A DNA stretch of 64,000 bases. Source: Pseudomonadota bacterium (GTDB lineage: Bacteria > Pseudomonadota > Alphaproteobacteria > Micropepsales > Micropepsaceae). Positions 1-64,000 of this stretch are shown piece after piece (the first letter of the stretch is position 1; each line of letters opens with the position of its first letter). The notes beneath the pieces were generated by a model that saw only the letters and a program-made list of their open reading frames with translations, did no database searches and was not told the origin of the DNA. The stretch is taken from assembly GCA_021851325.1 (NCBI GenBank), contig JAJZDZ010000014.1, positions 1-64,000 on the forward strand. The letters run 5' to 3'. The position numbers and the translations under genes are program-made.

Positions 1-323
1 CCACGGTGACGGCGCGGCTGGCCGCCCGTCGTGGCTATCTGCCTTTGGGACTGCCAGTGGTCAAACGCATCGCCGGTCTCTCGGGCGACGAGATCTGCGC
101 TCGTGACAATATAGTATGGCGCAATGGCCACTTCCTCGTCACCCGTCTTGCCGCTGACAGCAGGAGGCGCCCTCTGCCGCAATGGCAGGGATGCCGTCGT
201 CTCGGCCGCGAGGAGGTCTTTCTTCTCATGGCACACAAGCGTCACTCCTTTGACAGCCGCTATTTCGGACCGGTGCGCAAAGCGGCGATCATCGGCCGGC
301 TGGTGCCCCTATGGCTGCGCTGA
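1..323 (+). CDS. traF: S26-family conjugative signal peptidase (TraF-like), 5' truncated by window edge
   Basis: ORF protein contains LPLGLPVVKRIAGLSGDEIC and ...DSRYFGPV..IIGRLVPLW, typical S26/TraF C-terminal motifs; sits next to lytic transglycosylase and relaxase. Confidence 0.8.
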   Translation, partial: TVTARLAARRGYLPLGLPVVKRIAGLSGDEICARDNIVWRNGHFLVTRLAADSRRRPLPQWQGCRRLGREEVFLLMAHKRHSFDSRYFGPVRKAAIIGRLVPLWLR

Positions 324-931
324 GCCCTCTGCTTATCTGCGCTCTCTGCTTCGGCCATGGCAACAGAACCTCCTGCCGCCAGCGTTTTGCCGCAGATATC
401 ACCCGGGCCGCGGAGCGCTTCGCTCTGCCGCGCGCCTGGATCTGTGCGGTGATCGAGGTTGAATCAGGGGGCCATCAAAGGCTTGATGGAGTTCCCATCG
501 TGTCGGCCCGAGGTGCGATGGGCCTGATGCAGCTGATGCCCAAGACTTTCGCTGCGATGGCACGGCGCTATCACTTGCCGGCCACGCCCTTTGCCGCCCG
601 GGAAAATATCCTCGCGGGCGCTGGCTATCTGCACCGCTGCTATCTACGCTTCGGCTTTCCACTGCTCTTTTCCGCCTACGCGGCCGGACCTGACCGGGTG
701 GAAAAGTTTATCATCCATGGCGAGCCGCTGCCGCGCTCTGCAAGAGACTATACGCTGCACATCCTTCACAGCCTTGGCGCAGGTCGAAGAGTGATGGTGT
801 CGGTCAGGCCCGCCGCGGCGCGTGATCTCTTTGTTACCGCAACCGATGGCAATCGGCTTTTCGCGCGGCCTCCTTCTGGCGGAGCATCCACGCCGAGCGC
901 GCGCGCAGGAACCCCAATCTATGGTCGATGA
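311..931 (+). CDS. Lytic transglycosylase (SLT domain), conjugation-associated
   Basis: AVIEVESGG...SARGAMGLMQLMPKTFAAMA...NILAGAGYLHR SLT motifs; overlaps upstream traF. Confidence 0.88.
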   Translation: MAALSPLLICALCFGHGNRTSCRQRFAADITRAAERFALPRAWICAVIEVESGGHQRLDGVPIVSARGAMGLMQLMPKTFAAMARRYHLPATPFAARENILAGAGYLHRCYLRFGFPLLFSAYAAGPDRVEKFIIHGEPLPRSARDYTLHILHSLGAGRRVMVSVRPAAARDLFVTATDGNRLFARPPSGGASTPSARAGTPIYGR

Positions 932-2636
932 AAACAGCGAGCCTTTTTCTACTGCACGCACGTCCCTCTTTGCCGGCGACAGAGAGCGTCATCTGAATCT
1001 CGTCCTGCGCGCCGTTGCACGCATGGGTGGCTTTGCGCGCCGCCGGCGGGCTTACGCGGGCCGTGGACAGGGTGCGGGTGCTGCCTCTGTGCTTGCGCTT
1101 GGCGGGGCGCAGAAATTTTCACGTGGAGTGAGGGTGGCACCGCGGATCGTGCGGGTACGAGGCCACGTCTGCGCCGCCCAGCAGCATCTGCGCTACCTTC
1201 AGCGCGCGGGCGTGGGCCGCGAGACGCTTCATGGTTCGCTCTATGATGGAAGTCAGGACAAAGCGGATGGCCGCAGCTTTCTTGAACGCTCCCGCGCCGA
1301 CCCCTACCAGTTCCGGATTGTGGTGGCGGTCGAACATGGCTGGGAATATGCGAGCCTGCGCCACCTGACCCGACGCCTGCTCAAGGAGATGGAACTTGAT
1401 CTGGGCAGCGCGCTTGAGTGGGTCGCAGCCGATCACTACAACACAGGCTTTCCGCACACCCATATTGTTCTGCGTGGCGTAGATGGCCGCGGCGATGAAC
1501 TGCGCATCGCGCGCGCTTATCTGCGCGAAGGCCTGCGCCTGCGCGCCGCCAAGATCGTGGAGCTCGATCTTGCGCCCCCTGACCCTGAGGACTCCCGTCA
1601 TAAGTGTTTGGCGGACGCCGGAAAGCGCGCACCCACCCCGCTTGAGCCCCGCCTTGAGGCTCTCGCTGATGCCCATGGCAGTTTGGTTCTTGCCGGCAGG
1701 GGCCTCGACAGCTTCCAGCACAGCTTGCTGGCCGCGCGGCTGCAGACCCTGAAGGCACTTGGTCTGGCAGAAGAGCGGCGCGGTGGACGCTGGCACTTGC
1801 TCGCGCACCTTCATCCGACACTTGAGGCGCTCGCTACCCGCGACATTCGCCTTGGCATTCTCGACGGGGCGGTTGCGCACCACGCACTCGTTCGTACCGC
1901 ACGCCAGCGCGCGATCTTTGATCCGGTCTCTGCCGCACGCGGTGCTCTGGTTGGCTGCGTATTGGGGCAGGGGCGGGGGAGCGACGGACGAAACTTTCTC
2001 GCTGTGGATGGCCATGACGGACGCAGCTATTTTGTTGATCTGGGCTTTCTGAAGCCGCTGTCGCTGTCCCACCAGGCGATCGTTGCCATCACGCCAAGGC
2101 CGCGCGCTCCGCAGCCTCTCGACCACATCATCGCCGCGGTTGCAAAGCTCCATGACGGGCACTACAGCCTCGCGTATCACAGAGCGTCTCATCCCGATCT
2201 TGCAGCGGGCGAAGCTGAACGTTGCTTCCAGCGCCTCACCGCACTTGGCGCCGATCTTGACCTGCGTGAGATCCGCCCGGGACTGTGGCAGCTGGAGGAG
2301 GATTTTCTCGCCCGCATTGCCCGCTTTGCCACGGCTCGGGCGCGTCTTTATCCGGTCGCCGTAAAAATTCTGTCCGAAGCACCGCTGGAGCAGTTGCTGG
2401 CAGGAGGGGTGCCATCCTGGCTCTATCATGAACCAGTCCGGGGCCTTGCGTTAAGCGCTCTTGGCTTTGGCGGCAGGATGCAGGACGCCATCGGCCATTG
2501 GCAAACGCCCGGCACCCGTATCGTGGTCGAGCGGCCTGAACCTACGCCAGTCGTTGATTGGTCGCTGCATCAGGGGCCGGCCCGTGACCACGGCGCGCGC
2601 GGCCGGCCTCGGCAGCTTGGTAGAGCCCTAATATGA
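921..2636 (+). CDS. Conjugative relaxase, TraI/VirD2-like with DUF3363-type C-terminus
   Basis: Relaxase HUH-like motif DHYNTGFPHTHIVLRG; long C-terminal region as in DUF3363 relaxases; start chosen at MVDENSEPF inside the 822..2636 ORF. Confidence 0.82.
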   Translation: MVDENSEPFSTARTSLFAGDRERHLNLVLRAVARMGGFARRRRAYAGRGQGAGAASVLALGGAQKFSRGVRVAPRIVRVRGHVCAAQQHLRYLQRAGVGRETLHGSLYDGSQDKADGRSFLERSRADPYQFRIVVAVEHGWEYASLRHLTRRLLKEMELDLGSALEWVAADHYNTGFPHTHIVLRGVDGRGDELRIARAYLREGLRLRAAKIVELDLAPPDPEDSRHKCLADAGKRAPTPLEPRLEALADAHGSLVLAGRGLDSFQHSLLAARLQTLKALGLAEERRGGRWHLLAHLHPTLEALATRDIRLGILDGAVAHHALVRTARQRAIFDPVSAARGALVGCVLGQGRGSDGRNFLAVDGHDGRSYFVDLGFLKPLSLSHQAIVAITPRPRAPQPLDHIIAAVAKLHDGHYSLAYHRASHPDLAAGEAERCFQRLTALGADLDLREIRPGLWQLEEDFLARIARFATARARLYPVAVKILSEAPLEQLLAGGVPSWLYHEPVRGLALSALGFGGRMQDAIGHWQTPGTRIVVERPEPTPVVDWSLHQGPARDHGARGRPRQLGRALI

Positions 2637-2858
2637 ATTTTCTTCTTCGTGGTCTGAGATGAGAGCCCAATCATCGGCTCCATAGTCCCAGCAGCAGACT
2701 TGAGCCCAGCGGTATTTGCCGCCGCGAATCCCCCCTTTAGCCTTCTCCTCTGCCTCGGTTGGGCTATCGGTGTATTCGTAATGGTCCTCCGGACCATCGC
2801 TTTCGGGATCAAGCCAGTAGCAAATACAAAATTGCCTACCAGCTTTGGGAATGCTCAT
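2628..2858 (-). CDS. Small hypothetical protein (76 aa), last gene of the AbiL-like operon
   Basis: ORF overlaps the stop of the upstream 95-aa ORF (2855-2858); Trp/Cys-rich acidic protein; same strand as RloB/AAA genes. Confidence 0.55.
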   Translation of the reverse strand: MSIPKAGRQFCICYWLDPESDGPEDHYEYTDSPTEAEEKAKGGIRGGKYRWAQVCCWDYGADDWALISDHEEENSY

Positions 2859-3142
2859 CTCACCCTCGCCTCAGCTACGATAGCCGCTCGATCGGCCTTC
2901 ACAGGAGGGATCCATCGAGGCAAATGCAGGATGGCGAAGAACCGTCGCCTCCCCTCATCCCGCTCATAGGCCCGTGTAGTCCCACTAAGGCTGTCACTGT
3001 GGTCGAAGACATGGACGGTACCATTCCATACAGGCTTGCCCTCAAATTCCTCATGGACCGGGACTGACTGGACGAGGCTGGCCGTGCCGCCGTTCTGGGG
3101 TTCGGAGGCTTGCTGGAGTTCCAGGCTTGGTACTTCCACCAC
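2855..3142 (-). CDS. Small hypothetical protein (95 aa) directly downstream of RloB
   Basis: Starts 2 nt after the RloB stop; contains VHVFDHSDSLSGTTRAYERDEGRRRFFAILHLP. Confidence 0.55.
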   Translation of the reverse strand: MVEVPSLELQQASEPQNGGTASLVQSVPVHEEFEGKPVWNGTVHVFDHSDSLSGTTRAYERDEGRRRFFAILHLPRWIPPVKADRAAIVAEARVR

Positions 3143-3144
3143 TC

Positions 3145-3777
3145 CTAAGCTTTCAACTTGCGAAGATAGTCCACCAGCAAATGCATATCTGTCGCAGGAT
3201 TGGTAGCATCGGCAGCCTGGTTATGTCTCGCTAATCTAACTGCATTTCGAATCGCGGCGTCTGTCATTTCCTTGACAATTTCATATATGCCCGTGTGCCC
3301 CTTTGCATAATCAGGCAAGTATTTCCTTAGTTCGCTGATAGCCATGTCTCCAGCAGATTTTGTCCGGCTTTGCACGATGGGGGCTGTTGAAAAGCCATAA
3401 TGCAGCATCAGCCAGACTTCAAAACATGGCGTTGAAGTTATCGCCTGCCAAGTCCCGGACCTTCCGCGCTCTGAATCTGCTACGCGCCTAACTGCCTCGT
3501 CGAAATTTGGGTGGCCATCTCTATCGAATACACTGAACGCCCGGTCAAAATCGTCGGCCTGCATGATGCTTTCTGTGTACTCAACGACCGTCAGCGGATC
3601 GGTGCCAGGCGCATTTGTCACCCGTATATTGGCGCTGCTCAACCGGTACGAGGACTTAAGGCCATTGAGATAGTTTGGTTCAGTCTTACTTCCTTCGCAG
3701 ACGATCAGCACAGTATCGTATTCTTCACGGACGGGTCCGCGTCGCGCATACGACAAAGGAAACCTCTCCCGTCCCAT
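3145..3777 (-). CDS. rloB: RloB-like protein (AbiLii-like)
   Basis: VLIVCEGSKTEPNYLNGL N-terminal motif, VFDRDGHPNFDEAV and STPCFEVWLMLHYGF are characteristic of RloB. Confidence 0.85.
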   Translation of the reverse strand: MGRERFPLSYARRGPVREEYDTVLIVCEGSKTEPNYLNGLKSSYRLSSANIRVTNAPGTDPLTVVEYTESIMQADDFDRAFSVFDRDGHPNFDEAVRRVADSERGRSGTWQAITSTPCFEVWLMLHYGFSTAPIVQSRTKSAGDMAISELRKYLPDYAKGHTGIYEIVKEMTDAAIRNAVRLARHNQAADATNPATDMHLLVDYLRKLKA

Positions 3778-3780
3778 TGC

Positions 3781-5052
3781 TCAGTCCGCGGCATCGGTTA
3801 GGACTGGCTGGGCGCCATAGCGGCCTTTCATGTATGCCCGTTCAAATGCTTCATCGTTTCTCGGGCTGAAATCCGTTAGCGGGTATAGCCTCGACGAACC
3901 ATTGGATTGTTTTTCCATGAACCAAATCTGATCGCGCCTGAAAAGGTTCCGATCAAGAATGGAAGTGTTATGCGTGCTACAGATTAGCTGGGCGTTGTTT
4001 AGATTGGCCTTCGAAGATTGAAAACGCCCAATTAGGAACCTGAGCAACGTTGGGTGCATATTCGTATCGATTTCGTCGAACAAAAGCACTTCACCTCTGG
4101 ACAGGACGTTTAGCCATGCCCCTGCTGTCTTGAATAGGATTTGCGTGCCAGAAGATTCTTCCGAAAAGTCGAAACCAACTGGTGTCTTGCTATCTCCCTT
4201 ATGTGAGATCGTGACCGTGACTATGGTCGGAGCCGTACCGCTCTTGGGGGGAGTCAACATCGGCTCGCCTTTTCCGACGATGACGCCTCCATGAGGAATT
4301 GGCTCTCTTTTTACCTGGAAGTCTGCGATCCCGAGATCAGCTTCCTTTAGAAATGGAAGCACGCGCTCCTTTCCCCCCGGTTGGTCGAGCAATTCAAGGG
4401 TAAGCGACTTATTCAGTTGGACCTCTCCGGCGATTACGACTAGTCGTTTTTGGAACCAGTCATATACCGGGCGAAGCTGAGTACTATTTAGCTGAATAGC
4501 GGTAGACAGAAAGAGAGCGTCCGGTCGCGTTGCGTCTCTCCAAACCGCAGGTTGCCCCTTCAGATACGAACCATACTTGAATTCAACTTTCTTTGTTTTT
4601 CTATTCCATTTTCGATTGAATAGGGTTCTCCCGCGTGTGCGGGAGCCGGAACGGACATATTCGACGAGCCATTCCTTCTCGACACGTTCTGGGCCAAGCG
4701 CGAAGCCGTATTCATATCTGGTGGTGCCTTGCGCGAATGTGATTTGGAATTCGCTTGGCTGCTTCGTGCAAGCACTATTGAGTTTGAACGGGCTAAACGG
4801 CGTGTTCCCAGAAGTGGTGGATGCGGACTCGATGACAAAGTCCTTCATGAACTTCACTGCCAGCAGCAAATTCGTTTTGCCGCCCGCGTTTGGACCATAG
4901 ATGGCTGCCGCGCGGAGCAATCTACCGAATCCCTGTAGTGGGGGCTCGAAGGTGTTGGAATCGACGTGCTCGGGAAATTGTCCCGCTACCATCGAGAAGG
5001 TCTGGCGATCCTTGAAGGATCTGAAGTTCTCCACTTGGAATTCAATTAGCAC
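3781..5052 (-). CDS. AAA15-family ATPase (AbiLi / RloA-like)
   Basis: MLIEFQVENFRSFKDRQTFSMVAG, Walker A YGPNAGGKTNLL, Walker B VLLFDEIDTNMHPTLL, STHNTSIL; 3 nt upstream of rloB. Confidence 0.88.
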   Translation of the reverse strand: MLIEFQVENFRSFKDRQTFSMVAGQFPEHVDSNTFEPPLQGFGRLLRAAAIYGPNAGGKTNLLLAVKFMKDFVIESASTTSGNTPFSPFKLNSACTKQPSEFQITFAQGTTRYEYGFALGPERVEKEWLVEYVRSGSRTRGRTLFNRKWNRKTKKVEFKYGSYLKGQPAVWRDATRPDALFLSTAIQLNSTQLRPVYDWFQKRLVVIAGEVQLNKSLTLELLDQPGGKERVLPFLKEADLGIADFQVKREPIPHGGVIVGKGEPMLTPPKSGTAPTIVTVTISHKGDSKTPVGFDFSEESSGTQILFKTAGAWLNVLSRGEVLLFDEIDTNMHPTLLRFLIGRFQSSKANLNNAQLICSTHNTSILDRNLFRRDQIWFMEKQSNGSSRLYPLTDFSPRNDEAFERAYMKGRYGAQPVLTDAAD

Positions 5053-5164
5053 GGTTCCACCTCGAATTTAAGCTTAATAATCGCTGAGAGTCCGCATATT
5101 TGTCAATTAAATTAGGTATCGACCGAATCGTGTTATCTAACCGTTTGAATAATAATATGAATCC

Positions 5165-5935
5165 CCTTTCTATCGAATGTCACCCCCCACGCCATCGCGA
5201 CCTTGGTCGAGGGCAATTCCATCCGGTCGGTCAAGCGGATGACGGAAACGCACCGCGATACGGTCATGCGGCTTATGGTCGAGGTTGGCGCAGGCTGCCA
5301 GCAACTAGTGGACCAGAAGATGCGCAATTTTTCGTGCAAGCACATTCGGATGCAGGTCGATGATGTCCGCCGCGCTGGTGATTTGTGGACGTGGGTTGTG
5401 CTTGATCCCGAGACAAAGCTGGTGCCGTCCACCGTGTAGGCAAGCGGATGGGCGCGGACGCTGTAGCGTTTATGGCCGATCTTTCCGAACGCGTTGCCAA
5501 TCGGGTGCAAATCTCTTCGGACGGCCTTACGTCGTACATCGACGCGGTTGAACGGGCGTTTGGCACAGATGTGGACCATGCCCAGGTAGTTAAATTTTAT
5601 GATGCGGAACAGATCGGCCCGGGGCGTTACTCGCCCCGAAGGTCATGGGTCAGGAGAAAGCCGCTACCACCGGCTCTCCAGATCAACGGCATATCTCTAA
5701 CAGCTAGGTGGAGCGGCAGAACCTGAGCATGCGGATGCAGATGCGGCGGTTTACCCGCCTGACCAATGATTTCAGCAAGAAGGTCGAAAGCCTCAAGGCG
5801 GCGGCGCATCAGAATTTAGCGCGCTATAATTTCGTGCGCTTACACAAGGCCCTTCGAATTAGCCCTGCCACGGCGCCGGGTGTGTCTTATAGACTCTGGA
5901 CACTAGGGGAATTGGTGGAACAGACGTCGAGGTAA
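5165..5935 (+). pseudogene. IS1-family transposase remnant, frameshifted into at least three pieces
   Basis: Consecutive ORFs in different frames: LVEGNSIRSVKRMTETHRDTVMRLMVEVG (5203..5439), ADLSERVANRVQISSDGLTSYIDAVERAFG (5448..5726), VERQNLSMRMQMRRFTRLTNDFSKKVESLKAA...YNFVRLHKALR (5708..5935) together read as one IS1-like transposase. Confidence 0.85.
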
Positions 5936-5937
5936 AA

Positions 5938-6123
5938 ATGCGAGGAAAAGTGAAAGTATACGCGTTCAGGCGTCCCGACCCGGCAGGCTACGACAAAAGG
6001 CGTCCTGTGAAAGGAACAGTTGAAGCTATCGAGCGCGCTAGGGGGACGGTTATCCCGGGCACAGAAGAGACCATTGACGCGTCGCTTCTAGATGGTGCTG
6101 GCTACTACCGTCTGTCAAATTAG
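5938..6123 (+). CDS. Small hypothetical ORF (61 aa) between transposase remnant and putative IS right end
   Basis: Complete ATG-to-TAG ORF immediately after the transposase remnant; no recognised family. Confidence 0.35.
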   Translation: MRGKVKVYAFRRPDPAGYDKRRPVKGTVEAIERARGTVIPGTEETIDASLLDGAGYYRLSN

Positions 6124-6244
6124 ACACTACCGGCAGCTTTATCGGCAGGAGCGCTTGGATCGAAATCGAAATGACACAAATATTTGCTTGGTTGCAAAGC
6201 GCGAGCGCGGGCCCGCAATTGCCCGTTAGAACTGGAGAAAAGCC

Positions 6245-7069
6245 ATGCGCGGTTTGGCAGGAGCCCTCATCGTTGCCCTCAGTCTGGTCTCAGGAATAAC
6301 CCCGGCTTTTGCCTGGGGGGCCGAAGGGCACCGCATTGTCGCCTTCATTGCCGCAAGCGAACTGACGCCTCCGGCGCGCGCCGAGGTGTCGCGTCTTCTG
6401 GGCGGATCCCTCCCGCGTGCCATGGTTCGCGTCTCGACCTGGGCCGATGCGATCCGTCGTGACCGGCCCCATACGGCACCCTGGCATTATGTCGATATTC
6501 CGTTCGGCAGTTCCGGCTATGTGGCCGCCCGCGACTGTCGCGAGGGAAACTGCGTCGTGGCACAGATTGAACGCGACACCCGTCGCATTGCTGATCGTGA
6601 ACTGACAGACGCGGTGCGGGCACGGGCGCTGCGCTTTCTTATTCATTTTGTGGCGGATGAGCACCAGCCCCTGCACGCGGCCAATGATCATGATCGCGGT
6701 GGCAATGAGGTGCATGTGGTGCTGAACGGACGGCACACCAATTTGCATGCCGTCTGGGATGATGCCGTGGTCAGAGCCCTTGGACGTAGTCCGGCCCGCG
6801 TTGCACGGCGTCTTGAGGCCCGCATCACACCCTTTGAGCGCGCCCGCTGGCAACAGGGTAACCCGGTAGACTGGGCCAATAATTCTTTTGCGATCGCCAG
6901 CCGTGACATCTTTCCACTGCTGCACGGCCGCTCCTACCGCTACGCCCCTCTCATTCTGCCGCCCGATTATGCGCGCCGTAATGCTCCCATTGCCGCCCGG
7001 CAGCTGGAAAAGGCAGGCGTGCGCCTCGCGCTGCTGCTGAACCGTGCCTTTGCCACGGCCAGGCCCTGA
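6245..7069 (+). CDS. S1/P1-family nuclease, secreted
   Basis: Signal peptide ending AFAWGAEGHRIVA (Trp at mature N-terminus), TAPWHYVDIP, HFVADEHQPLHAANDHDRGGNEVHV, NLHAVWDD zinc-binding motifs. Confidence 0.92.
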   Translation: MRGLAGALIVALSLVSGITPAFAWGAEGHRIVAFIAASELTPPARAEVSRLLGGSLPRAMVRVSTWADAIRRDRPHTAPWHYVDIPFGSSGYVAARDCREGNCVVAQIERDTRRIADRELTDAVRARALRFLIHFVADEHQPLHAANDHDRGGNEVHVVLNGRHTNLHAVWDDAVVRALGRSPARVARRLEARITPFERARWQQGNPVDWANNSFAIASRDIFPLLHGRSYRYAPLILPPDYARRNAPIAARQLEKAGVRLALLLNRAFATARP

Positions 7070-7271
7070 GCATCCTGCTTCGCAATGACAGGCTGTAAGC
7101 CTGATACCGGCATGACAGGCGCACGCCCGTGCGCGTGCATGAAACTGTGCTTCGTCGTGCCGACGTCCGCGTCCACATAAGCCATCAAGAGTGCCCAAGA
7201 GGGTCATAGGCGCTTGGGCCTGCCGCTGGCAGGCTCTGCCCGCATCCTCAACTTGAGCTCCCAGGGCACTC

Positions 7272-9203
7272 ATGTCGGCCACCCGGATCTATTTTGGTCA
7301 GAGCCTTGCGGTCGTTTCCGTGGTCATCCTGGGGCTGTGGCTGGCCACGGAATTCATTGCCGCCCGGTTTGGCTTTTCAGTGCGGTTAGGGCCGCCCTGT
7401 TTCGAACTTGGCGGGCTTCCCCTCTATGCGCCGTGGCGCATGTTTCTGTGGTGGTGGGAGTATGGCGCCTATGCTCCACAGGTGTTTGACGACGCCGGAG
7501 CAATTGCCGCGGCCGGCGGCGTTCTAGCCTTCATCCTGGCCGTGAGCTGTGCGCTTATCCGCGCACGACAGACCCGCGTCGTCACCACCTATGGCTCGTC
7601 ACGCTGGGCGAGCCGTTCTGAAATCCGCAAAGCCGGACTGTTTCGCGCCCAGGGGGTGATCCTCGGCGGTTTTGAGGGGCGCTACCTGCGCCATTCCGGC
7701 CCGGAACACGTCATCGCCTTTGCCCCTACGCGTTCGGGAAAGGGTGTCGGGCTTGTTATCCCGACACTCCTGTCCTGGACCGGCAGTGCGGTCATCCATG
7801 ACGTCAAGGGTGAAAACTGGCAGCTGACCGCCGGCTGGCGGGCCTTGTTCTCCGACTGTCTGCTCTTCAACCCGACAGACGTGCGTTCTGCCCGCTACAA
7901 CCCGCTCTTTGAGGTCCGCAAGGGCCCACACGAGATTCGCGATGTCCAGAACATCGCCGACATTCTGGTGGATCCGGAAGGCGCCCTGGAACGTCGCAAC
8001 CACTGGGAAAAGACCAGTCATTCGCTTCTCGTGGGTGTCATCCTGCACGTACTCTACGCGGAGCCGGACAAGACCCTTTCGGGCGTTGCCAATTTTCTCT
8101 CTGACCCGAAGCGCTCGTTCGAAGAGACCCTGCGGGCAATGATGCAGAGCAATCATCTGGGAAGCGCGGCGCAGGCCGTGGTTCATCCGGTGGTGGCCTC
8201 CGCTGCGCGCGAGCTTCTCAACAAGGCTGAAAACGAGCGCTCCGGGGTGCTGTCGACGGCACTCTCGTTTCTCGGCCTCTATCGCGATCCCACGGTCGCG
8301 GCCGTAACCGGGGCCTGTGACTGGCGCATTCTTGACCTCATCGAAGCCGAACGACCGATCTCGCTCTATTTTGTCATCCCGCCTTCGGATATTTCGCGGA
8401 CCAAGCCGCTCGTCCGCCTCATCCTCAACCAGATCGGCCGGCGTCTGACCGAAAAACTTGAAGGCGATGCCAGGGTCGGGCGGCGTCATCAGCTGCTCAT
8501 GATGCTCGATGAGTTTGCCGCCCTTGGTCGTCTTGATTTCTTCGAGACCGCACTTGCGTTCATGGCCGGCTATGGCATTCGCGCCTATCTCATCGCCCAG
8601 TCGCTCAACCAGATTGCCAAGGCCTATGGCGACAACAATGCAATCCTCGACAATTGTCACGTGCGCATTGCCTTCAGCAGCAATGACGAGCGCACGGCCA
8701 AACGTATTTCCGATGCCCTGGGCACAGCAACCGAACTTCACGCGCAGCACAATTATGCCGGCCATCGCCTCGCGCCCTGGCTTGCCCATGTTTCGGTATC
8801 ACGCCAGCAGACGCCGCGCCCGCTCCTGACCCCCGGCGAAATCATGCAATTGCCAGCAGAGGATGCCCTCGTCCTGGTCAGTGGTCTGCCGCCGATCCGC
8901 GCGCGCAAATTGCGCTATTATCGGGACAGGAACTTCCTCACCCGCCTTCTGCCCGCGCCAGAGCCTGCGCCATTGGCCGAGCAAGGCGCCGGCCGTGACC
9001 ATGACTGGCAGGATGGGCCTTTTCGCCCGGTGCAGAGCACGACCGGGCCTTTCTCCGAACGTAGCCCGGCCGCCGACGCGCCACCGCCACCGGTCACGCC
9101 AATTCGCGGCGATTTCTTCAGCTTTGTGACCGCGATTGATGCCGTGCCGACAGAGGCGGAGCCCCAATCCCAGATCAAGACAGGAGAAGGCGATGAAAAC
9201 TGA
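7272..9203 (+). CDS. traG: Type IV coupling protein TraG/VirD4
   Basis: Walker A FAPTRSGKGVGLVIPTLLSW, HDVKGENW, MMLDEFAALGRLDFFE. Confidence 0.95.
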   Translation: MSATRIYFGQSLAVVSVVILGLWLATEFIAARFGFSVRLGPPCFELGGLPLYAPWRMFLWWWEYGAYAPQVFDDAGAIAAAGGVLAFILAVSCALIRARQTRVVTTYGSSRWASRSEIRKAGLFRAQGVILGGFEGRYLRHSGPEHVIAFAPTRSGKGVGLVIPTLLSWTGSAVIHDVKGENWQLTAGWRALFSDCLLFNPTDVRSARYNPLFEVRKGPHEIRDVQNIADILVDPEGALERRNHWEKTSHSLLVGVILHVLYAEPDKTLSGVANFLSDPKRSFEETLRAMMQSNHLGSAAQAVVHPVVASAARELLNKAENERSGVLSTALSFLGLYRDPTVAAVTGACDWRILDLIEAERPISLYFVIPPSDISRTKPLVRLILNQIGRRLTEKLEGDARVGRRHQLLMMLDEFAALGRLDFFETALAFMAGYGIRAYLIAQSLNQIAKAYGDNNAILDNCHVRIAFSSNDERTAKRISDALGTATELHAQHNYAGHRLAPWLAHVSVSRQQTPRPLLTPGEIMQLPAEDALVLVSGLPPIRARKLRYYRDRNFLTRLLPAPEPAPLAEQGAGRDHDWQDGPFRPVQSTTGPFSERSPAADAPPPPVTPIRGDFFSFVTAIDAVPTEAEPQSQIKTGEGDEN

Positions 9204-9609
9204 GCTGCGCCTGCGGATCGACGCGCTGCTGGCCGACGAGCTTCAGCGGCTGGCGCAAAAGCCCGGCGTGAGCAAGGCTGCGATCCTTGAAGATGCGCTG
9301 CGTGCTTATCTTGATCACAGTGCCAGCCGGGATCTCGATGATCGTCTTAGGGTGCGCCTCGAGCAGATTTCGTCCCAGTTAAACCGCATCGAGCGCGGTC
9401 TGCACATTCTGCAGGAGGGCTTTGGGCTCTATCTGCGCTTTGAATTCATCGCTACAGCCGCGGTGGCGGATGGTGACGAGGCCGCCCGGGCCATCGGCCA
9501 TCAACGCTATCAGTCCTATCTGCGCGAGCTGGGTCGCCGGCTCGCCCACGCCCGCAGCTTTCGCGACGTCGTAATGGCGCAGGCGCAAGACGGAAAGAAT
9601 GCATCATGA
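9193..9609 (+). CDS. CopG/ribbon-helix-helix family protein of conjugation locus
   Basis: MKTELRLRIDALLADELQRLAQKPGVSKAAILEDALRAYLD RHH-like N-terminus; located between traG and trbB. Confidence 0.8.
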   Translation: MKTELRLRIDALLADELQRLAQKPGVSKAAILEDALRAYLDHSASRDLDDRLRVRLEQISSQLNRIERGLHILQEGFGLYLRFEFIATAAVADGDEAARAIGHQRYQSYLRELGRRLAHARSFRDVVMAQAQDGKNAS

Positions 9610-10598
9610 GCACGGAGGCTGAGGGTGAAGCCCGCGCCCGACAGGGCAGCATGTTGCGGACGGCGATGGGCGGAACCATCGGCAAGGCTCTGGCCGATCC
9701 GTGCGTACTTGAGATCATGGTCAACCCGGATGGTGTGCTCCGGCTTGACCTTCTGGGGGAGGGCCGGCGTGATACCGGCACCCGGCTTTCTGCCGCTGAG
9801 GCCGAACGCATCATACGGCTGATCGCCTCCCACATCAGAAGCGAGGCCCACGCCGGAAATCCCATCATCAGTGCCGAGTTGCCGAGTGGGGAGCGCTTTG
9901 AGGGGCTGCTTCCGCCCGTGGTCAGCGCGCCCTGCTTTGCCATTCGCAAGCCCGCGTCCAGACTTTACAGCCTGTCGGACTATGTCGCTGACGGCATTCT
10001 CAGCGCGGCCCATGCCGATCTTCTGGTCGAAGCCGTAGGTGCCCGACGCAACATTCTGGTCGCCGGAAGTACGAGTTCGGGCAAGACCACACTTGCCAAC
10101 GCCCTGCTTGCCGAGATCGCCAAGACCGGCGAACGCGTGGTTCTCATCGAAGATACCCGCGAACTTCGCTGTGCCGCCACCGACTGCCTGTCCTTGCGCA
10201 CCCGCGCCGGCCATGTCGATCTGGCGCGGCTGGTGCGTTCGACACTGCGTCTGCGTCCTGATCGTATCATCGTCGGTGAAGTCCGTGGTGACGAGGCGCT
10301 CGACATGCTGAAAGCCTGGAATACCGGCCATCCCGGTGGCATCGCCACAGTCCATGCCAATTCGGCGGCGGCCGCGCTTCTGCGTCTTGAGCAGCTGATC
10401 GAAGAGCGCGTCAGGCTGTCACCACGCGCCCTCATCGCCGAGGCCATCGATCTGGTCGTCTTCATTGAGGGCCGCGGACGGCAGCGACGGATAAAGACGG
10501 TTATCGAACTGACGGGGCTGGATGGTGATGGCGCCTACGCCTTTCGCCCCATTACCACTGACGCGTACGGAAGGAGAGCAAGTCATGGCATGGCGTAA
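9606..10598 (+). CDS. trbB: P-type conjugative transfer ATPase TrbB
   Basis: VAGSTSSGKTTLANALL Walker A, RIIVGEVRGDEALDMLKAWNTGHPGGIATVHANS. Confidence 0.95.
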   Translation: MSTEAEGEARARQGSMLRTAMGGTIGKALADPCVLEIMVNPDGVLRLDLLGEGRRDTGTRLSAAEAERIIRLIASHIRSEAHAGNPIISAELPSGERFEGLLPPVVSAPCFAIRKPASRLYSLSDYVADGILSAAHADLLVEAVGARRNILVAGSTSSGKTTLANALLAEIAKTGERVVLIEDTRELRCAATDCLSLRTRAGHVDLARLVRSTLRLRPDRIIVGEVRGDEALDMLKAWNTGHPGGIATVHANSAAAALLRLEQLIEERVRLSPRALIAEAIDLVVFIEGRGRQRRIKTVIELTGLDGDGAYAFRPITTDAYGRRASHGMA

Positions 10599-10911
10599 GC
10601 TTTATGCAAGCGTGAGCTTCTGGCTGACGACACTGGCCGTCCTGATCTGGGCACCGCCCGCCCTGGCCGTGGGTACCAATATGCCCTGGGAACAACCTCT
10701 GCAGCAGATCCTCGATTCAGTGCAGGGGCCGGTGGCCAAGATCATCGCTGTGCTTGTGATCATCGTCACCGGCCTTACTCTTGCTTTTGGCGAAACCGCC
10801 GGCGGCTTTCGCCGCATGATCCAGATCGTCTTCGGCATTTCCATCGCCTTCGCGGCATCGAGCTTCTTTCTGACCTTCTTCTCGTTCGCCGGAGGCGCGC
10901 TGGTGTCATGA
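10585..10911 (+). CDS. trbC: Conjugal transfer pilin TrbC
   Basis: Signal peptide plus two hydrophobic segments, position after trbB; GPVAKIIAVLVIIVTGLTLAFGE. Confidence 0.88.
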   Translation: MAWRKLYASVSFWLTTLAVLIWAPPALAVGTNMPWEQPLQQILDSVQGPVAKIIAVLVIIVTGLTLAFGETAGGFRRMIQIVFGISIAFAASSFFLTFFSFAGGALVS

Positions 10912-11165
10912 GCGCGGATGGCTTTGAAGTGGTCCTCCACCCCTCCTTGTGCGAACCGATCCTGCTCGGTGGCGCGCCGCGGGCGCTCGCCATTCTGAAC
11001 GGCACCCTGGCGGCCGCGCTGGGGCTTGGCTTGCAGCAGTTCGTACCCGGCCTGGTGCTGTGGCTCTTTGGCCATTCCCTGGCTGTGGTCATGGCCCGCC
11101 GCGATCCTGATTTTGCCCCTGTTCTGCTGCGCCATCTGCGTCATCGGGACTTTCTGTCATGTTGA
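10908..11165 (+). CDS. trbD: Conjugal transfer protein TrbD
   Basis: VLHPSLCEPILLGGAPRALAILNGTLAAALGL; position between trbC and trbE. Confidence 0.9.
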   Translation: MSADGFEVVLHPSLCEPILLGGAPRALAILNGTLAAALGLGLQQFVPGLVLWLFGHSLAVVMARRDPDFAPVLLRHLRHRDFLSC

Positions 11166-13588
11166 ACCTCGGCGAATACCGTCCGCGCTGCGACCGACTT
11201 GCGGACTACCTGCCCTGGGCCTTCCTGATTGCGCGGGGCGTCGTCCTCAACAAGGACGGCAGCTTTCAGCGCAGCTTCGGTTTTCGTGGGCCTGACCTGG
11301 AAAGTGCTACCGAAGCTGAACTGGTCGCGGCCTGTGCACGGCTCAACAATGTGCTGCGCCGCTTTGGTTCCGGCTGGGCTCTGTTCTTCGAAGCGGAACG
11401 GTTTGCGGCGGCCGGCTATCCGCAATCGCACTTTCCCGATGTGGCTTCCGCGCTCATCGATGCCGAACGCCGGGCTGCCTTTACCGCGAATGCAACCTGC
11501 CCGGAAGGAGAGCATTTCGAGACGGCCTATACGCTCACGGTACTTTTTCTGCCGCCGGTTGATCCGGCGCGGCGCGCCGAACAAGCCTGGATCCGTCGGC
11601 CGGGCGCCGGGCAGGGGCGCGACTGGCGTCAGGAACTGGACGCTTTCGTCGCCCGTACCGATGAGCTCTTCGATCTGCTCTACGCCATCCTGCCGGAGAT
11701 CGAACCTCTGGATGATGCCCGTACGCTCAGCTACCTGCATCGCACCATCTCGCCGCAACGCCACAACCTCGTGGTCCCCGAGACGCCTCTTTATCTTGAT
11801 GCCCTGCTGGTCGATACGCCACTCAGCGGTGGCATCGAGCCCATGCTGGGCGAGGCCCATCTTCGGGTTCTGACCTTGCTCGGCTTTCCCAACCGCTCGC
11901 GGCCTGGCCTCCTCGATGGGCTCAATCATCTGGGCGTCGACTATCGTTGGATGAGCCGTTTTCTGCCCCTGAATAAGAGCGATGCCAACAAGGTGCTGCT
12001 GCGGCTGCGCCGGCAGTGGTTCAACAAACGCAAATCAGTCGCCGCACTCCTGCGTGAGGTTCTGCATAACGAACCCAGCGTGCTGATTGACAGTGACGCC
12101 GACAACAAGCTCGTCGATGCCGATCTGGCGCTGCAGGAACTGGGGGCCGATCAGGTTTCCTTTGGCTATCTCACCACCTCGATCGTGGTGATGGACAAGG
12201 ATCCTGCCGCTGCGCGCGACAAGCTGCGCGCGATCGAGCAGGTGGTGCATGGTGCGGGCTTTACCGCCATCCGCGAAAGCCTCAATGCGGTCGATGCCTG
12301 GCTCGGATCACTGCCAGGACACGCCTATGCCAATGTGCGCCAGCCATTGGTGCATTCGCTCAATCTTGCCCATCTGGTACCGTTCTCGGCACTGTGGGCA
12401 GGCCCGCAAGGTGACGCCCATCTGCAAGGGCCGCCACTCTTCGTCGCCGAAACCAGCGGCTTTACCCCTTTCCGCTTTTCCACCCATGTCGGGGATGTCG
12501 GCCATCTGCTCATCGTCGGTCCCACAGGGGCTGGAAAATCGGTGCTGCTGGCCCTGATGGCGCTGCAGTTTCGCCGCTATGCCGGGGCGCAGGTCTACAT
12601 CTTCGACAAGGGCAATTCGGCGCGGGCCGCGGTACTGGCGGCGGGTGGTTGCCATCACCGCCTGGCCGACGCGGACGGACTGTCGTTTCAGCCCCTGCGC
12701 CATATCGACCGCGCGGCGGAACTGAGCTGGGCCTTTGCCTGGCTGGGTGCTCTTCTCGAACAGGAACGCGTCCACCTCGATCCCGAACTCAAGGAGCGTT
12801 TGTGGTCCGCACTCTGCAGCCTCGCCTCGGCGCCCGCCGAGGAGCGGACGCTGACGGGGCTTGCCGTGCTGGTGCAGTCCCAGCTCCTCAAGGACGGCCT
12901 CATGCCCTATACCCTCGAGGGCCCTTACGGACGGCTCCTTGATGGCGCCGAGGACCGTCTTGCACTGGCCGATCTGCAATGTTTCGAGACCGAAGCCCTG
13001 ATGGCGGAAGAGGGGGCGGTCAAGCCGGTCCTGAGTTACATCTTCCACCGTCTCGAAGCCCGCTTTGTTGATCGCCCGAGCCTTCTCATTCTCGATGAAG
13101 CCTGGCTCTTTCTCGACAATCCTCTTTTTGCCGCCCGCATTCGTGAATGGCTGAAGGTGCTGCGCAAAAAGAATGTCGCAGTCGTCTTTGCCACCCAGTC
13201 GCTGGCCGATATCCAGGCCAGTGCAATTGCTCCAGCCATTATCGAAAGCTGCCCGCAGCGCATCTTCTTGCCCAATGACCGCGCCCAGGAACCGCAGGCG
13301 CGCAGCGCCTATGAAAGCTTTGGCCTCAATACGCGGCAGATCGCGCTCATCGCCTATGCCGTGCCCAAGCGCCAGTATTACCTCCAGTCCCGACGTGGCA
13401 ACCGCCTGTTCGAACTGGCCCTCGGGCCACTTGCGCAGGCGCTGTGCGGCGCCTCTGACGGTCTGAGCCAGAAACTCATCGACGGGCTCCTTAGCGAGGC
13501 CGGTGCGGCGGAGTTTGCCGCGCGCTTTCTCGCCGCCAAAGGTCTTGACTGGGCCGGGCCCCTGATCGCGAACTGGGAGCTCTCGTGA
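11159..13588 (+). CDS. trbE: VirB4-family ATPase TrbE
   Basis: LLIVGPTGAGKSVLLALMALQF, LLILDEAWLFLDNP, ATQSLADI. Confidence 0.95.
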   Translation: MLNLGEYRPRCDRLADYLPWAFLIARGVVLNKDGSFQRSFGFRGPDLESATEAELVAACARLNNVLRRFGSGWALFFEAERFAAAGYPQSHFPDVASALIDAERRAAFTANATCPEGEHFETAYTLTVLFLPPVDPARRAEQAWIRRPGAGQGRDWRQELDAFVARTDELFDLLYAILPEIEPLDDARTLSYLHRTISPQRHNLVVPETPLYLDALLVDTPLSGGIEPMLGEAHLRVLTLLGFPNRSRPGLLDGLNHLGVDYRWMSRFLPLNKSDANKVLLRLRRQWFNKRKSVAALLREVLHNEPSVLIDSDADNKLVDADLALQELGADQVSFGYLTTSIVVMDKDPAAARDKLRAIEQVVHGAGFTAIRESLNAVDAWLGSLPGHAYANVRQPLVHSLNLAHLVPFSALWAGPQGDAHLQGPPLFVAETSGFTPFRFSTHVGDVGHLLIVGPTGAGKSVLLALMALQFRRYAGAQVYIFDKGNSARAAVLAAGGCHHRLADADGLSFQPLRHIDRAAELSWAFAWLGALLEQERVHLDPELKERLWSALCSLASAPAEERTLTGLAVLVQSQLLKDGLMPYTLEGPYGRLLDGAEDRLALADLQCFETEALMAEEGAVKPVLSYIFHRLEARFVDRPSLLILDEAWLFLDNPLFAARIREWLKVLRKKNVAVVFATQSLADIQASAIAPAIIESCPQRIFLPNDRAQEPQARSAYESFGLNTRQIALIAYAVPKRQYYLQSRRGNRLFELALGPLAQALCGASDGLSQKLIDGLLSEAGAAEFAARFLAAKGLDWAGPLIANWELS

Positions 13589-14298
13589 TGCGTCAGAAAC
13601 TTACCTGGGTGGGGCTTTGGAGCATTCTCTTTTGCACGCCAGTTGCGGCGCAAACCGCAGCCCCGGTGTTTGATGCGAGCAATTACAGCCAAAATCTTCT
13701 CATTGCCGCGCGCAGCCTCGTCCAGATCAACAATGAGGTACAGGCGCTGCAAAACCAGACCCAGATACTCGCCAACATGCAGCGCAATCTTGCCTCCGTG
13801 GGCGATGCAACGCTTGCGCCCCTCTTAAGCGACATTGGCGCACTCAACACGCTGCTGGCGTCGGCACAGGCGATCGCCTTTCGTGTCAGCGCCACCCAGG
13901 CCGCGCTCGCGGCCAGCTATCCGGACAGCTACACCGCCCCCGTGACCGCGACCGCCCTCGGTGCCGGGGCGCAGCAGCGCTGGGCTGATGCCATGGCGGC
14001 CTTCAAGGATGCACTTACCTTTCAGGCCCAGATCGTCGAAAACGTGCAGGCCGATGGCAGCGCTCTGCCCGCGCTCGAAAGCCAGGCGCAAAGCGCAACC
14101 GGCAATCTTGCCGCCAAAGAGGCCGGAAACCAGTTTCTTGCTCTGCTCGTCAAACAGCAGCTGCAGACCGAGGGGCTCCTTGCCGAAGAGGGACGCGCCA
14201 CGGCCCTCAATGCAGCACGCAAGGCCGAAGACGAAGCGGCCGCAGCGGCAGATTTTACGCAGTTCATCGGTAGCGCCAATGCCTATACGCCGGACTGA
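13585..14298 (+). CDS. trbJ: P-type conjugative transfer protein TrbJ
   Basis: Signal peptide, VFDASNYSQNLLIAARSLVQINNEVQALQNQTQ; synteny. Confidence 0.92.
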   Translation: MMRQKLTWVGLWSILFCTPVAAQTAAPVFDASNYSQNLLIAARSLVQINNEVQALQNQTQILANMQRNLASVGDATLAPLLSDIGALNTLLASAQAIAFRVSATQAALAASYPDSYTAPVTATALGAGAQQRWADAMAAFKDALTFQAQIVENVQADGSALPALESQAQSATGNLAAKEAGNQFLALLVKQQLQTEGLLAEEGRATALNAARKAEDEAAAAADFTQFIGSANAYTPD

Positions 14299-14304
14299 AC
14301 CGCG

Positions 14305-15498
14305 ATGAGCGACTTCAACGTCATCGATCACTTCCTGGCGGTGTTCATCACCTATATCGACAGTGGCTTTGGCCTCTTGAACGGGGATGTGGCTCAGCTC
14401 TCCACGCTCCTCATCTCGCTGGACATCACCCTTGCGGCGCTGTTCTGGACCCTCGACGGCGAAGCCCAGATGCTCACCCGGCTGATCCGCAAAGTGCTCT
14501 ATGTCGGCGCGTTTGCCTTCATCATCGGTCACTTCGAAAGCCTCTCAGCCCTTATCTATGCCTCCTTTGCCAGGCTCGGGCTTGATGCCACCAGCAATGG
14601 GCTTGCTGCCTCCGACCTCCTGCGTCCGGGCAAGATTGCCGGGGTTGGCTTCACCGCGGCCTGGCCGCTTCTGCTCGAAGCCGGCAAGCTCATGGGCTTT
14701 ACCACCGTCTTCAACCACATCATCACCATCCTGGTGCTCATGGGCGCCTGGTTCATCGTCGTGCTCGCCTTCTTTGTGCTGTCGGTGCAGCTCTTCATCA
14801 CCATCATCGAATTCAAGCTGACAACGCTCGCCGGCTTTGTCCTTGTTCCCTTCGCATTGTGGAACAAGACCGCCTTCCTGGCCGAACGGGTGCTCGGCAA
14901 TGTGATCTCGAGCGGTGTCAAGGTCATGGTCCTGGCGGTCATCATCGCCATCGGCGCCAATTTCTTTGCCACCTTCACCACCGCCCTCAACGGCCATGAT
15001 CCGGCGCTGGTCGATGCGATGAGCCTCGTGCTCGCTTCACTCGCCCTGCTCGGGATTGGCATTTACGGGCCGACGATTGCAGGTGCTCTGGTCACAGGCG
15101 GGCCTCAGCTTGGCGCCGGCGCTATGGTTGGAACCTTGGGTGCGGCGGCTGGGGCAGGGCTCTTTGCCGGTGGTGCCGCGATGGCAGGCGTGCGCGCCGC
15201 CGCGGCAACCAGCCAGGGCGCGATGCGTGCAGCAACCACGCTCGGTGGTGGCAGCGCCGGCGCAGGTAGCGCCCTTCCGGCTGGCGATCCTGGTGGTTTG
15301 GGTAGCGCCGCCTCGCCCGCAGGCGGCGCGCTGCACGGCGCGCCCCTGCCGGTCGCAGCCAAAGCACCAGCCTGGGCCATGCAGCTGCGTGGCCAGCAGC
15401 GCCGCCAGGCACAGCTTTCCGCCTTCAGTCAGGCGCTGCGTGGCGGCGATGCCGCGGCACAGGGAGCGGCGCCCGATCTTGGCTCAGGTGCGCCATGA
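14305..15498 (+). CDS. trbL: P-type conjugative transfer protein TrbL
   Basis: Polytopic membrane protein with Gly/Ala-rich C-terminus; synteny between trbJ and trbF. Confidence 0.92.
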   Translation: MSDFNVIDHFLAVFITYIDSGFGLLNGDVAQLSTLLISLDITLAALFWTLDGEAQMLTRLIRKVLYVGAFAFIIGHFESLSALIYASFARLGLDATSNGLAASDLLRPGKIAGVGFTAAWPLLLEAGKLMGFTTVFNHIITILVLMGAWFIVVLAFFVLSVQLFITIIEFKLTTLAGFVLVPFALWNKTAFLAERVLGNVISSGVKVMVLAVIIAIGANFFATFTTALNGHDPALVDAMSLVLASLALLGIGIYGPTIAGALVTGGPQLGAGAMVGTLGAAAGAGLFAGGAAMAGVRAAAATSQGAMRAATTLGGGSAGAGSALPAGDPGGLGSAASPAGGALHGAPLPVAAKAPAWAMQLRGQQRRQAQLSAFSQALRGGDAAAQGAAPDLGSGAP

Positions 15499-16208
15499 TC
15501 TTCCGTCGCCCTTTGGTGCGCTATGGCACCACGCCGGAGCCGGAGACAGCGTTTCAAAAGGCGGGCCAGCTCTGGGATGAGCGCATCGGCACGGCGCGCC
15601 AGCAGGCCCATAACTGGCGGCTGATCGCGTTTGGATCGGTTCTGGTATCGGTGCTGCTGGCGACCGGCCTGATCGTCCTCAGCGCTCAGAGCCAGGTGGT
15701 TCCCTTCGTCGTCGAAGTCGACCGTCGCGGGGGTGTGGTGCGGGTGGCCCCGGCGGTTCAGCACTATCACCCCAATGCGGCCCAGATCAGCTATTTCCTC
15801 GCCCGCTTCATTCGCGAGGTGCGCTCCCTGTCGAGCGATCCGGTGGTGGTCCGGCGCAACTGGCTCAACGCCTATGCCGCCGTGACGAGCCGCGGTGCGG
15901 CCCAGTTGTCGATCTATGCCAGGCGTCACAATCCCTTTGCCCATATCGGCGTGAACACGGTGTCGGTCGAGGTCAAGGATGTGGTGCGGATCTCTCGGGC
16001 TTCGTTTCAGGTGCGCTGGGTCGAGGACCACTACGCCCATGACAGCCTCATCGCCCGCACGCACTGGACGGCGGTGCTCTCGATCGTGCTGAGGCCGCCC
16101 AGAACCCTTGATGTGCTGCGCCAGAACCCGCTCGGGCTTTATGTCGATGATCTGCACTGGTCGCGCGATCTGGAACCGCAATCAGGCAGCGCAAGGAGCA
16201 AACCATGA
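15495..16208 (+). CDS. trbF: Conjugal transfer protein TrbF (VirB8-like)
   Basis: Single N-terminal TM, VPFVVEVDRRGGVVRVAPA, PLGLYVDDLHWSRDL. Confidence 0.94.
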   Translation: MIFRRPLVRYGTTPEPETAFQKAGQLWDERIGTARQQAHNWRLIAFGSVLVSVLLATGLIVLSAQSQVVPFVVEVDRRGGVVRVAPAVQHYHPNAAQISYFLARFIREVRSLSSDPVVVRRNWLNAYAAVTSRGAAQLSIYARRHNPFAHIGVNTVSVEVKDVVRISRASFQVRWVEDHYAHDSLIARTHWTAVLSIVLRPPRTLDVLRQNPLGLYVDDLHWSRDLEPQSGSARSKP

Positions 16209-17182
16209 CGGGAAAATTCTGGGCCTTGGTGCTTTGTGCACCCCTTCTCAGTGCCTGCGCGGCCCAGTCGCAGCGCGCCATTGCCAGCCTGCCAGCGGCG
16301 CGCTTCCATCTGGCCGAGCGCCTGACCACAACCCCGCGCGCGCGGGCTTTGCCGGCGCCGGCAGCCCCGCGCGTCTTTGGCCCGGTGTTGAAACTGCGCC
16401 CGCACAGGGCGCTGCCGCCGCCCCGTGTCACGGTCGCCCGCGCCAACGCCAAGGCTCTTCTCTCACCGCAGAGCGCGTTCTTTCGCGAAGCCGAGGCGAT
16501 CTATCCCTATGTGCCGGACGCCCTTTACCGGCTCTACGCTGCGCCCGACGAGGTCAGTGATATCGCGCTGGAGCCCGGTGAAACCGTGACCGCGATTTCG
16601 GCGGGTGACACCGTGCGCTGGACCATCGGCAAAACCACCAGCGGCAGCGGGCGCCACCAAGAGGTCCATATTCTCATCAAACCCTTCGCCGCCGGGCTTT
16701 CGACGGATCTTGTCATCCTGACCAGCCGGCATGTCTATCATCTGCTCCTCGCCAGCACCCGCCATCGCGCCATGCTCGCGCTGTCCTGGCGCTATCCCTC
16801 CGAACTTGTCCGTGCGCGGACGCGCACGCCCCTGTCCGTCGCTGCGCGCCCGCCGCGCCCTTTGTCCGGACTGAATTTCCGCTATGAGATCCGTGGCGCG
16901 CATACGGCATGGCGGCCGCAGCGGGTCTTCGATGACGGCCACAAGGTCTATATCGAGTTTTCCCGGCGCCTGGGCGACAGCGCGGCGCCGCCTTTGTTCG
17001 TGCTCGGCCGCAACAAGGATCCCCAGCTCGTCAATTACCGGGTTCAGGGCCGCTATTATATCGTCGACCATCTGTTTAAAGCCGCCGAGCTGCGTTTTGG
17101 CCGCGCACCGCAGCAGATGGTCGAGATCGTGCGTCGAGAGCCGCATGCGGCCCGTCGCAAGTCCCATGACAGCTGGTTCTAA
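16205..17182 (+). CDS. trbG: P-type conjugative transfer protein TrbG (VirB9-like)
   Basis: Lipoprotein-like N-terminus, LNFRYEI...PQRVFDDGHKVYIEFSR, NYRVQGRYYIVDHLF. Confidence 0.94.
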   Translation: MTGKFWALVLCAPLLSACAAQSQRAIASLPAARFHLAERLTTTPRARALPAPAAPRVFGPVLKLRPHRALPPPRVTVARANAKALLSPQSAFFREAEAIYPYVPDALYRLYAAPDEVSDIALEPGETVTAISAGDTVRWTIGKTTSGSGRHQEVHILIKPFAAGLSTDLVILTSRHVYHLLLASTRHRAMLALSWRYPSELVRARTRTPLSVAARPPRPLSGLNFRYEIRGAHTAWRPQRVFDDGHKVYIEFSRRLGDSAAPPLFVLGRNKDPQLVNYRVQGRYYIVDHLFKAAELRFGRAPQQMVEIVRREPHAARRKSHDSWF

Positions 17183-17184
17183 CC

Positions 17185-18258
17185 ATGCCGGCAGAAGAGC
17201 AGAAACCCGATTCGCCCGAACTGCGCCTGCGGGCGACACCGCGTCCGGTCACCCGGCTCAAGGGTACGCTCGTGGTCTCGGTCGCAGGCCTCTTCGGCGC
17301 GTTGCTTCTCGTTCTCATGCTCAAGGGTGTTCCCCCGTTAGGGCGCAGGACCAAGTCTCAGGACGGGCCTGCGCCTGTGCATAAGGCCCAATTGCCATGG
17401 ATGCTGGCCGATCTGCCCAGAAGCTATGCGCATATCCGCCACGCGCTCGCCAATCTCACTCCGTCTTTCACGCCCGCCCCAGCCTCCGTCACAGCAAACG
17501 CATCCGCGGCTCCCCTTTCGACGCCTGACCTCACCACCGCAACGCTGTCACCGCGGGCGCGCAAGAGAGCGCAAGAGGCCGCGCGCGCGGCCCGTGCCGG
17601 CGTCTTCTTTCCGCGCCTGGCTGCCGTCACATCAGCGAAGCCAGTGAGCGGGGAGCAGGAGAGGTCTCGCGTAATGTGGGCGCCCATGTCTGCCACGCGC
17701 TATGCGCTCGAGCCCGGCACCATCATTCCGGCCAGTCTCATCACCGGATTGAAATCGGATCTGTCCGGACCGGTGCTCGCCCAGATCACCGAAAACGTCT
17801 ATGACAGCATCCGCGGCGCTCATCTTCTGCTGCCGCAGGGCGCCCGTCTCATCGGCAGCTATGACAACCACATCGCCTATGGTCAGTCACGGGTAGAGGT
17901 GGTCTTTTCCCGCATCATCCTGCCCAACGGCGTAAGCCTTGCGCTCGGTCATCTTCCCGCCAGTGATGAGGCAGGCTATGTCGGACTGACCGGCGGCGTC
18001 GATGATCACCTCTTCAGGCTGCTCAAGGGCGCCGGCGTATCGAGCCTGCTTGGCATTGCCGCCGAGCAGGGCCTTGGTCTGGGTAACAGTCTTCTGGCCC
18101 AGGCATTGCGCCAGTCGGTCATCTCCAGTGCCAATCAGGGTGGTCAGGAGCTGGTGCACAAATCGATCAACGTGGCTCCGACCATCACCGTACCGCCAGG
18201 CACGCCCCTCGCGATCGTAGTCCAGAAAACCCTGATGCTGCCGGCCTTTCATGGCTAG
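17185..18258 (+). CDS. trbI: Conjugal transfer protein TrbI (VirB10-like)
   Basis: YALEPGTIIPASLITGLKSDLSGPVLAQITENVYDS, LLPQGARLIGSYDNHIAYGQSR. Confidence 0.95.
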   Translation: MPAEEQKPDSPELRLRATPRPVTRLKGTLVVSVAGLFGALLLVLMLKGVPPLGRRTKSQDGPAPVHKAQLPWMLADLPRSYAHIRHALANLTPSFTPAPASVTANASAAPLSTPDLTTATLSPRARKRAQEAARAARAGVFFPRLAAVTSAKPVSGEQERSRVMWAPMSATRYALEPGTIIPASLITGLKSDLSGPVLAQITENVYDSIRGAHLLLPQGARLIGSYDNHIAYGQSRVEVVFSRIILPNGVSLALGHLPASDEAGYVGLTGGVDDHLFRLLKGAGVSSLLGIAAEQGLGLGNSLLAQALRQSVISSANQGGQELVHKSINVAPTITVPPGTPLAIVVQKTLMLPAFHG

Positions 18259-18314
18259 CTCCGGCGCGCGGCGCGATCGCGTCAGAGCTGCTGGCAATAG
18301 AAGCGTAAGCGGGG

Positions 18315-18330
18315 CCGCAATTTTTTGCGG
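18315..18330. terminator. Short hairpin CCGCAA-TTTT-TTGCGG between convergent trbI and SMP-30 genes
   Basis: Perfect 6-bp inverted repeat in the convergent intergenic gap; weak as an intrinsic terminator because there is no clear U-tract. Confidence 0.3.
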
Positions 18331-18377
18331 ACGTCAAAGCTCGCGCCAGAACCCAAGCCTCTTCTTGCCGCGCAAAA

Positions 18378-19334
18378 CTAGATGAGCTCGGCCGGCAGGC
18401 GGAAACTCGCCAGATGGGTCAGGCCGAGACTGCCGATAAAGCAGGTGCGCCCATCGGCCCCACCAAAGGCGAGGCTGGTGGGAAGGCGCAAAGGGCCATT
18501 GACCTCGGCACACGCCACCAGGTGATCGACCTCGCCCGTTCGGGTTTCGATGCCACGGGCAAGGACCTCAAGAGCCGGCTCGTTGGCATCGCGATAAAGA
18601 CGATGGACATCACCGCGCGTGTCGATCACGAGAATCCCGTTCTCGCTGATCATGGTCACCCAGATGTTGCCGTGGCGGTCAAAGCTGAAGCCATCCGGAA
18701 GGGCGCCGCGGCCCAGATTGTCGGGACCGACCGTCTCCTTGGGACCAAGAGTGCCGTCGGACCTGATGGCAAAGCGGACGAGGCGGGCGTAAAGGGTCTC
18801 GACGGCGTAAAGATGACGGCCATCCGGAGAGACCTTGACCTCATTGGTGAGGCCAAGTCCGTCGGCAACGATCTGGGGCGGCCTCTGGGCGCCATCGAGG
18901 CGCAGGATGTAGCCGTCCGGCTGCTCTTGGCGCAGTGCCTCTGACCAGTGGCTCTTGCGCGTCATCACCGAGACCCAGATGCGCTCAGGCCCATCGGCGC
19001 AGGCATAATTGACCGCACCCAGCCTTTTTCCATCATAGCTCTCCAGCAATGTATGGGTGCGCCCGTCGGGCAGGATGAGGTGGACGGCGCCATCGCCGAT
19101 CCCGGCGACCACAAAACTGCCATCGGCTCTGCGGCTGAAACCATTGGGCTCGCCAATGCCATGGCCGAGAAGCTCGGGATTTCCATGTTCCCGCACGTGG
19201 GCAAGGCCGCCGCGCAGGTCCGAGGTCCAGATCCCGTCGCTCGTGATGACGACACATTCGGGACGCTCGAGCCCCTGACCATAGTGACCGAAATCTTCTG
19301 CCCTAAGCGAAAAGTCCCTCAGGCGCATCGACAT
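18378..19334 (-). CDS. SMP-30/gluconolactonase-like protein
   Basis: EVKVSPDGRHLYAVETLYARLVRFAI, LPDGFSFDRHGNIWVTMISENGILVIDTRGDV; start at MSMRLRDF. Confidence 0.85.
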   Translation of the reverse strand: MSMRLRDFSLRAEDFGHYGQGLERPECVVITSDGIWTSDLRGGLAHVREHGNPELLGHGIGEPNGFSRRADGSFVVAGIGDGAVHLILPDGRTHTLLESYDGKRLGAVNYACADGPERIWVSVMTRKSHWSEALRQEQPDGYILRLDGAQRPPQIVADGLGLTNEVKVSPDGRHLYAVETLYARLVRFAIRSDGTLGPKETVGPDNLGRGALPDGFSFDRHGNIWVTMISENGILVIDTRGDVHRLYRDANEPALEVLARGIETRTGEVDHLVACAEVNGPLRLPTSLAFGGADGRTCFIGSLGLTHLASFRLPAELI

Positions 19335-19366
19335 CTCCCTTGAACAGCCTCTGCCATCCTGCCGGC

Positions 19367-21013
19367 TCAGGGACATTTGGGACTTGGTGGCGGCAACACC
19401 GGCGCAACAAGTCCCACATTCCAGTTCCAGGCTTCCGTCCCGCTGACATAGCGACGGCACACCACCTGCTCATTGAGGCGGTACATGCCGGGCAAAAGAT
19501 GGGTTTTGACTTCGGGTGTGACACCAACATCAAGATAGTAGCCGCGCTGGCCAAAGGCTTTCCAATCCGGGGCGCCAGCGCCGCCCGTAGGGGTCCCGGT
19601 GCGCACAAAATTGGCCCAGTAATCGACCATCTGGCGCGACAGCTGCCGTTCCTTGCGGGTGTTGGGCACGCGTGGCCACAAGGGTGGGGTACTTTCCAGA
19701 TTGCCAAAGACAAAGGGCAGTTCGCTCGCATGGAAGCCGTGCAGATGGGCGCGGTCTTCGCTCCGGTAGCCGTGATCGAAGAAATAAAGATAGGCAGGTT
19801 CGCCCACTTTGGTCTGAACGCGCACCATCTTTTCTGCCGTCCAGCCATAGAGCGCATCGCGGGTGGTGCGCAGAATGCTTTCTTCCATCGGCTTGGGCGG
19901 ATAGAGCGTGAGGAAAGCGTCCGCAAGATCACCATAGTGGGCACGGATGATCCTGGTGTAGAGCGCAGCACTGGCTACAGGTTTGGGCGCAAGGATGCGC
20001 AAGGAACGGATCTCGCCGCTGTTAAAGCCGGCGAGGAGCGGGACTTTGGCGCTCTTGCCGCGAGCAAAGATGCGAACCGGCTGGGCCGGCAGAACCTGGC
20101 CATCGACCGTGCCCAGAGGCATGAAGCCCACCGCCGTCGCCACCGCGGTCAGGGTTGAGGCCTTCATCGCGCGCAAGGCAGCGATGTTGGGGGCGTGCAG
20201 TTTTTTGGCCAGCAGAACGCCGCTCGCTTCGGACGACATCATGCCATGGCGGTCATGGGTCAGATCGGGCGTTGACACCATGTAGGCACTTTCGGCGATC
20301 GCTTTGCTGAAAAGGCCACGGGCCTGCGGCGAGGCCATCAGATAGATGACGCTGAGCCCGCCTGCGGATTCTCCGGCAATGGTGACCTTGTTGGGATCAC
20401 CGCCGAAGGCCGCGATGTTCCGGCGTACCCATTTGAGCGCCAGGATCTGATCGAGCAGACCGTAATTGCCGGATACGTGGCGGGGCGATGCTGCGCTCAG
20501 TTGGGGATGGGCGAGCCAGCCCAGAACGCCGAGACGGTAATTGATGGTGACGACAATGATGCCGTGACGGGCGAGGGTGGCGCCATCATAAAGAGGATCG
20601 CTGCTGGCGCCGCCGACAAAGGCGCCACCATAGATCCACACCATCACCGGCATCCCCTGTGCATGACGCGGCGCCCAGATATTCAGACTGAGACAGTTCT
20701 CGCTCATATGCATGGGCGCGCTGGTATAAACTCCGGCCGGTGCGATCGGTTGAAAGCAGGCCGGTCCGAAGTGATCGGCGTCAAAAACACCATGCCAGCG
20801 CGGCAAAGGGCGGGGCGCGCGCCAGCGCAAGGGGCCGACGGGCGGCACCGCATAATTGATGCCCTTAAAGACATTGAGCGTGGCATCGCGCACGCCCATC
20901 ACTTTGCCGGCTGGCGCAGCGACGATGGGTCGGGCGAGGGTGTGGGCACGAAGCGGCGAGAAAAAGCCAAGAAGGCCGGCCGCGATGAGCGCGGAGGCAG
21001 GAAGACGTGCCAT
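19367..21013 (-). CDS. Type-B carboxylesterase/lipase
   Basis: FKGINYAVPPVGPLRWRAP, MPVMVWIYGGAFVGGASS, GGDPNKVTIAGESAGGLSV; signal peptide MARLPASALIAAGLLG. Confidence 0.93.
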   Translation of the reverse strand: MARLPASALIAAGLLGFFSPLRAHTLARPIVAAPAGKVMGVRDATLNVFKGINYAVPPVGPLRWRAPRPLPRWHGVFDADHFGPACFQPIAPAGVYTSAPMHMSENCLSLNIWAPRHAQGMPVMVWIYGGAFVGGASSDPLYDGATLARHGIIVVTINYRLGVLGWLAHPQLSAASPRHVSGNYGLLDQILALKWVRRNIAAFGGDPNKVTIAGESAGGLSVIYLMASPQARGLFSKAIAESAYMVSTPDLTHDRHGMMSSEASGVLLAKKLHAPNIAALRAMKASTLTAVATAVGFMPLGTVDGQVLPAQPVRIFARGKSAKVPLLAGFNSGEIRSLRILAPKPVASAALYTRIIRAHYGDLADAFLTLYPPKPMEESILRTTRDALYGWTAEKMVRVQTKVGEPAYLYFFDHGYRSEDRAHLHGFHASELPFVFGNLESTPPLWPRVPNTRKERQLSRQMVDYWANFVRTGTPTGGAGAPDWKAFGQRGYYLDVGVTPEVKTHLLPGMYRLNEQVVCRRYVSGTEAWNWNVGLVAPVLPPPSPKCP

Positions 21014-21386
21014 CAGATTTGTCCTTTCCTGGCAAAGAGACGTGATGCGCAGGGATATTTGGGCGCAGAGCGCGGGGCGGCGTTTTCTTGTGACACGGCC
21101 ATCAGCGCACAACGCACGCGGGTTGGGGAGGCGCACCAAAGTTGCTGCCGCGCGCCTGAACGGACGCTGTTCGCTGCGAACACAAAGCCTCCCCCTCTCG
21201 ATCCTCTGTCGTGATCGTTTGGTGGCCAACTATGGGGGTGGGCCGGGACCTCTGTCAACGCTCACTATAATATGAATGAATGAAATTTGAGAGCGGGCGC
21301 GGCCAAAGGGGTTTGTGCGCGCCAATAGGTGGCAAAGCCATACCGCGCCGCGGTGTTGGCCGGATGACAGGCGGTGCCGGGGATGC

Positions 21387-22256
21387 CTAAGCGCCAAAAA
21401 ACGCCCGCATGCGGGCACCCACCTCTTCGGGCTCATCGCGCAGCAGCCAGTGGCTGCCACCGGCGATGATCTCCAGCCTGCCGTCATCGCAGAGCGCGAT
21501 GCTCTTTGCGCCAAGCTGCGCCGTGCCATATTTGTCCCGCTCGCCCCACAGCATCAGCATGGGCGGACGCACGCGATAGGACGATGGCGGCGCGAGCGGC
21601 TCGCGCCAGAGCGCGCGATACCAGTTCACGGCGCCTCTCAGGGCACCTTTCTGGGCCCAGGCCACGCGATAGCGCGCGATATCCGCGTCAGGGAAGCTGC
21701 CAGGGGCAGCGCCGTCACACACGGCGTCGACCGCGAGCTTGAAATGGTTCCGGCGGATCGCCAGCTCCGGCAGCCATGGCAGCTGAAACACGCGCACGTA
21801 ACGGCTCAGCCGCCGCTGCACGGGATCATGGCGCATCTGCCATTTCCACACGGCGGGATGGCCGGCACTGAGCGTAACCGCGCGGGCAACACGCTCGGGG
21901 TGGGTCTGTGCCACCCACCAGGTGACGATCGCCCCCCAATCGTGACCCGCAAGAAAGAGGCGCGGGGCACCAAAATAATCCGCAAGGCCGATGACATCGC
22001 CCGCCAGCTGGTCAAGACGATAGGCGCAGATCTGATGGGGCTTATCCGAAAGGTTGTAGCCGCGCTGATCGGGGACCACGACGTGATAGCCGGCCCCGGC
22101 AAGTGGGCCAATAAGATGGCGCCAGCCATACCAGAACTCGGGAAAGCCGTGCAGGAGGATCAGCAAGGGGCCGTCGTCGGGACCCGCTTCAGCCAGATGC
22201 AGATGCACACCATTGTGTGCCACGACACGCAGATTGGGCTCACCTTCGGCGCGCAT
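21387..22256 (-). CDS. Alpha/beta hydrolase, epoxide-hydrolase-like
   Basis: LILLHGFPEFWYGWRHLIGPLAGAGYHVVVPDQRGYNLSDKP, FLAGHDWGAIVTW; start at MRAEGEPNLRVV. Confidence 0.9.
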   Translation of the reverse strand: MRAEGEPNLRVVAHNGVHLHLAEAGPDDGPLLILLHGFPEFWYGWRHLIGPLAGAGYHVVVPDQRGYNLSDKPHQICAYRLDQLAGDVIGLADYFGAPRLFLAGHDWGAIVTWWVAQTHPERVARAVTLSAGHPAVWKWQMRHDPVQRRLSRYVRVFQLPWLPELAIRRNHFKLAVDAVCDGAAPGSFPDADIARYRVAWAQKGALRGAVNWYRALWREPLAPPSSYRVRPPMLMLWGERDKYGTAQLGAKSIALCDDGRLEIIAGGSHWLLRDEPEEVGARMRAFFGA

Positions 22257-22596
22257 CGCAGCTCCCTTCCACGCCTTCCCCCCGCCGGTTGGCGCATCTG
22301 GGCGTCCGAGCCTAACATCGTGCCGGTGGACACAGAAGTCTGGGTATCCTGGTGCCTGGCGCCGCCGTGGCGATCGGCGCGGTACCGCGTCTTTGATCCG
22401 CGGCCTGGCCTCTTCGGATACGCGGCTCAGCGTATGGGCGTCCCGGTAGGGCGCATGGAGCGTCCGGACTTGCTCATCTTTGCCTTTACCGCGCACCAAG
22501 ATTGACAAGATGGCGCGCGTGCCGAATAGGCAAGGGCAGCCTAAGACGAAACGGGCGGACAGATCGGATGCTCCAGCCACGTAAAGAGGTCAGGTG

Positions 22597-23343
22597 ATGA
22601 CGCGTATGCCGAAGAGCCCCAAGCCCCAACGCGCCCCAAAGGTGACCAAAACCGCCCGGACCAAGGCCGAACAGCGCGCCGAAACCCTCGAGCGCATGCT
22701 CGATGCCGCCGAGCTCCTTTTCTCCAAGCACGGCCTCTATGGCGTGACCTTGCGCGATGTGGCCCATGAGGTCGGGGTCCACACCTCGCTCATGCACTAC
22801 TACTTTGAAGACAAGCTCGCCCTCTTTCAGGCGGTGTTCGCACGGCGCGCCGCCATCACCAGCGACCGGCGGATGAAGGCTCTGGATGCCTATGAAGCCC
22901 AAAGCCGGGGCAAGCCCACGGTCGAGGGTGCCCTGCATGTCTTTCTCGATACCGATTTCGATCTTTACATCGCAGGCGGCGAAGGCTGGCGCAATTACGC
23001 CGCGTTCTGTGCCCAGCTCGCCAACACCCTCGAAGGCGCACCGCTCTTCGATCAGTATTTTGATCCGGTGGTGCTGCGCCTGATCGAGATCCTCAAGACG
23101 GCACTGCCCGATCTGCCCGAAGAGGATATCTTCTGGGGCTATCACTTCGTCACTGGTAGCCTGATGCATTCGCTGGCCCGCAGCGGGCGCATCGACCGCC
23201 TCTCCAAAGGTCTGTGCAAGTCGGGCGACTTTCCGGCGGTGCGCGCCCGCATGGCCGAGTTCATGGCTGCAGGCTTTCATGCCCTCGCAGCCCAGAAGAA
23301 GGCGGCCGCCGATGGGGGCAGGGGCCGGCGGCGCAAGGCCTGA
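22597..23343 (+). CDS. TetR/AcrR family transcriptional regulator
   Basis: MLDAAELLFSKHGLYGVTLRDVAHEVGVHTSLMHYYFEDKLALFQAVFARR helix-turn-helix. Confidence 0.92.
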   Translation: MTRMPKSPKPQRAPKVTKTARTKAEQRAETLERMLDAAELLFSKHGLYGVTLRDVAHEVGVHTSLMHYYFEDKLALFQAVFARRAAITSDRRMKALDAYEAQSRGKPTVEGALHVFLDTDFDLYIAGGEGWRNYAAFCAQLANTLEGAPLFDQYFDPVVLRLIEILKTALPDLPEEDIFWGYHFVTGSLMHSLARSGRIDRLSKGLCKSGDFPAVRARMAEFMAAGFHALAAQKKAAADGGRGRRRKA

Positions 23344-23434
23344 TCTGGATGACAGGGGGCTCCCCGCGTCAGGCTAAGGGGGCGAATCAGCTGTGACAAG
23401 AATGAGACCAAGGTCGCCTGCAACTGGCCAATAG

Positions 23435-23458
23435 GGCCAAGAAGAGCCGCTCTTGGCC
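23435..23458. terminator. Perfect 8-bp dyad GGCCAAGA-N8-TCTTGGCC downstream of TetR gene
   Basis: Inverted repeat read directly, about 90 bp after the TetR stop; no U-tract. Confidence 0.3.
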
Positions 23459-23879
23459 TGAATTTGGGCGCCAAATCTGCCACGCCCGCCGGCAAAAGAG
23501 CCACTGGATCCGCCGGCTCTGGCGGCTGGAACCGCGCCTTATTTCCGGGTTTTGACAAATGAGGGTTGTTGCGGTTTTACAGGCTTTTTAACGCGCAAAT
23601 TGCTGTCTTTTGAGCCGGTCCGGCGCTGCACCGCACCCGTGCCAGGCGCCGCCGAGGGGCAACCCCCGAGGCCTACGGCCGGACGATCCTAACCTCTTGG
23701 TAATCGCTTCGAGACTCGGGGGCTTGACATCCGCGGCAACAAGGCAGATCTGACGTTTTGTCGCAGCGTTTCTGGCTTGCTTCTTCGCGCGTGCGAGATC
23801 ATCCACCATCGGGCGACGACCTTCGTTGGCACATGTGCCCGGGGGCCAGATTCCACCAAAACAACCGTCCTGGTGTGAC

Positions 23880-25157
23880 ATGTCCAGCTGGGCCTTCCGC
23901 GCAAATCGGGTCTTCGACCGCTTTTTCGTAAACCGTCAAGTCCGCGATGCCGAGATCGCCATCGGTAATGTCCTGCGATTTGGCGTCCTGGCCAGTCTCG
24001 CCGTTCTTCTGATCGGGATCGTTTATTTCTACAGCCTGCGGCTGCTTGGCGTGCTCCACCATCCGGTGTTTCCTGACACCCTGTCGGGCGTGATCAATGG
24101 GCTGATGCACGGAGACTCGGTCTCCATCATCATGCTCGGCCTGGTCATCCTCCTGGCTACACCCGTGCTGCGGGTTGCGGTCTCGATCATCGCCTTCGCC
24201 ATTGAGGAAGATCGCACCTACGTCATCATTACCAGCGTCGTGCTGGCTATTCTCCTCTTCAGCATTTTCGGCGTCGGCGGTCTCATGGGCCAGCCGCAGC
24301 CAACGCTGGTGCAGGATGACAATCTCTTTTTCTTCTTCGCGGTTCTTGGCAGCTCGCTGTTCGCCGGATTCGTCGGCTCACTCGTAGGTCTGGGCGGCGG
24401 GGTTTTCATCGTTCCCATCCTCACCCTCATCTTCCACGTCGACTTCACAGCGGCGATCGGCGCCTCGATCGTCTCGGTCATTGCCACCTCCTCGGGCGCG
24501 GCAGCCGCCTACGTCAAGGACCGCATGACCAACCTCAGGGTGGGCATGTTCCTCGAAGTGGCCACCACCCTTGGCGCCATCTGCGGGGCGCTGCTGACCA
24601 CCGTGCTCAATGCCTCCGTGCTGTTCGTCGTCTTTGGTGTCGTACTGCTGATCTCAGCGGCGCCCCTCATCATGCGCCTGGGCGAGGAACTGCCCGTCGG
24701 CGTCGTCAATCACAAATGGGCCGAGCCCTTGCATCTGCCCTCCAGCTACCCGGACTACCGTACCAAGCAGGACGTGTCCTACAACGTCGCCCATATCCGC
24801 TGGGGCTTCAGCATGATGTACGTTGCCGGGCTGGTATCAGGTCTTCTTGGCATCGGCAGCGGCACCTTCAAGGTTCTTGCCCTCGACACCGCGATGCGCC
24901 TGCCGATGAAGGTCTCGACCACCACCAGCAATTTCATGATCGGCGTCACCGCCGCCGCTTCGGCCGGCATCTTCTTCCAGCGCGGGGCCATCGATCCCGT
25001 CGTTGCCGCCCCGGTGGCCATCGGCGTTCTGGCCGGTGCGACCCTTGGCGCCAAATCAATCAGCCGCATCTCCAATGTCTGGCTGAAGAAGCTGTTCGTG
25101 CCGGTGATCGTGCTCGTCGCGCTCAACATGCTGGCCCGCGGCCTCGGCTGGTTCTAA
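23880..25157 (+). CDS. Sulfite exporter TauE/SafE-family permease with N-terminal DUF1634 domain (fusion)
   Basis: N-terminal NVLRFGVLASLAVLLIGIVYF...LLATPVLRVAVSIIAFAIEEDRTYVIIT (DUF1634-like) followed by GFVGSLVGLGGGVFIVPIL and VSGLLGIGSGTFKVLAL (TauE). Confidence 0.88.
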   Translation: MSSWAFRANRVFDRFFVNRQVRDAEIAIGNVLRFGVLASLAVLLIGIVYFYSLRLLGVLHHPVFPDTLSGVINGLMHGDSVSIIMLGLVILLATPVLRVAVSIIAFAIEEDRTYVIITSVVLAILLFSIFGVGGLMGQPQPTLVQDDNLFFFFAVLGSSLFAGFVGSLVGLGGGVFIVPILTLIFHVDFTAAIGASIVSVIATSSGAAAAYVKDRMTNLRVGMFLEVATTLGAICGALLTTVLNASVLFVVFGVVLLISAAPLIMRLGEELPVGVVNHKWAEPLHLPSSYPDYRTKQDVSYNVAHIRWGFSMMYVAGLVSGLLGIGSGTFKVLALDTAMRLPMKVSTTTSNFMIGVTAAASAGIFFQRGAIDPVVAAPVAIGVLAGATLGAKSISRISNVWLKKLFVPVIVLVALNMLARGLGWF

Positions 25158-25180
25158 GCCAGCTGACACCCTCAGCCCAG

Positions 25181-25987
25181 TTACGAGCTCATCAAGAGCG
25201 GCACGAAACTGTCCTGGATCAGGCGGCTTGACGTCCCTGGGATCAGCCAGTTGAGGATCTCGCCACGACGGAAGGCCCCCATGACAATGCCGTCAGACCC
25301 GGTCTTGCGGGCCTCATCCAGCAGCACGTCCGCAGTCCGGCGGCCCTCGCCATCAAGACGGCGATAGACGGCATGGGGGGCGATGGCGCCAAGCGCTTCG
25401 CGCGCGGTCTCAAGCCCGGCTTCTTCCTGGTTGACCGCTACGACCTCCACATGGCTGGCAGCCGAGAGGAAGGGGCTGAAGGCCGTCAAGGAACGGCGCA
25501 GCGGGGCAACATCCTCCCAGCCCACCAGTAGGCGGGCGCCGAAGGCGCCAGTCCATTGCGGCGGGATCATCACCACCGGATGGCCCGAGCGCAGCAACGC
25601 CGCACGCAGCACGTCCCGGTGCCCCAAAGGCTGGGTATGAGGCGAGGCCAGCACCACGAGCCGTGCCTTGCTCCGGTAGCGGCGCATCACATGCCACTCA
25701 TCACCCTCGAAGAGATCAAAGGGAGCATCAATGCCGCGCGCATGCGCCCACTCCTTGACGATCTCGCGCAGCGATTGCGTCTGCTTCTGCTCGAACTCGC
25801 CAAGATGCTCTGCCTCATATTCAGAGAGCTGTTCCTGGGAGGGCAGCACAATCGATCCTGCCCCGATCTGCACATGCGCAAGGCGCAGGGGCAGGCCGAG
25901 CCGTTCCGCAACCGCGGCACCATTGTCCAGGCACTGCTTGGCGCCTTCGGTCGATGCAAGAAAGATGAGTACGTATTTTGGGTCCAT
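25181..25987 (-). CDS. Universal stress protein family (two Usp-like halves)
   Basis: YVLIFLASTEGAKQCLDNGAAVAERLGLPLRLAHV; C-terminal TGSDGIVMGAFRRGEILNWLIPGTSSRLIQDSFVPLLMS. Confidence 0.8.
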   Translation of the reverse strand: MDPKYVLIFLASTEGAKQCLDNGAAVAERLGLPLRLAHVQIGAGSIVLPSQEQLSEYEAEHLGEFEQKQTQSLREIVKEWAHARGIDAPFDLFEGDEWHVMRRYRSKARLVVLASPHTQPLGHRDVLRAALLRSGHPVVMIPPQWTGAFGARLLVGWEDVAPLRRSLTAFSPFLSAASHVEVVAVNQEEAGLETAREALGAIAPHAVYRRLDGEGRRTADVLLDEARKTGSDGIVMGAFRRGEILNWLIPGTSSRLIQDSFVPLLMSS

Positions 25988-26371
25988 GAGGGAAGCTTAG
26001 GACACGATCAGCAGCCGGGGCAAGTACCGCACGCAAGGGGGCGTGGTGCGCGGATGTTCTTGTCTCGGCGGCAAACAGATTTAGAGCCGCTCCAAAGAGG
26101 GGCTATGGTCAAGGGTAAGCGGACACATAGCAAATGCAGCGCAAGGATTTAGCGGGGAAGAACCGTGGTGGCCCGCAGTGCGGACACCCCCGGGCAAAGA
26201 TTTGCCTTTTGTGAGCCATCATTCCGCTTCGGCAGGATAAAACAGGAACGACGTGGTGAGGCGCCACGTCAGAAGGCGGTGCAGGCGAGGCGCGGGGATC
26301 TGCGCCGCGTACGCGCAGGACCTGGGACGCGGACCCGCGACGGATTGCGCGACCCACTCAGGAAAGGCGCC

Positions 26372-27721
26372 TCAGATGCGGTTTGCGCGTGCGATGTCAC
26401 CGAGATGACGGGCACTTGGCTTTATCGTTCGCTGGAAGCTTTTGAGGTCGACGGCGACGAGCCCGAAATGTTTGCTGTAGCCCGAGGTCCATTCAAAATT
26501 ATCGAGCAGTGACCAGTAGAGGTAACTGTGCACGGCGATGCCGTCGTCGAGGCATTGCCGCAAGCTCGCCAGGGCGCTGTCGATAAAGGCGATGCGCTTG
26601 CGATCGTCATTGGTCGCAATTCCGTTTTCGGTGACATAGATCGGCTTACCGATCGCCTGGTGTGCCCAGCGGATCACCGCGCCCACTGCCTGCGGATAAT
26701 ACTCATAGCCGGCGTCGGTCATTTCGCTGCCAGGCGGTGGCGCGGTGATACCCGAAGCATCCACCAGAAAGCGTGTATAGGGCTGCACGCCGATGAAGTC
26801 GGCATGGGTCCTGGCGACAGTTATCCAGTCGCCATAGAGCTTTTCCTGATAGAGCGCCGCCAGCGAATTTGGTCCGACCGCCTGAATGGCCTGGGTGGTC
26901 AAGGTGAGGCCGACGGGCAGGGACGGGCGCGCGGCCTTGATCGCGGTATAGGCCTGGCGATGTGCCTCCTGCATCAGCGGGGTTGAGATGGCTGGATCGG
27001 CATAGGCCATGGTCGAGAACTTGGGTGAATCAGTGGCTTTGGCACAGGCCCTGATCATGGCTTTCGCCGCCGGCAGAAACTTCGCGTAACCGGGCATGAT
27101 CTGGACGAGGAGCTGGATGTTGGCCTCGTTGAACGTTGTCGCCAGATGCATCAGGCCGCCGAGATGTTGCGCCGCCTGGCCGCAGAAGCGCGCAAAGATC
27201 TGAGGCGAATCGTCGACCTCGAAGCCGCCACGGGCGGCAAACCAGAGCGGCACGGTGAAATGATTGAAGGTCACCACCGGTTTCAGCCCGTGGCGCCGGC
27301 ACGCCTCCAGCACGCGCGCATAGTGATCAAGTTCGGCGTTCGACCAGAAGCCTTCATTTGGTTCGATGCGGGCCCACTCAATACCAAAGCGATAGCAGTT
27401 GAAGCCCAGGGCGGCCGCAATGGCGAAATCCTCCTCATAGCGGTGGTAGGAATCACATGCGTCCCCTGAGCGCGCGACGAACAGGGTCGGCTTTATGTTT
27501 TCCTGGAGCCACGCATCGGCGTTGATGTTGTTGCCTTCGCTTTGATAGGCCGAGATCGCCGTTCCCCACAGAAAATCGGGCGGTGCAGCCACCGTCTGGG
27601 CCTGCTGCGGGCGTGGCGTGGCGCCAGACGCAGGGGGCGCGGCAAGGCTGGCGGCGCCAAGGGCGGCACCGGCGATGACATTGCGGCGTGAGACGCCCAA
27701 GCTGTCCTTTGGCGGTGTCAC
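26372..27721 (-). CDS. Glycoside hydrolase family 1 (beta-glucosidase-like) with Tat-type leader
   Basis: SRRNVIAGAALGAASLA leader, FLWGTAISAYQSEG, FNCYRFGIEWARIEP, TFNEANIQ, PIYVTENGIA, YLYWSLLDNFEWTSGYSKHFGL. Confidence 0.93.
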   Translation of the reverse strand: MTPPKDSLGVSRRNVIAGAALGAASLAAPPASGATPRPQQAQTVAAPPDFLWGTAISAYQSEGNNINADAWLQENIKPTLFVARSGDACDSYHRYEEDFAIAAALGFNCYRFGIEWARIEPNEGFWSNAELDHYARVLEACRRHGLKPVVTFNHFTVPLWFAARGGFEVDDSPQIFARFCGQAAQHLGGLMHLATTFNEANIQLLVQIMPGYAKFLPAAKAMIRACAKATDSPKFSTMAYADPAISTPLMQEAHRQAYTAIKAARPSLPVGLTLTTQAIQAVGPNSLAALYQEKLYGDWITVARTHADFIGVQPYTRFLVDASGITAPPPGSEMTDAGYEYYPQAVGAVIRWAHQAIGKPIYVTENGIATNDDRKRIAFIDSALASLRQCLDDGIAVHSYLYWSLLDNFEWTSGYSKHFGLVAVDLKSFQRTIKPSARHLGDIARANRI

Positions 27722-29101
27722 GGTCAGCTCTCCTCTTCAGCCAGATGGCGGTGTGGCGGCACTGGCCCGGGTAAGGTTGAGGGTCTGGCCTCGCGTACCG
27801 CACCTCCGGCCGTCAGGAGCGGTTACACGCTGACCTGTCTGTCATTGCGCCATGCTGCCCCGATTGGGGCTTTGTGTGCGCAGACCTGCTCTTGCCTCAG
27901 AGCCTGACAATTTTGGGTCGCCCAGCGTTCCCGTGTCCGAGCTCGCCCCATCGGCCCAGCCCGGTGCGCGCCCACCGGCTTGCACCGGACCCAGCTTGCG
28001 AGGAAGTCGTGTGCCTGTCAAATTCATTATTACACGAATGAAGTTATGATCGGGACGGAGGCATGGAAAGTCGCATTTCGTGCCCCCCGTTAATCGTCCG
28101 CCTGACTGAACAAGGTTACCTCCCGGATCGCGCATGGGCGCTCCAGCGACCCGCGTTAATGGCCAGTCCTTAAACGAGGGATCAGTTGTCGAAAGTTCAT
28201 TCAGTCCGTTGCATCCCAACCGTGTAATTTTCCTGCTAGTCGCCAAGGGTGACGGTGTCCTCAATGGCGCTCCAACTTACGACGGGACGCTGCGGATTGT
28301 GTGACTTGGGAACAATAATAGAGCTGCATGACGAGCAGCTTCCGACTGGCACAAAATAATCGGCACTCACTACCAATTTGTTGCGCCGGCCTGTGACTTC
28401 GAAGCCGCACCTCAAGCGTCCACAGGCCTACTTTATGAATGCGCAGAAGCGAGCGAGCCCGCTACTTTTGTGGGCTCTGCTATCTATTGGACGCGAAGTG
28501 GTAAGGCACGGTGCCGGGAAGCAACCTGCTTTCGGCCTGTGTCGCTGTCCTGGTGCACAAATCTGAGTTCCTAGTTCGTCGCAGGGTTGCACATCCATTA
28601 ATCCAACTCGAAACCCCGGTACTCGCTTTTGCATACCCTCATGTGGTCAATGCGGGATGGCATTCCAGCGCCTATGTCTTCATGGATCGATAAAATTCCG
28701 CACTGCACAATAATTGCGGCCCTTATCGCGCCATGGGCGGTCGCAATATTTGCGCCACGCATGGCAGGCGTTCAATCAGGCAGAAAGCAAAATTCGCCAT
28801 CGCGATCAAAGATGGCGGCGCGATATTCTAAGCACGAGGCACCAGCAGTCCCATGAGCCCGCACCCAACATTGTTGGTGTAGTTAGAGCATGCATTAGAT
28901 AGATCGCAATCAGGTCAGGCGAATACCATTGTGAACCATTCGAAAGCCCATATTTGCAGGGCTGCGTGGCCTTCGGTAGCGGCCGGCTCGTGGGGTTAGC
29001 CGCATCGGCACGGTCACGCTCGCCGCGCACTTGGAGGCGGGGCTCCCCCCGTTCTTTGCAGGGCTCCGACTTTTTCAAATCGGCTCCGCTAAAATCGGCA
29101 A

Positions 29102-29142
29102 GGTATCACTTGCTTGACGAAAACAAATAATATAGCTTGACC
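29102..29142 (+). promoter_or_regulatory. Putative regulatory region upstream of TonB receptor, similar to 38204-38249
   Basis: GGTATCA-CTTGCTTGAC...CAAATAATATAGCTTGACC; blocks GGTATCA, CTTGCT and TAGCTTGA recur in the same order and near-identical spacing at 38204. Confidence 0.45.
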
Positions 29143-29240
29143 AAAATAGCGTTTAGTGCCGGGGCGGTTAATCGCTGCTGACAGCTAATAAAAAAGTCGA
29201 AAATTGGGACCACGCCAACGGTGGTCACAGGGGGAAATCC

Positions 29241-31529
29241 ATGACCGGAACGCACAAAAATCCTGTACTCGGGGTTCTGCTGGCTACAGTCAGTGTTGGT
29301 GCCATTTCGCTAGGACAACCGGCGTTTGCGGCTGTCACCACCGGAAGCGCCACCAATGCCAAAAGCGGGGCCCTGGCCATAGAACAAGTCGTCGTTACTG
29401 CCGAACGTCGTACCCAGCTGCTGTCCCGAGTTCCGATTGCAGACACGGCATTCACTGCAAGCCAGCTTCAGCAACGTTCAATAACGAACCAAAATCAACT
29501 GCAGTCGCTGGTTCCAGGCTTGACCATGATCACCACGGACAGCTCGAACGAATTTGATTATGCGATCCGTGGCCAAACTCTGCAGGCATTTTCAGGGTCA
29601 CCTCCGGGTGTCCTGGCTTACATGAATGATGTCCCTCTGTCGCCGCACAATGAGACCTCAGGTCCTCTGTACGACTTGGCTGGGATCGAAGTCTTGAAGG
29701 GACCGCAAGGCACTCTGTTTGGCCGCAACGCCACGGGAGGCGCCATACTCTATAAAACGGCTCAGCCGACTAATACCTACGGCGGCTATGTTAATGTGAG
29801 TGGCGGAAGCTACAACATGGCCTCCGTCCAGGGTGCAGTGAACATACCGGTTCTCCCGGGGTTGCTGGACCTGCGCATCGCCGGTGCGTTTCAACGCCAA
29901 GACGGTTACGTCAAGAACGTTCTCAATAACACAACATTGGGCAACATCGACAATAAGTCGATCAGAGTGACTGCAAAACTTACGCCCTCCAACGCACTGA
30001 CAAGCACCTTTTTGTTCCAGTACGATCAAGACGGCGGAACTGAGGGAATCCCTCAAATATTCTCGTCGTACGTGCCCGGGCAGACGAATAATGGATATCC
30101 TTTAACCGCCCTGGCCTACATTCTTACAGGTGGTGCGCAGGCCCATTACGCTGCTTTGGCAAAGCAGAATCCCTATCAGGAGTATCTTTTGTACACGGGG
30201 CCACACAAGGCCCGCGGCATGTTCATTCAGAACACCACCGCCTACGATCTTACGCCTAATATGAAGATCAAGAACATAGCTGGCTTTGTATATTCAAATG
30301 CCATCATATCAAATCAGCTTAATGCCTCACCTTATATTATCATGGCTGATCTCAATCCCGCTCACTGCTGTGATGGTTTGAATTACGTTCAGTCCGGGTG
30401 GTCCGAGGAATTGCAGCTTCTCGGGAACAGTAGCGACAACAAGCTGAAATATATTTTTGGTTTCTTTGCATCGTATAATGGTGAAAGAAATATATGGCCA
30501 TTCGACTTCGCTGGGTTTGCCTACTATTGGCGGTACAAGACTACCGACTATTCGAAGGCCGTTTATACCCAGGAGACATATGACCTATCAGACCTGACAG
30601 GGATCCATGGTCTCAGCGTAACTGGCGGCTTCCGTTATACCTGGGAAGATTTGGGGGTGAACCAGCTTCCCGGTGGTATCAACTACAATCCGGCTTATCC
30701 GCTGGCTCAAAGCATGAGTGAAAGCGCACCAAGCTGGCAATTCGGCCTCAAAGAGCAGCTTACCCCGCAAACCATGCTTTATGTGGTAACCCGCGGAAGT
30801 TGGCGGGCTGGTGGGTATAACGACGGTAGTTCTGCCAACAATTCCAACGCGTTTGGAATGGAAACTACCCACGACGTTGAGGCAGGCGTCAAGTTTGCCG
30901 GCGAATTGATGGGACATCCTGTCCAAGCAACCGGTGATGCCTATAGCCAGTGGAACGACAACTATCAAACCACTCTTTATACTTACATCGGAGGAAACCC
31001 TGGGGTCACAACCGTCAACGTGAAAAACGCGTTGACCCAAGGTGTTGAATTGTCCGCCGACGGTAGCGTGAACTCGTGGCTGCTACTCGGTGGAAACGCG
31101 GCCTTCACGAGCGCCAATTTCACAAATCCCTACGCGACGGGCGGGGGGTACTCGGGTACGGTCACAAATTTTGCAGACTCACCGCACTTTTCCGCATCGT
31201 TTTATGCAATGGCGTATCTACCTGTTCCAGAAGCATGGGGTGATATGAGCCTGCGTGCTGACACGTACACAGTATCTAAGACGCCATTCTCCAACTTCGC
31301 GGGCAGCGTCATTCCAGAGAGTACACTGCCTGGCTACACGACGCTCAACCTGCGTTATCAGTGGGACAACATCTTTGGTTCAAACCTATCATTTGCGGCC
31401 TACGGAAAGAATGTACTGGATAAATTCCATTGGCTGGGTGGATTCCCTCTGGGCTTCCTCGATGGTACAAACACAGCTATTCCTGCGCCACCCGCGACAT
31501 TCGGCGTCGAAGTAGGCTACAAATTCTAG
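29241..31529 (+). CDS. TonB-dependent outer-membrane receptor
   Basis: Signal peptide, EQVVVTAERR TonB-box-like region, plug motif LAGIEVLKGPQGTLFGRNATGGAI, C-terminal FGVEVGYKF. Confidence 0.95.
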   Translation: MTGTHKNPVLGVLLATVSVGAISLGQPAFAAVTTGSATNAKSGALAIEQVVVTAERRTQLLSRVPIADTAFTASQLQQRSITNQNQLQSLVPGLTMITTDSSNEFDYAIRGQTLQAFSGSPPGVLAYMNDVPLSPHNETSGPLYDLAGIEVLKGPQGTLFGRNATGGAILYKTAQPTNTYGGYVNVSGGSYNMASVQGAVNIPVLPGLLDLRIAGAFQRQDGYVKNVLNNTTLGNIDNKSIRVTAKLTPSNALTSTFLFQYDQDGGTEGIPQIFSSYVPGQTNNGYPLTALAYILTGGAQAHYAALAKQNPYQEYLLYTGPHKARGMFIQNTTAYDLTPNMKIKNIAGFVYSNAIISNQLNASPYIIMADLNPAHCCDGLNYVQSGWSEELQLLGNSSDNKLKYIFGFFASYNGERNIWPFDFAGFAYYWRYKTTDYSKAVYTQETYDLSDLTGIHGLSVTGGFRYTWEDLGVNQLPGGINYNPAYPLAQSMSESAPSWQFGLKEQLTPQTMLYVVTRGSWRAGGYNDGSSANNSNAFGMETTHDVEAGVKFAGELMGHPVQATGDAYSQWNDNYQTTLYTYIGGNPGVTTVNVKNALTQGVELSADGSVNSWLLLGGNAAFTSANFTNPYATGGGYSGTVTNFADSPHFSASFYAMAYLPVPEAWGDMSLRADTYTVSKTPFSNFAGSVIPESTLPGYTTLNLRYQWDNIFGSNLSFAAYGKNVLDKFHWLGGFPLGFLDGTNTAIPAPPATFGVEVGYKF

Positions 31530-32095
31530 TTCGGGATGCCGGGATTTGGGGTGTGATCGACTTTTACTTGAAAGGTGGCAACCGCGATCTACGTCTCGCT
31601 GATAATCCAATTGGGAACCAGGGCGGCAGCCAGAACTGTCTGTCCGCCTTGACTGCCTTCAGTCGAGCGATGCGAGAGTGTCGAAAACTGTCTTGGCACA
31701 TCTGCTCTAACATCTCTCTCTGATTTTGCGCTGACGCTATGAGTGTTGATGAATCCGCGCTTCCTGCACTTTATGTTTCTGGGCAGGAGGTGACACCCGC
31801 GTCGGCTCATTCGGGGCTCGACTGCAGTAGGACGTTAATCCTGGACCTAAACGTGACACTGCGAAGGTAGGTGCAAGAAGGGGGCTGCCCAGTCTGCAGG
31901 GCCTATAATTCAATGTATGCAGTGGGGATACGGATTATCTTATTCGTGCAACGAGTGAAGTGGGTGTTGGTGTCCTAGAGGCAGGTTGTTTCGATCAAAT
32001 ATGACATCAGCGTTGCAAACGAGTAAAATTAGCTTTGAACAATGGCGATTTTACACAGTGCTTCAAGCAACGGTTGTGCGCACGGCGATACGCTT

Positions 32096-32824
32096 TTATC
32101 TGCTCTTGGAACGACGCTTTTGTGGGGAGCGGGCGGGTGGAGTGTGCTCCTCGGTAATCGCCTTCAAGATTGAGCGACGGTACTGCTTAAATGTAGCTGG
32201 AACGTCAATCGCTTCCGGGTTGACGAGCCATTGATAGATCGTTCCGAAGATGAAGGAACAGAACTGAACAGAAATTTGCGCCGGTATAATGTCGGGGCGA
32301 ACGGAGCCCTCGGCGATACTCTCTTCTATCCAGCGCTGTACATCAGAGCGGTATACCATGTGATGATGAGCAAGCCGAATGCGCACTTCATTATGCGTAC
32401 TTATGGACTCGTACCATAAAATATACATCGCCCTCATGTAAGTTGGCTGCGCAACGAGAAAGTGCTCAACGGCCTCTAGTGCTGCTAGGAATGCCTGCAA
32501 CCCTGTTCGGTCGCCGACAAATCGTGCCAACTCTGACGCCCAGCGACGATTGAATTGAGCAACCAGATTCCCAAAGAGAACATCTTTGGAGCCAAAGCGT
32601 TGACTCGCAAGTCCACGACTGAAGCCAGCGCGTTCACCAATGTCCTTAAGGGTCGTATTGTGGGCCCCTAATTCACAAATCAAATGGGTGGCAACATCAT
32701 ACATCCGAGCATCAGAAAGCTCAGTTCGTTCAGCCTGAGTCATTCTTCGAGCTTTTGCCTTTTTTCCTTTTCCGGGTGCGATGGATCTTTTCCCGTTGCC
32801 GGAAACTAAAATCGAATTTTGCAT
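32096..32824 (-). CDS. TetR-family regulator, paralog A
   Basis: MTQAERTELSDARMYDVATHLICELGAHNTTLKDIGERAGFSRGLASQRFGSKDVLFGNLV. Confidence 0.9.
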   Translation of the reverse strand: MQNSILVSGNGKRSIAPGKGKKAKARRMTQAERTELSDARMYDVATHLICELGAHNTTLKDIGERAGFSRGLASQRFGSKDVLFGNLVAQFNRRWASELARFVGDRTGLQAFLAALEAVEHFLVAQPTYMRAMYILWYESISTHNEVRIRLAHHHMVYRSDVQRWIEESIAEGSVRPDIIPAQISVQFCSFIFGTIYQWLVNPEAIDVPATFKQYRRSILKAITEEHTPPARSPQKRRSKSR

Positions 32825-33856
32825 GGTTTGAATGCCACTTGACGAATCAGCGTTAACAGGGGTGCGTTTGATTGAGTCATAATTTTATCGAATATTTTCT
32901 CCCTTTCAAAGGGATTGTGACACGATGCAGCAGTTCTCATTAGGACCTGAATGCGGTGATTGCCGAGGAACGTAAGTGTTGATTCGGGTTAGCTTTTATC
33001 TGCAGAGGGGACAGTTGGCGTAGGCGAGATGGAAGGCTTAGCGAAGGAGAGGCTGGGCTTTGTCGGCGATCTCTGCTGGTCAAGGGGCTAGCCTACTGAC
33101 GTGAATTTCTGGCGGATCCAGCGTCAGAGCGGGCTGGAGATGTCGCAGAGCAAGAATATTCGGTGGGACTACATGCCCGACGCCACCAAATTCACTGGCC
33201 CAATATCGGCTCCCGATGATGTCAGTAATTCCCGAGAGCATTGACTATCTCTCTAATGTGCCTTCGCCCAATTTTGAGGAGCTTTATCAAGGGCGTCTTT
33301 GACATCGACACAATAAGTACCAACTGGCGCAATAGGTAATGCCTCCCCTTGCTCCGAGGATATCTAACACGAGCCTGGGTCTCAGGTGAACGCACTTGCC
33401 CTCGCGCGGGCAACGGCCTGCATCCAGCGATAGCGATGGTTACCTAGAAGGGCACTACAATTTTGGAGATCATGGGCATACCCATCGGACGCCTGGCGCC
33501 TTCATGCCCCATCGCCATGAGTGTCACCGGAAGCGGTCTATTCAATGAATGGCACGTCCACCGGAACGGGGGCGAGTTGTAAGCTTTCGCGCGGGTAACT
33601 GCTACGATGAGCCGGAAATTGTCTAATCGTGCTGACCAATCAAAGCGATGGTGGGCGTCCATCACGCGGTACGGCGTCGCAGAAGCGGGTGTATATCATG
33701 AACTGTGCTCAGCGTGCCGATTTGCTGCTATTCATAGCAGAAGGGCACACATAGATCGAAAAGAAAGTGCCGGAATAACATCTCGTCATGCGAGAGCGGA
33801 GAGATTGCACGCGTCAAAAGAGTATTAGCAACAGCAATGCGCTTGGTTTTGGGGCT

Positions 33857-34504
33857 CTATCCCCTTAGGCGTGCGAGCGTGTTATCCCTATAATTCTGGA
33901 TGACGGTGTGAAGGTTAATCGACGATGGGCTTGCAAGCCACTGATAAACTAAGCCAAAGATGAATGCGCTGAACTCTACCGCAAAACTCTCGGGATCAAC
34001 CGTCGCGTTTACCTCATCCTGGGCGATCGCTTGCGAGATCCAGCGTGCGGTGTCTCTCCGATAAGCAATGTGGTTGGCGGCGAGACGGCGCCGGACGATC
34101 GGGTAGCTTGTGATTGACTCAAACCACAGAATATACATTGCCTGCATTTGCGATGTTCGGTTTAGAAGAAAGAACTCGACCGCATCTAGCGCACCTGAAA
34201 TCGCAGACAGACCATCATTGGTTCCTACAAACCGGCGTAATTCGGCGGCCCACTTTTCGTTGAAGTCTTTGACTAGATGGCCGAATAGAATTTCCTTCGA
34301 ACCAAAGCGGTTGCTTGCCAGCCCACGACTGTAGCCCGCCTTCTCACCAACTTCCTTCAGAGTCGTGTTGTGGGTACCGTGCTCGACGATGAGAAATATC
34401 GCCGCCTCAAACATGCGGGCGTCCGAAAGAGCGGTGCGTTCGGCCTGTGTCAATCGCGGTCTCTCGGCTGCTGGTGACCGCGCGGTTGAGGGAGGCGTGC
34501 TCAA
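33857..34504 (-). CDS. TetR-family regulator, paralog B; last gene of minus-strand catabolic operon
   Basis: LTQAERTALSDARMFEAAIFLIVEHGTHNTTLKEVGEKAGYSRGLASNRFGSKEILFGHLV; start overlaps the stop of the ligase gene. Confidence 0.92.
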   Translation of the reverse strand: MSTPPSTARSPAAERPRLTQAERTALSDARMFEAAIFLIVEHGTHNTTLKEVGEKAGYSRGLASNRFGSKEILFGHLVKDFNEKWAAELRRFVGTNDGLSAISGALDAVEFFLLNRTSQMQAMYILWFESITSYPIVRRRLAANHIAYRRDTARWISQAIAQDEVNATVDPESFAVEFSAFIFGLVYQWLASPSSINLHTVIQNYRDNTLARLRG

Positions 34505-36153
34505 GTCCGATCTCCGGGGCTAAAGCCAGACTCTATTAAAACATTAAGATCCCCTCCGTCGAACTTTTGTCTTAGTTGCTTTTTGTCGATTTTGCCGACG
34601 CTGGTTCGTGGCAGGTTTTCGACGACCGCCCAATACTCGGGTATCATATATCGGGCGAACTTGCCGAGTAGTTGGGCTCTCAAAACTGCAGGTTCGGGGC
34701 GGGTGGTGTGGTCCAAAACCACCATGGCCAAGGGCCTTTCCTCCCAGCGCGGATCGGGTATTGGGATGACTGCGGCCTCGATCACGCCATTAAGTGCAGC
34801 AATGCCATTCTCCAGTTCGACGGATGAAATCCATTCACCTCCGGACTTGATCAAGTCCTTGGCACGGTCAGTAACCTGTACAAAGCCAAGCCGGTCGATC
34901 CGTCCGACATCACCCGTGCGCAGCCACCCGTCTGCCGTCAGTGGTGAGACATCTGGGGTTTCACGGAAGTAACCTCCTGAGACCCATGGCCCCTTTAACT
35001 GAAGATGCCCGGTGGTCTCGCCATCCTCAGGCAACGGTCGGTCGGCGTCGTCGACGATGCGCACGTGCATACCTGGCACTGGGCGGCCCGACTTTGCCCG
35101 CCACTGCAGGCTGTCTTCTCCCTGAGCACCGCGGGGGGGGAATGAAAGCACACACATCGGGCTGGTTTCCGTCATGCCCCAGCCTTGGACTACGTCGACG
35201 CCCCACGCTATCTTGACCCGCTCGATCAGTGTTGGCGAAACCGCCGATCCTCCGGACACGATGGTGCGGAAGCTACTAAGGTCGATGGGTGAGCGGGCGT
35301 GGACCTGAAGCAGGTCATTGAGGATCGTTGGCACCGCTGCCATCAGCGTCGGACGTTCGGCAGCGATGATACCGGCTAGATTATCCGGCTGTAGAAACCG
35401 GCCGGGCAGGATCATGTCGCTCCCGGCCAGCCAGCCGGAAAATGGCATACCCCAAGCGTTAGCGTGGAACATCGGTGGAACCATCAGGATGCGGTCACGG
35501 TTCGAGATGGCGAAGCAGTCGGCTGCCATAGAGGCCAGGCTGTGGAGGTATACTGACCGGTGGCTGTAGACGACGCCTTTGGGTAGGCCAGTTGTGCCCG
35601 ATGTGTAGCAAACCGCCGCGGCATCCGTCTCGCGAAGTTGTGGGAATGTGCCTACCGGCTTGTGACCTGCTATTAGCGCCTCGTAGTTGTGAACACTCCC
35701 ACTGAATCCGGAAATTGTATCGGGCGATGCGCCATTGACGATTATGTGCTCTACACCGGGCAATGCGGGAAGCACGCTTTGGAGTGCTTCGACCAAGGAT
35801 GCGTCGACCAGGAGTATGCGGTCGTCGGCGTGGCCTATCACGAATTCGAGGTGGGATGCTGAAAGCCGTACATTGAGCGTGTGGAGCACGCAGCCCATTG
35901 CGGGAACGGCAAGATAAGCCTCAAGATGCGCCTGGGTGTTCCAGGAATAGGTACCGAGAACCTCTCCAGGCCGCAGGCCTAGGGCAGAAAGCGCGTTTGC
36001 CAGGCGCCGCGCGCGGTCGGCGACCTGCCTGTACGTAGTGGCAGCCGTCTTCGTACCGTCGAAAGTGATAATCCGACTGTCACCGAAGAGGCGCTCGCCG
36101 CGTTCAAAGATCATCTGCGTCGAGAGCGGATGACTCATCATAGTACTGTCCAT
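34501..36153 (-). CDS. AMP-dependent acyl-CoA ligase (fatty-acyl-CoA synthetase-like)
   Basis: AVCYTSGTTGLPKGVVYSHRS, QGWGMTETSPM, GWLRTGDVGRID, KDLIKSGGEWISSVELEN, GKIDKKQLRQ. Confidence 0.95.
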   Translation of the reverse strand: MDSTMMSHPLSTQMIFERGERLFGDSRIITFDGTKTAATTYRQVADRARRLANALSALGLRPGEVLGTYSWNTQAHLEAYLAVPAMGCVLHTLNVRLSASHLEFVIGHADDRILLVDASLVEALQSVLPALPGVEHIIVNGASPDTISGFSGSVHNYEALIAGHKPVGTFPQLRETDAAAVCYTSGTTGLPKGVVYSHRSVYLHSLASMAADCFAISNRDRILMVPPMFHANAWGMPFSGWLAGSDMILPGRFLQPDNLAGIIAAERPTLMAAVPTILNDLLQVHARSPIDLSSFRTIVSGGSAVSPTLIERVKIAWGVDVVQGWGMTETSPMCVLSFPPRGAQGEDSLQWRAKSGRPVPGMHVRIVDDADRPLPEDGETTGHLQLKGPWVSGGYFRETPDVSPLTADGWLRTGDVGRIDRLGFVQVTDRAKDLIKSGGEWISSVELENGIAALNGVIEAAVIPIPDPRWEERPLAMVVLDHTTRPEPAVLRAQLLGKFARYMIPEYWAVVENLPRTSVGKIDKKQLRQKFDGGDLNVLIESGFSPGDRT

Positions 36154-37178
36154 CAGATGCCACCCCTCTCAATGATCGCCTCGGCCTCGTACAGCAGTGC
36201 CGGAACGTCTTGTTCCAACCCGCGTGCATAGGGGGTTTTCTCTTTGCCCTGGCAATACAGTATCCACGCGCCCTCAACGATCGCCGCCAGCCGCCAGGCC
36301 GCCAAAACCACGTAGTAGTCGATCTTTTTATGGTCGAACCCGGTCTCTTCGGACCAGGTATCTGCCAGCGCACGCGGCGTCATGACGTCCGGCCGGTTTG
36401 ACAATCCTTGCACGAACGCGAAGCCGAGCTTCGCCGAAGGATCTCGGCGCCAGAAGAACAGGCAGAGTCCAAGGTCGATCAGCGGATCGCCCAGAGTCGC
36501 CATCTCCCAGTCAAGTATCGCGCGCAAATGTGGGCCATCGGTGGCCATCAGGCAGTTGTCAAGGTGGAAGTCACAATGAATGATGCTGGCTCGGTCCGGG
36601 GGAGGCAGGTTCTCAATTAGCCAGGCGCCGATCTGGTCGAGTAGCGGTAGATCGCGTACGCGCTCCCGCGCTCTCACATCCAGCCAGCGTTCGACCTGGC
36701 GCCGGACAAATCCCTCGGGACGCCCGAAGCGCTCGGGAAGCAACTCGTGGTAGTTAATCGCATGCACTTGTGCAAGGCCCCGGACCATCTCACGCCCGAG
36801 CGCATCGATGACCTCCGCCCGATCCGGCCAGGACACGGGAAGACTTTCCGAAATCGCAACACCCTCAACCCATTCGGTCACCGCAAATGGCTGACCGATC
36901 ACGCCGGGATCGCCGCACCACGCCACAGGCCTTGGCACCGCTGCGTGGCCGTAAAGCGCCGAGATCGCCTGATATTCGCGTTCGATTCCTGCCGCGGCCT
37001 TGTCGGAAATGACATTAAACGGCGGATGTCGCAGCACCAACCGGCCTTGGCGCGTATCAATCAGCCTCGTGACATTCGAATTTCCGCCAGTTAGGACTGG
37101 TCCCAGTACTATATCCTCGTAACCTGCTGCATCGTGAAGCCATTGGGAGAAGCCCTCTGTGGCAGTCACAGGTTGCAC
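36153..37178 (-). CDS. APH/phosphotransferase-family kinase (ACAD10/11 or LvaA-like); GTG start proposed
   Basis: GGNSNVTRLIDTRQGRLVLRHPP, IIHCDFHLDNCLM, AILDWEMATLGDPLIDLGLCL. Confidence 0.88.
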   Translation of the reverse strand: MQPVTATEGFSQWLHDAAGYEDIVLGPVLTGGNSNVTRLIDTRQGRLVLRHPPFNVISDKAAAGIEREYQAISALYGHAAVPRPVAWCGDPGVIGQPFAVTEWVEGVAISESLPVSWPDRAEVIDALGREMVRGLAQVHAINYHELLPERFGRPEGFVRRQVERWLDVRARERVRDLPLLDQIGAWLIENLPPPDRASIIHCDFHLDNCLMATDGPHLRAILDWEMATLGDPLIDLGLCLFFWRRDPSAKLGFAFVQGLSNRPDVMTPRALADTWSEETGFDHKKIDYYVVLAAWRLAAIVEGAWILYCQGKEKTPYARGLEQDVPALLYEAEAIIERGGI

Positions 37179-37909
37179 ATCAACCCCCCGTCGGTGAACA
37201 CCACGGAGCCGGTCATATAGGTCGATCCCGCCACCCACCAGCATACATCCGCGATTTCTTCGGGCGTGCCCATGCGCTGCAGCGGAATGCGATTGACGAT
37301 CGCCCGTCGTGCGCGCTCGGATATGGACGAGGTCATCTCGGTTAAGACGAAACCCGGAACCACCATGTTCACCAGTACTTGTCGCCGAGCAAGCTCTGCT
37401 GCGAGCACCTGTGTCAGGCCCGCTAGCCCTGCCTTGGATGCGCCATAACAGCTGTCACCCGGGAATCCCCGGAAGCCGACCACCGCGCCAATGTTCACAA
37501 CTGCACCACCTGGTGGCATGAGCGGAAGCATCGCCCGGATGATGCGCATTGGTCCGGTGAGGTTGGTCGCCAGGGTTGCGTCCCAATCGCTGTCCGCGAC
37601 ACGATTGATGGTGCCACCGCGGTGGAGCCCGGCGTTGTTTACCAGCACGTCGAGACGGCCCCATTGCTCGCCTATCTGGTCCGCAAGCCGTGCGAGATCC
37701 TCACTGCTTGTGACATCAGCGGCAATGCCTATCGCATTCTCCCCCAACTTCGTCGCAACGCCCGAAACTTCTGCGCTACGACTGACGAGGCATACCCTGT
37801 CGCCTCGACTGCAGGCGAGAGCGGCGACCGCATGGCCGATGCCACGCGACGCACCTGTCACTAGCCAGTGGCGGACGCCCGTTCCGGATTCCGCGGGAAC
37901 CTGTGCCAT
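37166..37909 (-). CDS. Short-chain dehydrogenase/reductase
   Basis: LVTGASRGIGHAVA, LVNNAGLHRGG, SCYGASKAGLAGLTQVLAAELA, TGSVVFTDGGLM. Confidence 0.94.
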   Translation of the reverse strand: MAQVPAESGTGVRHWLVTGASRGIGHAVAALACSRGDRVCLVSRSAEVSGVATKLGENAIGIAADVTSSEDLARLADQIGEQWGRLDVLVNNAGLHRGGTINRVADSDWDATLATNLTGPMRIIRAMLPLMPPGGAVVNIGAVVGFRGFPGDSCYGASKAGLAGLTQVLAAELARRQVLVNMVVPGFVLTEMTSSISERARRAIVNRIPLQRMGTPEEIADVCWWVAGSTYMTGSVVFTDGGLMCNL

Positions 37910-38202
37910 GTCGGTCAGCCTCTCCGCTCAGAATGTCTGTGCCATAGTCGAGTTGGTGTCACGACGATAGACTTTCTGCACGCCGTACAAGACCCGATAG
38001 CCGACGGCTTCTCCCGCCCGGACCAAAGGCGACATCCTAGGAGGAACGCATACGGAATTTCCCGTCATGCCCATACTAAACTCTCCATCTCTCACGCGCT
38101 GTTGTCGTGACCTCTTGAATGATTGGGCAATGCCGCGTCGGTGACCTGTCAGCGAGCAGCCGATAGGGGCGGGAAGGGCTAATGACCTAATCCTGACTTA
38201 AA

Positions 38203-38249
38203 TGGTATCAAACTTGCTATACCCTAGCAAGTTATGTAGCTTGATGCCA
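38203..38249. promoter_or_regulatory. Candidate operator: AACTTGCTA-TACCC-TAGCAAGTT with overlapping outer TGGTATCAA/TTGATGCCA dyad
   Basis: Perfect 9-bp inverted repeat at 38211-38233 read directly in the intergenic region between divergent catabolic operons; overlapping outer arms match 8/9. Confidence 0.6.
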
Positions 38250-39045
38250 AGCCTTCTCCTGCCGTTGATCGGAACGGATGGGGACGAACGGACTCATCTG
38301 GGGTGTCAGACGATTTATCGCACGGGAAGCTGGCAGATACAGTTTTTCGCTTGACAATGTTTATTGCTTGTTTCGAACTAGTAAATGTCGTCCGCAGATC
38401 GTGGCGGAATTTCTACAACCGGGAGAACATCTGTGGGCCAGCAAATGGCGGGAAAAGCTGACCCTAACTCAAGGGGGCAAGCAGTTTTCGCACAGTGCGG
38501 GCTGCGCGGTGTGCGCGGGATAGTGCGGTCGCCCAGGTCAAAAGCGAGCACGAGGAAAGTTGCGCCCCAATTGATCCCGACATCGTCGCCAAAGTTGGTC
38601 GCAGTATCCTTAACCTGCGCTACGTCGCGGGCCATGAAAGCTGGATTGAGAACGGAACGCTCGCTGTTGCAAGCGAAGGTAGGCTTGTAATGCTTGTGAA
38701 CACTGCTGGCGACTTTGGCTGTGGCGGCGAAGCGAGAAAAATCCAGCAGGGTTGGATGCAACTGGTCTTGAACAATCCGGCCCAAGAGGTTCCCGGGGAT
38801 AAATCTGGTAACGCTGGCGCGGCTCAATGCAAAATAAAACTCTGCGATCATCGGCATATTCGCCCTCTGTTGACTGTTCGGCAGCCTCGAGGAATGCGGC
38901 TAGCACTTGTCCAGGTCTTCGATTTTGATGGGCAGGGACGGCGATCAGCCAGGTATGGCCCCCGCTCCTCTATCTCTAACGCGCTAAAATGGCCATGGAC
39001 AGTGGTTGGCACGCCGGCTGGGCAACGCCACGGAGCATTCAACCG

Positions 39046-40353
39046 ATGAGCTGGAATTTTTCCACTGAACCTGAGTTTGAAGAAAAACTAGAATGGATGC
39101 GGGACTTCGTTGCGCGCGAGATCGAGCCGATGGACCTGGTGTTCCGCAAGCCGGGCGATCCGTTTGACCCGCGCTCGCCGGCTCGTAAGGCGATGGCGCC
39201 ACTGAAGGAAGTGGTGAAGGCGAGGGGATTGTGGGCCTGTCACCTTGGACCCGAACTCGGCGGACAGGGATATGGCCAGCTTCATCTCGGGCTGATGAAC
39301 GAGATACTCGGCCGCAGCCGGTTCGCTCCTACAGTATTCGGGACGCAGGCCCCTGATACTGGTAATGCCGAGGTTCTCGCCCGCTTCGGTACTCTCGAAC
39401 AGAAAGCCCGATACCTTAAGCCGCTGCTCGATGGAGAGATCGTTTCATGTTTCTCCATGACTGAGCCGCAGGCCGGGGCGGATCCAGGCGAGTTCTCCTG
39501 CACTGCCCAGCTCGATGGCGGCGAATGGGTGATCGAGGGTGAGAAGTGGTTTGCAAGCCACGCAGACATGGCTGAATTCCTGATTGTCATGTGCATCACC
39601 AACCCTGAGGTCGCAGTCCATGCCGGTTCGACCACGATCATCGTGCCGCGCAATGCGCCCGGTCTTGAAATTATCCGAAACACCGCGGTCGGACCGAAAG
39701 ACGAGATTGGCAGCGGCGTCCACGGCTATCTGCGGTTCAACGCCTGTCGTGTGCCGCGTGCCAATGCGCTAGGCGAGGTAGGCGAAGGATTTAAAGTCGC
39801 ACAATCGCGTCTCGGTGGGGGTCGCATCCACCACGCTATGCGTACTGTTGGCATGCTCAACAAGGCGATGGAGATGATGTGCGAACGGGCGGTCTCGCGG
39901 GTGACCAAGGGCGAGCGGCTAGCTGACAAGCAGATGGTTCAGGAACGCATCGCCGACAGCTATACTCAGATCACGCAGTTCCGCCTACACGTGCTATACG
40001 CCGCGTGGCTGATGGACCAGGACAAGGGTTACACCCACCGCGTCCGCCGAGAGATTTCCGCGATCAAGGCCGCAATGCCCGGCGTGCTCAAGGACGTCAT
40101 CTATCGCGCGCTCCATCTTCACGGTTCACTCGGTATGTCGAACGAAACGCCACTAATGGATATGTGGCAATATGTTCCAGAAATGGGAATCGTTGATGGC
40201 CCGACCGAGGTACACAAAGTGTCCGTCGCCAGGGACATCCTTCGGCACGTTGCGCCCGCCACTGGCAAGTGGCCGAGTTACTTTGTTCCCGACCGGCGCG
40301 CCGCCGCGCAAAAGAAGTTTGCGGCCTATCTTGGCGAGGAGATAATGCGATGA
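39046..40353 (+). CDS. Acyl-CoA dehydrogenase, ACAD10/11-like
   Basis: CFSMTEPQAGADPGEF, VIEGEKWFASHADMAEF, GGGRIHHAMRTVGMLNKAMEMMCERA, DGPTEVHKVSVARDIL. Confidence 0.93.
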   Translation: MSWNFSTEPEFEEKLEWMRDFVAREIEPMDLVFRKPGDPFDPRSPARKAMAPLKEVVKARGLWACHLGPELGGQGYGQLHLGLMNEILGRSRFAPTVFGTQAPDTGNAEVLARFGTLEQKARYLKPLLDGEIVSCFSMTEPQAGADPGEFSCTAQLDGGEWVIEGEKWFASHADMAEFLIVMCITNPEVAVHAGSTTIIVPRNAPGLEIIRNTAVGPKDEIGSGVHGYLRFNACRVPRANALGEVGEGFKVAQSRLGGGRIHHAMRTVGMLNKAMEMMCERAVSRVTKGERLADKQMVQERIADSYTQITQFRLHVLYAAWLMDQDKGYTHRVRREISAIKAAMPGVLKDVIYRALHLHGSLGMSNETPLMDMWQYVPEMGIVDGPTEVHKVSVARDILRHVAPATGKWPSYFVPDRRAAAQKKFAAYLGEEIMR

Positions 40354-40811
40354 GCCTCTCTCTCGAGCAGCGAATTGATGCAGTTGAAACCCGGCTGGCG
40401 CTAGTTGATCTGACTAGCGATTACTGCCACGGCTTTGATAAGCACGATCTCGCCCGCTTCATGGCAATTTGGTGGGAGGACGCAGTCTGGGAAATTGGGC
40501 CTCCGTTCGGAAATTTTGAAGGCCACGTTGGGATCGCCCATGCGGTTGTTGATATCCTCTGGCCGGCCTGGGCGATGTCCACGCATTTCACTACCAACCT
40601 ACGTATCACGCCTGATGGCAACGATTCCGCGCACGGTGTGTGCGACGTCTATTGTATTGGCAATACGAGCGATGGGCAGGCACAAACGGTTGCTGCGACT
40701 TACTTTGACAACTTCACACGGCGCGATGGCATGTGGAAGATCGCGCTACGCCGGGTGAAAATGCAGCATTTCAGTCCACTTAACGGGATAACGCTCGCAG
40801 CGCCGCAATAA
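40350..40811 (+). CDS. NTF2/SnoaL-like protein
   Basis: SLEQRIDAVETRLALVDLTSDYCHGFDKHDLARFMAIWWEDAVWEIG; coupled ATGA overlap with upstream ACAD gene. Confidence 0.87.
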   Translation: MSLSLEQRIDAVETRLALVDLTSDYCHGFDKHDLARFMAIWWEDAVWEIGPPFGNFEGHVGIAHAVVDILWPAWAMSTHFTTNLRITPDGNDSAHGVCDVYCIGNTSDGQAQTVAATYFDNFTRRDGMWKIALRRVKMQHFSPLNGITLAAPQ

Positions 40812-40833
40812 CGGGCTGCCGAAAGGGAGAAAG

Positions 40834-41640
40834 ATGATGGCCCGGTTTGACGTCGGCGATGGCCGGTCGGTTTACTACGAGCATCATCGTGGCACGCGCA
40901 CACCTGTCGTCCTCATTCACGGATGGGCTATGTCTGGCAGGATCTGGGCGGGAACCGTCGAGGCGCTCAAGGCTGAGGGCCATACAGTGCTGGTAATCGA
41001 CCAACGCGGTTGCGGCCAGTCCGATCGCGATTTCGATGATATGTCGATCCAAGCATTGGCGCGGGACGTTTGCCAGATCGTTGGGCGCGAGACATCCAAG
41101 CCGGTCGTCCTTAACGGCTGGTCGCTCGGTGGCGCCGTCGCAGTGGAGGCCGCGCGCATGCTGGGTAGCATGGCGGCAGGCGTGGTCCTGACTTGCGGGG
41201 CATCACCACGATTCATTCGCTCAGACGACTTCCCCTATGGGGGCGAACCCGGCTCGCTCGATGCAACCGCTTCCGCCCTTGCAGCGGACCGCGCGGGCTT
41301 CTTCCGCGGTCTTGCCCAAGGCGTGTGCGCGCGCGAAGTCAGCCCCGCCACAATCGACTGGATGTGGAGCGCATTCATTGATAGCGGCCCGGACGTGCTC
41401 GCATCGTTGCGTAGTCTCGGCGAGATTGACCAGCGCGAGACGCTGGCGACGCTTGCCGTACCGCTGCTCTCAATCGTCGGCAGCAAGGATGCGATTCTTG
41501 ACCCCCAGATCGGCCTGCTTGCGGCGCAAATGGCTAAGTCCGGCACCGCCGCGACTATGTCGGGATGTGGACATGCTCCGTTCATTGAAGACGCGCCCGC
41601 CTATCTGGCGACGCTTCGCGGCTTTCTTCACCGCCTCTGA
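40834..41640 (+). CDS. Alpha/beta hydrolase
   Basis: VVLIHGWAMSGRIWAGTVEALKAEGHTVLVIDQRGCGQSD, VLNGWSLGGAVAVEAA, GCGHAPFIEDAPAYL. Confidence 0.93.
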   Translation: MMARFDVGDGRSVYYEHHRGTRTPVVLIHGWAMSGRIWAGTVEALKAEGHTVLVIDQRGCGQSDRDFDDMSIQALARDVCQIVGRETSKPVVLNGWSLGGAVAVEAARMLGSMAAGVVLTCGASPRFIRSDDFPYGGEPGSLDATASALAADRAGFFRGLAQGVCAREVSPATIDWMWSAFIDSGPDVLASLRSLGEIDQRETLATLAVPLLSIVGSKDAILDPQIGLLAAQMAKSGTAATMSGCGHAPFIEDAPAYLATLRGFLHRL

Positions 41641-41666
41641 CGGTTGACCCTACACAAGGTAAGGCG

Positions 41667-42779
41667 ATGACCCTGCTCGATCCCTTCTTTAGCCCGTTTA
41701 AGTGTAAGTCGCTCAAGCTAGCCAATCGCTTCATGATGGCGCCGATGTCGCGTTACTTTGCGCCAGGCGGCGTGCTCACCCTAGATTCCGCAAATTACTA
41801 CCGTCGCCGTATCGAAGGTGGCGTTGGGGCGGTGATTACCGAGGCGGTTGCCATCGACAGGCCAGGCTCAGTCGCCGCCGATACCGTGCCACGCTTCTTT
41901 GGAAAGGAGGCGCTTGCCGCTTGGGACCGTGCCCGTGCCGGCATCCATTCCGCGGGCGGGGCTATTATTCCTCAGTTGTGGCACGTCGGTGGGTGCACAG
42001 ACTTCAACTTTCCTGATTCTCCGCATGATCCGCTCGAAAGTCCATCTGGTCTCGTTGGACCAGGGATTGAGGGTGGTCGGGTCATGACTGCGCAGGACGT
42101 TGAGGGGGTTATTGCGTCATTCGTACGCGGTGCACTCGATGCACAGCGGCTGGGCTTTGATGCCGTCGAGCTTCACGGCGCCCATGGCTATCTGTTTGAT
42201 CAGTTTTTTTGGGATGTTACCAACCGACGCGAAGACCAATACGGCGGCCCTGACATCGCTACGCGTGTGCGCTTCGCTGCGGACACGGTTGCCGCGATCC
42301 GTGCCGCCACTGGTCCAGATTTCGCGATCATCTTCCGTTTCTCACAGTGGAAGACCTATCTCTACGAAGCGAAGATTGCGACGACGCCGGTGGAACTGGA
42401 AAGCTGGCTCACTCCGCTTGCCGATGCTGGGGTCGACATCTTCCACTGTTCCGAGCGCCGTTTCTGGGAGTCTGCATTTCCGCAGGAAGATGATCGCAAC
42501 CTTGCCGGATGGGCAAAGCACGTTACCGGAAAGCCCACGATCACTGTCGGCTCCGTCGGCCTCGATCGGGACCTGATGCAGGACTTCGTCGAAGGGCAGT
42601 CCGTGCCAACGCTTAAGTCGCTCGACGAGCTAGCCCGCCGGTTTGAGCGAGGTGACTTCGATCTTGTTGCGCTTGGTCGCGTCCTGCTTGCCGATCCAAA
42701 CTGGCTCGTAAAGGTCCGTAGCGGCGCGGTCGATCAGCTCAAGCCCTATTCGCGGGAGTGCATGAACACCCTTTACTGA
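41667..42779 (+). CDS. NADH:flavin oxidoreductase / Old Yellow Enzyme family
   Basis: LANRFMMAPMSRYF, PQLWHVGG, FDAVELHGAHGYLFDQFFWDVTNRREDQYGG, FDLVALGRVLLADPNW. Confidence 0.95.
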   Translation: MTLLDPFFSPFKCKSLKLANRFMMAPMSRYFAPGGVLTLDSANYYRRRIEGGVGAVITEAVAIDRPGSVAADTVPRFFGKEALAAWDRARAGIHSAGGAIIPQLWHVGGCTDFNFPDSPHDPLESPSGLVGPGIEGGRVMTAQDVEGVIASFVRGALDAQRLGFDAVELHGAHGYLFDQFFWDVTNRREDQYGGPDIATRVRFAADTVAAIRAATGPDFAIIFRFSQWKTYLYEAKIATTPVELESWLTPLADAGVDIFHCSERRFWESAFPQEDDRNLAGWAKHVTGKPTITVGSVGLDRDLMQDFVEGQSVPTLKSLDELARRFERGDFDLVALGRVLLADPNWLVKVRSGAVDQLKPYSRECMNTLY

Positions 42780-42879
42780 GGCCGTTTGGAGCGAGGATGC
42801 TTCCGGACCCGATTGAGATCGAATGCAACAAAGTAAGTCAACTGCGCCATTGGCCAGACTTGCGAGGAAAGGACAAGCG

Positions 42880-44541
42880 ATGAACGCCACGGACACCAGA
42901 GCCGCGAAGGCACAAGCAGTGTCGGGAGAGGTTGATTTCGATGCCATCGGCATCGGTGCGGGGTTCGCAGGGATCGCGCTGATCCATTATCTGCGGGAGG
43001 CGGGACTTTCCGTCCGCATCTTCGACCGCGCTGCCGAAGTCGGAGGGACATGGGCTTGGAACTGCTATCCTGGTGCTGCTACCGACAGTGAGAGCTATTA
43101 CTATTGCCTGGCCTTCTCAAAGGAAATTCTGCAGGAATGGTCGTGGACCAAGCGTTATCCAGGGCGGGAGGAAACCCAGAAATATCTCCAGTTCGTCGCC
43201 GATAAGTGCCACATGTGGCCACATATCCAGCTGAACACCGAAATTGTCGAGGCGCGCTATCTTGAGGATCGTGGGATCTGGCAGGTCACCACCGCAACCG
43301 GGGAAATTTTCACCTGCAAATACTTTATCAGCGGTATGGGCATGATCTCCGAGCCCCTGATCCCGCGCATCCCAGGAATGGAGCGCTTCAAAGGTCCACT
43401 GTTCCACTCCTCGCGCTGGCCGCACGAAGGGTTGGACTATGCCAGTAAGCGGGTGGGTATTATCGGCGCTGGAGCGACAACGGTCCAGATGGTTCCAGTG
43501 CTGGCGCAAACTGCAGCAAGCGTCACTGTATTCCAGCGCACGCCGAACTACATCCTGCCTGCAATGCAGCGTGATATGACCCCGGAGTGGGAAAGGGAGA
43601 TCAAGCAGAACTATGAAGCGATAATCGCAAAGTGCCGCAACCATGTGTTCGGCATGGCCTTTGACAGTCCTGTCGGCCGCAATGCGCTCGATACGCCACC
43701 CAAAGAGCGGCAGCGTATCTTTGAAGAGAATTGGACCGGCAGCTTTCGCTGGGTATTTGAGACCTTTGATGACCTGCTCGCCAGCCCGGAGGCGAACCGT
43801 ATGGCTGCGGACTTTATCGGTGCGAAGATGAGGGAACGTGTGCGCGATCCGCACGTCGCCGATTTGCTCACGCCAACATTCGACGATTACCCGCTCTTTG
43901 CCAAGCGTCCGCCACTCGATCATGGTTACCTCGAAGCGTTTAACGAGGAACATGTCCACCTCGTCGACATCAAGAATGATCAGCCGTTAGTCGAGATCAC
44001 TGAGACGGGCATACGCACGACGAAGGGGCACTATGAGTTCGACATCATCGTGCTAGCTACCGGCTTCAAGGCCTACACCGGAGCGCTTGAAGCCTTTCCA
44101 ATCCGAGGGGAAGGCGGCCAGACGCTCGCACAGAAATGGAAGACGCTGTCGGAATGCATCATGGGCGTGTGTACTTCCGGGTTTCCCAACATGTTCATGG
44201 TTACTGGCCCGCAAGCGCCCTTCGCCAATCTGCCCACGTCGATTGAACAGAACGTCATCTGGATCACACGCTGCATCACGAAGATGGAGCGTGAGGGCCT
44301 GGATTTGTGCCGGCCGCGCCGTGAGGCCGAAGAAGCCTGGACGGCGCAGACTGCGGACATTCACAGGCAGACGCTCATGGCTGAAGGCTACAAGGTCAAT
44401 TCGTGGATGATGGGTGCCAACCGGGAGGACAAGCCGCCACGCGTATTGATTTATTTCGGTGGGGCAAACTTCTACTATGACGCGCTCGATGCATCAGCGC
44501 AGAAGGGCTTCCCAGAGTTATCATTCGAGAAGCGATCCTAA
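42880..44541 (+). CDS. Flavin-containing monooxygenase, Baeyer-Villiger type
   Basis: IGAGFAGIALIHYLREAGLSVRIFDRAAEVGGTWAWNCYPGAATDSES, second Rossmann VGIIGAGATTVQMVPVLA, fingerprint-like FHSSRWP, DIIVLATGFKAYTG. Confidence 0.93.
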   Translation: MNATDTRAAKAQAVSGEVDFDAIGIGAGFAGIALIHYLREAGLSVRIFDRAAEVGGTWAWNCYPGAATDSESYYYCLAFSKEILQEWSWTKRYPGREETQKYLQFVADKCHMWPHIQLNTEIVEARYLEDRGIWQVTTATGEIFTCKYFISGMGMISEPLIPRIPGMERFKGPLFHSSRWPHEGLDYASKRVGIIGAGATTVQMVPVLAQTAASVTVFQRTPNYILPAMQRDMTPEWEREIKQNYEAIIAKCRNHVFGMAFDSPVGRNALDTPPKERQRIFEENWTGSFRWVFETFDDLLASPEANRMAADFIGAKMRERVRDPHVADLLTPTFDDYPLFAKRPPLDHGYLEAFNEEHVHLVDIKNDQPLVEITETGIRTTKGHYEFDIIVLATGFKAYTGALEAFPIRGEGGQTLAQKWKTLSECIMGVCTSGFPNMFMVTGPQAPFANLPTSIEQNVIWITRCITKMEREGLDLCRPRREAEEAWTAQTADIHRQTLMAEGYKVNSWMMGANREDKPPRVLIYFGGANFYYDALDASAQKGFPELSFEKRS

Positions 44542-44871
44542 GCCCAGCTTTATAGCCGGGGAGTGGAGCAGCGCTCGCTAGCCATGACGTTGCGCGGGCT
44601 TGGCCTGGTTCGGATATCCGACACCCCCGGCACAGGCTCACGGCTCTCAGGTGAAGCGGTCGCAGATCCTTTGAGCGCGGTTTGTTAACATATTGAATCT
44701 GATAGCTATTCAGGAATATTGGGCTTTCGGAGCCCGCACCTGTTTGAGCCCGGATGTCATCACCGTGTCGGGCGAAGCCCCTCCTGCGTCCGGATACGAT
44801 CTTTCGAAGAGAGCTTTTGACCCTTCCTGAAGATTGCGGTCAAATCTGATTTGCCGTGATGAGCTGACGCC

Positions 44872-46341
44872 GTGACCCTCAATTTTCGCTTCGACAATAG
44901 CTACGCCCGTCTGCCAGGGGAGTTTTATGTACGCCAGGCGCCAGGCTCGGTGTCGGCTCCGAGCCTCATCGCGCTCAACCGCCCGCTGGCCAGCCTCCTC
45001 CATCTTGATGGCGAGGCGCTCGCCTCCGCGGATGGTATCGCTGCCCTCTGCGGCAATATTCTGCCCTCAGGCGCCGAGCCTCTCGCCATGGCCTATGCCG
45101 GACACCAGTTTGGCCATTTTGTGCCACAGCTCGGTGATGGCAGGGCGCTGCTCCTCGGCGAAATCATCGGCCGTGATGGCATCAGGCGCGACCTCCATCT
45201 GAAAGGGGCGGGGCCTACTCCGTTTTCGCGCCAGGGTGACGGGCGGGCAGCGCTCGGTCCGGTCCTGCGCGAATACCTCCTCAGCGAGGCGATGGCGGCC
45301 TTGGGCGTACCAACCACACGGGGGCTGGCCGCGCTTACGAGCGGCGACGAGATCTGGCGCGACGGACCGGTCAAGGGTGCCCTCCTCGTCCGTGTCGCCC
45401 AAAGCCATGTGCGCATCGGTACCTTTCAGTATTTTGCGGCCCGCGCCGATCAGGCCGCCGTGTCTCTGCTTGCCGATCATGTCATCGCCCGCAACTATCC
45501 AGAGCTTGCCGCCGAGAAAAATCCCTATCTGGGCCTTCTCAACGCGGTGATCCGCCGTCAAGGCGAACTCGTTGCCAAATGGCTTCTTCTGGGTTTTGTG
45601 CACGGCGTCATGAACACCGATAATATGAGTGTCGCGGGGGAGACCATCGATTATGGCCCCTGCGCTTTCCTCGACAGCTACGATCCCTTCAAGGTCTTCA
45701 GCTCCATCGACAGTCACGGGCGCTATGCCTATGGTCGTCAGCCCCAGATCGCAGCCTGGAATCTCGCCCGACTGGCCGAGACCATGCTTTTTCTTCTTGG
45801 TCCGGATGAAGAGGCCCAGATGGCCGAAGCCAATGGCGCGCTCAGCAGCTTTACCACCATCTTTGCCTCTGCCTATCGAGCCGGCCTTTGCGCCAAGCTC
45901 GGACTTGATCCCTCCGAGGAGGCCGATGTGAGCCTGGCGCAGGATCTTTTGACCCGCATGGCCGAAGGCAAAGCTGATTTTACCCTCGTCTTTCGCTGTC
46001 TCTGTGAGGCTGCGGAAGATCATGCCTGTGACCGTCAGGTGCGGGCTCTCTTTGCCGAACCAGAGCTTTACGACGAGTGGGCGCAAAACTGGCACCACCG
46101 CTTTGACGCAGGCCAGAGGGGGGCGCGTCTTGCCCGCATGCGCACGGCCAATCCGCGCTACATCCCGCGCAACCATCGTATCGAAGAGGCCATCAAAGCC
46201 GCGCAGAAGGGCGATTTCAGCCCCTTTCAGACGCTCCTGCAGGTCCTTCAGACCCCCTATGACGAGCAGCCGGAGTTTGCCGAATTCGCGACCCCGCCGC
46301 GACCGGATGAAGAAGTCTGCCGCACCTTCTGCGGCACCTGA
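44872..46341 (+). CDS. selO: Protein adenylyltransferase SelO (YdiU/UPF0061 family); GTG start
   Basis: FRFDNSYARLPGEFYVRQAP, AMAYAGHQFGHFVPQLGDGRALLLGE, DLHLKGAGPTPFSRQGDGRAALGPVLREYLLSEAM, FVHGVMNTDNMSVAGETIDYGPCAFLD. Confidence 0.95.
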   Translation: MTLNFRFDNSYARLPGEFYVRQAPGSVSAPSLIALNRPLASLLHLDGEALASADGIAALCGNILPSGAEPLAMAYAGHQFGHFVPQLGDGRALLLGEIIGRDGIRRDLHLKGAGPTPFSRQGDGRAALGPVLREYLLSEAMAALGVPTTRGLAALTSGDEIWRDGPVKGALLVRVAQSHVRIGTFQYFAARADQAAVSLLADHVIARNYPELAAEKNPYLGLLNAVIRRQGELVAKWLLLGFVHGVMNTDNMSVAGETIDYGPCAFLDSYDPFKVFSSIDSHGRYAYGRQPQIAAWNLARLAETMLFLLGPDEEAQMAEANGALSSFTTIFASAYRAGLCAKLGLDPSEEADVSLAQDLLTRMAEGKADFTLVFRCLCEAAEDHACDRQVRALFAEPELYDEWAQNWHHRFDAGQRGARLARMRTANPRYIPRNHRIEEAIKAAQKGDFSPFQTLLQVLQTPYDEQPEFAEFATPPRPDEEVCRTFCGT

Positions 46342-46349
46342 GCTGCCTC

Positions 46350-46368
46350 CTGCCGGTCCTTCCGGCAG
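46350..46368. terminator. Hairpin CTGCCGG-TCCTT-CCGGCAG between selO and egtBD
   Basis: Perfect 7-bp arms, 5-nt loop, immediately after the selO stop; no U-tract. Confidence 0.35.
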
Positions 46369-46452
46369 CCCCCCGGGAACCTTTCGCGGCGGTGATGATT
46401 TCCCCAATGCATCCAGCTTTGGACGCGAGGCAAAAGGGGCTCCGACGCACCA

Positions 46453-48654
46453 ATGAATCTGAACCTGAGCGGTGCGAAGCTCCGCGCCACCGACGACGAT
46501 GACGCGCTTCTGGACCGCTTTGTCCAGGTGCGAGCGCGCACCGAAAGGCTTGCTGCGCCTCTCAGTGCCGAAGACCAGAGCCTTCAATCCATGCCCGATG
46601 CGAGCCCGACCAAATGGCATCGGGCCCACACCACCTGGTTTTTCGAGGAGTTTGTGCTGAAGGGCGTGGGCGGCTACCGCCCGTTTCATCCTCTTTTCGG
46701 CTTTCTCTTCAACTCCTACTACGAGGCCGTGGGGGCGCGTCATCCACGGCCACAGCGCGGCCTTCTGAGCCGGCCTGACGCCGCAGAGATCGCCACCTAT
46801 CGCGCGCATGTCGATGAGGCGATGGAGCTGCGGCTGCGCGCCGGAGTGTTTGATGCCGAACGTCTCCTTCGCATTGATCTGGGACTGAACCACGAAGAGC
46901 AGCATCAGGAGCTGATGCTCTGCGATATCCTCCATGCCTTCGCGCAAAACCCGCTCTGTCCCGCCTATAACACCACCCCCAAGGCGTTGCCTCGAGCCCG
47001 TGTGGGCGCCTTGAACTTCCGCGATGTTGCAGGCGGCACGGTTGGCATCGGTCATGTGGGTAACGGCTTTGCCTTCGATAATGAAGGGCCGCATCATGAG
47101 GTCCAGCTCGGTGCATTTGCCATCGCTGAACGGCTCGTCACCAATCGGGAATGGCTCGCTTTCATGGCCGCGGGTGGCTACCGCGAGCCTCTGCTGTGGC
47201 TTGCCGATGGCTGGGCGATGGCCGCGGCCAACGCCTGGCAGGCGCCGCTTTACTGGCGCCGCCAAGACGATGCTTGGTACGAGATGACGCTCAATGGCCT
47301 TGCGGAGCTCGACCTCGATGCACCTGTTTGCCATGTCAGCTTTTACGAGGCTGATGCCTATGCACGCTGGTGTGGCCGACGCCTGCCGCGCGAAGCGGAG
47401 TGGGAACTTGTGGCCCGGACCTTAAGCCAGGATACCGGAAATTTCCTCGAGCAGGATTATCTGCGTCCAGTGCCCGCCCAGGGCCCGCAGTTTTTCGGCG
47501 ATTGCTGGGAATGGACCCAAAGTCCCTATGTGCCCTATCCGGGCTTCGTCCCCGGAGCAGGTGCCATTGGCGAGTACAACGGCAAGTTCATGATCAATCA
47601 GATGGTGCTGCGCGGCGGCTCCTGCGCAACAGCGAAGGACCATATCCGCGCCAGCTACCGCAATTTTTTCTATCCCCACCAGCGCTGGCAGTTCATGGGC
47701 GTGCGCCTGGCTGCCGATTGCCCATCGCCCCGCATCAAGCCCGGCTCCGGCTTTCGGCACGATGTAATCGAAGGACTGGCCCAAGCGCAAAAGACACTGC
47801 CGAGCAAATACCTCTACGACGCGATGGGGGCGCATCTCTTCGAGCGTATCTGTGCGCTTGACGAATACTATCTCACACGCGCCGAGATGCGCTTGCTCGG
47901 ACAACGCGTGGGGGAACTGGCAGCAGCGCTCGCGCCCGCTACAGCGCTCGTGGAATTTGGCAGCGGCTCAAGTACCAAAACCCGCCTGCTACTTGATGGG
48001 ATCCCCGCCATCACCGCCTATGTGCCGATCGAGATCAATCGCGAATTGCTCCTCAATTGTGCCCGCGATCTCGGCGCCGCCTATCCTGGACTTGCCATCT
48101 ATCCCGTGCCCGCAGATTTCACCCAGGACATTCAAGTACCCGAGGCCGTCCGAGGCTCTCCGCTGCTGGGATTTTTCCCCGGCTCTACCATTGGCAATCT
48201 CCTTGCCGCCGATGCGGTAGGCTTCCTCGCGAAGGCCCGCAAGAGTCTCGGTGCCCATGGCCAGCTTCTCATCGGTATCGACCTCGTCAAGGACCCCAAG
48301 CGCCTTAGGGCCGCCTATGACGATGCAAAGGGCATTACCGCGGCCTTCAACAAGAATCTCCTGGTCAGGATCAATCGTGAGCTCGCCGCAGATTTCGAGC
48401 TCGAGGCCTTTGCCCATGAAGCCCGCTGGAACGCTGACCGCGCGCGCATCGAAATGCATCTGGTCTCCAGGAGGTCGCAGATCGTCACCGTCGGCGGGCG
48501 GCACTTTTCGTTCGCAGCTGGCGAAACCATTCACACTGAGAACAGCCATAAATACACGCTCGCCGGCTTTGCCGAACTGGGTCAGGAGGCCGGCTGGAAC
48601 GTGAAAAAATATTGGCAGGATGACGCTGGCTACGCGGTGCTGCTCCTCGCCTAG
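46453..48654 (+). CDS. egtB-egtD: Bifunctional ergothioneine biosynthesis protein: EgtB (sulfoxide synthase) fused to EgtD (histidine N-alpha-methyltransferase)
   Basis: N-half: SPTKWHRAHTTWFFEEFVL, LNHEEQHQELMLCDILHAF, GDCWEWTQSPYVPYPGF, VLRGGSCAT..RNFFYP..RWQFMGVRLA. C-half: SKYLYDAMGAHLFERICALDEYYLTRAE, LVEFGSGSSTKTRLLLD, YVPIEINRELL, GFFPGSTIGNL; one uninterrupted 733-aa ORF. Confidence 0.95.
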   Translation: MNLNLSGAKLRATDDDDALLDRFVQVRARTERLAAPLSAEDQSLQSMPDASPTKWHRAHTTWFFEEFVLKGVGGYRPFHPLFGFLFNSYYEAVGARHPRPQRGLLSRPDAAEIATYRAHVDEAMELRLRAGVFDAERLLRIDLGLNHEEQHQELMLCDILHAFAQNPLCPAYNTTPKALPRARVGALNFRDVAGGTVGIGHVGNGFAFDNEGPHHEVQLGAFAIAERLVTNREWLAFMAAGGYREPLLWLADGWAMAAANAWQAPLYWRRQDDAWYEMTLNGLAELDLDAPVCHVSFYEADAYARWCGRRLPREAEWELVARTLSQDTGNFLEQDYLRPVPAQGPQFFGDCWEWTQSPYVPYPGFVPGAGAIGEYNGKFMINQMVLRGGSCATAKDHIRASYRNFFYPHQRWQFMGVRLAADCPSPRIKPGSGFRHDVIEGLAQAQKTLPSKYLYDAMGAHLFERICALDEYYLTRAEMRLLGQRVGELAAALAPATALVEFGSGSSTKTRLLLDGIPAITAYVPIEINRELLLNCARDLGAAYPGLAIYPVPADFTQDIQVPEAVRGSPLLGFFPGSTIGNLLAADAVGFLAKARKSLGAHGQLLIGIDLVKDPKRLRAAYDDAKGITAAFNKNLLVRINRELAADFELEAFAHEARWNADRARIEMHLVSRRSQIVTVGGRHFSFAAGETIHTENSHKYTLAGFAELGQEAGWNVKKYWQDDAGYAVLLLA

Positions 48655-48655
48655 C

Positions 48656-48886
48656 TTAATTTTCGTTTTGGGCTCGGGGAAGCCGTCGCTTGGCTTCTTC
48701 CAGGGCGGCCATCACCCCGCCAATATCCGCCACATCGGCGCGGGCGCGCGCCTCGCTTTCCCAGGTGCGGAGAATTTCCAGGCGCTCCAGATGCCCAAGT
48801 CTGCGATCGCGCAGCACGTCAATGGGACGCGCATAGATGCGCATCGGATCACGCTTGGCTTCGGCAATGAATCTGGCGTGTTTCAT
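48656..48886 (-). CDS. Small conserved-looking hypothetical protein (76 aa)
   Basis: FIAEAKRDPMRIYARPIDVLRDRRLGHLERLEILRTWESEARA resembles a small family seen in many alphaproteobacteria (from memory); convergent with egtBD. Confidence 0.7.
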   Translation of the reverse strand: MKHARFIAEAKRDPMRIYARPIDVLRDRRLGHLERLEILRTWESEARARADVADIGGVMAALEEAKRRLPRAQNEN

Positions 48887-48971
48887 GTGTGTGACGGGGA
48901 CACTCCACCATGGAACGCCCCTCCGAACTACACGTTTGCAAAGCGGGTGTCAAAAGCAGAATGGAGCAGGC

Positions 48972-50396
48972 GTGCCTATCGTAGAAAGCGATGTTCCTGC
49001 GCGTCTTGATCGCCTGCCATGGGTCGCGTTTCATACCCAAATCGCCGTGGGACTGGGGGCAACCTGGATCCTTGACGGGCTTGAGGTCACGCTCGTCAGT
49101 TCACTCTCCGGAGCGCTCGAAAAGAGCTCGGGCCTTGGTCTGTCTGCGGCCCTCATCGGCTATGCGGCGAGCAGCTATATTGCCGGCGCGGTTCTTGGGG
49201 CTCTCGTTTTTGGCTGGCTTACGGATCTTTGGGGACGCAAGCGCCTCTTCACCATAACGCTTGGCATTTATCTTGTGGCCACGGTGCTGACCGGCCTGTC
49301 GTTCAATATTTGGTCCTTTGCCTTATTCCGCTTTGTCACCGGACTTGGCATCGGTGGCGAATATGCTGCGATCAATTCTGCGGTGCAGGAGTTCATTCCC
49401 GCCCGCAGACGCGGCCTCACCGATCTTGTGATCAATGGCAGTTACTGGCTGGGTGCAGCGCTGGGCGCAGTGGGCGCCGTTCTTGCCCTCAACCCGGCCC
49501 TGCTGCCGCCCGCCCTGGGCTGGCGCGCGGCCTTTGTCATCGGCGGGGTACTTGCGCTCGTCATCCTGCGCATCCGCCGTTTCCTTCCCGAAAGTCCGCG
49601 CTGGCTTTTGACCCATGGCCGCCTCGCCGAAGCCGAACGCATTGTCGACGCCATCGAAGACAGTGCTGGTGGACGGATTGGGGAGCGTGGTCCAGCCTTA
49701 CCGAAAATCCGCTTGCGTGTGCCGCTGCGCCTGCGGCCGCTCGATGTGGCGCGCGGCCTTCTTGTGCGCTATCCGCAACGGGTCGTGCTCTGTCTGACGC
49801 TGATGGCCAGTCAGGCATTCTGCTACAACGCCATCTTTTTCACCTATGGCCTCATTCTCACCCAGTTCTATGGCGTCGCCGCCGGCAATATCGGCTGGTA
49901 TCTGCTGCCCTTTGCCCTCGGCAATTTCGCCGGACCGCTTTTCCTCGGTCCTCTCTTTGACAGTATCGGACGCAAGCCTCTCATCAGCTTCTGCTATGGA
50001 GTGAGCGGCGTTCTGGTGATTGCAGTCGGCCTGCTCTTTGCCCACGATCTGCTCACCGCTCTCACCCAGACACTGGCCTGGAGTGTGATCTTCTTTTTTG
50101 CCTCGGCCGGGGCCAGCGCGGCCTATCTGACCGCAGGCGAGAGCTTTCCACTTGAAATCCGGGCCTTTGCCATTGCCCTCTTCTATGCCTTCGGCACGCT
50201 TATCGGTGGGGTGGCCGGACCCGCTCTCTTCGGCGTCCTGATCGCAAGGGGTGCCCGAAGCGACATCCTCAGCGGTTACATTTTGGGTGGGGTCCTGATG
50301 CTCTTGGCGGCTGCGGTCGAACTGCGCCTTGGTCTTGCGGCAGAACGGCGCCCGCTGGAGGCGGTCAGTGCGCCCTTGTCGCAGCTGGAGACTTAA
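48972..50396 (+). CDS. MFS transporter (sugar/metabolite:H+ symporter-like)
   Basis: 12-TM-like ORF; GWLTDLWGRKRLFTITLGIYL, FVTGLGIGGEYAAINSAVQEFIPARRRG, RRFLPESPRWLLTHGR; GTG start proposed. Confidence 0.88.
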   Translation: MPIVESDVPARLDRLPWVAFHTQIAVGLGATWILDGLEVTLVSSLSGALEKSSGLGLSAALIGYAASSYIAGAVLGALVFGWLTDLWGRKRLFTITLGIYLVATVLTGLSFNIWSFALFRFVTGLGIGGEYAAINSAVQEFIPARRRGLTDLVINGSYWLGAALGAVGAVLALNPALLPPALGWRAAFVIGGVLALVILRIRRFLPESPRWLLTHGRLAEAERIVDAIEDSAGGRIGERGPALPKIRLRVPLRLRPLDVARGLLVRYPQRVVLCLTLMASQAFCYNAIFFTYGLILTQFYGVAAGNIGWYLLPFALGNFAGPLFLGPLFDSIGRKPLISFCYGVSGVLVIAVGLLFAHDLLTALTQTLAWSVIFFFASAGASAAYLTAGESFPLEIRAFAIALFYAFGTLIGGVAGPALFGVLIARGARSDILSGYILGGVLMLLAAAVELRLGLAAERRPLEAVSAPLSQLET

Positions 50397-51801
50397 GCGC
50401 AGCGTTGCGCGCCTCGCTCTCGCCTGTCTTGCGCGTCAGGGCCTTCAGAAAGCGCTGGCCCCAGCTGTTGATGTCATTGCCGAGCAGGATGGCAAAAAGT
50501 GCGCGCTGGCGGGCCACCCGTTCCTCGCGCGGCAGCGCCAGCGCCCGCGCAATGGCGCTGCCCACCGATTCAGGATCGTAGGGATTGACGATAAGCGCGG
50601 CGTCCAGCTCGGCCGCGGCCCCGGCAAAACGCGAGAGGATAAGAACGCCAGGATTGTCCGGATCCTGGGCGGCGACATATTCCTTGGCCACGAGATTCAT
50701 GCCGTCGCGCAGTGGCGTGACCAGACCGACCCGGGCTGCGCGATATAGCCCGGCCAGGGCGTTGCGGCTGTAGGGCTGGTTGGTGTAGCGCACCGGGGAC
50801 CAGGAGACATCGCCAAAGCTGGAATTGATGTGACCGGCCTTGGTGTCGATCTGGGTCTGCATCTCGGCATATTCGGGAATGTTCGAGCGGCTCTTGGGCG
50901 TGATCTGCAGATAGGTGACCTTGCCGCGCCACTCCGGATTGGTGGCAAGGAAATACTGATAGGCATCCAGACGCTGCGCGAGCCCCTTGGAATAGTCGAG
51001 GCGGTCGACGCCGATGACGATCTCGCCTGGAACGCTTTTGAGCACGCGCTTGAGAAAGTTGGATTCCTGCGCCCGCGTTGCCATGCGGGCAAATTCTTCG
51101 GTCTCGATGCCGACCGGAAAGACACCAATGCGCATCTTGCCAATGCCCGTGGTGCTGCGCGCAGCCCCTGGAATGCGCGCCGGAATGCCGATCTCGCTTG
51201 CCAGATAGCGGGCAAAATTGGCGCAGTCACCCTGGGTCTGGAAGCCGACCAGATCATAATCGCACAATGCCGGCAGCAGCCGGTCGTGATTGGGCATCGC
51301 GGTCAGGATCTCTGGTGGCGGGATCGGGATGTGCAGAAAAAAGCCAATGCGATTGTGATGGCCGCGCGCTCTGAGCGCCCGCGCCAGGGGAATGAGATGA
51401 TAGTCGTGAACCCAGACGATATCACCGGGCTCCAGCACCTTGGTGATTTCATCGGCAAAGTGTTCATTGACGCGCAGATAGCCGCTGAGATCGCGCCGCG
51501 TGAACTCGGCAAGGTCGAGCCGATAATGCAGGATCGGCCACAAGACCTGGTTGGCAAAGCCGCTGTAATATTCCTTGTAATCCTCTTCGGACAGATCGCT
51601 GACGATGTAGGTCATCGTGCCGCGGGTAATCGTGCGGGTCTGACAGGCGTCCTGCGCTTTGATTTCGCCGCTCCAGCCCAGCCACACCGAGCTGTGGTTG
51701 GTGAGGGTGTTGCGTAGCGCAACTTCAAGGCCGCCGGCCTGAACTCCACGCTTGGGATCGGGAATCGCCACCCGATTGGAAATGATGAAAATGCGACCCA
51801 T
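50365..51801 (-). CDS. otsA: Alpha,alpha-trehalose-phosphate synthase OtsA
   Basis: [63 protein letters not shown]. Confidence 0.96.
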
Positions 51802-52060
51802 GGCGATCCTTCCTGGCACGGCTGTGCGGCGTGACTGAGCAAACTCCTGAACAGGCGATTCCTCAGTGAAGAAAATGTCGGAAAGTGGCAAGAGTTCCCG
51901 GCCAGATGGGGTGCGCGACAGCTGCGTTCCTCGCCAGCCCAGGCTCTGCGGTGTGGCCATGCGAGGACGCGCTCAGCATCGTGCTGCCGCAGGCGGCGGC
52001 ACGTCCGCACGATAAGGCAGGACATGCCTGCGTGTGGCCGTCTTTGCTGTCCGCAAGCCC

Positions 52061-52798
52061 TCACAATCCCGTCAGCTGCGCCAGCCAATGGCGCACCTCT
52101 TCGGGCGTCGTGACCCGATAATCCGCGCCTTTCAGATCGCGTCCGACCGCAACGCCGATGCCGGCAAATTCTGGCAGCACGGCAAGGCAGTCTTCGTCGG
52201 TGTGGTCATCGCCAAAAAATACCGGTCTGCGCCCCTTAAAGGGGGGGTAGCGCAGCAGCCGGCGCACCGCATCTCCCTTGTTGACGCCTTGCGCGCGGAT
52301 TTCGAGGATGGCCTTGCCCTTTAAGAGCTCAAAGCCCGGTGGCAGGTTCTGCATCCTCTTCTCAAGTTCCTGGATCAGCGCGGCCTCCAGGGTCTCATGG
52401 CCGCGATAGTGAAAGGCGAGCGAATAGTGCTTGTCCTCGATGCGCACAGCCTCGAACTGGTCTCCGAGGTGATCGAACCCTGCGCGCAAGGAAGCGGGCA
52501 GGAGCGGGGCTTCGAAAGCAAGTCTGTCGCTCTCGGGCTGGGCCCGTACTTGCGCCCCATGGGTGCCAGAAGCCGGCAGGCGCAACGGGGCAAAGAGGCT
52601 GTCGAGACTGGCCAGAGGGCGGCCGCTGACCAGCGCCGTGGCGCCACTGGAGCGGTCCCACAAAAGGTGCAGCGCCAGGCGTAGCTTTGTTGGCACCACG
52701 ACCGCCTCGGGCGTGGGCGCAATATCGATCAGCGTGCCGTCCACATCAAACAGCAGGGCGTCGCGGGTCAGATCAAGGGTGGGAAATCCAGACTGCAC
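52061..52798 (-). CDS. otsB: Trehalose-phosphatase OtsB
   Basis: LLFDVDGTLIDIAPTPEAVVVP, ALVSGRPLASLDSLF, NKGDAVRRLL, VFFGDDHTDEDCL. Confidence 0.95.
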   Translation of the reverse strand: MQSGFPTLDLTRDALLFDVDGTLIDIAPTPEAVVVPTKLRLALHLLWDRSSGATALVSGRPLASLDSLFAPLRLPASGTHGAQVRAQPESDRLAFEAPLLPASLRAGFDHLGDQFEAVRIEDKHYSLAFHYRGHETLEAALIQELEKRMQNLPPGFELLKGKAILEIRAQGVNKGDAVRRLLRYPPFKGRRPVFFGDDHTDEDCLAVLPEFAGIGVAVGRDLKGADYRVTTPEEVRHWLAQLTGL

Positions 52799-52801
52799 GG
52801 T

Positions 52802-53533
52802 TCAGCTCCGATGGCTCTGGCGCCAGAGAAAGCCTCCGCCCTCGAGGCCGGCATCATTGGTCACCAGCGTGACATTGGCGGGTAGCTTGCAGCTGATCTT
52901 GTGCGCATTGCCACCGCCAATATAGAGCCGGTCATAGTTCAGCAGCGCCGAGAGGATGGCGATGACTTTTTCCACGTGCTTGTTCCAGGCTTTCTTGCCA
53001 CTGCGCTTCAAGGCCTCCTTGCCGACATAGTCATTGTAGGTCTTGGACTTGTGCACCGGGTGATGGGCCAGCTCCATGTGCGGCATCAGCTCGCCATCGC
53101 GAAACAGGGCGGTGCCTGCGCCGGTACCGAGCGTCAGTACCAGCTCAAGACCGCTGCCGGATATCGCCGCCAGGCCCTGCATTTCGGCATCATTGATGAG
53201 GCGCGCCGGCCGGTGACCGAGTGCGTCACTGAGGGCACGGGCGAGCGGAAAATCATGCCAGACATCGGTGCCGTAATGGGGCGCCGTCAGCACCCGCCCG
53301 TCCCGCACCACCCCGGGAAAGCCGATGGCGATGCGGCCATACCCCTTGAGCGGGCGAACCAGCTCGACGAGGGCGCCAACGAGGATTGGCGGTGGGCAGG
53401 GATAGGGGGTGGCAATGCGCTGGCGCTCGCTCAGCATCTGGCCGTCGAGGCTGACCAGCGCCGCCTTAAGACCGGTGCCGCCAATGTCGATGGCCAGAAC
53501 AGGTCGTGGGCTGGACTTGGCTTTTCGGTTCAT
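52802..53533 (-). CDS. ROK-family kinase, polyphosphate glucokinase (PpgK)-like
   Basis: LAIDIGGTGLKAALVSLDGQ, IGFPGVV, NDAEMQGLA, LTLGTGAGTALF, LYIGGGNAHKI. Confidence 0.85.
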   Translation of the reverse strand: MNRKAKSSPRPVLAIDIGGTGLKAALVSLDGQMLSERQRIATPYPCPPPILVGALVELVRPLKGYGRIAIGFPGVVRDGRVLTAPHYGTDVWHDFPLARALSDALGHRPARLINDAEMQGLAAISGSGLELVLTLGTGAGTALFRDGELMPHMELAHHPVHKSKTYNDYVGKEALKRSGKKAWNKHVEKVIAILSALLNYDRLYIGGGNAHKISCKLPANVTLVTNDAGLEGGGFLWRQSHRS

Positions 53534-55359
53534 GGCGTTGCCCCTGTTGCAGCAGTCCGGATGGCACGCGGTAATTCCAGCTGGCCGGACTTCGCCTTGC
53601 GTTCACGTGCCATCATCAGAGCGTAGGCTGAATTCACCAGCGCCACGTGGCTGAAGGCCTGCGGAAAATTGCCCAGCATGCGTTTGGCATGCGGATCATA
53701 TTCTTCGGCGAGAAGGCCGACGTCATTACAGAGACGGATCAGGCGCTCAAACAGCCTCTCGCCGTCCTTTATCCGCCCCACAAGCAGGTAATTGTCGACG
53801 AGCCAGAAACTGCAGGCCAAAAACGCACCTTCACCCTTCGCCAGCCCGTCGACGCCGCTGTCGGTCCGATAACGCAGCACAAAGCCATCATAGAAAAGGC
53901 TCTCTTCGATGCGCTCTACCGTGCGCCTGATGCGCGGATCGCTCGGGGGCAGGAAGCCGACAAGCGCCAGCTGCAGGAGGCTCGCATCAACCGCATCGGT
54001 GGCATAGTGCTGAGTGAAATGACCGTCCTTCACGCCATGCGTACAGATGTCGGCGTGAATCTCGGCGGCGACATGGCGCCAGTGCTTACGCGTCGCAGCG
54101 CTGAAATTTCCGGTCTCCCCGCGTCCGGCGCGATCGAACGCCACCCACGCCATCGCCTTGGAGTGGACAAAATGCTGCGGATCACCGCGGATTTCCCAGA
54201 TGCCCTCATCGGGTTTGCGCCAGATCGTCTCGAGATGGGCAAGATAGACCTCCTGCAGCGCATCGCGGCGCTGGGGCGAGGACAACCCACCGCGGCTCGC
54301 CTGGGTAAAGACATCGGCGAGTTCGCCATAGATGTCGAGCTGCCGCTGGTGCGCGGCGGCATTGCCCATGCGCACTGGCGCCGAGGCCTCATAGCCGCCA
54401 AGCCAGGGCACCGTCCATTCTTCGAGCCGTCGCTCTCCTGCGACCCCGTACATGATCTGCATCTGCTGGGGGCTGCCGGCGATGGCCCGCAGCAGCCAGT
54501 GCTGCCAGCGATCGGCTTCATCGCGATATCCGGCATTGAGAAAGGCCAGGAGCGTGAAGGCAGCATCGCGCAGCCAGCAATAGCGGTAGTCCCAGTTGCG
54601 GGCGCCACCGATCTGCTCGGGCAGGGAGGTGGTAAGCGCTGCAACGATGCCGCCCGTAGGCTGAAAGGATAGAGCCTTGAGCGTCATCAGTGAGCGTCGC
54701 ACGAGATCGCCATGCTTGCCATCGATGGTGCAGCGTGAGGACCATTCGCGCCAATAGCCCTGGGTGGTGGTCAGCGTCTCGGTGATATCAAGTGGCGGTG
54801 GTGGCGGCAGGTGCGAGGCACAGTGGCTCAGCACGAACGGAACGACATCGCCTTCGCGCACCAGGAATTCCGCGCGCGAGCGCATGTCCGCGCCCTTCAG
54901 CGCAATCTTGCTGCGCAGACAGAGCTGATCGGGTCCGGCAACAAATAGCAGCGTCGTGTCATCGTGGCGGCTGACCCAGGGGACGGCAACGCCGTAATCG
55001 AAGCGTACGGCAAGATCGGTCTGCATGCGCAGCTTGCCTTTGAGGCCCTTGACGAGACGCACGATGCTGGTGTGGGAACTGTGGATGGGCATGAAGTCGA
55101 TGACCTGGACCGTGCCCTCGGGGCCTTCGTGCGTGGTCTCCAGCACCATGCTGCCGGGATGGTAGCGTCGCGTGGTCCGTGCCCTCCCGCGCGGACCGAT
55201 GAGCCAACGCCCGTTGTCGGGACCGCCCAGGAGACTGGCAAAACAGGCTGGTGCATCAAAGCGTGACGGGCAGAACCAGTCGATGGAACCGGTGCGGTCG
55301 ATCAGGCAGCCCGTACGCAGATCGCCGATCATGGCGTAATCTTCAATTTTTCCTGCCAT
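53530..55359 (-). CDS. Glycoside hydrolase family 15 protein (glucoamylase/trehalase-like)
   Basis: KIEDYAMIGDLRTGCLIDRTGSIDWFCPSRFDAPACFASLLGG, RNWDYRYCWLRDAAFTLLAFLNAGY; start MAGKIEDY. Confidence 0.94.
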   Translation of the reverse strand: MAGKIEDYAMIGDLRTGCLIDRTGSIDWFCPSRFDAPACFASLLGGPDNGRWLIGPRGRARTTRRYHPGSMVLETTHEGPEGTVQVIDFMPIHSSHTSIVRLVKGLKGKLRMQTDLAVRFDYGVAVPWVSRHDDTTLLFVAGPDQLCLRSKIALKGADMRSRAEFLVREGDVVPFVLSHCASHLPPPPPLDITETLTTTQGYWREWSSRCTIDGKHGDLVRRSLMTLKALSFQPTGGIVAALTTSLPEQIGGARNWDYRYCWLRDAAFTLLAFLNAGYRDEADRWQHWLLRAIAGSPQQMQIMYGVAGERRLEEWTVPWLGGYEASAPVRMGNAAAHQRQLDIYGELADVFTQASRGGLSSPQRRDALQEVYLAHLETIWRKPDEGIWEIRGDPQHFVHSKAMAWVAFDRAGRGETGNFSAATRKHWRHVAAEIHADICTHGVKDGHFTQHYATDAVDASLLQLALVGFLPPSDPRIRRTVERIEESLFYDGFVLRYRTDSGVDGLAKGEGAFLACSFWLVDNYLLVGRIKDGERLFERLIRLCNDVGLLAEEYDPHAKRMLGNFPQAFSHVALVNSAYALMMARERKAKSGQLELPRAIRTAATGATP

Positions 55360-56107
55360 TATTCCTCTTGGGTTGGGGGTTGCCGGCACAGGGCCGATCC
55401 AAAAACCAGAACAGTTCGCCTTCACTGCGCACCGCGGCGGCGGGCAGGCCGGGATCGCCCTCGCGTACCTTCTGGACAATCCGCTGCTTGCTCGCCCCGG
55501 TGGCAACAAAGCTTACCGCCCGTGCCGAGGCGAGGACGGGATAGGTGAGGGTAAGGCGCAGCTGGGGCATGCCCGGACGGACCGCAGCAACCCAGCGTGC
55601 ACGCTCGTGAAGAACCGCCGAGCCCGGCATCAAGGAGGCGGTGTGGCCATTGTCGCCGACGCCGAGAAGCACGACATCGAAGAGCGGATTGTGCGGATTG
55701 AGCTGCAGGCTGCCATAGTGTTTCTGCAGAAGCGCTTCATAGCTCTGCGCGCAGGCTTCGGGCGCGCCTTGGGTGGGCATGGGATGGATCTGTGCGGGCG
55801 GGATCGGCACCTGGCTGAGCCACAGCCTGTGCGCCTCGCCATAATTGCTGTCAGCCGCATCGTGGGGAACACAGCGTTCATCGCCCCAGAACACCTCAAA
55901 GCGCGACCAGTTGATACGCGCTTTCCAGCGGCCGCTGCCTAGAAGACGGTAGAGCGGCTGTGGCGTGGTGCCGCCGCACAGGGCGATACGAAAGCGCCCG
56001 TCGTGCAGCGCCAGCCGGGTGATAAGCCATTCGACATAAAGCCCGGCGAGCGCTTCGGGGTCGTCGGCGATGAGGGTGTCCGAAGGGTCTGTCGCACTGG
56101 AAACCAT
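55343..56107 (-). CDS. pgl: 6-phosphogluconolactonase
   Basis: FRIALCGGTTPQPLYRLLG, WGDERCVPHDAADSNYGEAHRLWL, DVVLLGVGDNGHTASLMPGS. Confidence 0.95.
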   Translation of the reverse strand: MVSSATDPSDTLIADDPEALAGLYVEWLITRLALHDGRFRIALCGGTTPQPLYRLLGSGRWKARINWSRFEVFWGDERCVPHDAADSNYGEAHRLWLSQVPIPPAQIHPMPTQGAPEACAQSYEALLQKHYGSLQLNPHNPLFDVVLLGVGDNGHTASLMPGSAVLHERARWVAAVRPGMPQLRLTLTYPVLASARAVSFVATGASKQRIVQKVREGDPGLPAAAVRSEGELFWFLDRPCAGNPQPKRNNGRKN

Positions 56108-56116
56108 GCGCGCGCC

Positions 56117-57661
56117 CTAGCTGCGGGCCGGTGGCAGGATCGGGCGCCATTGCCGGCCATCGCGCTCCAGAAGCGCATCCGCGCTCTTGGGACCCTCGCT
56201 TCCTGCGGCATAATTGGGAAAGTCCGTCGCCTTCGTAGTGCTCCAGGCATCGAGGAGCGGCTGGACCACGGCCCAGGCCGCCTCGATCTGGTCGGCGCGC
56301 TGAAACAGCGTGCCATCCCCGATGAAGCAGTCATAGAGCAGCGTCTCATAGCCCACTGCCGGAGCCTGATTGAACCAGTCGGAATATTTGAAGTTCATTG
56401 ACACGTCGTCGAGCACCAGGGAGGGTCCGGGACGTTTGGCATTGAAGTGCAGGCGGATGGCTTCATCAGGCTGGATTTCAAGTACCAGCCAGTCGGCCTC
56501 GATGGCTTCGTCATGGGTTTCCTCAAACAGCGCAAACGGGGCGTGCTTGAAGCGGATGGCGATCTCAGTATAGCGCCGCGGCAGGCGTTTACCGGTGCGC
56601 AGATAAAACGGCACACCCGCCCAGCGCCAATTGTCGATGGTGAGCTTGAGGGCAACGAAGGTCTCGATGCCTGAGCCTTGCGCCACATCCGGTTCGCTTT
56701 GATAGGCACAGACCTCTTTGCCGTCGACCTGGCCTGCCGCGTATTGACCACGCACGGCACAGTCCGGGGGGACCGGGCGAGCGGAGCGAAAAACCTCGGC
56801 TTTCCTCGATCTCACGGCCTCGGCGCTGAAGGATACGGGCGGCTCCATCGCCGTCATCGCCACCAGCTGGAAGAGATGGTTGGGCACCATGTCGCGCAGC
56901 GCGCCGGTCTTTTCATAGAAGGCGCCGCGGTGCTCGATGCCGATGTCTTCGGCGACGGTGATCTGGACATGATCGATGCGGTCACGGTTCCAGATCGGCT
57001 CGAACAGACCATTGGCAAAGCGCACCGCCATGATGTTCTGGACCGTTTCCTTGCCGAGGAAATGATCGATGCGGTAGATCTGCTCTTCCTTGAGCGATTT
57101 CAGAATCTGGCTGTTCAGGGCCTTGGCCGAAGCCAGGTCGTGGCCGAACGGCTTTTCGATCACCACGCGCTGCCAGCCGCGTGTCTCGCGCACCAGGCCA
57201 TGCTTGCCCAACTGATCGACAATAGGACCAAAAAAACGGTCGGGTACGGCGAGATAGAACAGCACATTGCCACCCAGCTGTTCGGCCTGGTCAAGTTCAG
57301 CAAGCTTTTGCGCCAGCGTCTCGTAAATGGTGTCGCTGAGAAAATCACCCTCTACATAATGCATGGCGTGACCGAGCTTCTGCCAGACGTCGGCACGGAT
57401 GCTCTTGGCAGCAAATTCGGAGCGGCCAGAGCTGATCATCGTCTCGATGAAATCGTGCAGCTGGCACTGCCAGCCCGCGCTGTCCATCGCCACGCGGTCC
57501 GCGCCGATGAGCGCAAAGCGCTCAGGCAGAAGACCCTGATCAGCAAGGTTATAGAGAGCCGGTACGACCAGGCGCTTGGTCAGATCGCCGCTGCCGCCGA
57601 AAATCACCATGGCACAGGCCGGCGCCGGCAAAGCGCCTGAAGGGAGAGCTTTATCTGTCAT
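56117..57661 (-). CDS. zwf: Glucose-6-phosphate 1-dehydrogenase
   Basis: VIFGGSGDLTKRLVVPALYNL, RVVIEKPFGHDLASAKALN, YRIDHFLGKETVQNIMAVRFAN, RTGKRLPRRYTEIAI. Confidence 0.97.
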   Translation of the reverse strand: MTDKALPSGALPAPACAMVIFGGSGDLTKRLVVPALYNLADQGLLPERFALIGADRVAMDSAGWQCQLHDFIETMISSGRSEFAAKSIRADVWQKLGHAMHYVEGDFLSDTIYETLAQKLAELDQAEQLGGNVLFYLAVPDRFFGPIVDQLGKHGLVRETRGWQRVVIEKPFGHDLASAKALNSQILKSLKEEQIYRIDHFLGKETVQNIMAVRFANGLFEPIWNRDRIDHVQITVAEDIGIEHRGAFYEKTGALRDMVPNHLFQLVAMTAMEPPVSFSAEAVRSRKAEVFRSARPVPPDCAVRGQYAAGQVDGKEVCAYQSEPDVAQGSGIETFVALKLTIDNWRWAGVPFYLRTGKRLPRRYTEIAIRFKHAPFALFEETHDEAIEADWLVLEIQPDEAIRLHFNAKRPGPSLVLDDVSMNFKYSDWFNQAPAVGYETLLYDCFIGDGTLFQRADQIEAAWAVVQPLLDAWSTTKATDFPNYAAGSEGPKSADALLERDGRQWRPILPPARS

Positions 57662-58650
57662 CAGCCCCTGTCTCCCTCTTTCGGCTCGACATGGCCACCA
57701 AATTTGTTGCGCATCGCACTGAGCAGCTTGTCACCGAAGGGATGGGACATGCGGCTGCGGAAGCGGGCAAACAGGGCGGCACTGAGTACATCGGCAGGAA
57801 CCGCTTCTTCGATCGCCGCTTCGATGGTCCAGCGCCCTTCTCCGGAATCGGCAACATCGCCGGCAAATCCCGCGAGCACCGGATCTTCGGCCAGGGCCAT
57901 GGCGGTAAGATCGAGCAGCCAGGATGAAATCACGCTGCCCCGTCGCCACACCTCGGCGATATCCGCCAGATCGAGATCGAAACGTGCCTCGGCTGGCAGT
58001 TCGCTGCCGCCTTTGCCGCGCAGAATGTCGAAACCTTCGGCATAGGCCTGCATCAGGCCATATTCGATGCCGTTATGCACCATCTTGACGAAGTGCCCGG
58101 CACCCGCAGGTCCGGCGTGGATGTATCCCATCTCGGCACGCGGATCGCGGCCCTCCCGCTTGGGCGTGCTGGGGATGTCGCCACGTCCCGGTGCCAGCGC
58201 GGCAAAGATCGGATCGAGCCTTGCGACCGCCTCTTTGGGCCCGCCGATCATCATGCAGTAGCCGCGTTCAAGTCCCCATACGCCACCTGAGGTGCCGACA
58301 TCGATGTAGTGCAGCGATCGGGCTGCGAGCGTCTTGGCCCTGCGGATGTCGTCCTTGTAGAAACTGTTGCCACCATCAATGATGACATCAGCGGGCGCCA
58401 AGAGATCGGCCAGAGCATTAACGGTCGATTCCGTGGGGCCGCCCGCAGGCAGCATCACCCAGATCGCCCGGGGCGCTGAAAGGCTCGACACGACCTCTTT
58501 GAGGCTGTGCGCCGGACGGGCGCCCTCTTTGGCCAGCGCCGCCACCGCTGCATCATCGCGATCGAAGGCCACCACAGTGTGGCCATGCTTCATCAGGCGG
58601 CGGGCGATATTGCCCCCCATGCGTCCCAGTCCAACGATCGCAATCTCCAT
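57661..58650 (-). CDS. gnd: 6-phosphogluconate dehydrogenase, decarboxylating (short GndA-type)
   Basis: [77 protein letters not shown]. Confidence 0.96.
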
Positions 58651-58658
58651 GCCTCACC

Positions 58659-61619
58659 TCATGTCAAGGCGGCGTCGAGCACCTCGCACAAATGCGACAG
58701 GCCCGAAGCCACGTCCTTCAGATGGATACGTAACGCGCGCCGGCCGCGCTCGTTCAGAACCGCAAAGTCGCCCAGGGCCTGTGCCCGTTCGACCATGCCA
58801 AAGCTGATCTTGCGTCCCGGAATCTCGAGGTCTTCAACCGGCTCGCCAGTGATTTCCAGGAACACGCCACTGTCCGGCCCACCTTTGTAGGCCTGGCCGG
58901 TGGAATGCAGGAAACGCGGCCCGAAGCCGACGCAGGTTGCGACCTTCTTGGTATCGCGCAAGCGGGTCCGCATCCGCGACAGTTCCTGTTCAAAGGCATC
59001 ACAATGCTCGATGAAGGCCAGAAGCGCGGCATAATCGCCGTCCTTCAGGCGGGCAAAATGGGCACGCAGATAGCCTGCAAGATCGTCATGTCGGCCAATC
59101 GCTTCGGCATTGGCGCTGTCCGCATAAAGGGTGAAGCCGCGCTGCTCATAAATGGGTTCGGATTGCGGCAGGGCGCCGGTTTTCTCGAACGCATCGGTCA
59201 GTTCGCGCGCCTTGACCTTGGCCGCTTCGACATCGGGCTGGTTGAAGGGATTGATGCCAATGACCGAGCCAGCCATGGCGATTGCCACTTCCCACATGAA
59301 GAACAGCTGGCCCAGCTGGTAGGAATCCTCCGCCACGATCTGCAGCACGGGATGACCGGCATCTTCGAGCGCGGCGACATCGGCGCCATGGTCGACACCG
59401 GCCAGACGGACGAGAACAAAAACCCGGTCATCGCCATAGGCGGCCGGCTCGCCCGGGTTCTCGCGATCGACGGGAATGAGGCCCTTGCCCTGTTTGCCGG
59501 TGGATTCTGCGATCAGCTGCTCGAGCCAGGCACCCAGCGTGCGCAGCCCTTCACTGGCGAGGATTGTCACCTTGTTGCGACCGAACTTGGTTGCCAGCGT
59601 ACCCAGCACGATGCCAAGACGCAGGCCCGGATTGGCGAAGGCCGGGACGAGGGGACCGCAGCCATTGACCATGTGCTGGGTCTCATCGAGGAAACGTTCC
59701 AGATCAAGGCCCATGGCGGTGCCTGGCACCAGACCGAATTTCGAGAGCACCGAAAACCGCCCGCCAATCTCGGGATCACCGAGAAAGATGTGACCGAAAT
59801 TCTCGGCGCGTGCCTCGCGCTCAAGCGCGGAACCAGGATCGGTAATGGCGATGAAGGCGTCACCGGCCGCTGCCGCTCCGCGTGCCCGCACCGCCCGGTC
59901 CCAGAAATAGTCCTTGAGAATGGAAGGCTCGAGCGTGTTGCCCGATTTGGAGGCAACGATGAAGCGGGTCGCCTGCGGCACGATCTGCTTTTCGATCTCG
60001 CGAATCTGATCGGGATCGGTGGAATCAAGGACGTGCAAACGCGGCCAGCCCTGGCGCTGGCCGAAGCTTTCGGCAAGCACCGCGGCGCCAAGACTGGAGC
60101 CGCCCATGCCCAGAAGCACCACATGGGACAGACGGGCGCGGTCAATCTCGTCACGGAACGCGAGCAAAGCTTTCAGATCGGCCCGCTCGCGGGCGGCGAT
60201 GTCAAGCCAGCCCAGCCATTTGGCCTCATCGCCATTGGTCCAGAGGGCGCTGTCGCGTAGCCACAGGCGGCGGCTTATGCCCCAGCGGGTCCAGTTGGCG
60301 ATGGCCAGCTCGACATCGTCCTTGGCCTTGCCCAGATGCTCGCTGACGCGCACGAGCGAGGCATTGAGACATTTGACGCGCTTGGCCGCCAGCGCCGCGT
60401 AAAGTTTGTCGGCAGCTTCGGCAAATTTTTCCACGCCGTCCGCAAGCAGTTCGCCAGTAACCTTCTCGAGGGAAATCCCGTTTTCTTCCAGCTTCTGCAA
60501 CTGGTCGCGGGCTTCCTCGAGGCCACTTTCCAGCGTCGGCTTGGGCGTACCATGATCGGCAAAGGCCTCCATGGTTTCCGGCGGAATGGTGTTGACCGTA
60601 TTCGGCCCGATCAGGGCGTCGACATAAAGTACATCTGAATAGGCTTTGTTCTTGGTACTGGTCGAAGCCCAGAGCAGACGCTGCGGACGGGCACCGCGGG
60701 CTTTAAGGGCCTCCCAGCGTGGACCAGAAAAGACCTCCCGGTAGATGCTGTAGGCTTCCTTGGCATTGGCAATGGCGATCTTGCCCTTCAGCATCGCCAG
60801 ACCGGCCAGCCGGCCACGTTCGTCCTTGCCTGCATCTTGCAGCTTGCTGTCGATCAGGCTGTCGATCTTGGCGTCGATGCGGCTGATGAAGAAACTTGCC
60901 ACCGAGGCAATGCGCGACAGGTCTTCGTTCCTTGGTCGCGCTTCAAGGCCGGCAATATAAGCGTTCGCAACCTCGCGGTAGACCGCAGTGGAGAACAGCA
61001 GTGTGATATTTACATTGATAGCCTCGCCGATCAGGCTTGCGATGGCCGGCAGACCTTCGCGGGTGGCCGGCACCTTGATCATGAGATTGGGCCGGTTCAC
61101 GGCCTGCCAGAGCGCGCGGGCCTCCGTCAGCGTTGCCGCTGTGTCATTGGCGATGTAAGGCGAGACTTCGAGGGAAATGAAACCATCTTTGGCATCACTG
61201 TTGGCGTAGACCTGGGCGAAGGCGTCGGCGCCAAGACGGATGTCATGTACTGACAGCGCGCGAAAGATCTCACCGACATCGGCGCCCTGTTCTGCCAGGC
61301 GCTTGATGTCGGCGTCATATTCCTTGCCGCTGCCGATCGCCTTTTCGAAGATCGCCGGATTGGAGGTCATGCCGGTCAGGCCATCGCTGGCGATCTTCCG
61401 TGCAAGGTCTCCATTTTCGATCATCTCGCGGGTCAAGAAATCGAGCCATACTGATTGGCCGAATTCGGCGAGCGCCTTGAGCCTGCTCATGCTGCCATTC
61501 CCATCGTTAATGCCTGGCTCCGGTGTTCCGGAGGCCGGGGGCGAACTATCATGAACGGGCTGGTCCTGCCAGCGCCTGTCATCGTTCATGGGGCTGCCTT
61601 TTACTGCATGAAGGGACAT
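58659..61619 (-). CDS. tal-pgi: Bifunctional transaldolase / phosphoglucose isomerase
   Basis: Transaldolase half: QSVWLDFLTREMI..DGLTGMTSNPAIFEKAI, MIKVPATREGLPAI; PGI half: VVLLGMGGSSLGAAVLAESFG, FIVASKSGNTLEPSILKDYFW. Start uncertain (MSLHAVKGS at 61619 or MNDD at 61589). Confidence 0.95.
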   Translation of the reverse strand: MSLHAVKGSPMNDDRRWQDQPVHDSSPPASGTPEPGINDGNGSMSRLKALAEFGQSVWLDFLTREMIENGDLARKIASDGLTGMTSNPAIFEKAIGSGKEYDADIKRLAEQGADVGEIFRALSVHDIRLGADAFAQVYANSDAKDGFISLEVSPYIANDTAATLTEARALWQAVNRPNLMIKVPATREGLPAIASLIGEAINVNITLLFSTAVYREVANAYIAGLEARPRNEDLSRIASVASFFISRIDAKIDSLIDSKLQDAGKDERGRLAGLAMLKGKIAIANAKEAYSIYREVFSGPRWEALKARGARPQRLLWASTSTKNKAYSDVLYVDALIGPNTVNTIPPETMEAFADHGTPKPTLESGLEEARDQLQKLEENGISLEKVTGELLADGVEKFAEAADKLYAALAAKRVKCLNASLVRVSEHLGKAKDDVELAIANWTRWGISRRLWLRDSALWTNGDEAKWLGWLDIAARERADLKALLAFRDEIDRARLSHVVLLGMGGSSLGAAVLAESFGQRQGWPRLHVLDSTDPDQIREIEKQIVPQATRFIVASKSGNTLEPSILKDYFWDRAVRARGAAAAGDAFIAITDPGSALEREARAENFGHIFLGDPEIGGRFSVLSKFGLVPGTAMGLDLERFLDETQHMVNGCGPLVPAFANPGLRLGIVLGTLATKFGRNKVTILASEGLRTLGAWLEQLIAESTGKQGKGLIPVDRENPGEPAAYGDDRVFVLVRLAGVDHGADVAALEDAGHPVLQIVAEDSYQLGQLFFMWEVAIAMAGSVIGINPFNQPDVEAAKVKARELTDAFEKTGALPQSEPIYEQRGFTLYADSANAEAIGRHDDLAGYLRAHFARLKDGDYAALLAFIEHCDAFEQELSRMRTRLRDTKKVATCVGFGPRFLHSTGQAYKGGPDSGVFLEITGEPVEDLEIPGRKISFGMVERAQALGDFAVLNERGRRALRIHLKDVASGLSHLCEVLDAALT

Positions 61620-61740
61620 CTGGGTGAAGTCGGTCAGGTTAAAAAGGCGGCCAGGAGCGGCACCGATCCTGAAAACGCACGATCTTGCAAGGAGTTCCCG
61701 GACGCGGTTGAATGACCAACCTGTCACAAAGGGGGCCGGC

Positions 61741-62925
61741 ATGGAAATTAACCTGTTTGCGCCAGAAAGTTTTTCGGCCGGTCATCCCCATGACCAGTAT
61801 CACTGGTTGCGTGACAATGCCCCGGTATTCTGGCAGCAAACCGCAGATGGAGAGGGGTATTGGGCGCTGACACGTTATCGTGACGTGTTTGCGGTTGATC
61901 GTGACTTTTCCACATTTTCTTCTGAGCCCACGGTCATGATCGCTGATCCGGATCCGGCAGGCGACATGCTCTTTGGCGGACGCAAGATGATGCTGATGAT
62001 GGATCCGCCGCAGCACACCGCCTTGCGGCGGCTGGTGCGCGCGACCTTCACCCGCGAGGCGGCGCTGGCGCGCGCGCCGCGTCTTGATCAGCTTGCCCGT
62101 CAGATCATCGACCGGGTTGCGGCGCGTGGCGCCTGCGATTTTGTCGAGGAGATCGCAGGGGAAATGCCATCTTATGTGATTGCCGAGCTGATGGGCCTGC
62201 CGCCGGAGGATGGACGCGAACTCTATCGTCTGACCGAGATCCTGCACTCTGCATCACCTCCTGAAGATATCGTGGCGGCGCTTGGCGCCATGTTCGAATA
62301 TGGCCGCGCGGTGATCAAACAGAAACGCGCCCGGCCGGGCGATGACATCGCCTCGGCCCTCCTTAGCGCTGAGCTTGAGGGGCGCAAGCTGGACGATGTG
62401 GAGTTTCTGCTTTTTTTCCTGCTCCTGATCGATGCCGGCGGCGATACCACGCGCAATCTTCTGGGTGCCGGACTGATCGCACTCCTGGAAAACCCTGACC
62501 AGCTCGCCTGGCTCAAGGCTGATCTTGAGGGCAGGCTTGCTTCAGCGCGCGAGGAATTGCTGCGCTATTGCGCGCCGGTTGTTTATATGCGGCGGCGGGC
62601 AACCAAGGACACACGCATCGGCGACACCACGATCGGCGCAGGCCAGAAAGTGGTGATGTATTTTGGTGCCGCCAACCGTGATCCAGCCGCGTTTCCCGAG
62701 CCTGACAGGCTTGATCTTGCGCGCACGCCCAATGCGCATATCGCCTTCGGCACCGGACCGCATGGCTGTCTTGGCCAGCATCTGGCGCGGCTGGAAATCG
62801 ATGCGATGCTGCGCCATCTGCTTGCACGGTTTGATGACATCGAGATCACCGCCCCGCCACAGTGGCTGAGCTCGAATTTCATCGCCGGGCCCAAATCCCT
62901 GCCCATCCGCTTTCGCGCCCGCTGA
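61741..62925 (+). CDS. Cytochrome P450
   Basis: DAGGDTTRNLLGAGLIALLENP I-helix, EELLRYCAPVVYMRR, FGTGPHGCLGQHLARLEI heme ligand motif. Confidence 0.96.
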   Translation: MEINLFAPESFSAGHPHDQYHWLRDNAPVFWQQTADGEGYWALTRYRDVFAVDRDFSTFSSEPTVMIADPDPAGDMLFGGRKMMLMMDPPQHTALRRLVRATFTREAALARAPRLDQLARQIIDRVAARGACDFVEEIAGEMPSYVIAELMGLPPEDGRELYRLTEILHSASPPEDIVAALGAMFEYGRAVIKQKRARPGDDIASALLSAELEGRKLDDVEFLLFFLLLIDAGGDTTRNLLGAGLIALLENPDQLAWLKADLEGRLASAREELLRYCAPVVYMRRRATKDTRIGDTTIGAGQKVVMYFGAANRDPAAFPEPDRLDLARTPNAHIAFGTGPHGCLGQHLARLEIDAMLRHLLARFDDIEITAPPQWLSSNFIAGPKSLPIRFRAR

Positions 62926-62950
62926 GCGCGGCACGGCAAAGGCCGCTGGT

Positions 62951-64000
62951 TCAGTCCTCGAGCGTCTTGCTGAAGGAAAGGCCGATGGTGGTGCTGCTGA
63001 GCTGGCTGCGGCTGATCGCTGCCAGCTGGCCGGCGCGGCTGCCCTCATAGAGATAATTCTGCTGGAGGGTTCCGCCACCCAGGCCATTGACGCTCAAGGT
63101 CAGGGCGAACGGGCCAGGATTATACTTGATGAAGGCCCCCGCACTTGGAGAGTTGGAAATCGCGGTGTCTTCGGCCACCTGGTAATAATGGGTGCGTGTT
63201 CCCATCTGGCCGTCCAGACCGAAACTGACGCCGCTTCCAGGCACGGCATCGGTTAGCCTGACGCTTGCCTCGGAGGGAATTTCACCGGAGAGCGGGCGGG
63301 TGCGAAGGGTGACGGGATCGCGGATCTGCGAATGGCGGAAGGCTGCGTGCGAGGACAGCTTGGCGTGAGAAAACCCGAACGGGGCCATCGACAGCGCCAC
63401 GGCAAAATGGGCGCTCTGGCGACTGCCGCCAGTGATGCTTTGCGGGATCTGTCCGCCCGGACCTTCAGCGAGCACCGTCGTTGAGCTCAGCGCAGCGGTG
63501 GTGAAGGCGGCCTTGAGCGACACGGGTCCCAGCTGGTCGGCCAGCCCGGCATGAAATTCATCGGCGGTGTTGGGCCTGAGGCCGGACTCAAGATCACCGG
63601 TGGCCGCATGCCAGGCGGCGAGGTCGACAGCGCTAACCGGCACCACGCTGCGGTCAAGGGCAAGCCTCAGGCGGGCTCCGGAAAACGGCCTTACGGTCAG
63701 GGCCAGACGCGGTTCTGCCGCCTGCCAGCGCAGCTGCGCGAGGCTGCTGTTCTGCAGGCGCAGACTGCCCTCGGCGAGGGTGGCGTCAGCCTCCGCCGTC
63801 AGCTGCGGCAGGGGCTTCCAGGTTGCCATGAAGGCTTCGATGGCGCGGCTGCTTGCGATCTGGCTGGTTGCGCTCTTCTGACCAACGAAGGTCTCGCTCT
63901 GGACCGTGCTTGTGCTCGTGTTCTGTGCCGTCGCCGTGAGGGTGAGGCCGCTCACCGGCGTCACCGTCAGCGTTGCCGAGGCATGGGTGCTGTCATTCTG
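62951..64000 (-). CDS. Outer-membrane beta-barrel protein, probably C-terminal part of a TonB-dependent receptor; truncated by window edge
   Basis: Alternating amphipathic strands through the ORF, NYLYEGSRAGQLAAISRSQLSSTTIGLSFSKTLED C-terminus; ORF runs toward the window end without a convincing start. Confidence 0.6.
   Translation of the reverse strand, partial: QNDSTHASATLTVTPVSGLTLTATAQNTSTSTVQSETFVGQKSATSQIASSRAIEAFMATWKPLPQLTAEADATLAEGSLRLQNSSLAQLRWQAAEPRLALTVRPFSGARLRLALDRSVVPVSAVDLAAWHAATGDLESGLRPNTADEFHAGLADQLGPVSLKAAFTTAALSSTTVLAEGPGGQIPQSITGGSRQSAHFAVALSMAPFGFSHAKLSSHAAFRHSQIRDPVTLRTRPLSGEIPSEASVRLTDAVPGSGVSFGLDGQMGTRTHYYQVAEDTAISNSPSAGAFIKYNPGPFALTLSVNGLGGGTLQQNYLYEGSRAGQLAAISRSQLSSTTIGLSFSKTLED

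Follow-up and report, generated by a model that had tools for sequence, protein, structure and literature searches.

An AbiL-type gene pair in a very probable cargo-bearing IS1-family element of an alphaproteobacterium

Introduction

Defence genes are known on plasmids, prophages, integrative elements and larger transposons. Transporter IS, insertion sequences that carry passenger genes, include the ISMhu11 group of the IS1 family and are among the known kinds nearest to the element described here.

A relationship between the RloB domain and OLD-type TOPRIM nucleases has been described, and in E. coli a pair of AAA and RloB-like genes functions as antitoxin and toxin (PMC10440598). AbiL of Lactococcus (AbiLi/AbiLii), RloA/RloB and the NetFlax pairs of AAA (D29) and RloB-like TOPRIM (D44) proteins (PMC10440598) share with the locus studied here the two-gene arrangement of an AAA ATPase and RloB. 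This locus is located in the window, that is, the whole stretch of 64,000 nucleotides that was analysed (contig JAJZDZ010000014.1, assembly GCA_021851325.1, Micropepsaceae). The original prediction combined the pair with two small ORFs and considered the four genes as a possible undescribed defence system.

Results

ATPase and RloB genes

Four tightly coupled ORFs had been described on the minus strand, and they were confirmed: an AbiLi-type AAA ATPase of 423 aa (3781-5052, GTG start, Walker A motif GPNAGGKT), an RloB/AbiLii-type protein of 210 aa (3145-3777), a 95-aa ORF (2855-3142, GTG start) and a 76-aa ORF (2628-2858), the last two overlapping by 4 nt. The ATPase matched AbiLi in PADLOC at 8.5e-96 and AriA more weakly (4e-35), while its best Pfam match was AAA_21 (3e-33) and AAA_15 reached only 3e-6, under the cut-off; the predicted AAA15 ATPase and RloB were thus both recovered, except for the AAA_15 assignment. 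The RloB ORF matched PF13707 (2.8e-36) in Pfam and AbiLii (8e-24) in PADLOC. The motifs CEGxxTE and FDxD, invariant in RloB, are both retained, and the protein is a putative TOPRIM-like nuclease.

The ATPase was adjacent in 21 of 22 RloB matches in the class (a few overlapping or previously seen) and in 56 of 58 viral contigs with RloB, pooled 77 of the 80 other RloB matches. The predicted AbiL/RloAB-type architecture is well supported by this tally and by the strong profile matches. With an ATPase of the AbiLi kind, an RloB/AbiLii partner directly downstream and the acidic motifs kept, the two genes are, as judged from their sequences, an AbiL/RloAB-type pair, an already known kind of system. 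The closest relative pair (G026; about 70% and 63% identity) comprises two genes only, followed by a spacer and an IS110-type element. Compared with this pair, both genes showed pN values of 0.20-0.24 and saturated synonymous change, a pattern that purifying selection would be expected to leave, and the pair in the window is still intact.

Ends, insertion site and transposase

The element in the window was delimited at 2619-6131. Its left terminal inverted repeat (GGTAGAGCCCTAATATGA, 2619-2636) differs by 3 edits from the consensus GGTAGTGTCCTAATTTGA, built from 8 relatives, and the right one (TCAAATTAGACACTACC, 6115-6131) by 1 edit. These repeats, of about 18 bp and imperfect, were set by comparison with relatives and were missed by the strict automatic search; the shared end TCAAATTAGGACACTACC was found beyond the transposase and its inverted partner beyond the 95-aa gene. 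Outside the repeats, the target-site duplication GGCAGCTT is present as exact 8-bp copies at 2611-2618 and 6132-6139. A relaxase-like gene (DUF3363, RlxS type; 822-2636, plus strand) is interrupted near its 3' end, and its displaced C-terminal codons lie at 6140-6229 (plus strand). When the flanks are fused and the second copy of the duplication is omitted, these codons are in frame, and the frame runs on for about 29 more codons. A relaxase relative from genome G005 aligns, with low identity, over the join and shows no stop there; relaxase relatives show just 31-35% identity over the joined region.

The stretch 822-13588 encodes, together with the relaxase (DUF3363), a VirD4-type coupling protein, a VirB11-type ATPase and a VirB4/TrbE-type protein. 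A gene of the S1/P1 nuclease family (6245-7069; PF02265, 1.2e-61) is located between the relaxase and coupling protein genes.

An IS1-family transposase remnant was detected at 5191-5932 on the plus strand, with matches in three different frames and in-frame stops; open transposase frames were present in relatives only. The intact transposase of one relative (L031) matched PF03400 with 33.2 bits (cut-off 24.1). The IS1 NCBIfam equivalog model was matched with 56.6 bits, under its cut-off of 100, indicating a divergent branch of the IS1 family. Relatives in named plasmids carry an IS1-family annotation, and the ends agree with those of IS1 (inverted repeats starting with GG, target duplication of 8-9 bp), the duplication being of 8 bp in all 38 elements delimited. 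The general layout is inverted repeat, small ORF, transposase, divergent cargo operon, 95-aa gene, variable last ORF and inverted repeat. In the window, the first small ORF encodes 61 aa (5938-6123, plus strand), lies between the transposase and the right end, terminates at a stop codon within the inverted repeat and had no Pfam match. The 76-aa ORF is the last, variable one; its stop codon is inside the inverted repeat, which supplies that of the last ORF in many elements.

Small ORFs

The 95-aa and 76-aa ORFs gave no matches in Pfam, PADLOC or NCBIfam. In a search of the first 61 genomes, homologues of the 95-aa protein (48-69% identity) were found in 9 others, all belonging to the source genus, and the 76-aa protein had one distant relative (G008, about 33% identity) outside any element found; both are thus real gene families and not chance frames. 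No copies of either were detected in the plasmid search.

Ten of the 15 loci with the 95-aa gene fetched from named genomes also carry an IS1-type transposase or a fragment of it, and complete transposases at 95-aa loci are on the strand opposite to the 95-aa gene. There is a 4-nt overlap between this gene and the last ORF in L030, L031, L032 and L041, all with unrelated cargo, and in L034 a cargo gene unrelated to AbiL overlaps the 95-aa gene by 4 nt; tight coupling is therefore a property of the element family. The constant place of the gene across differing cargo suggests that the 95-aa protein may serve the element and not one particular defence system.

The window copy of this clade-specific passenger gene is probably damaged. 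It lacks the most conserved strand (AWSY) by a 12-bp deletion between CCTATG repeats and has a second altered stretch. An intact relative was modelled by AlphaFold with a mean pLDDT of 91 as a helix, four strands and a helix, and the window copy with a pLDDT of about 40 past residue 58; the latter looks broken. In a weak test, dN/dS was 0.35-0.49 between the window copy and its two nearest relatives and 0.30 between these relatives, so selection on the window copy would be at most slightly relaxed. Foldseek searches with the 95-aa protein found no PDB or viral model at E <= 0.001. A dsRNA-binding-like topology was initially considered for this protein and then abandoned, given the four strands of the intact model and the lack of a corresponding Foldseek match.

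The small proteins had been proposed as antitoxin, sensor or regulatory parts of a four-component AbiL variant, and the tally of their homologues downstream of RloB had been set beforehand as the test able to refute it. Either small gene was present beside RloB in 0 of 22 matches in the class and 0 of 58 viral contigs, 0 of 80 pooled, and both are absent beside the G026 pair; the proposal failed on this count. In the source genus, RloB was found in 4 of 69 genomes, and two of those searched (G000 and G005) also have the 95-aa gene, which in G005 sits on a different contig from RloB. A single-sequence RloB scan of genome contigs confirmed no relative, and a DNA search of plasmids for the four-gene block gave no match. 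Element ends were searched for around the 76-aa relative (G008) and five other RloB pairs (L019, L021-L024), and none were found; the AbiL pair thus also exists outside the IS1 carrier. Another AbiL-like pair (L021, in G005) is 1.4 kb from a complete IS1-type cargo element, outside it (3605-5513 and 6944-9819).

Related elements and their cargo

Nine complete elements with the 95-aa gene were delimited, including that of the window, all with exact 8-bp direct repeats and with differing cargo. With the transposase profile, copies were recovered from 25 of the 69 genomes searched in the source genus; 26 further genera of the class had them as well. The automatic search for ends and duplication delimited an element at 27 of the 40 survey loci versus 3 of 200 controls consisting of mismatched halves; as locus L069 repeats L035, 26 survey elements are distinct. 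Together with three named plasmid copies (Acidiphilium, Mesorhizobium and Hoeflea), 38 distinct elements (9 + 26 + 3) were delimited, with lengths of 2.5-4.2 kb (2.55-4.17 kb for survey loci). Searching the source genus with the end-sequence pattern gave 49 sites versus 1 for the reversed control. In a sister clade, which lacks the 95-aa gene, most elements have as their recurrent small gene one for a basic KRPADVIG...KGG...RW protein. Small basic proteins with the pattern KRPADVIG...IATGE...KGG.ARA...RW were observed in L053, L065, L068, L073-L076, L078, L079, L083, L084, L086 and L088, and one KGG-type protein is annotated as 'histone H1' in Mesorhizobium.

Cargo identified with Pfam and PADLOC comprised GmrSD/HEC-06, HEC-04, SoFic, RmrA, capP-like and PD-Lambda-2_B proteins as well as Panacea antitoxins, some PADLOC matches being weak (e.g., a Schlafen-like protein to pAgo models, and an HTH protein); Schlafen AlbA_2, nSTAND, GNAT, protease-like and P63C proteins were also present. 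The transposases of L031 and L032 are 86% identical and their cargo is unrelated, which indicates that cargo has been swapped between elements; those of L031 and L069 are 68% identical with cargo 82% identical. A RES/Xre toxin-antitoxin pair by the Acidiphilium element (L169) is beyond the element ends and was not counted as cargo.

The cargo seen most often consists of P63C-domain or P63C-like proteins (L031, L033, L035/L069, L041, L064 and L074), and P63C cargo and KGG accessory proteins have a KGG...RW motif in common. It is possible that P63C cargo genes are unrecognised defence or toxin genes. A family of about 250-310 aa starting with RSPxxPxIPL..AIERL is apparently recurrent as well (L059, with 268 aa, L066, L075, L084 and L086); the members tested had no match in Pfam, NCBIfam or PADLOC.

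Discussion

The stretch 2619-6131 is very probably one IS1-family element with passenger genes, including the AbiL pair, inserted in the 3' end of the relaxase gene beside conjugation genes. Inverted repeats shared with relatives, the exact 8-bp duplication, the restored relaxase frame and the IS1-type transposase together point to a cargo-bearing IS1 element, whose ends and transposase remnant would account for the four genes standing together. According to gene content, it lies in a conjugative island. Since the transposase is frameshifted and the 95-aa gene is without its core strand, the element is considered old and probably no longer self-mobile.

Transposon ends, target duplication and an upstream transposase remnant explain the co-location that had led to the proposal of a new four-gene defence system. 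A single system, with the small proteins serving ATPase/RloB as antitoxin, sensor or regulator, would fit adjacent genes in the same orientation with a 4-nt overlap; it is very improbable and was rejected, given that equally tight coupling is seen with unrelated cargo, that the small genes were never seen with RloB in the 80 other matches or the closest pair, and that the 95-aa copy in the window has lost its most conserved strand. Scarcely credible is the view that an independent IS1 insertion merely adjoins the AbiL pair and that the ends are fortuitous. Imperfect inverted repeats, a dead transposase and AbiL pairs known outside such elements are compatible with it, whereas the exact duplication at ends independently defined from relatives, the identical layout in eight other 95-aa elements and the relaxase frame restored on joining the flanks are not. 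As regards the family, we tentatively propose, as a possibility, that this widespread alphaproteobacterial IS1 branch is specialised in carrying defence and toxin-antitoxin modules, which would occupy a swappable slot beside a conserved accessory gene (95-aa or KGG-type) that might aid transposition, expression or cargo exchange. General-purpose carriers without preference for defence, holding an AbiL pair here by chance, seem rather unlikely: about half of the tested cargo proteins were without a PADLOC match, and P63C, protease-like and proteasome-like proteins are among the cargo, as such carriers would predict, while PADLOC matches at 1e-5 were obtained for 10 of 20 cargo proteins, a hand-chosen list giving a rough effect size, versus 0 of 10 adjacent chromosomal, non-element proteins.

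From the literature on such pairs, the AAA ATPase would hold RloB, a TOPRIM-like nuclease, inactive; phage infection would free it, nucleic acid would be cut, and the growth of the infected cell would stop. The comparison of elements suggests that the family may use ordinary transposition to spread defence or toxin-antitoxin modules of one or two genes, swapping cargo. Modules of this type might benefit the element through host protection or through a penalty on loss, as proposed for the toxin-antitoxin pairs of Tn3 (PMC7157771).

One- and two-gene defence modules in insertion sequences of 2.5-4.2 kb are easily missed by annotation in which only the transposase is named, and these elements would offer a concrete route for abortive-infection and toxin-antitoxin modules to jump and recombine. 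Screening for paired ends with an 8-bp duplication would also be a simple way of finding new defence genes among the cargo, for which the recurrent P63C proteins are possible candidates. Partial coverage of the literature on IS1 passenger genes and on IS elements with defence cargo gave nothing on point and, as far as that coverage shows, an IS1-family carrier with interchangeable defence cargo is a new form of a known kind.

Among the known systems, PARIS (AriA/AriB) resembles the window pair in combining an AAA ATPase with a TOPRIM-type nuclease partner (PMC10440598), the effector in the window being, unlike in PARIS, RloB (PF13707). Unlike the AbiL, RloA/RloB and NetFlax pairs, the window pair is very probably inside a short IS1-family element with transposon passenger genes. 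Tn3-family transposons with toxin-antitoxin pairs (PMC7157771) are similar in their interchangeable toxin-antitoxin or abortive-infection modules; the present elements differ in having another transposase family, a far shorter length and a wider range of defence cargo. With transporter IS they share an IS1-type transposase in a single frame, inverted repeats, 8-bp duplication and extra genes, whereas their cargo has a high share of defence and toxin-antitoxin modules, is exchanged between elements and is located beside clade-specific small genes.
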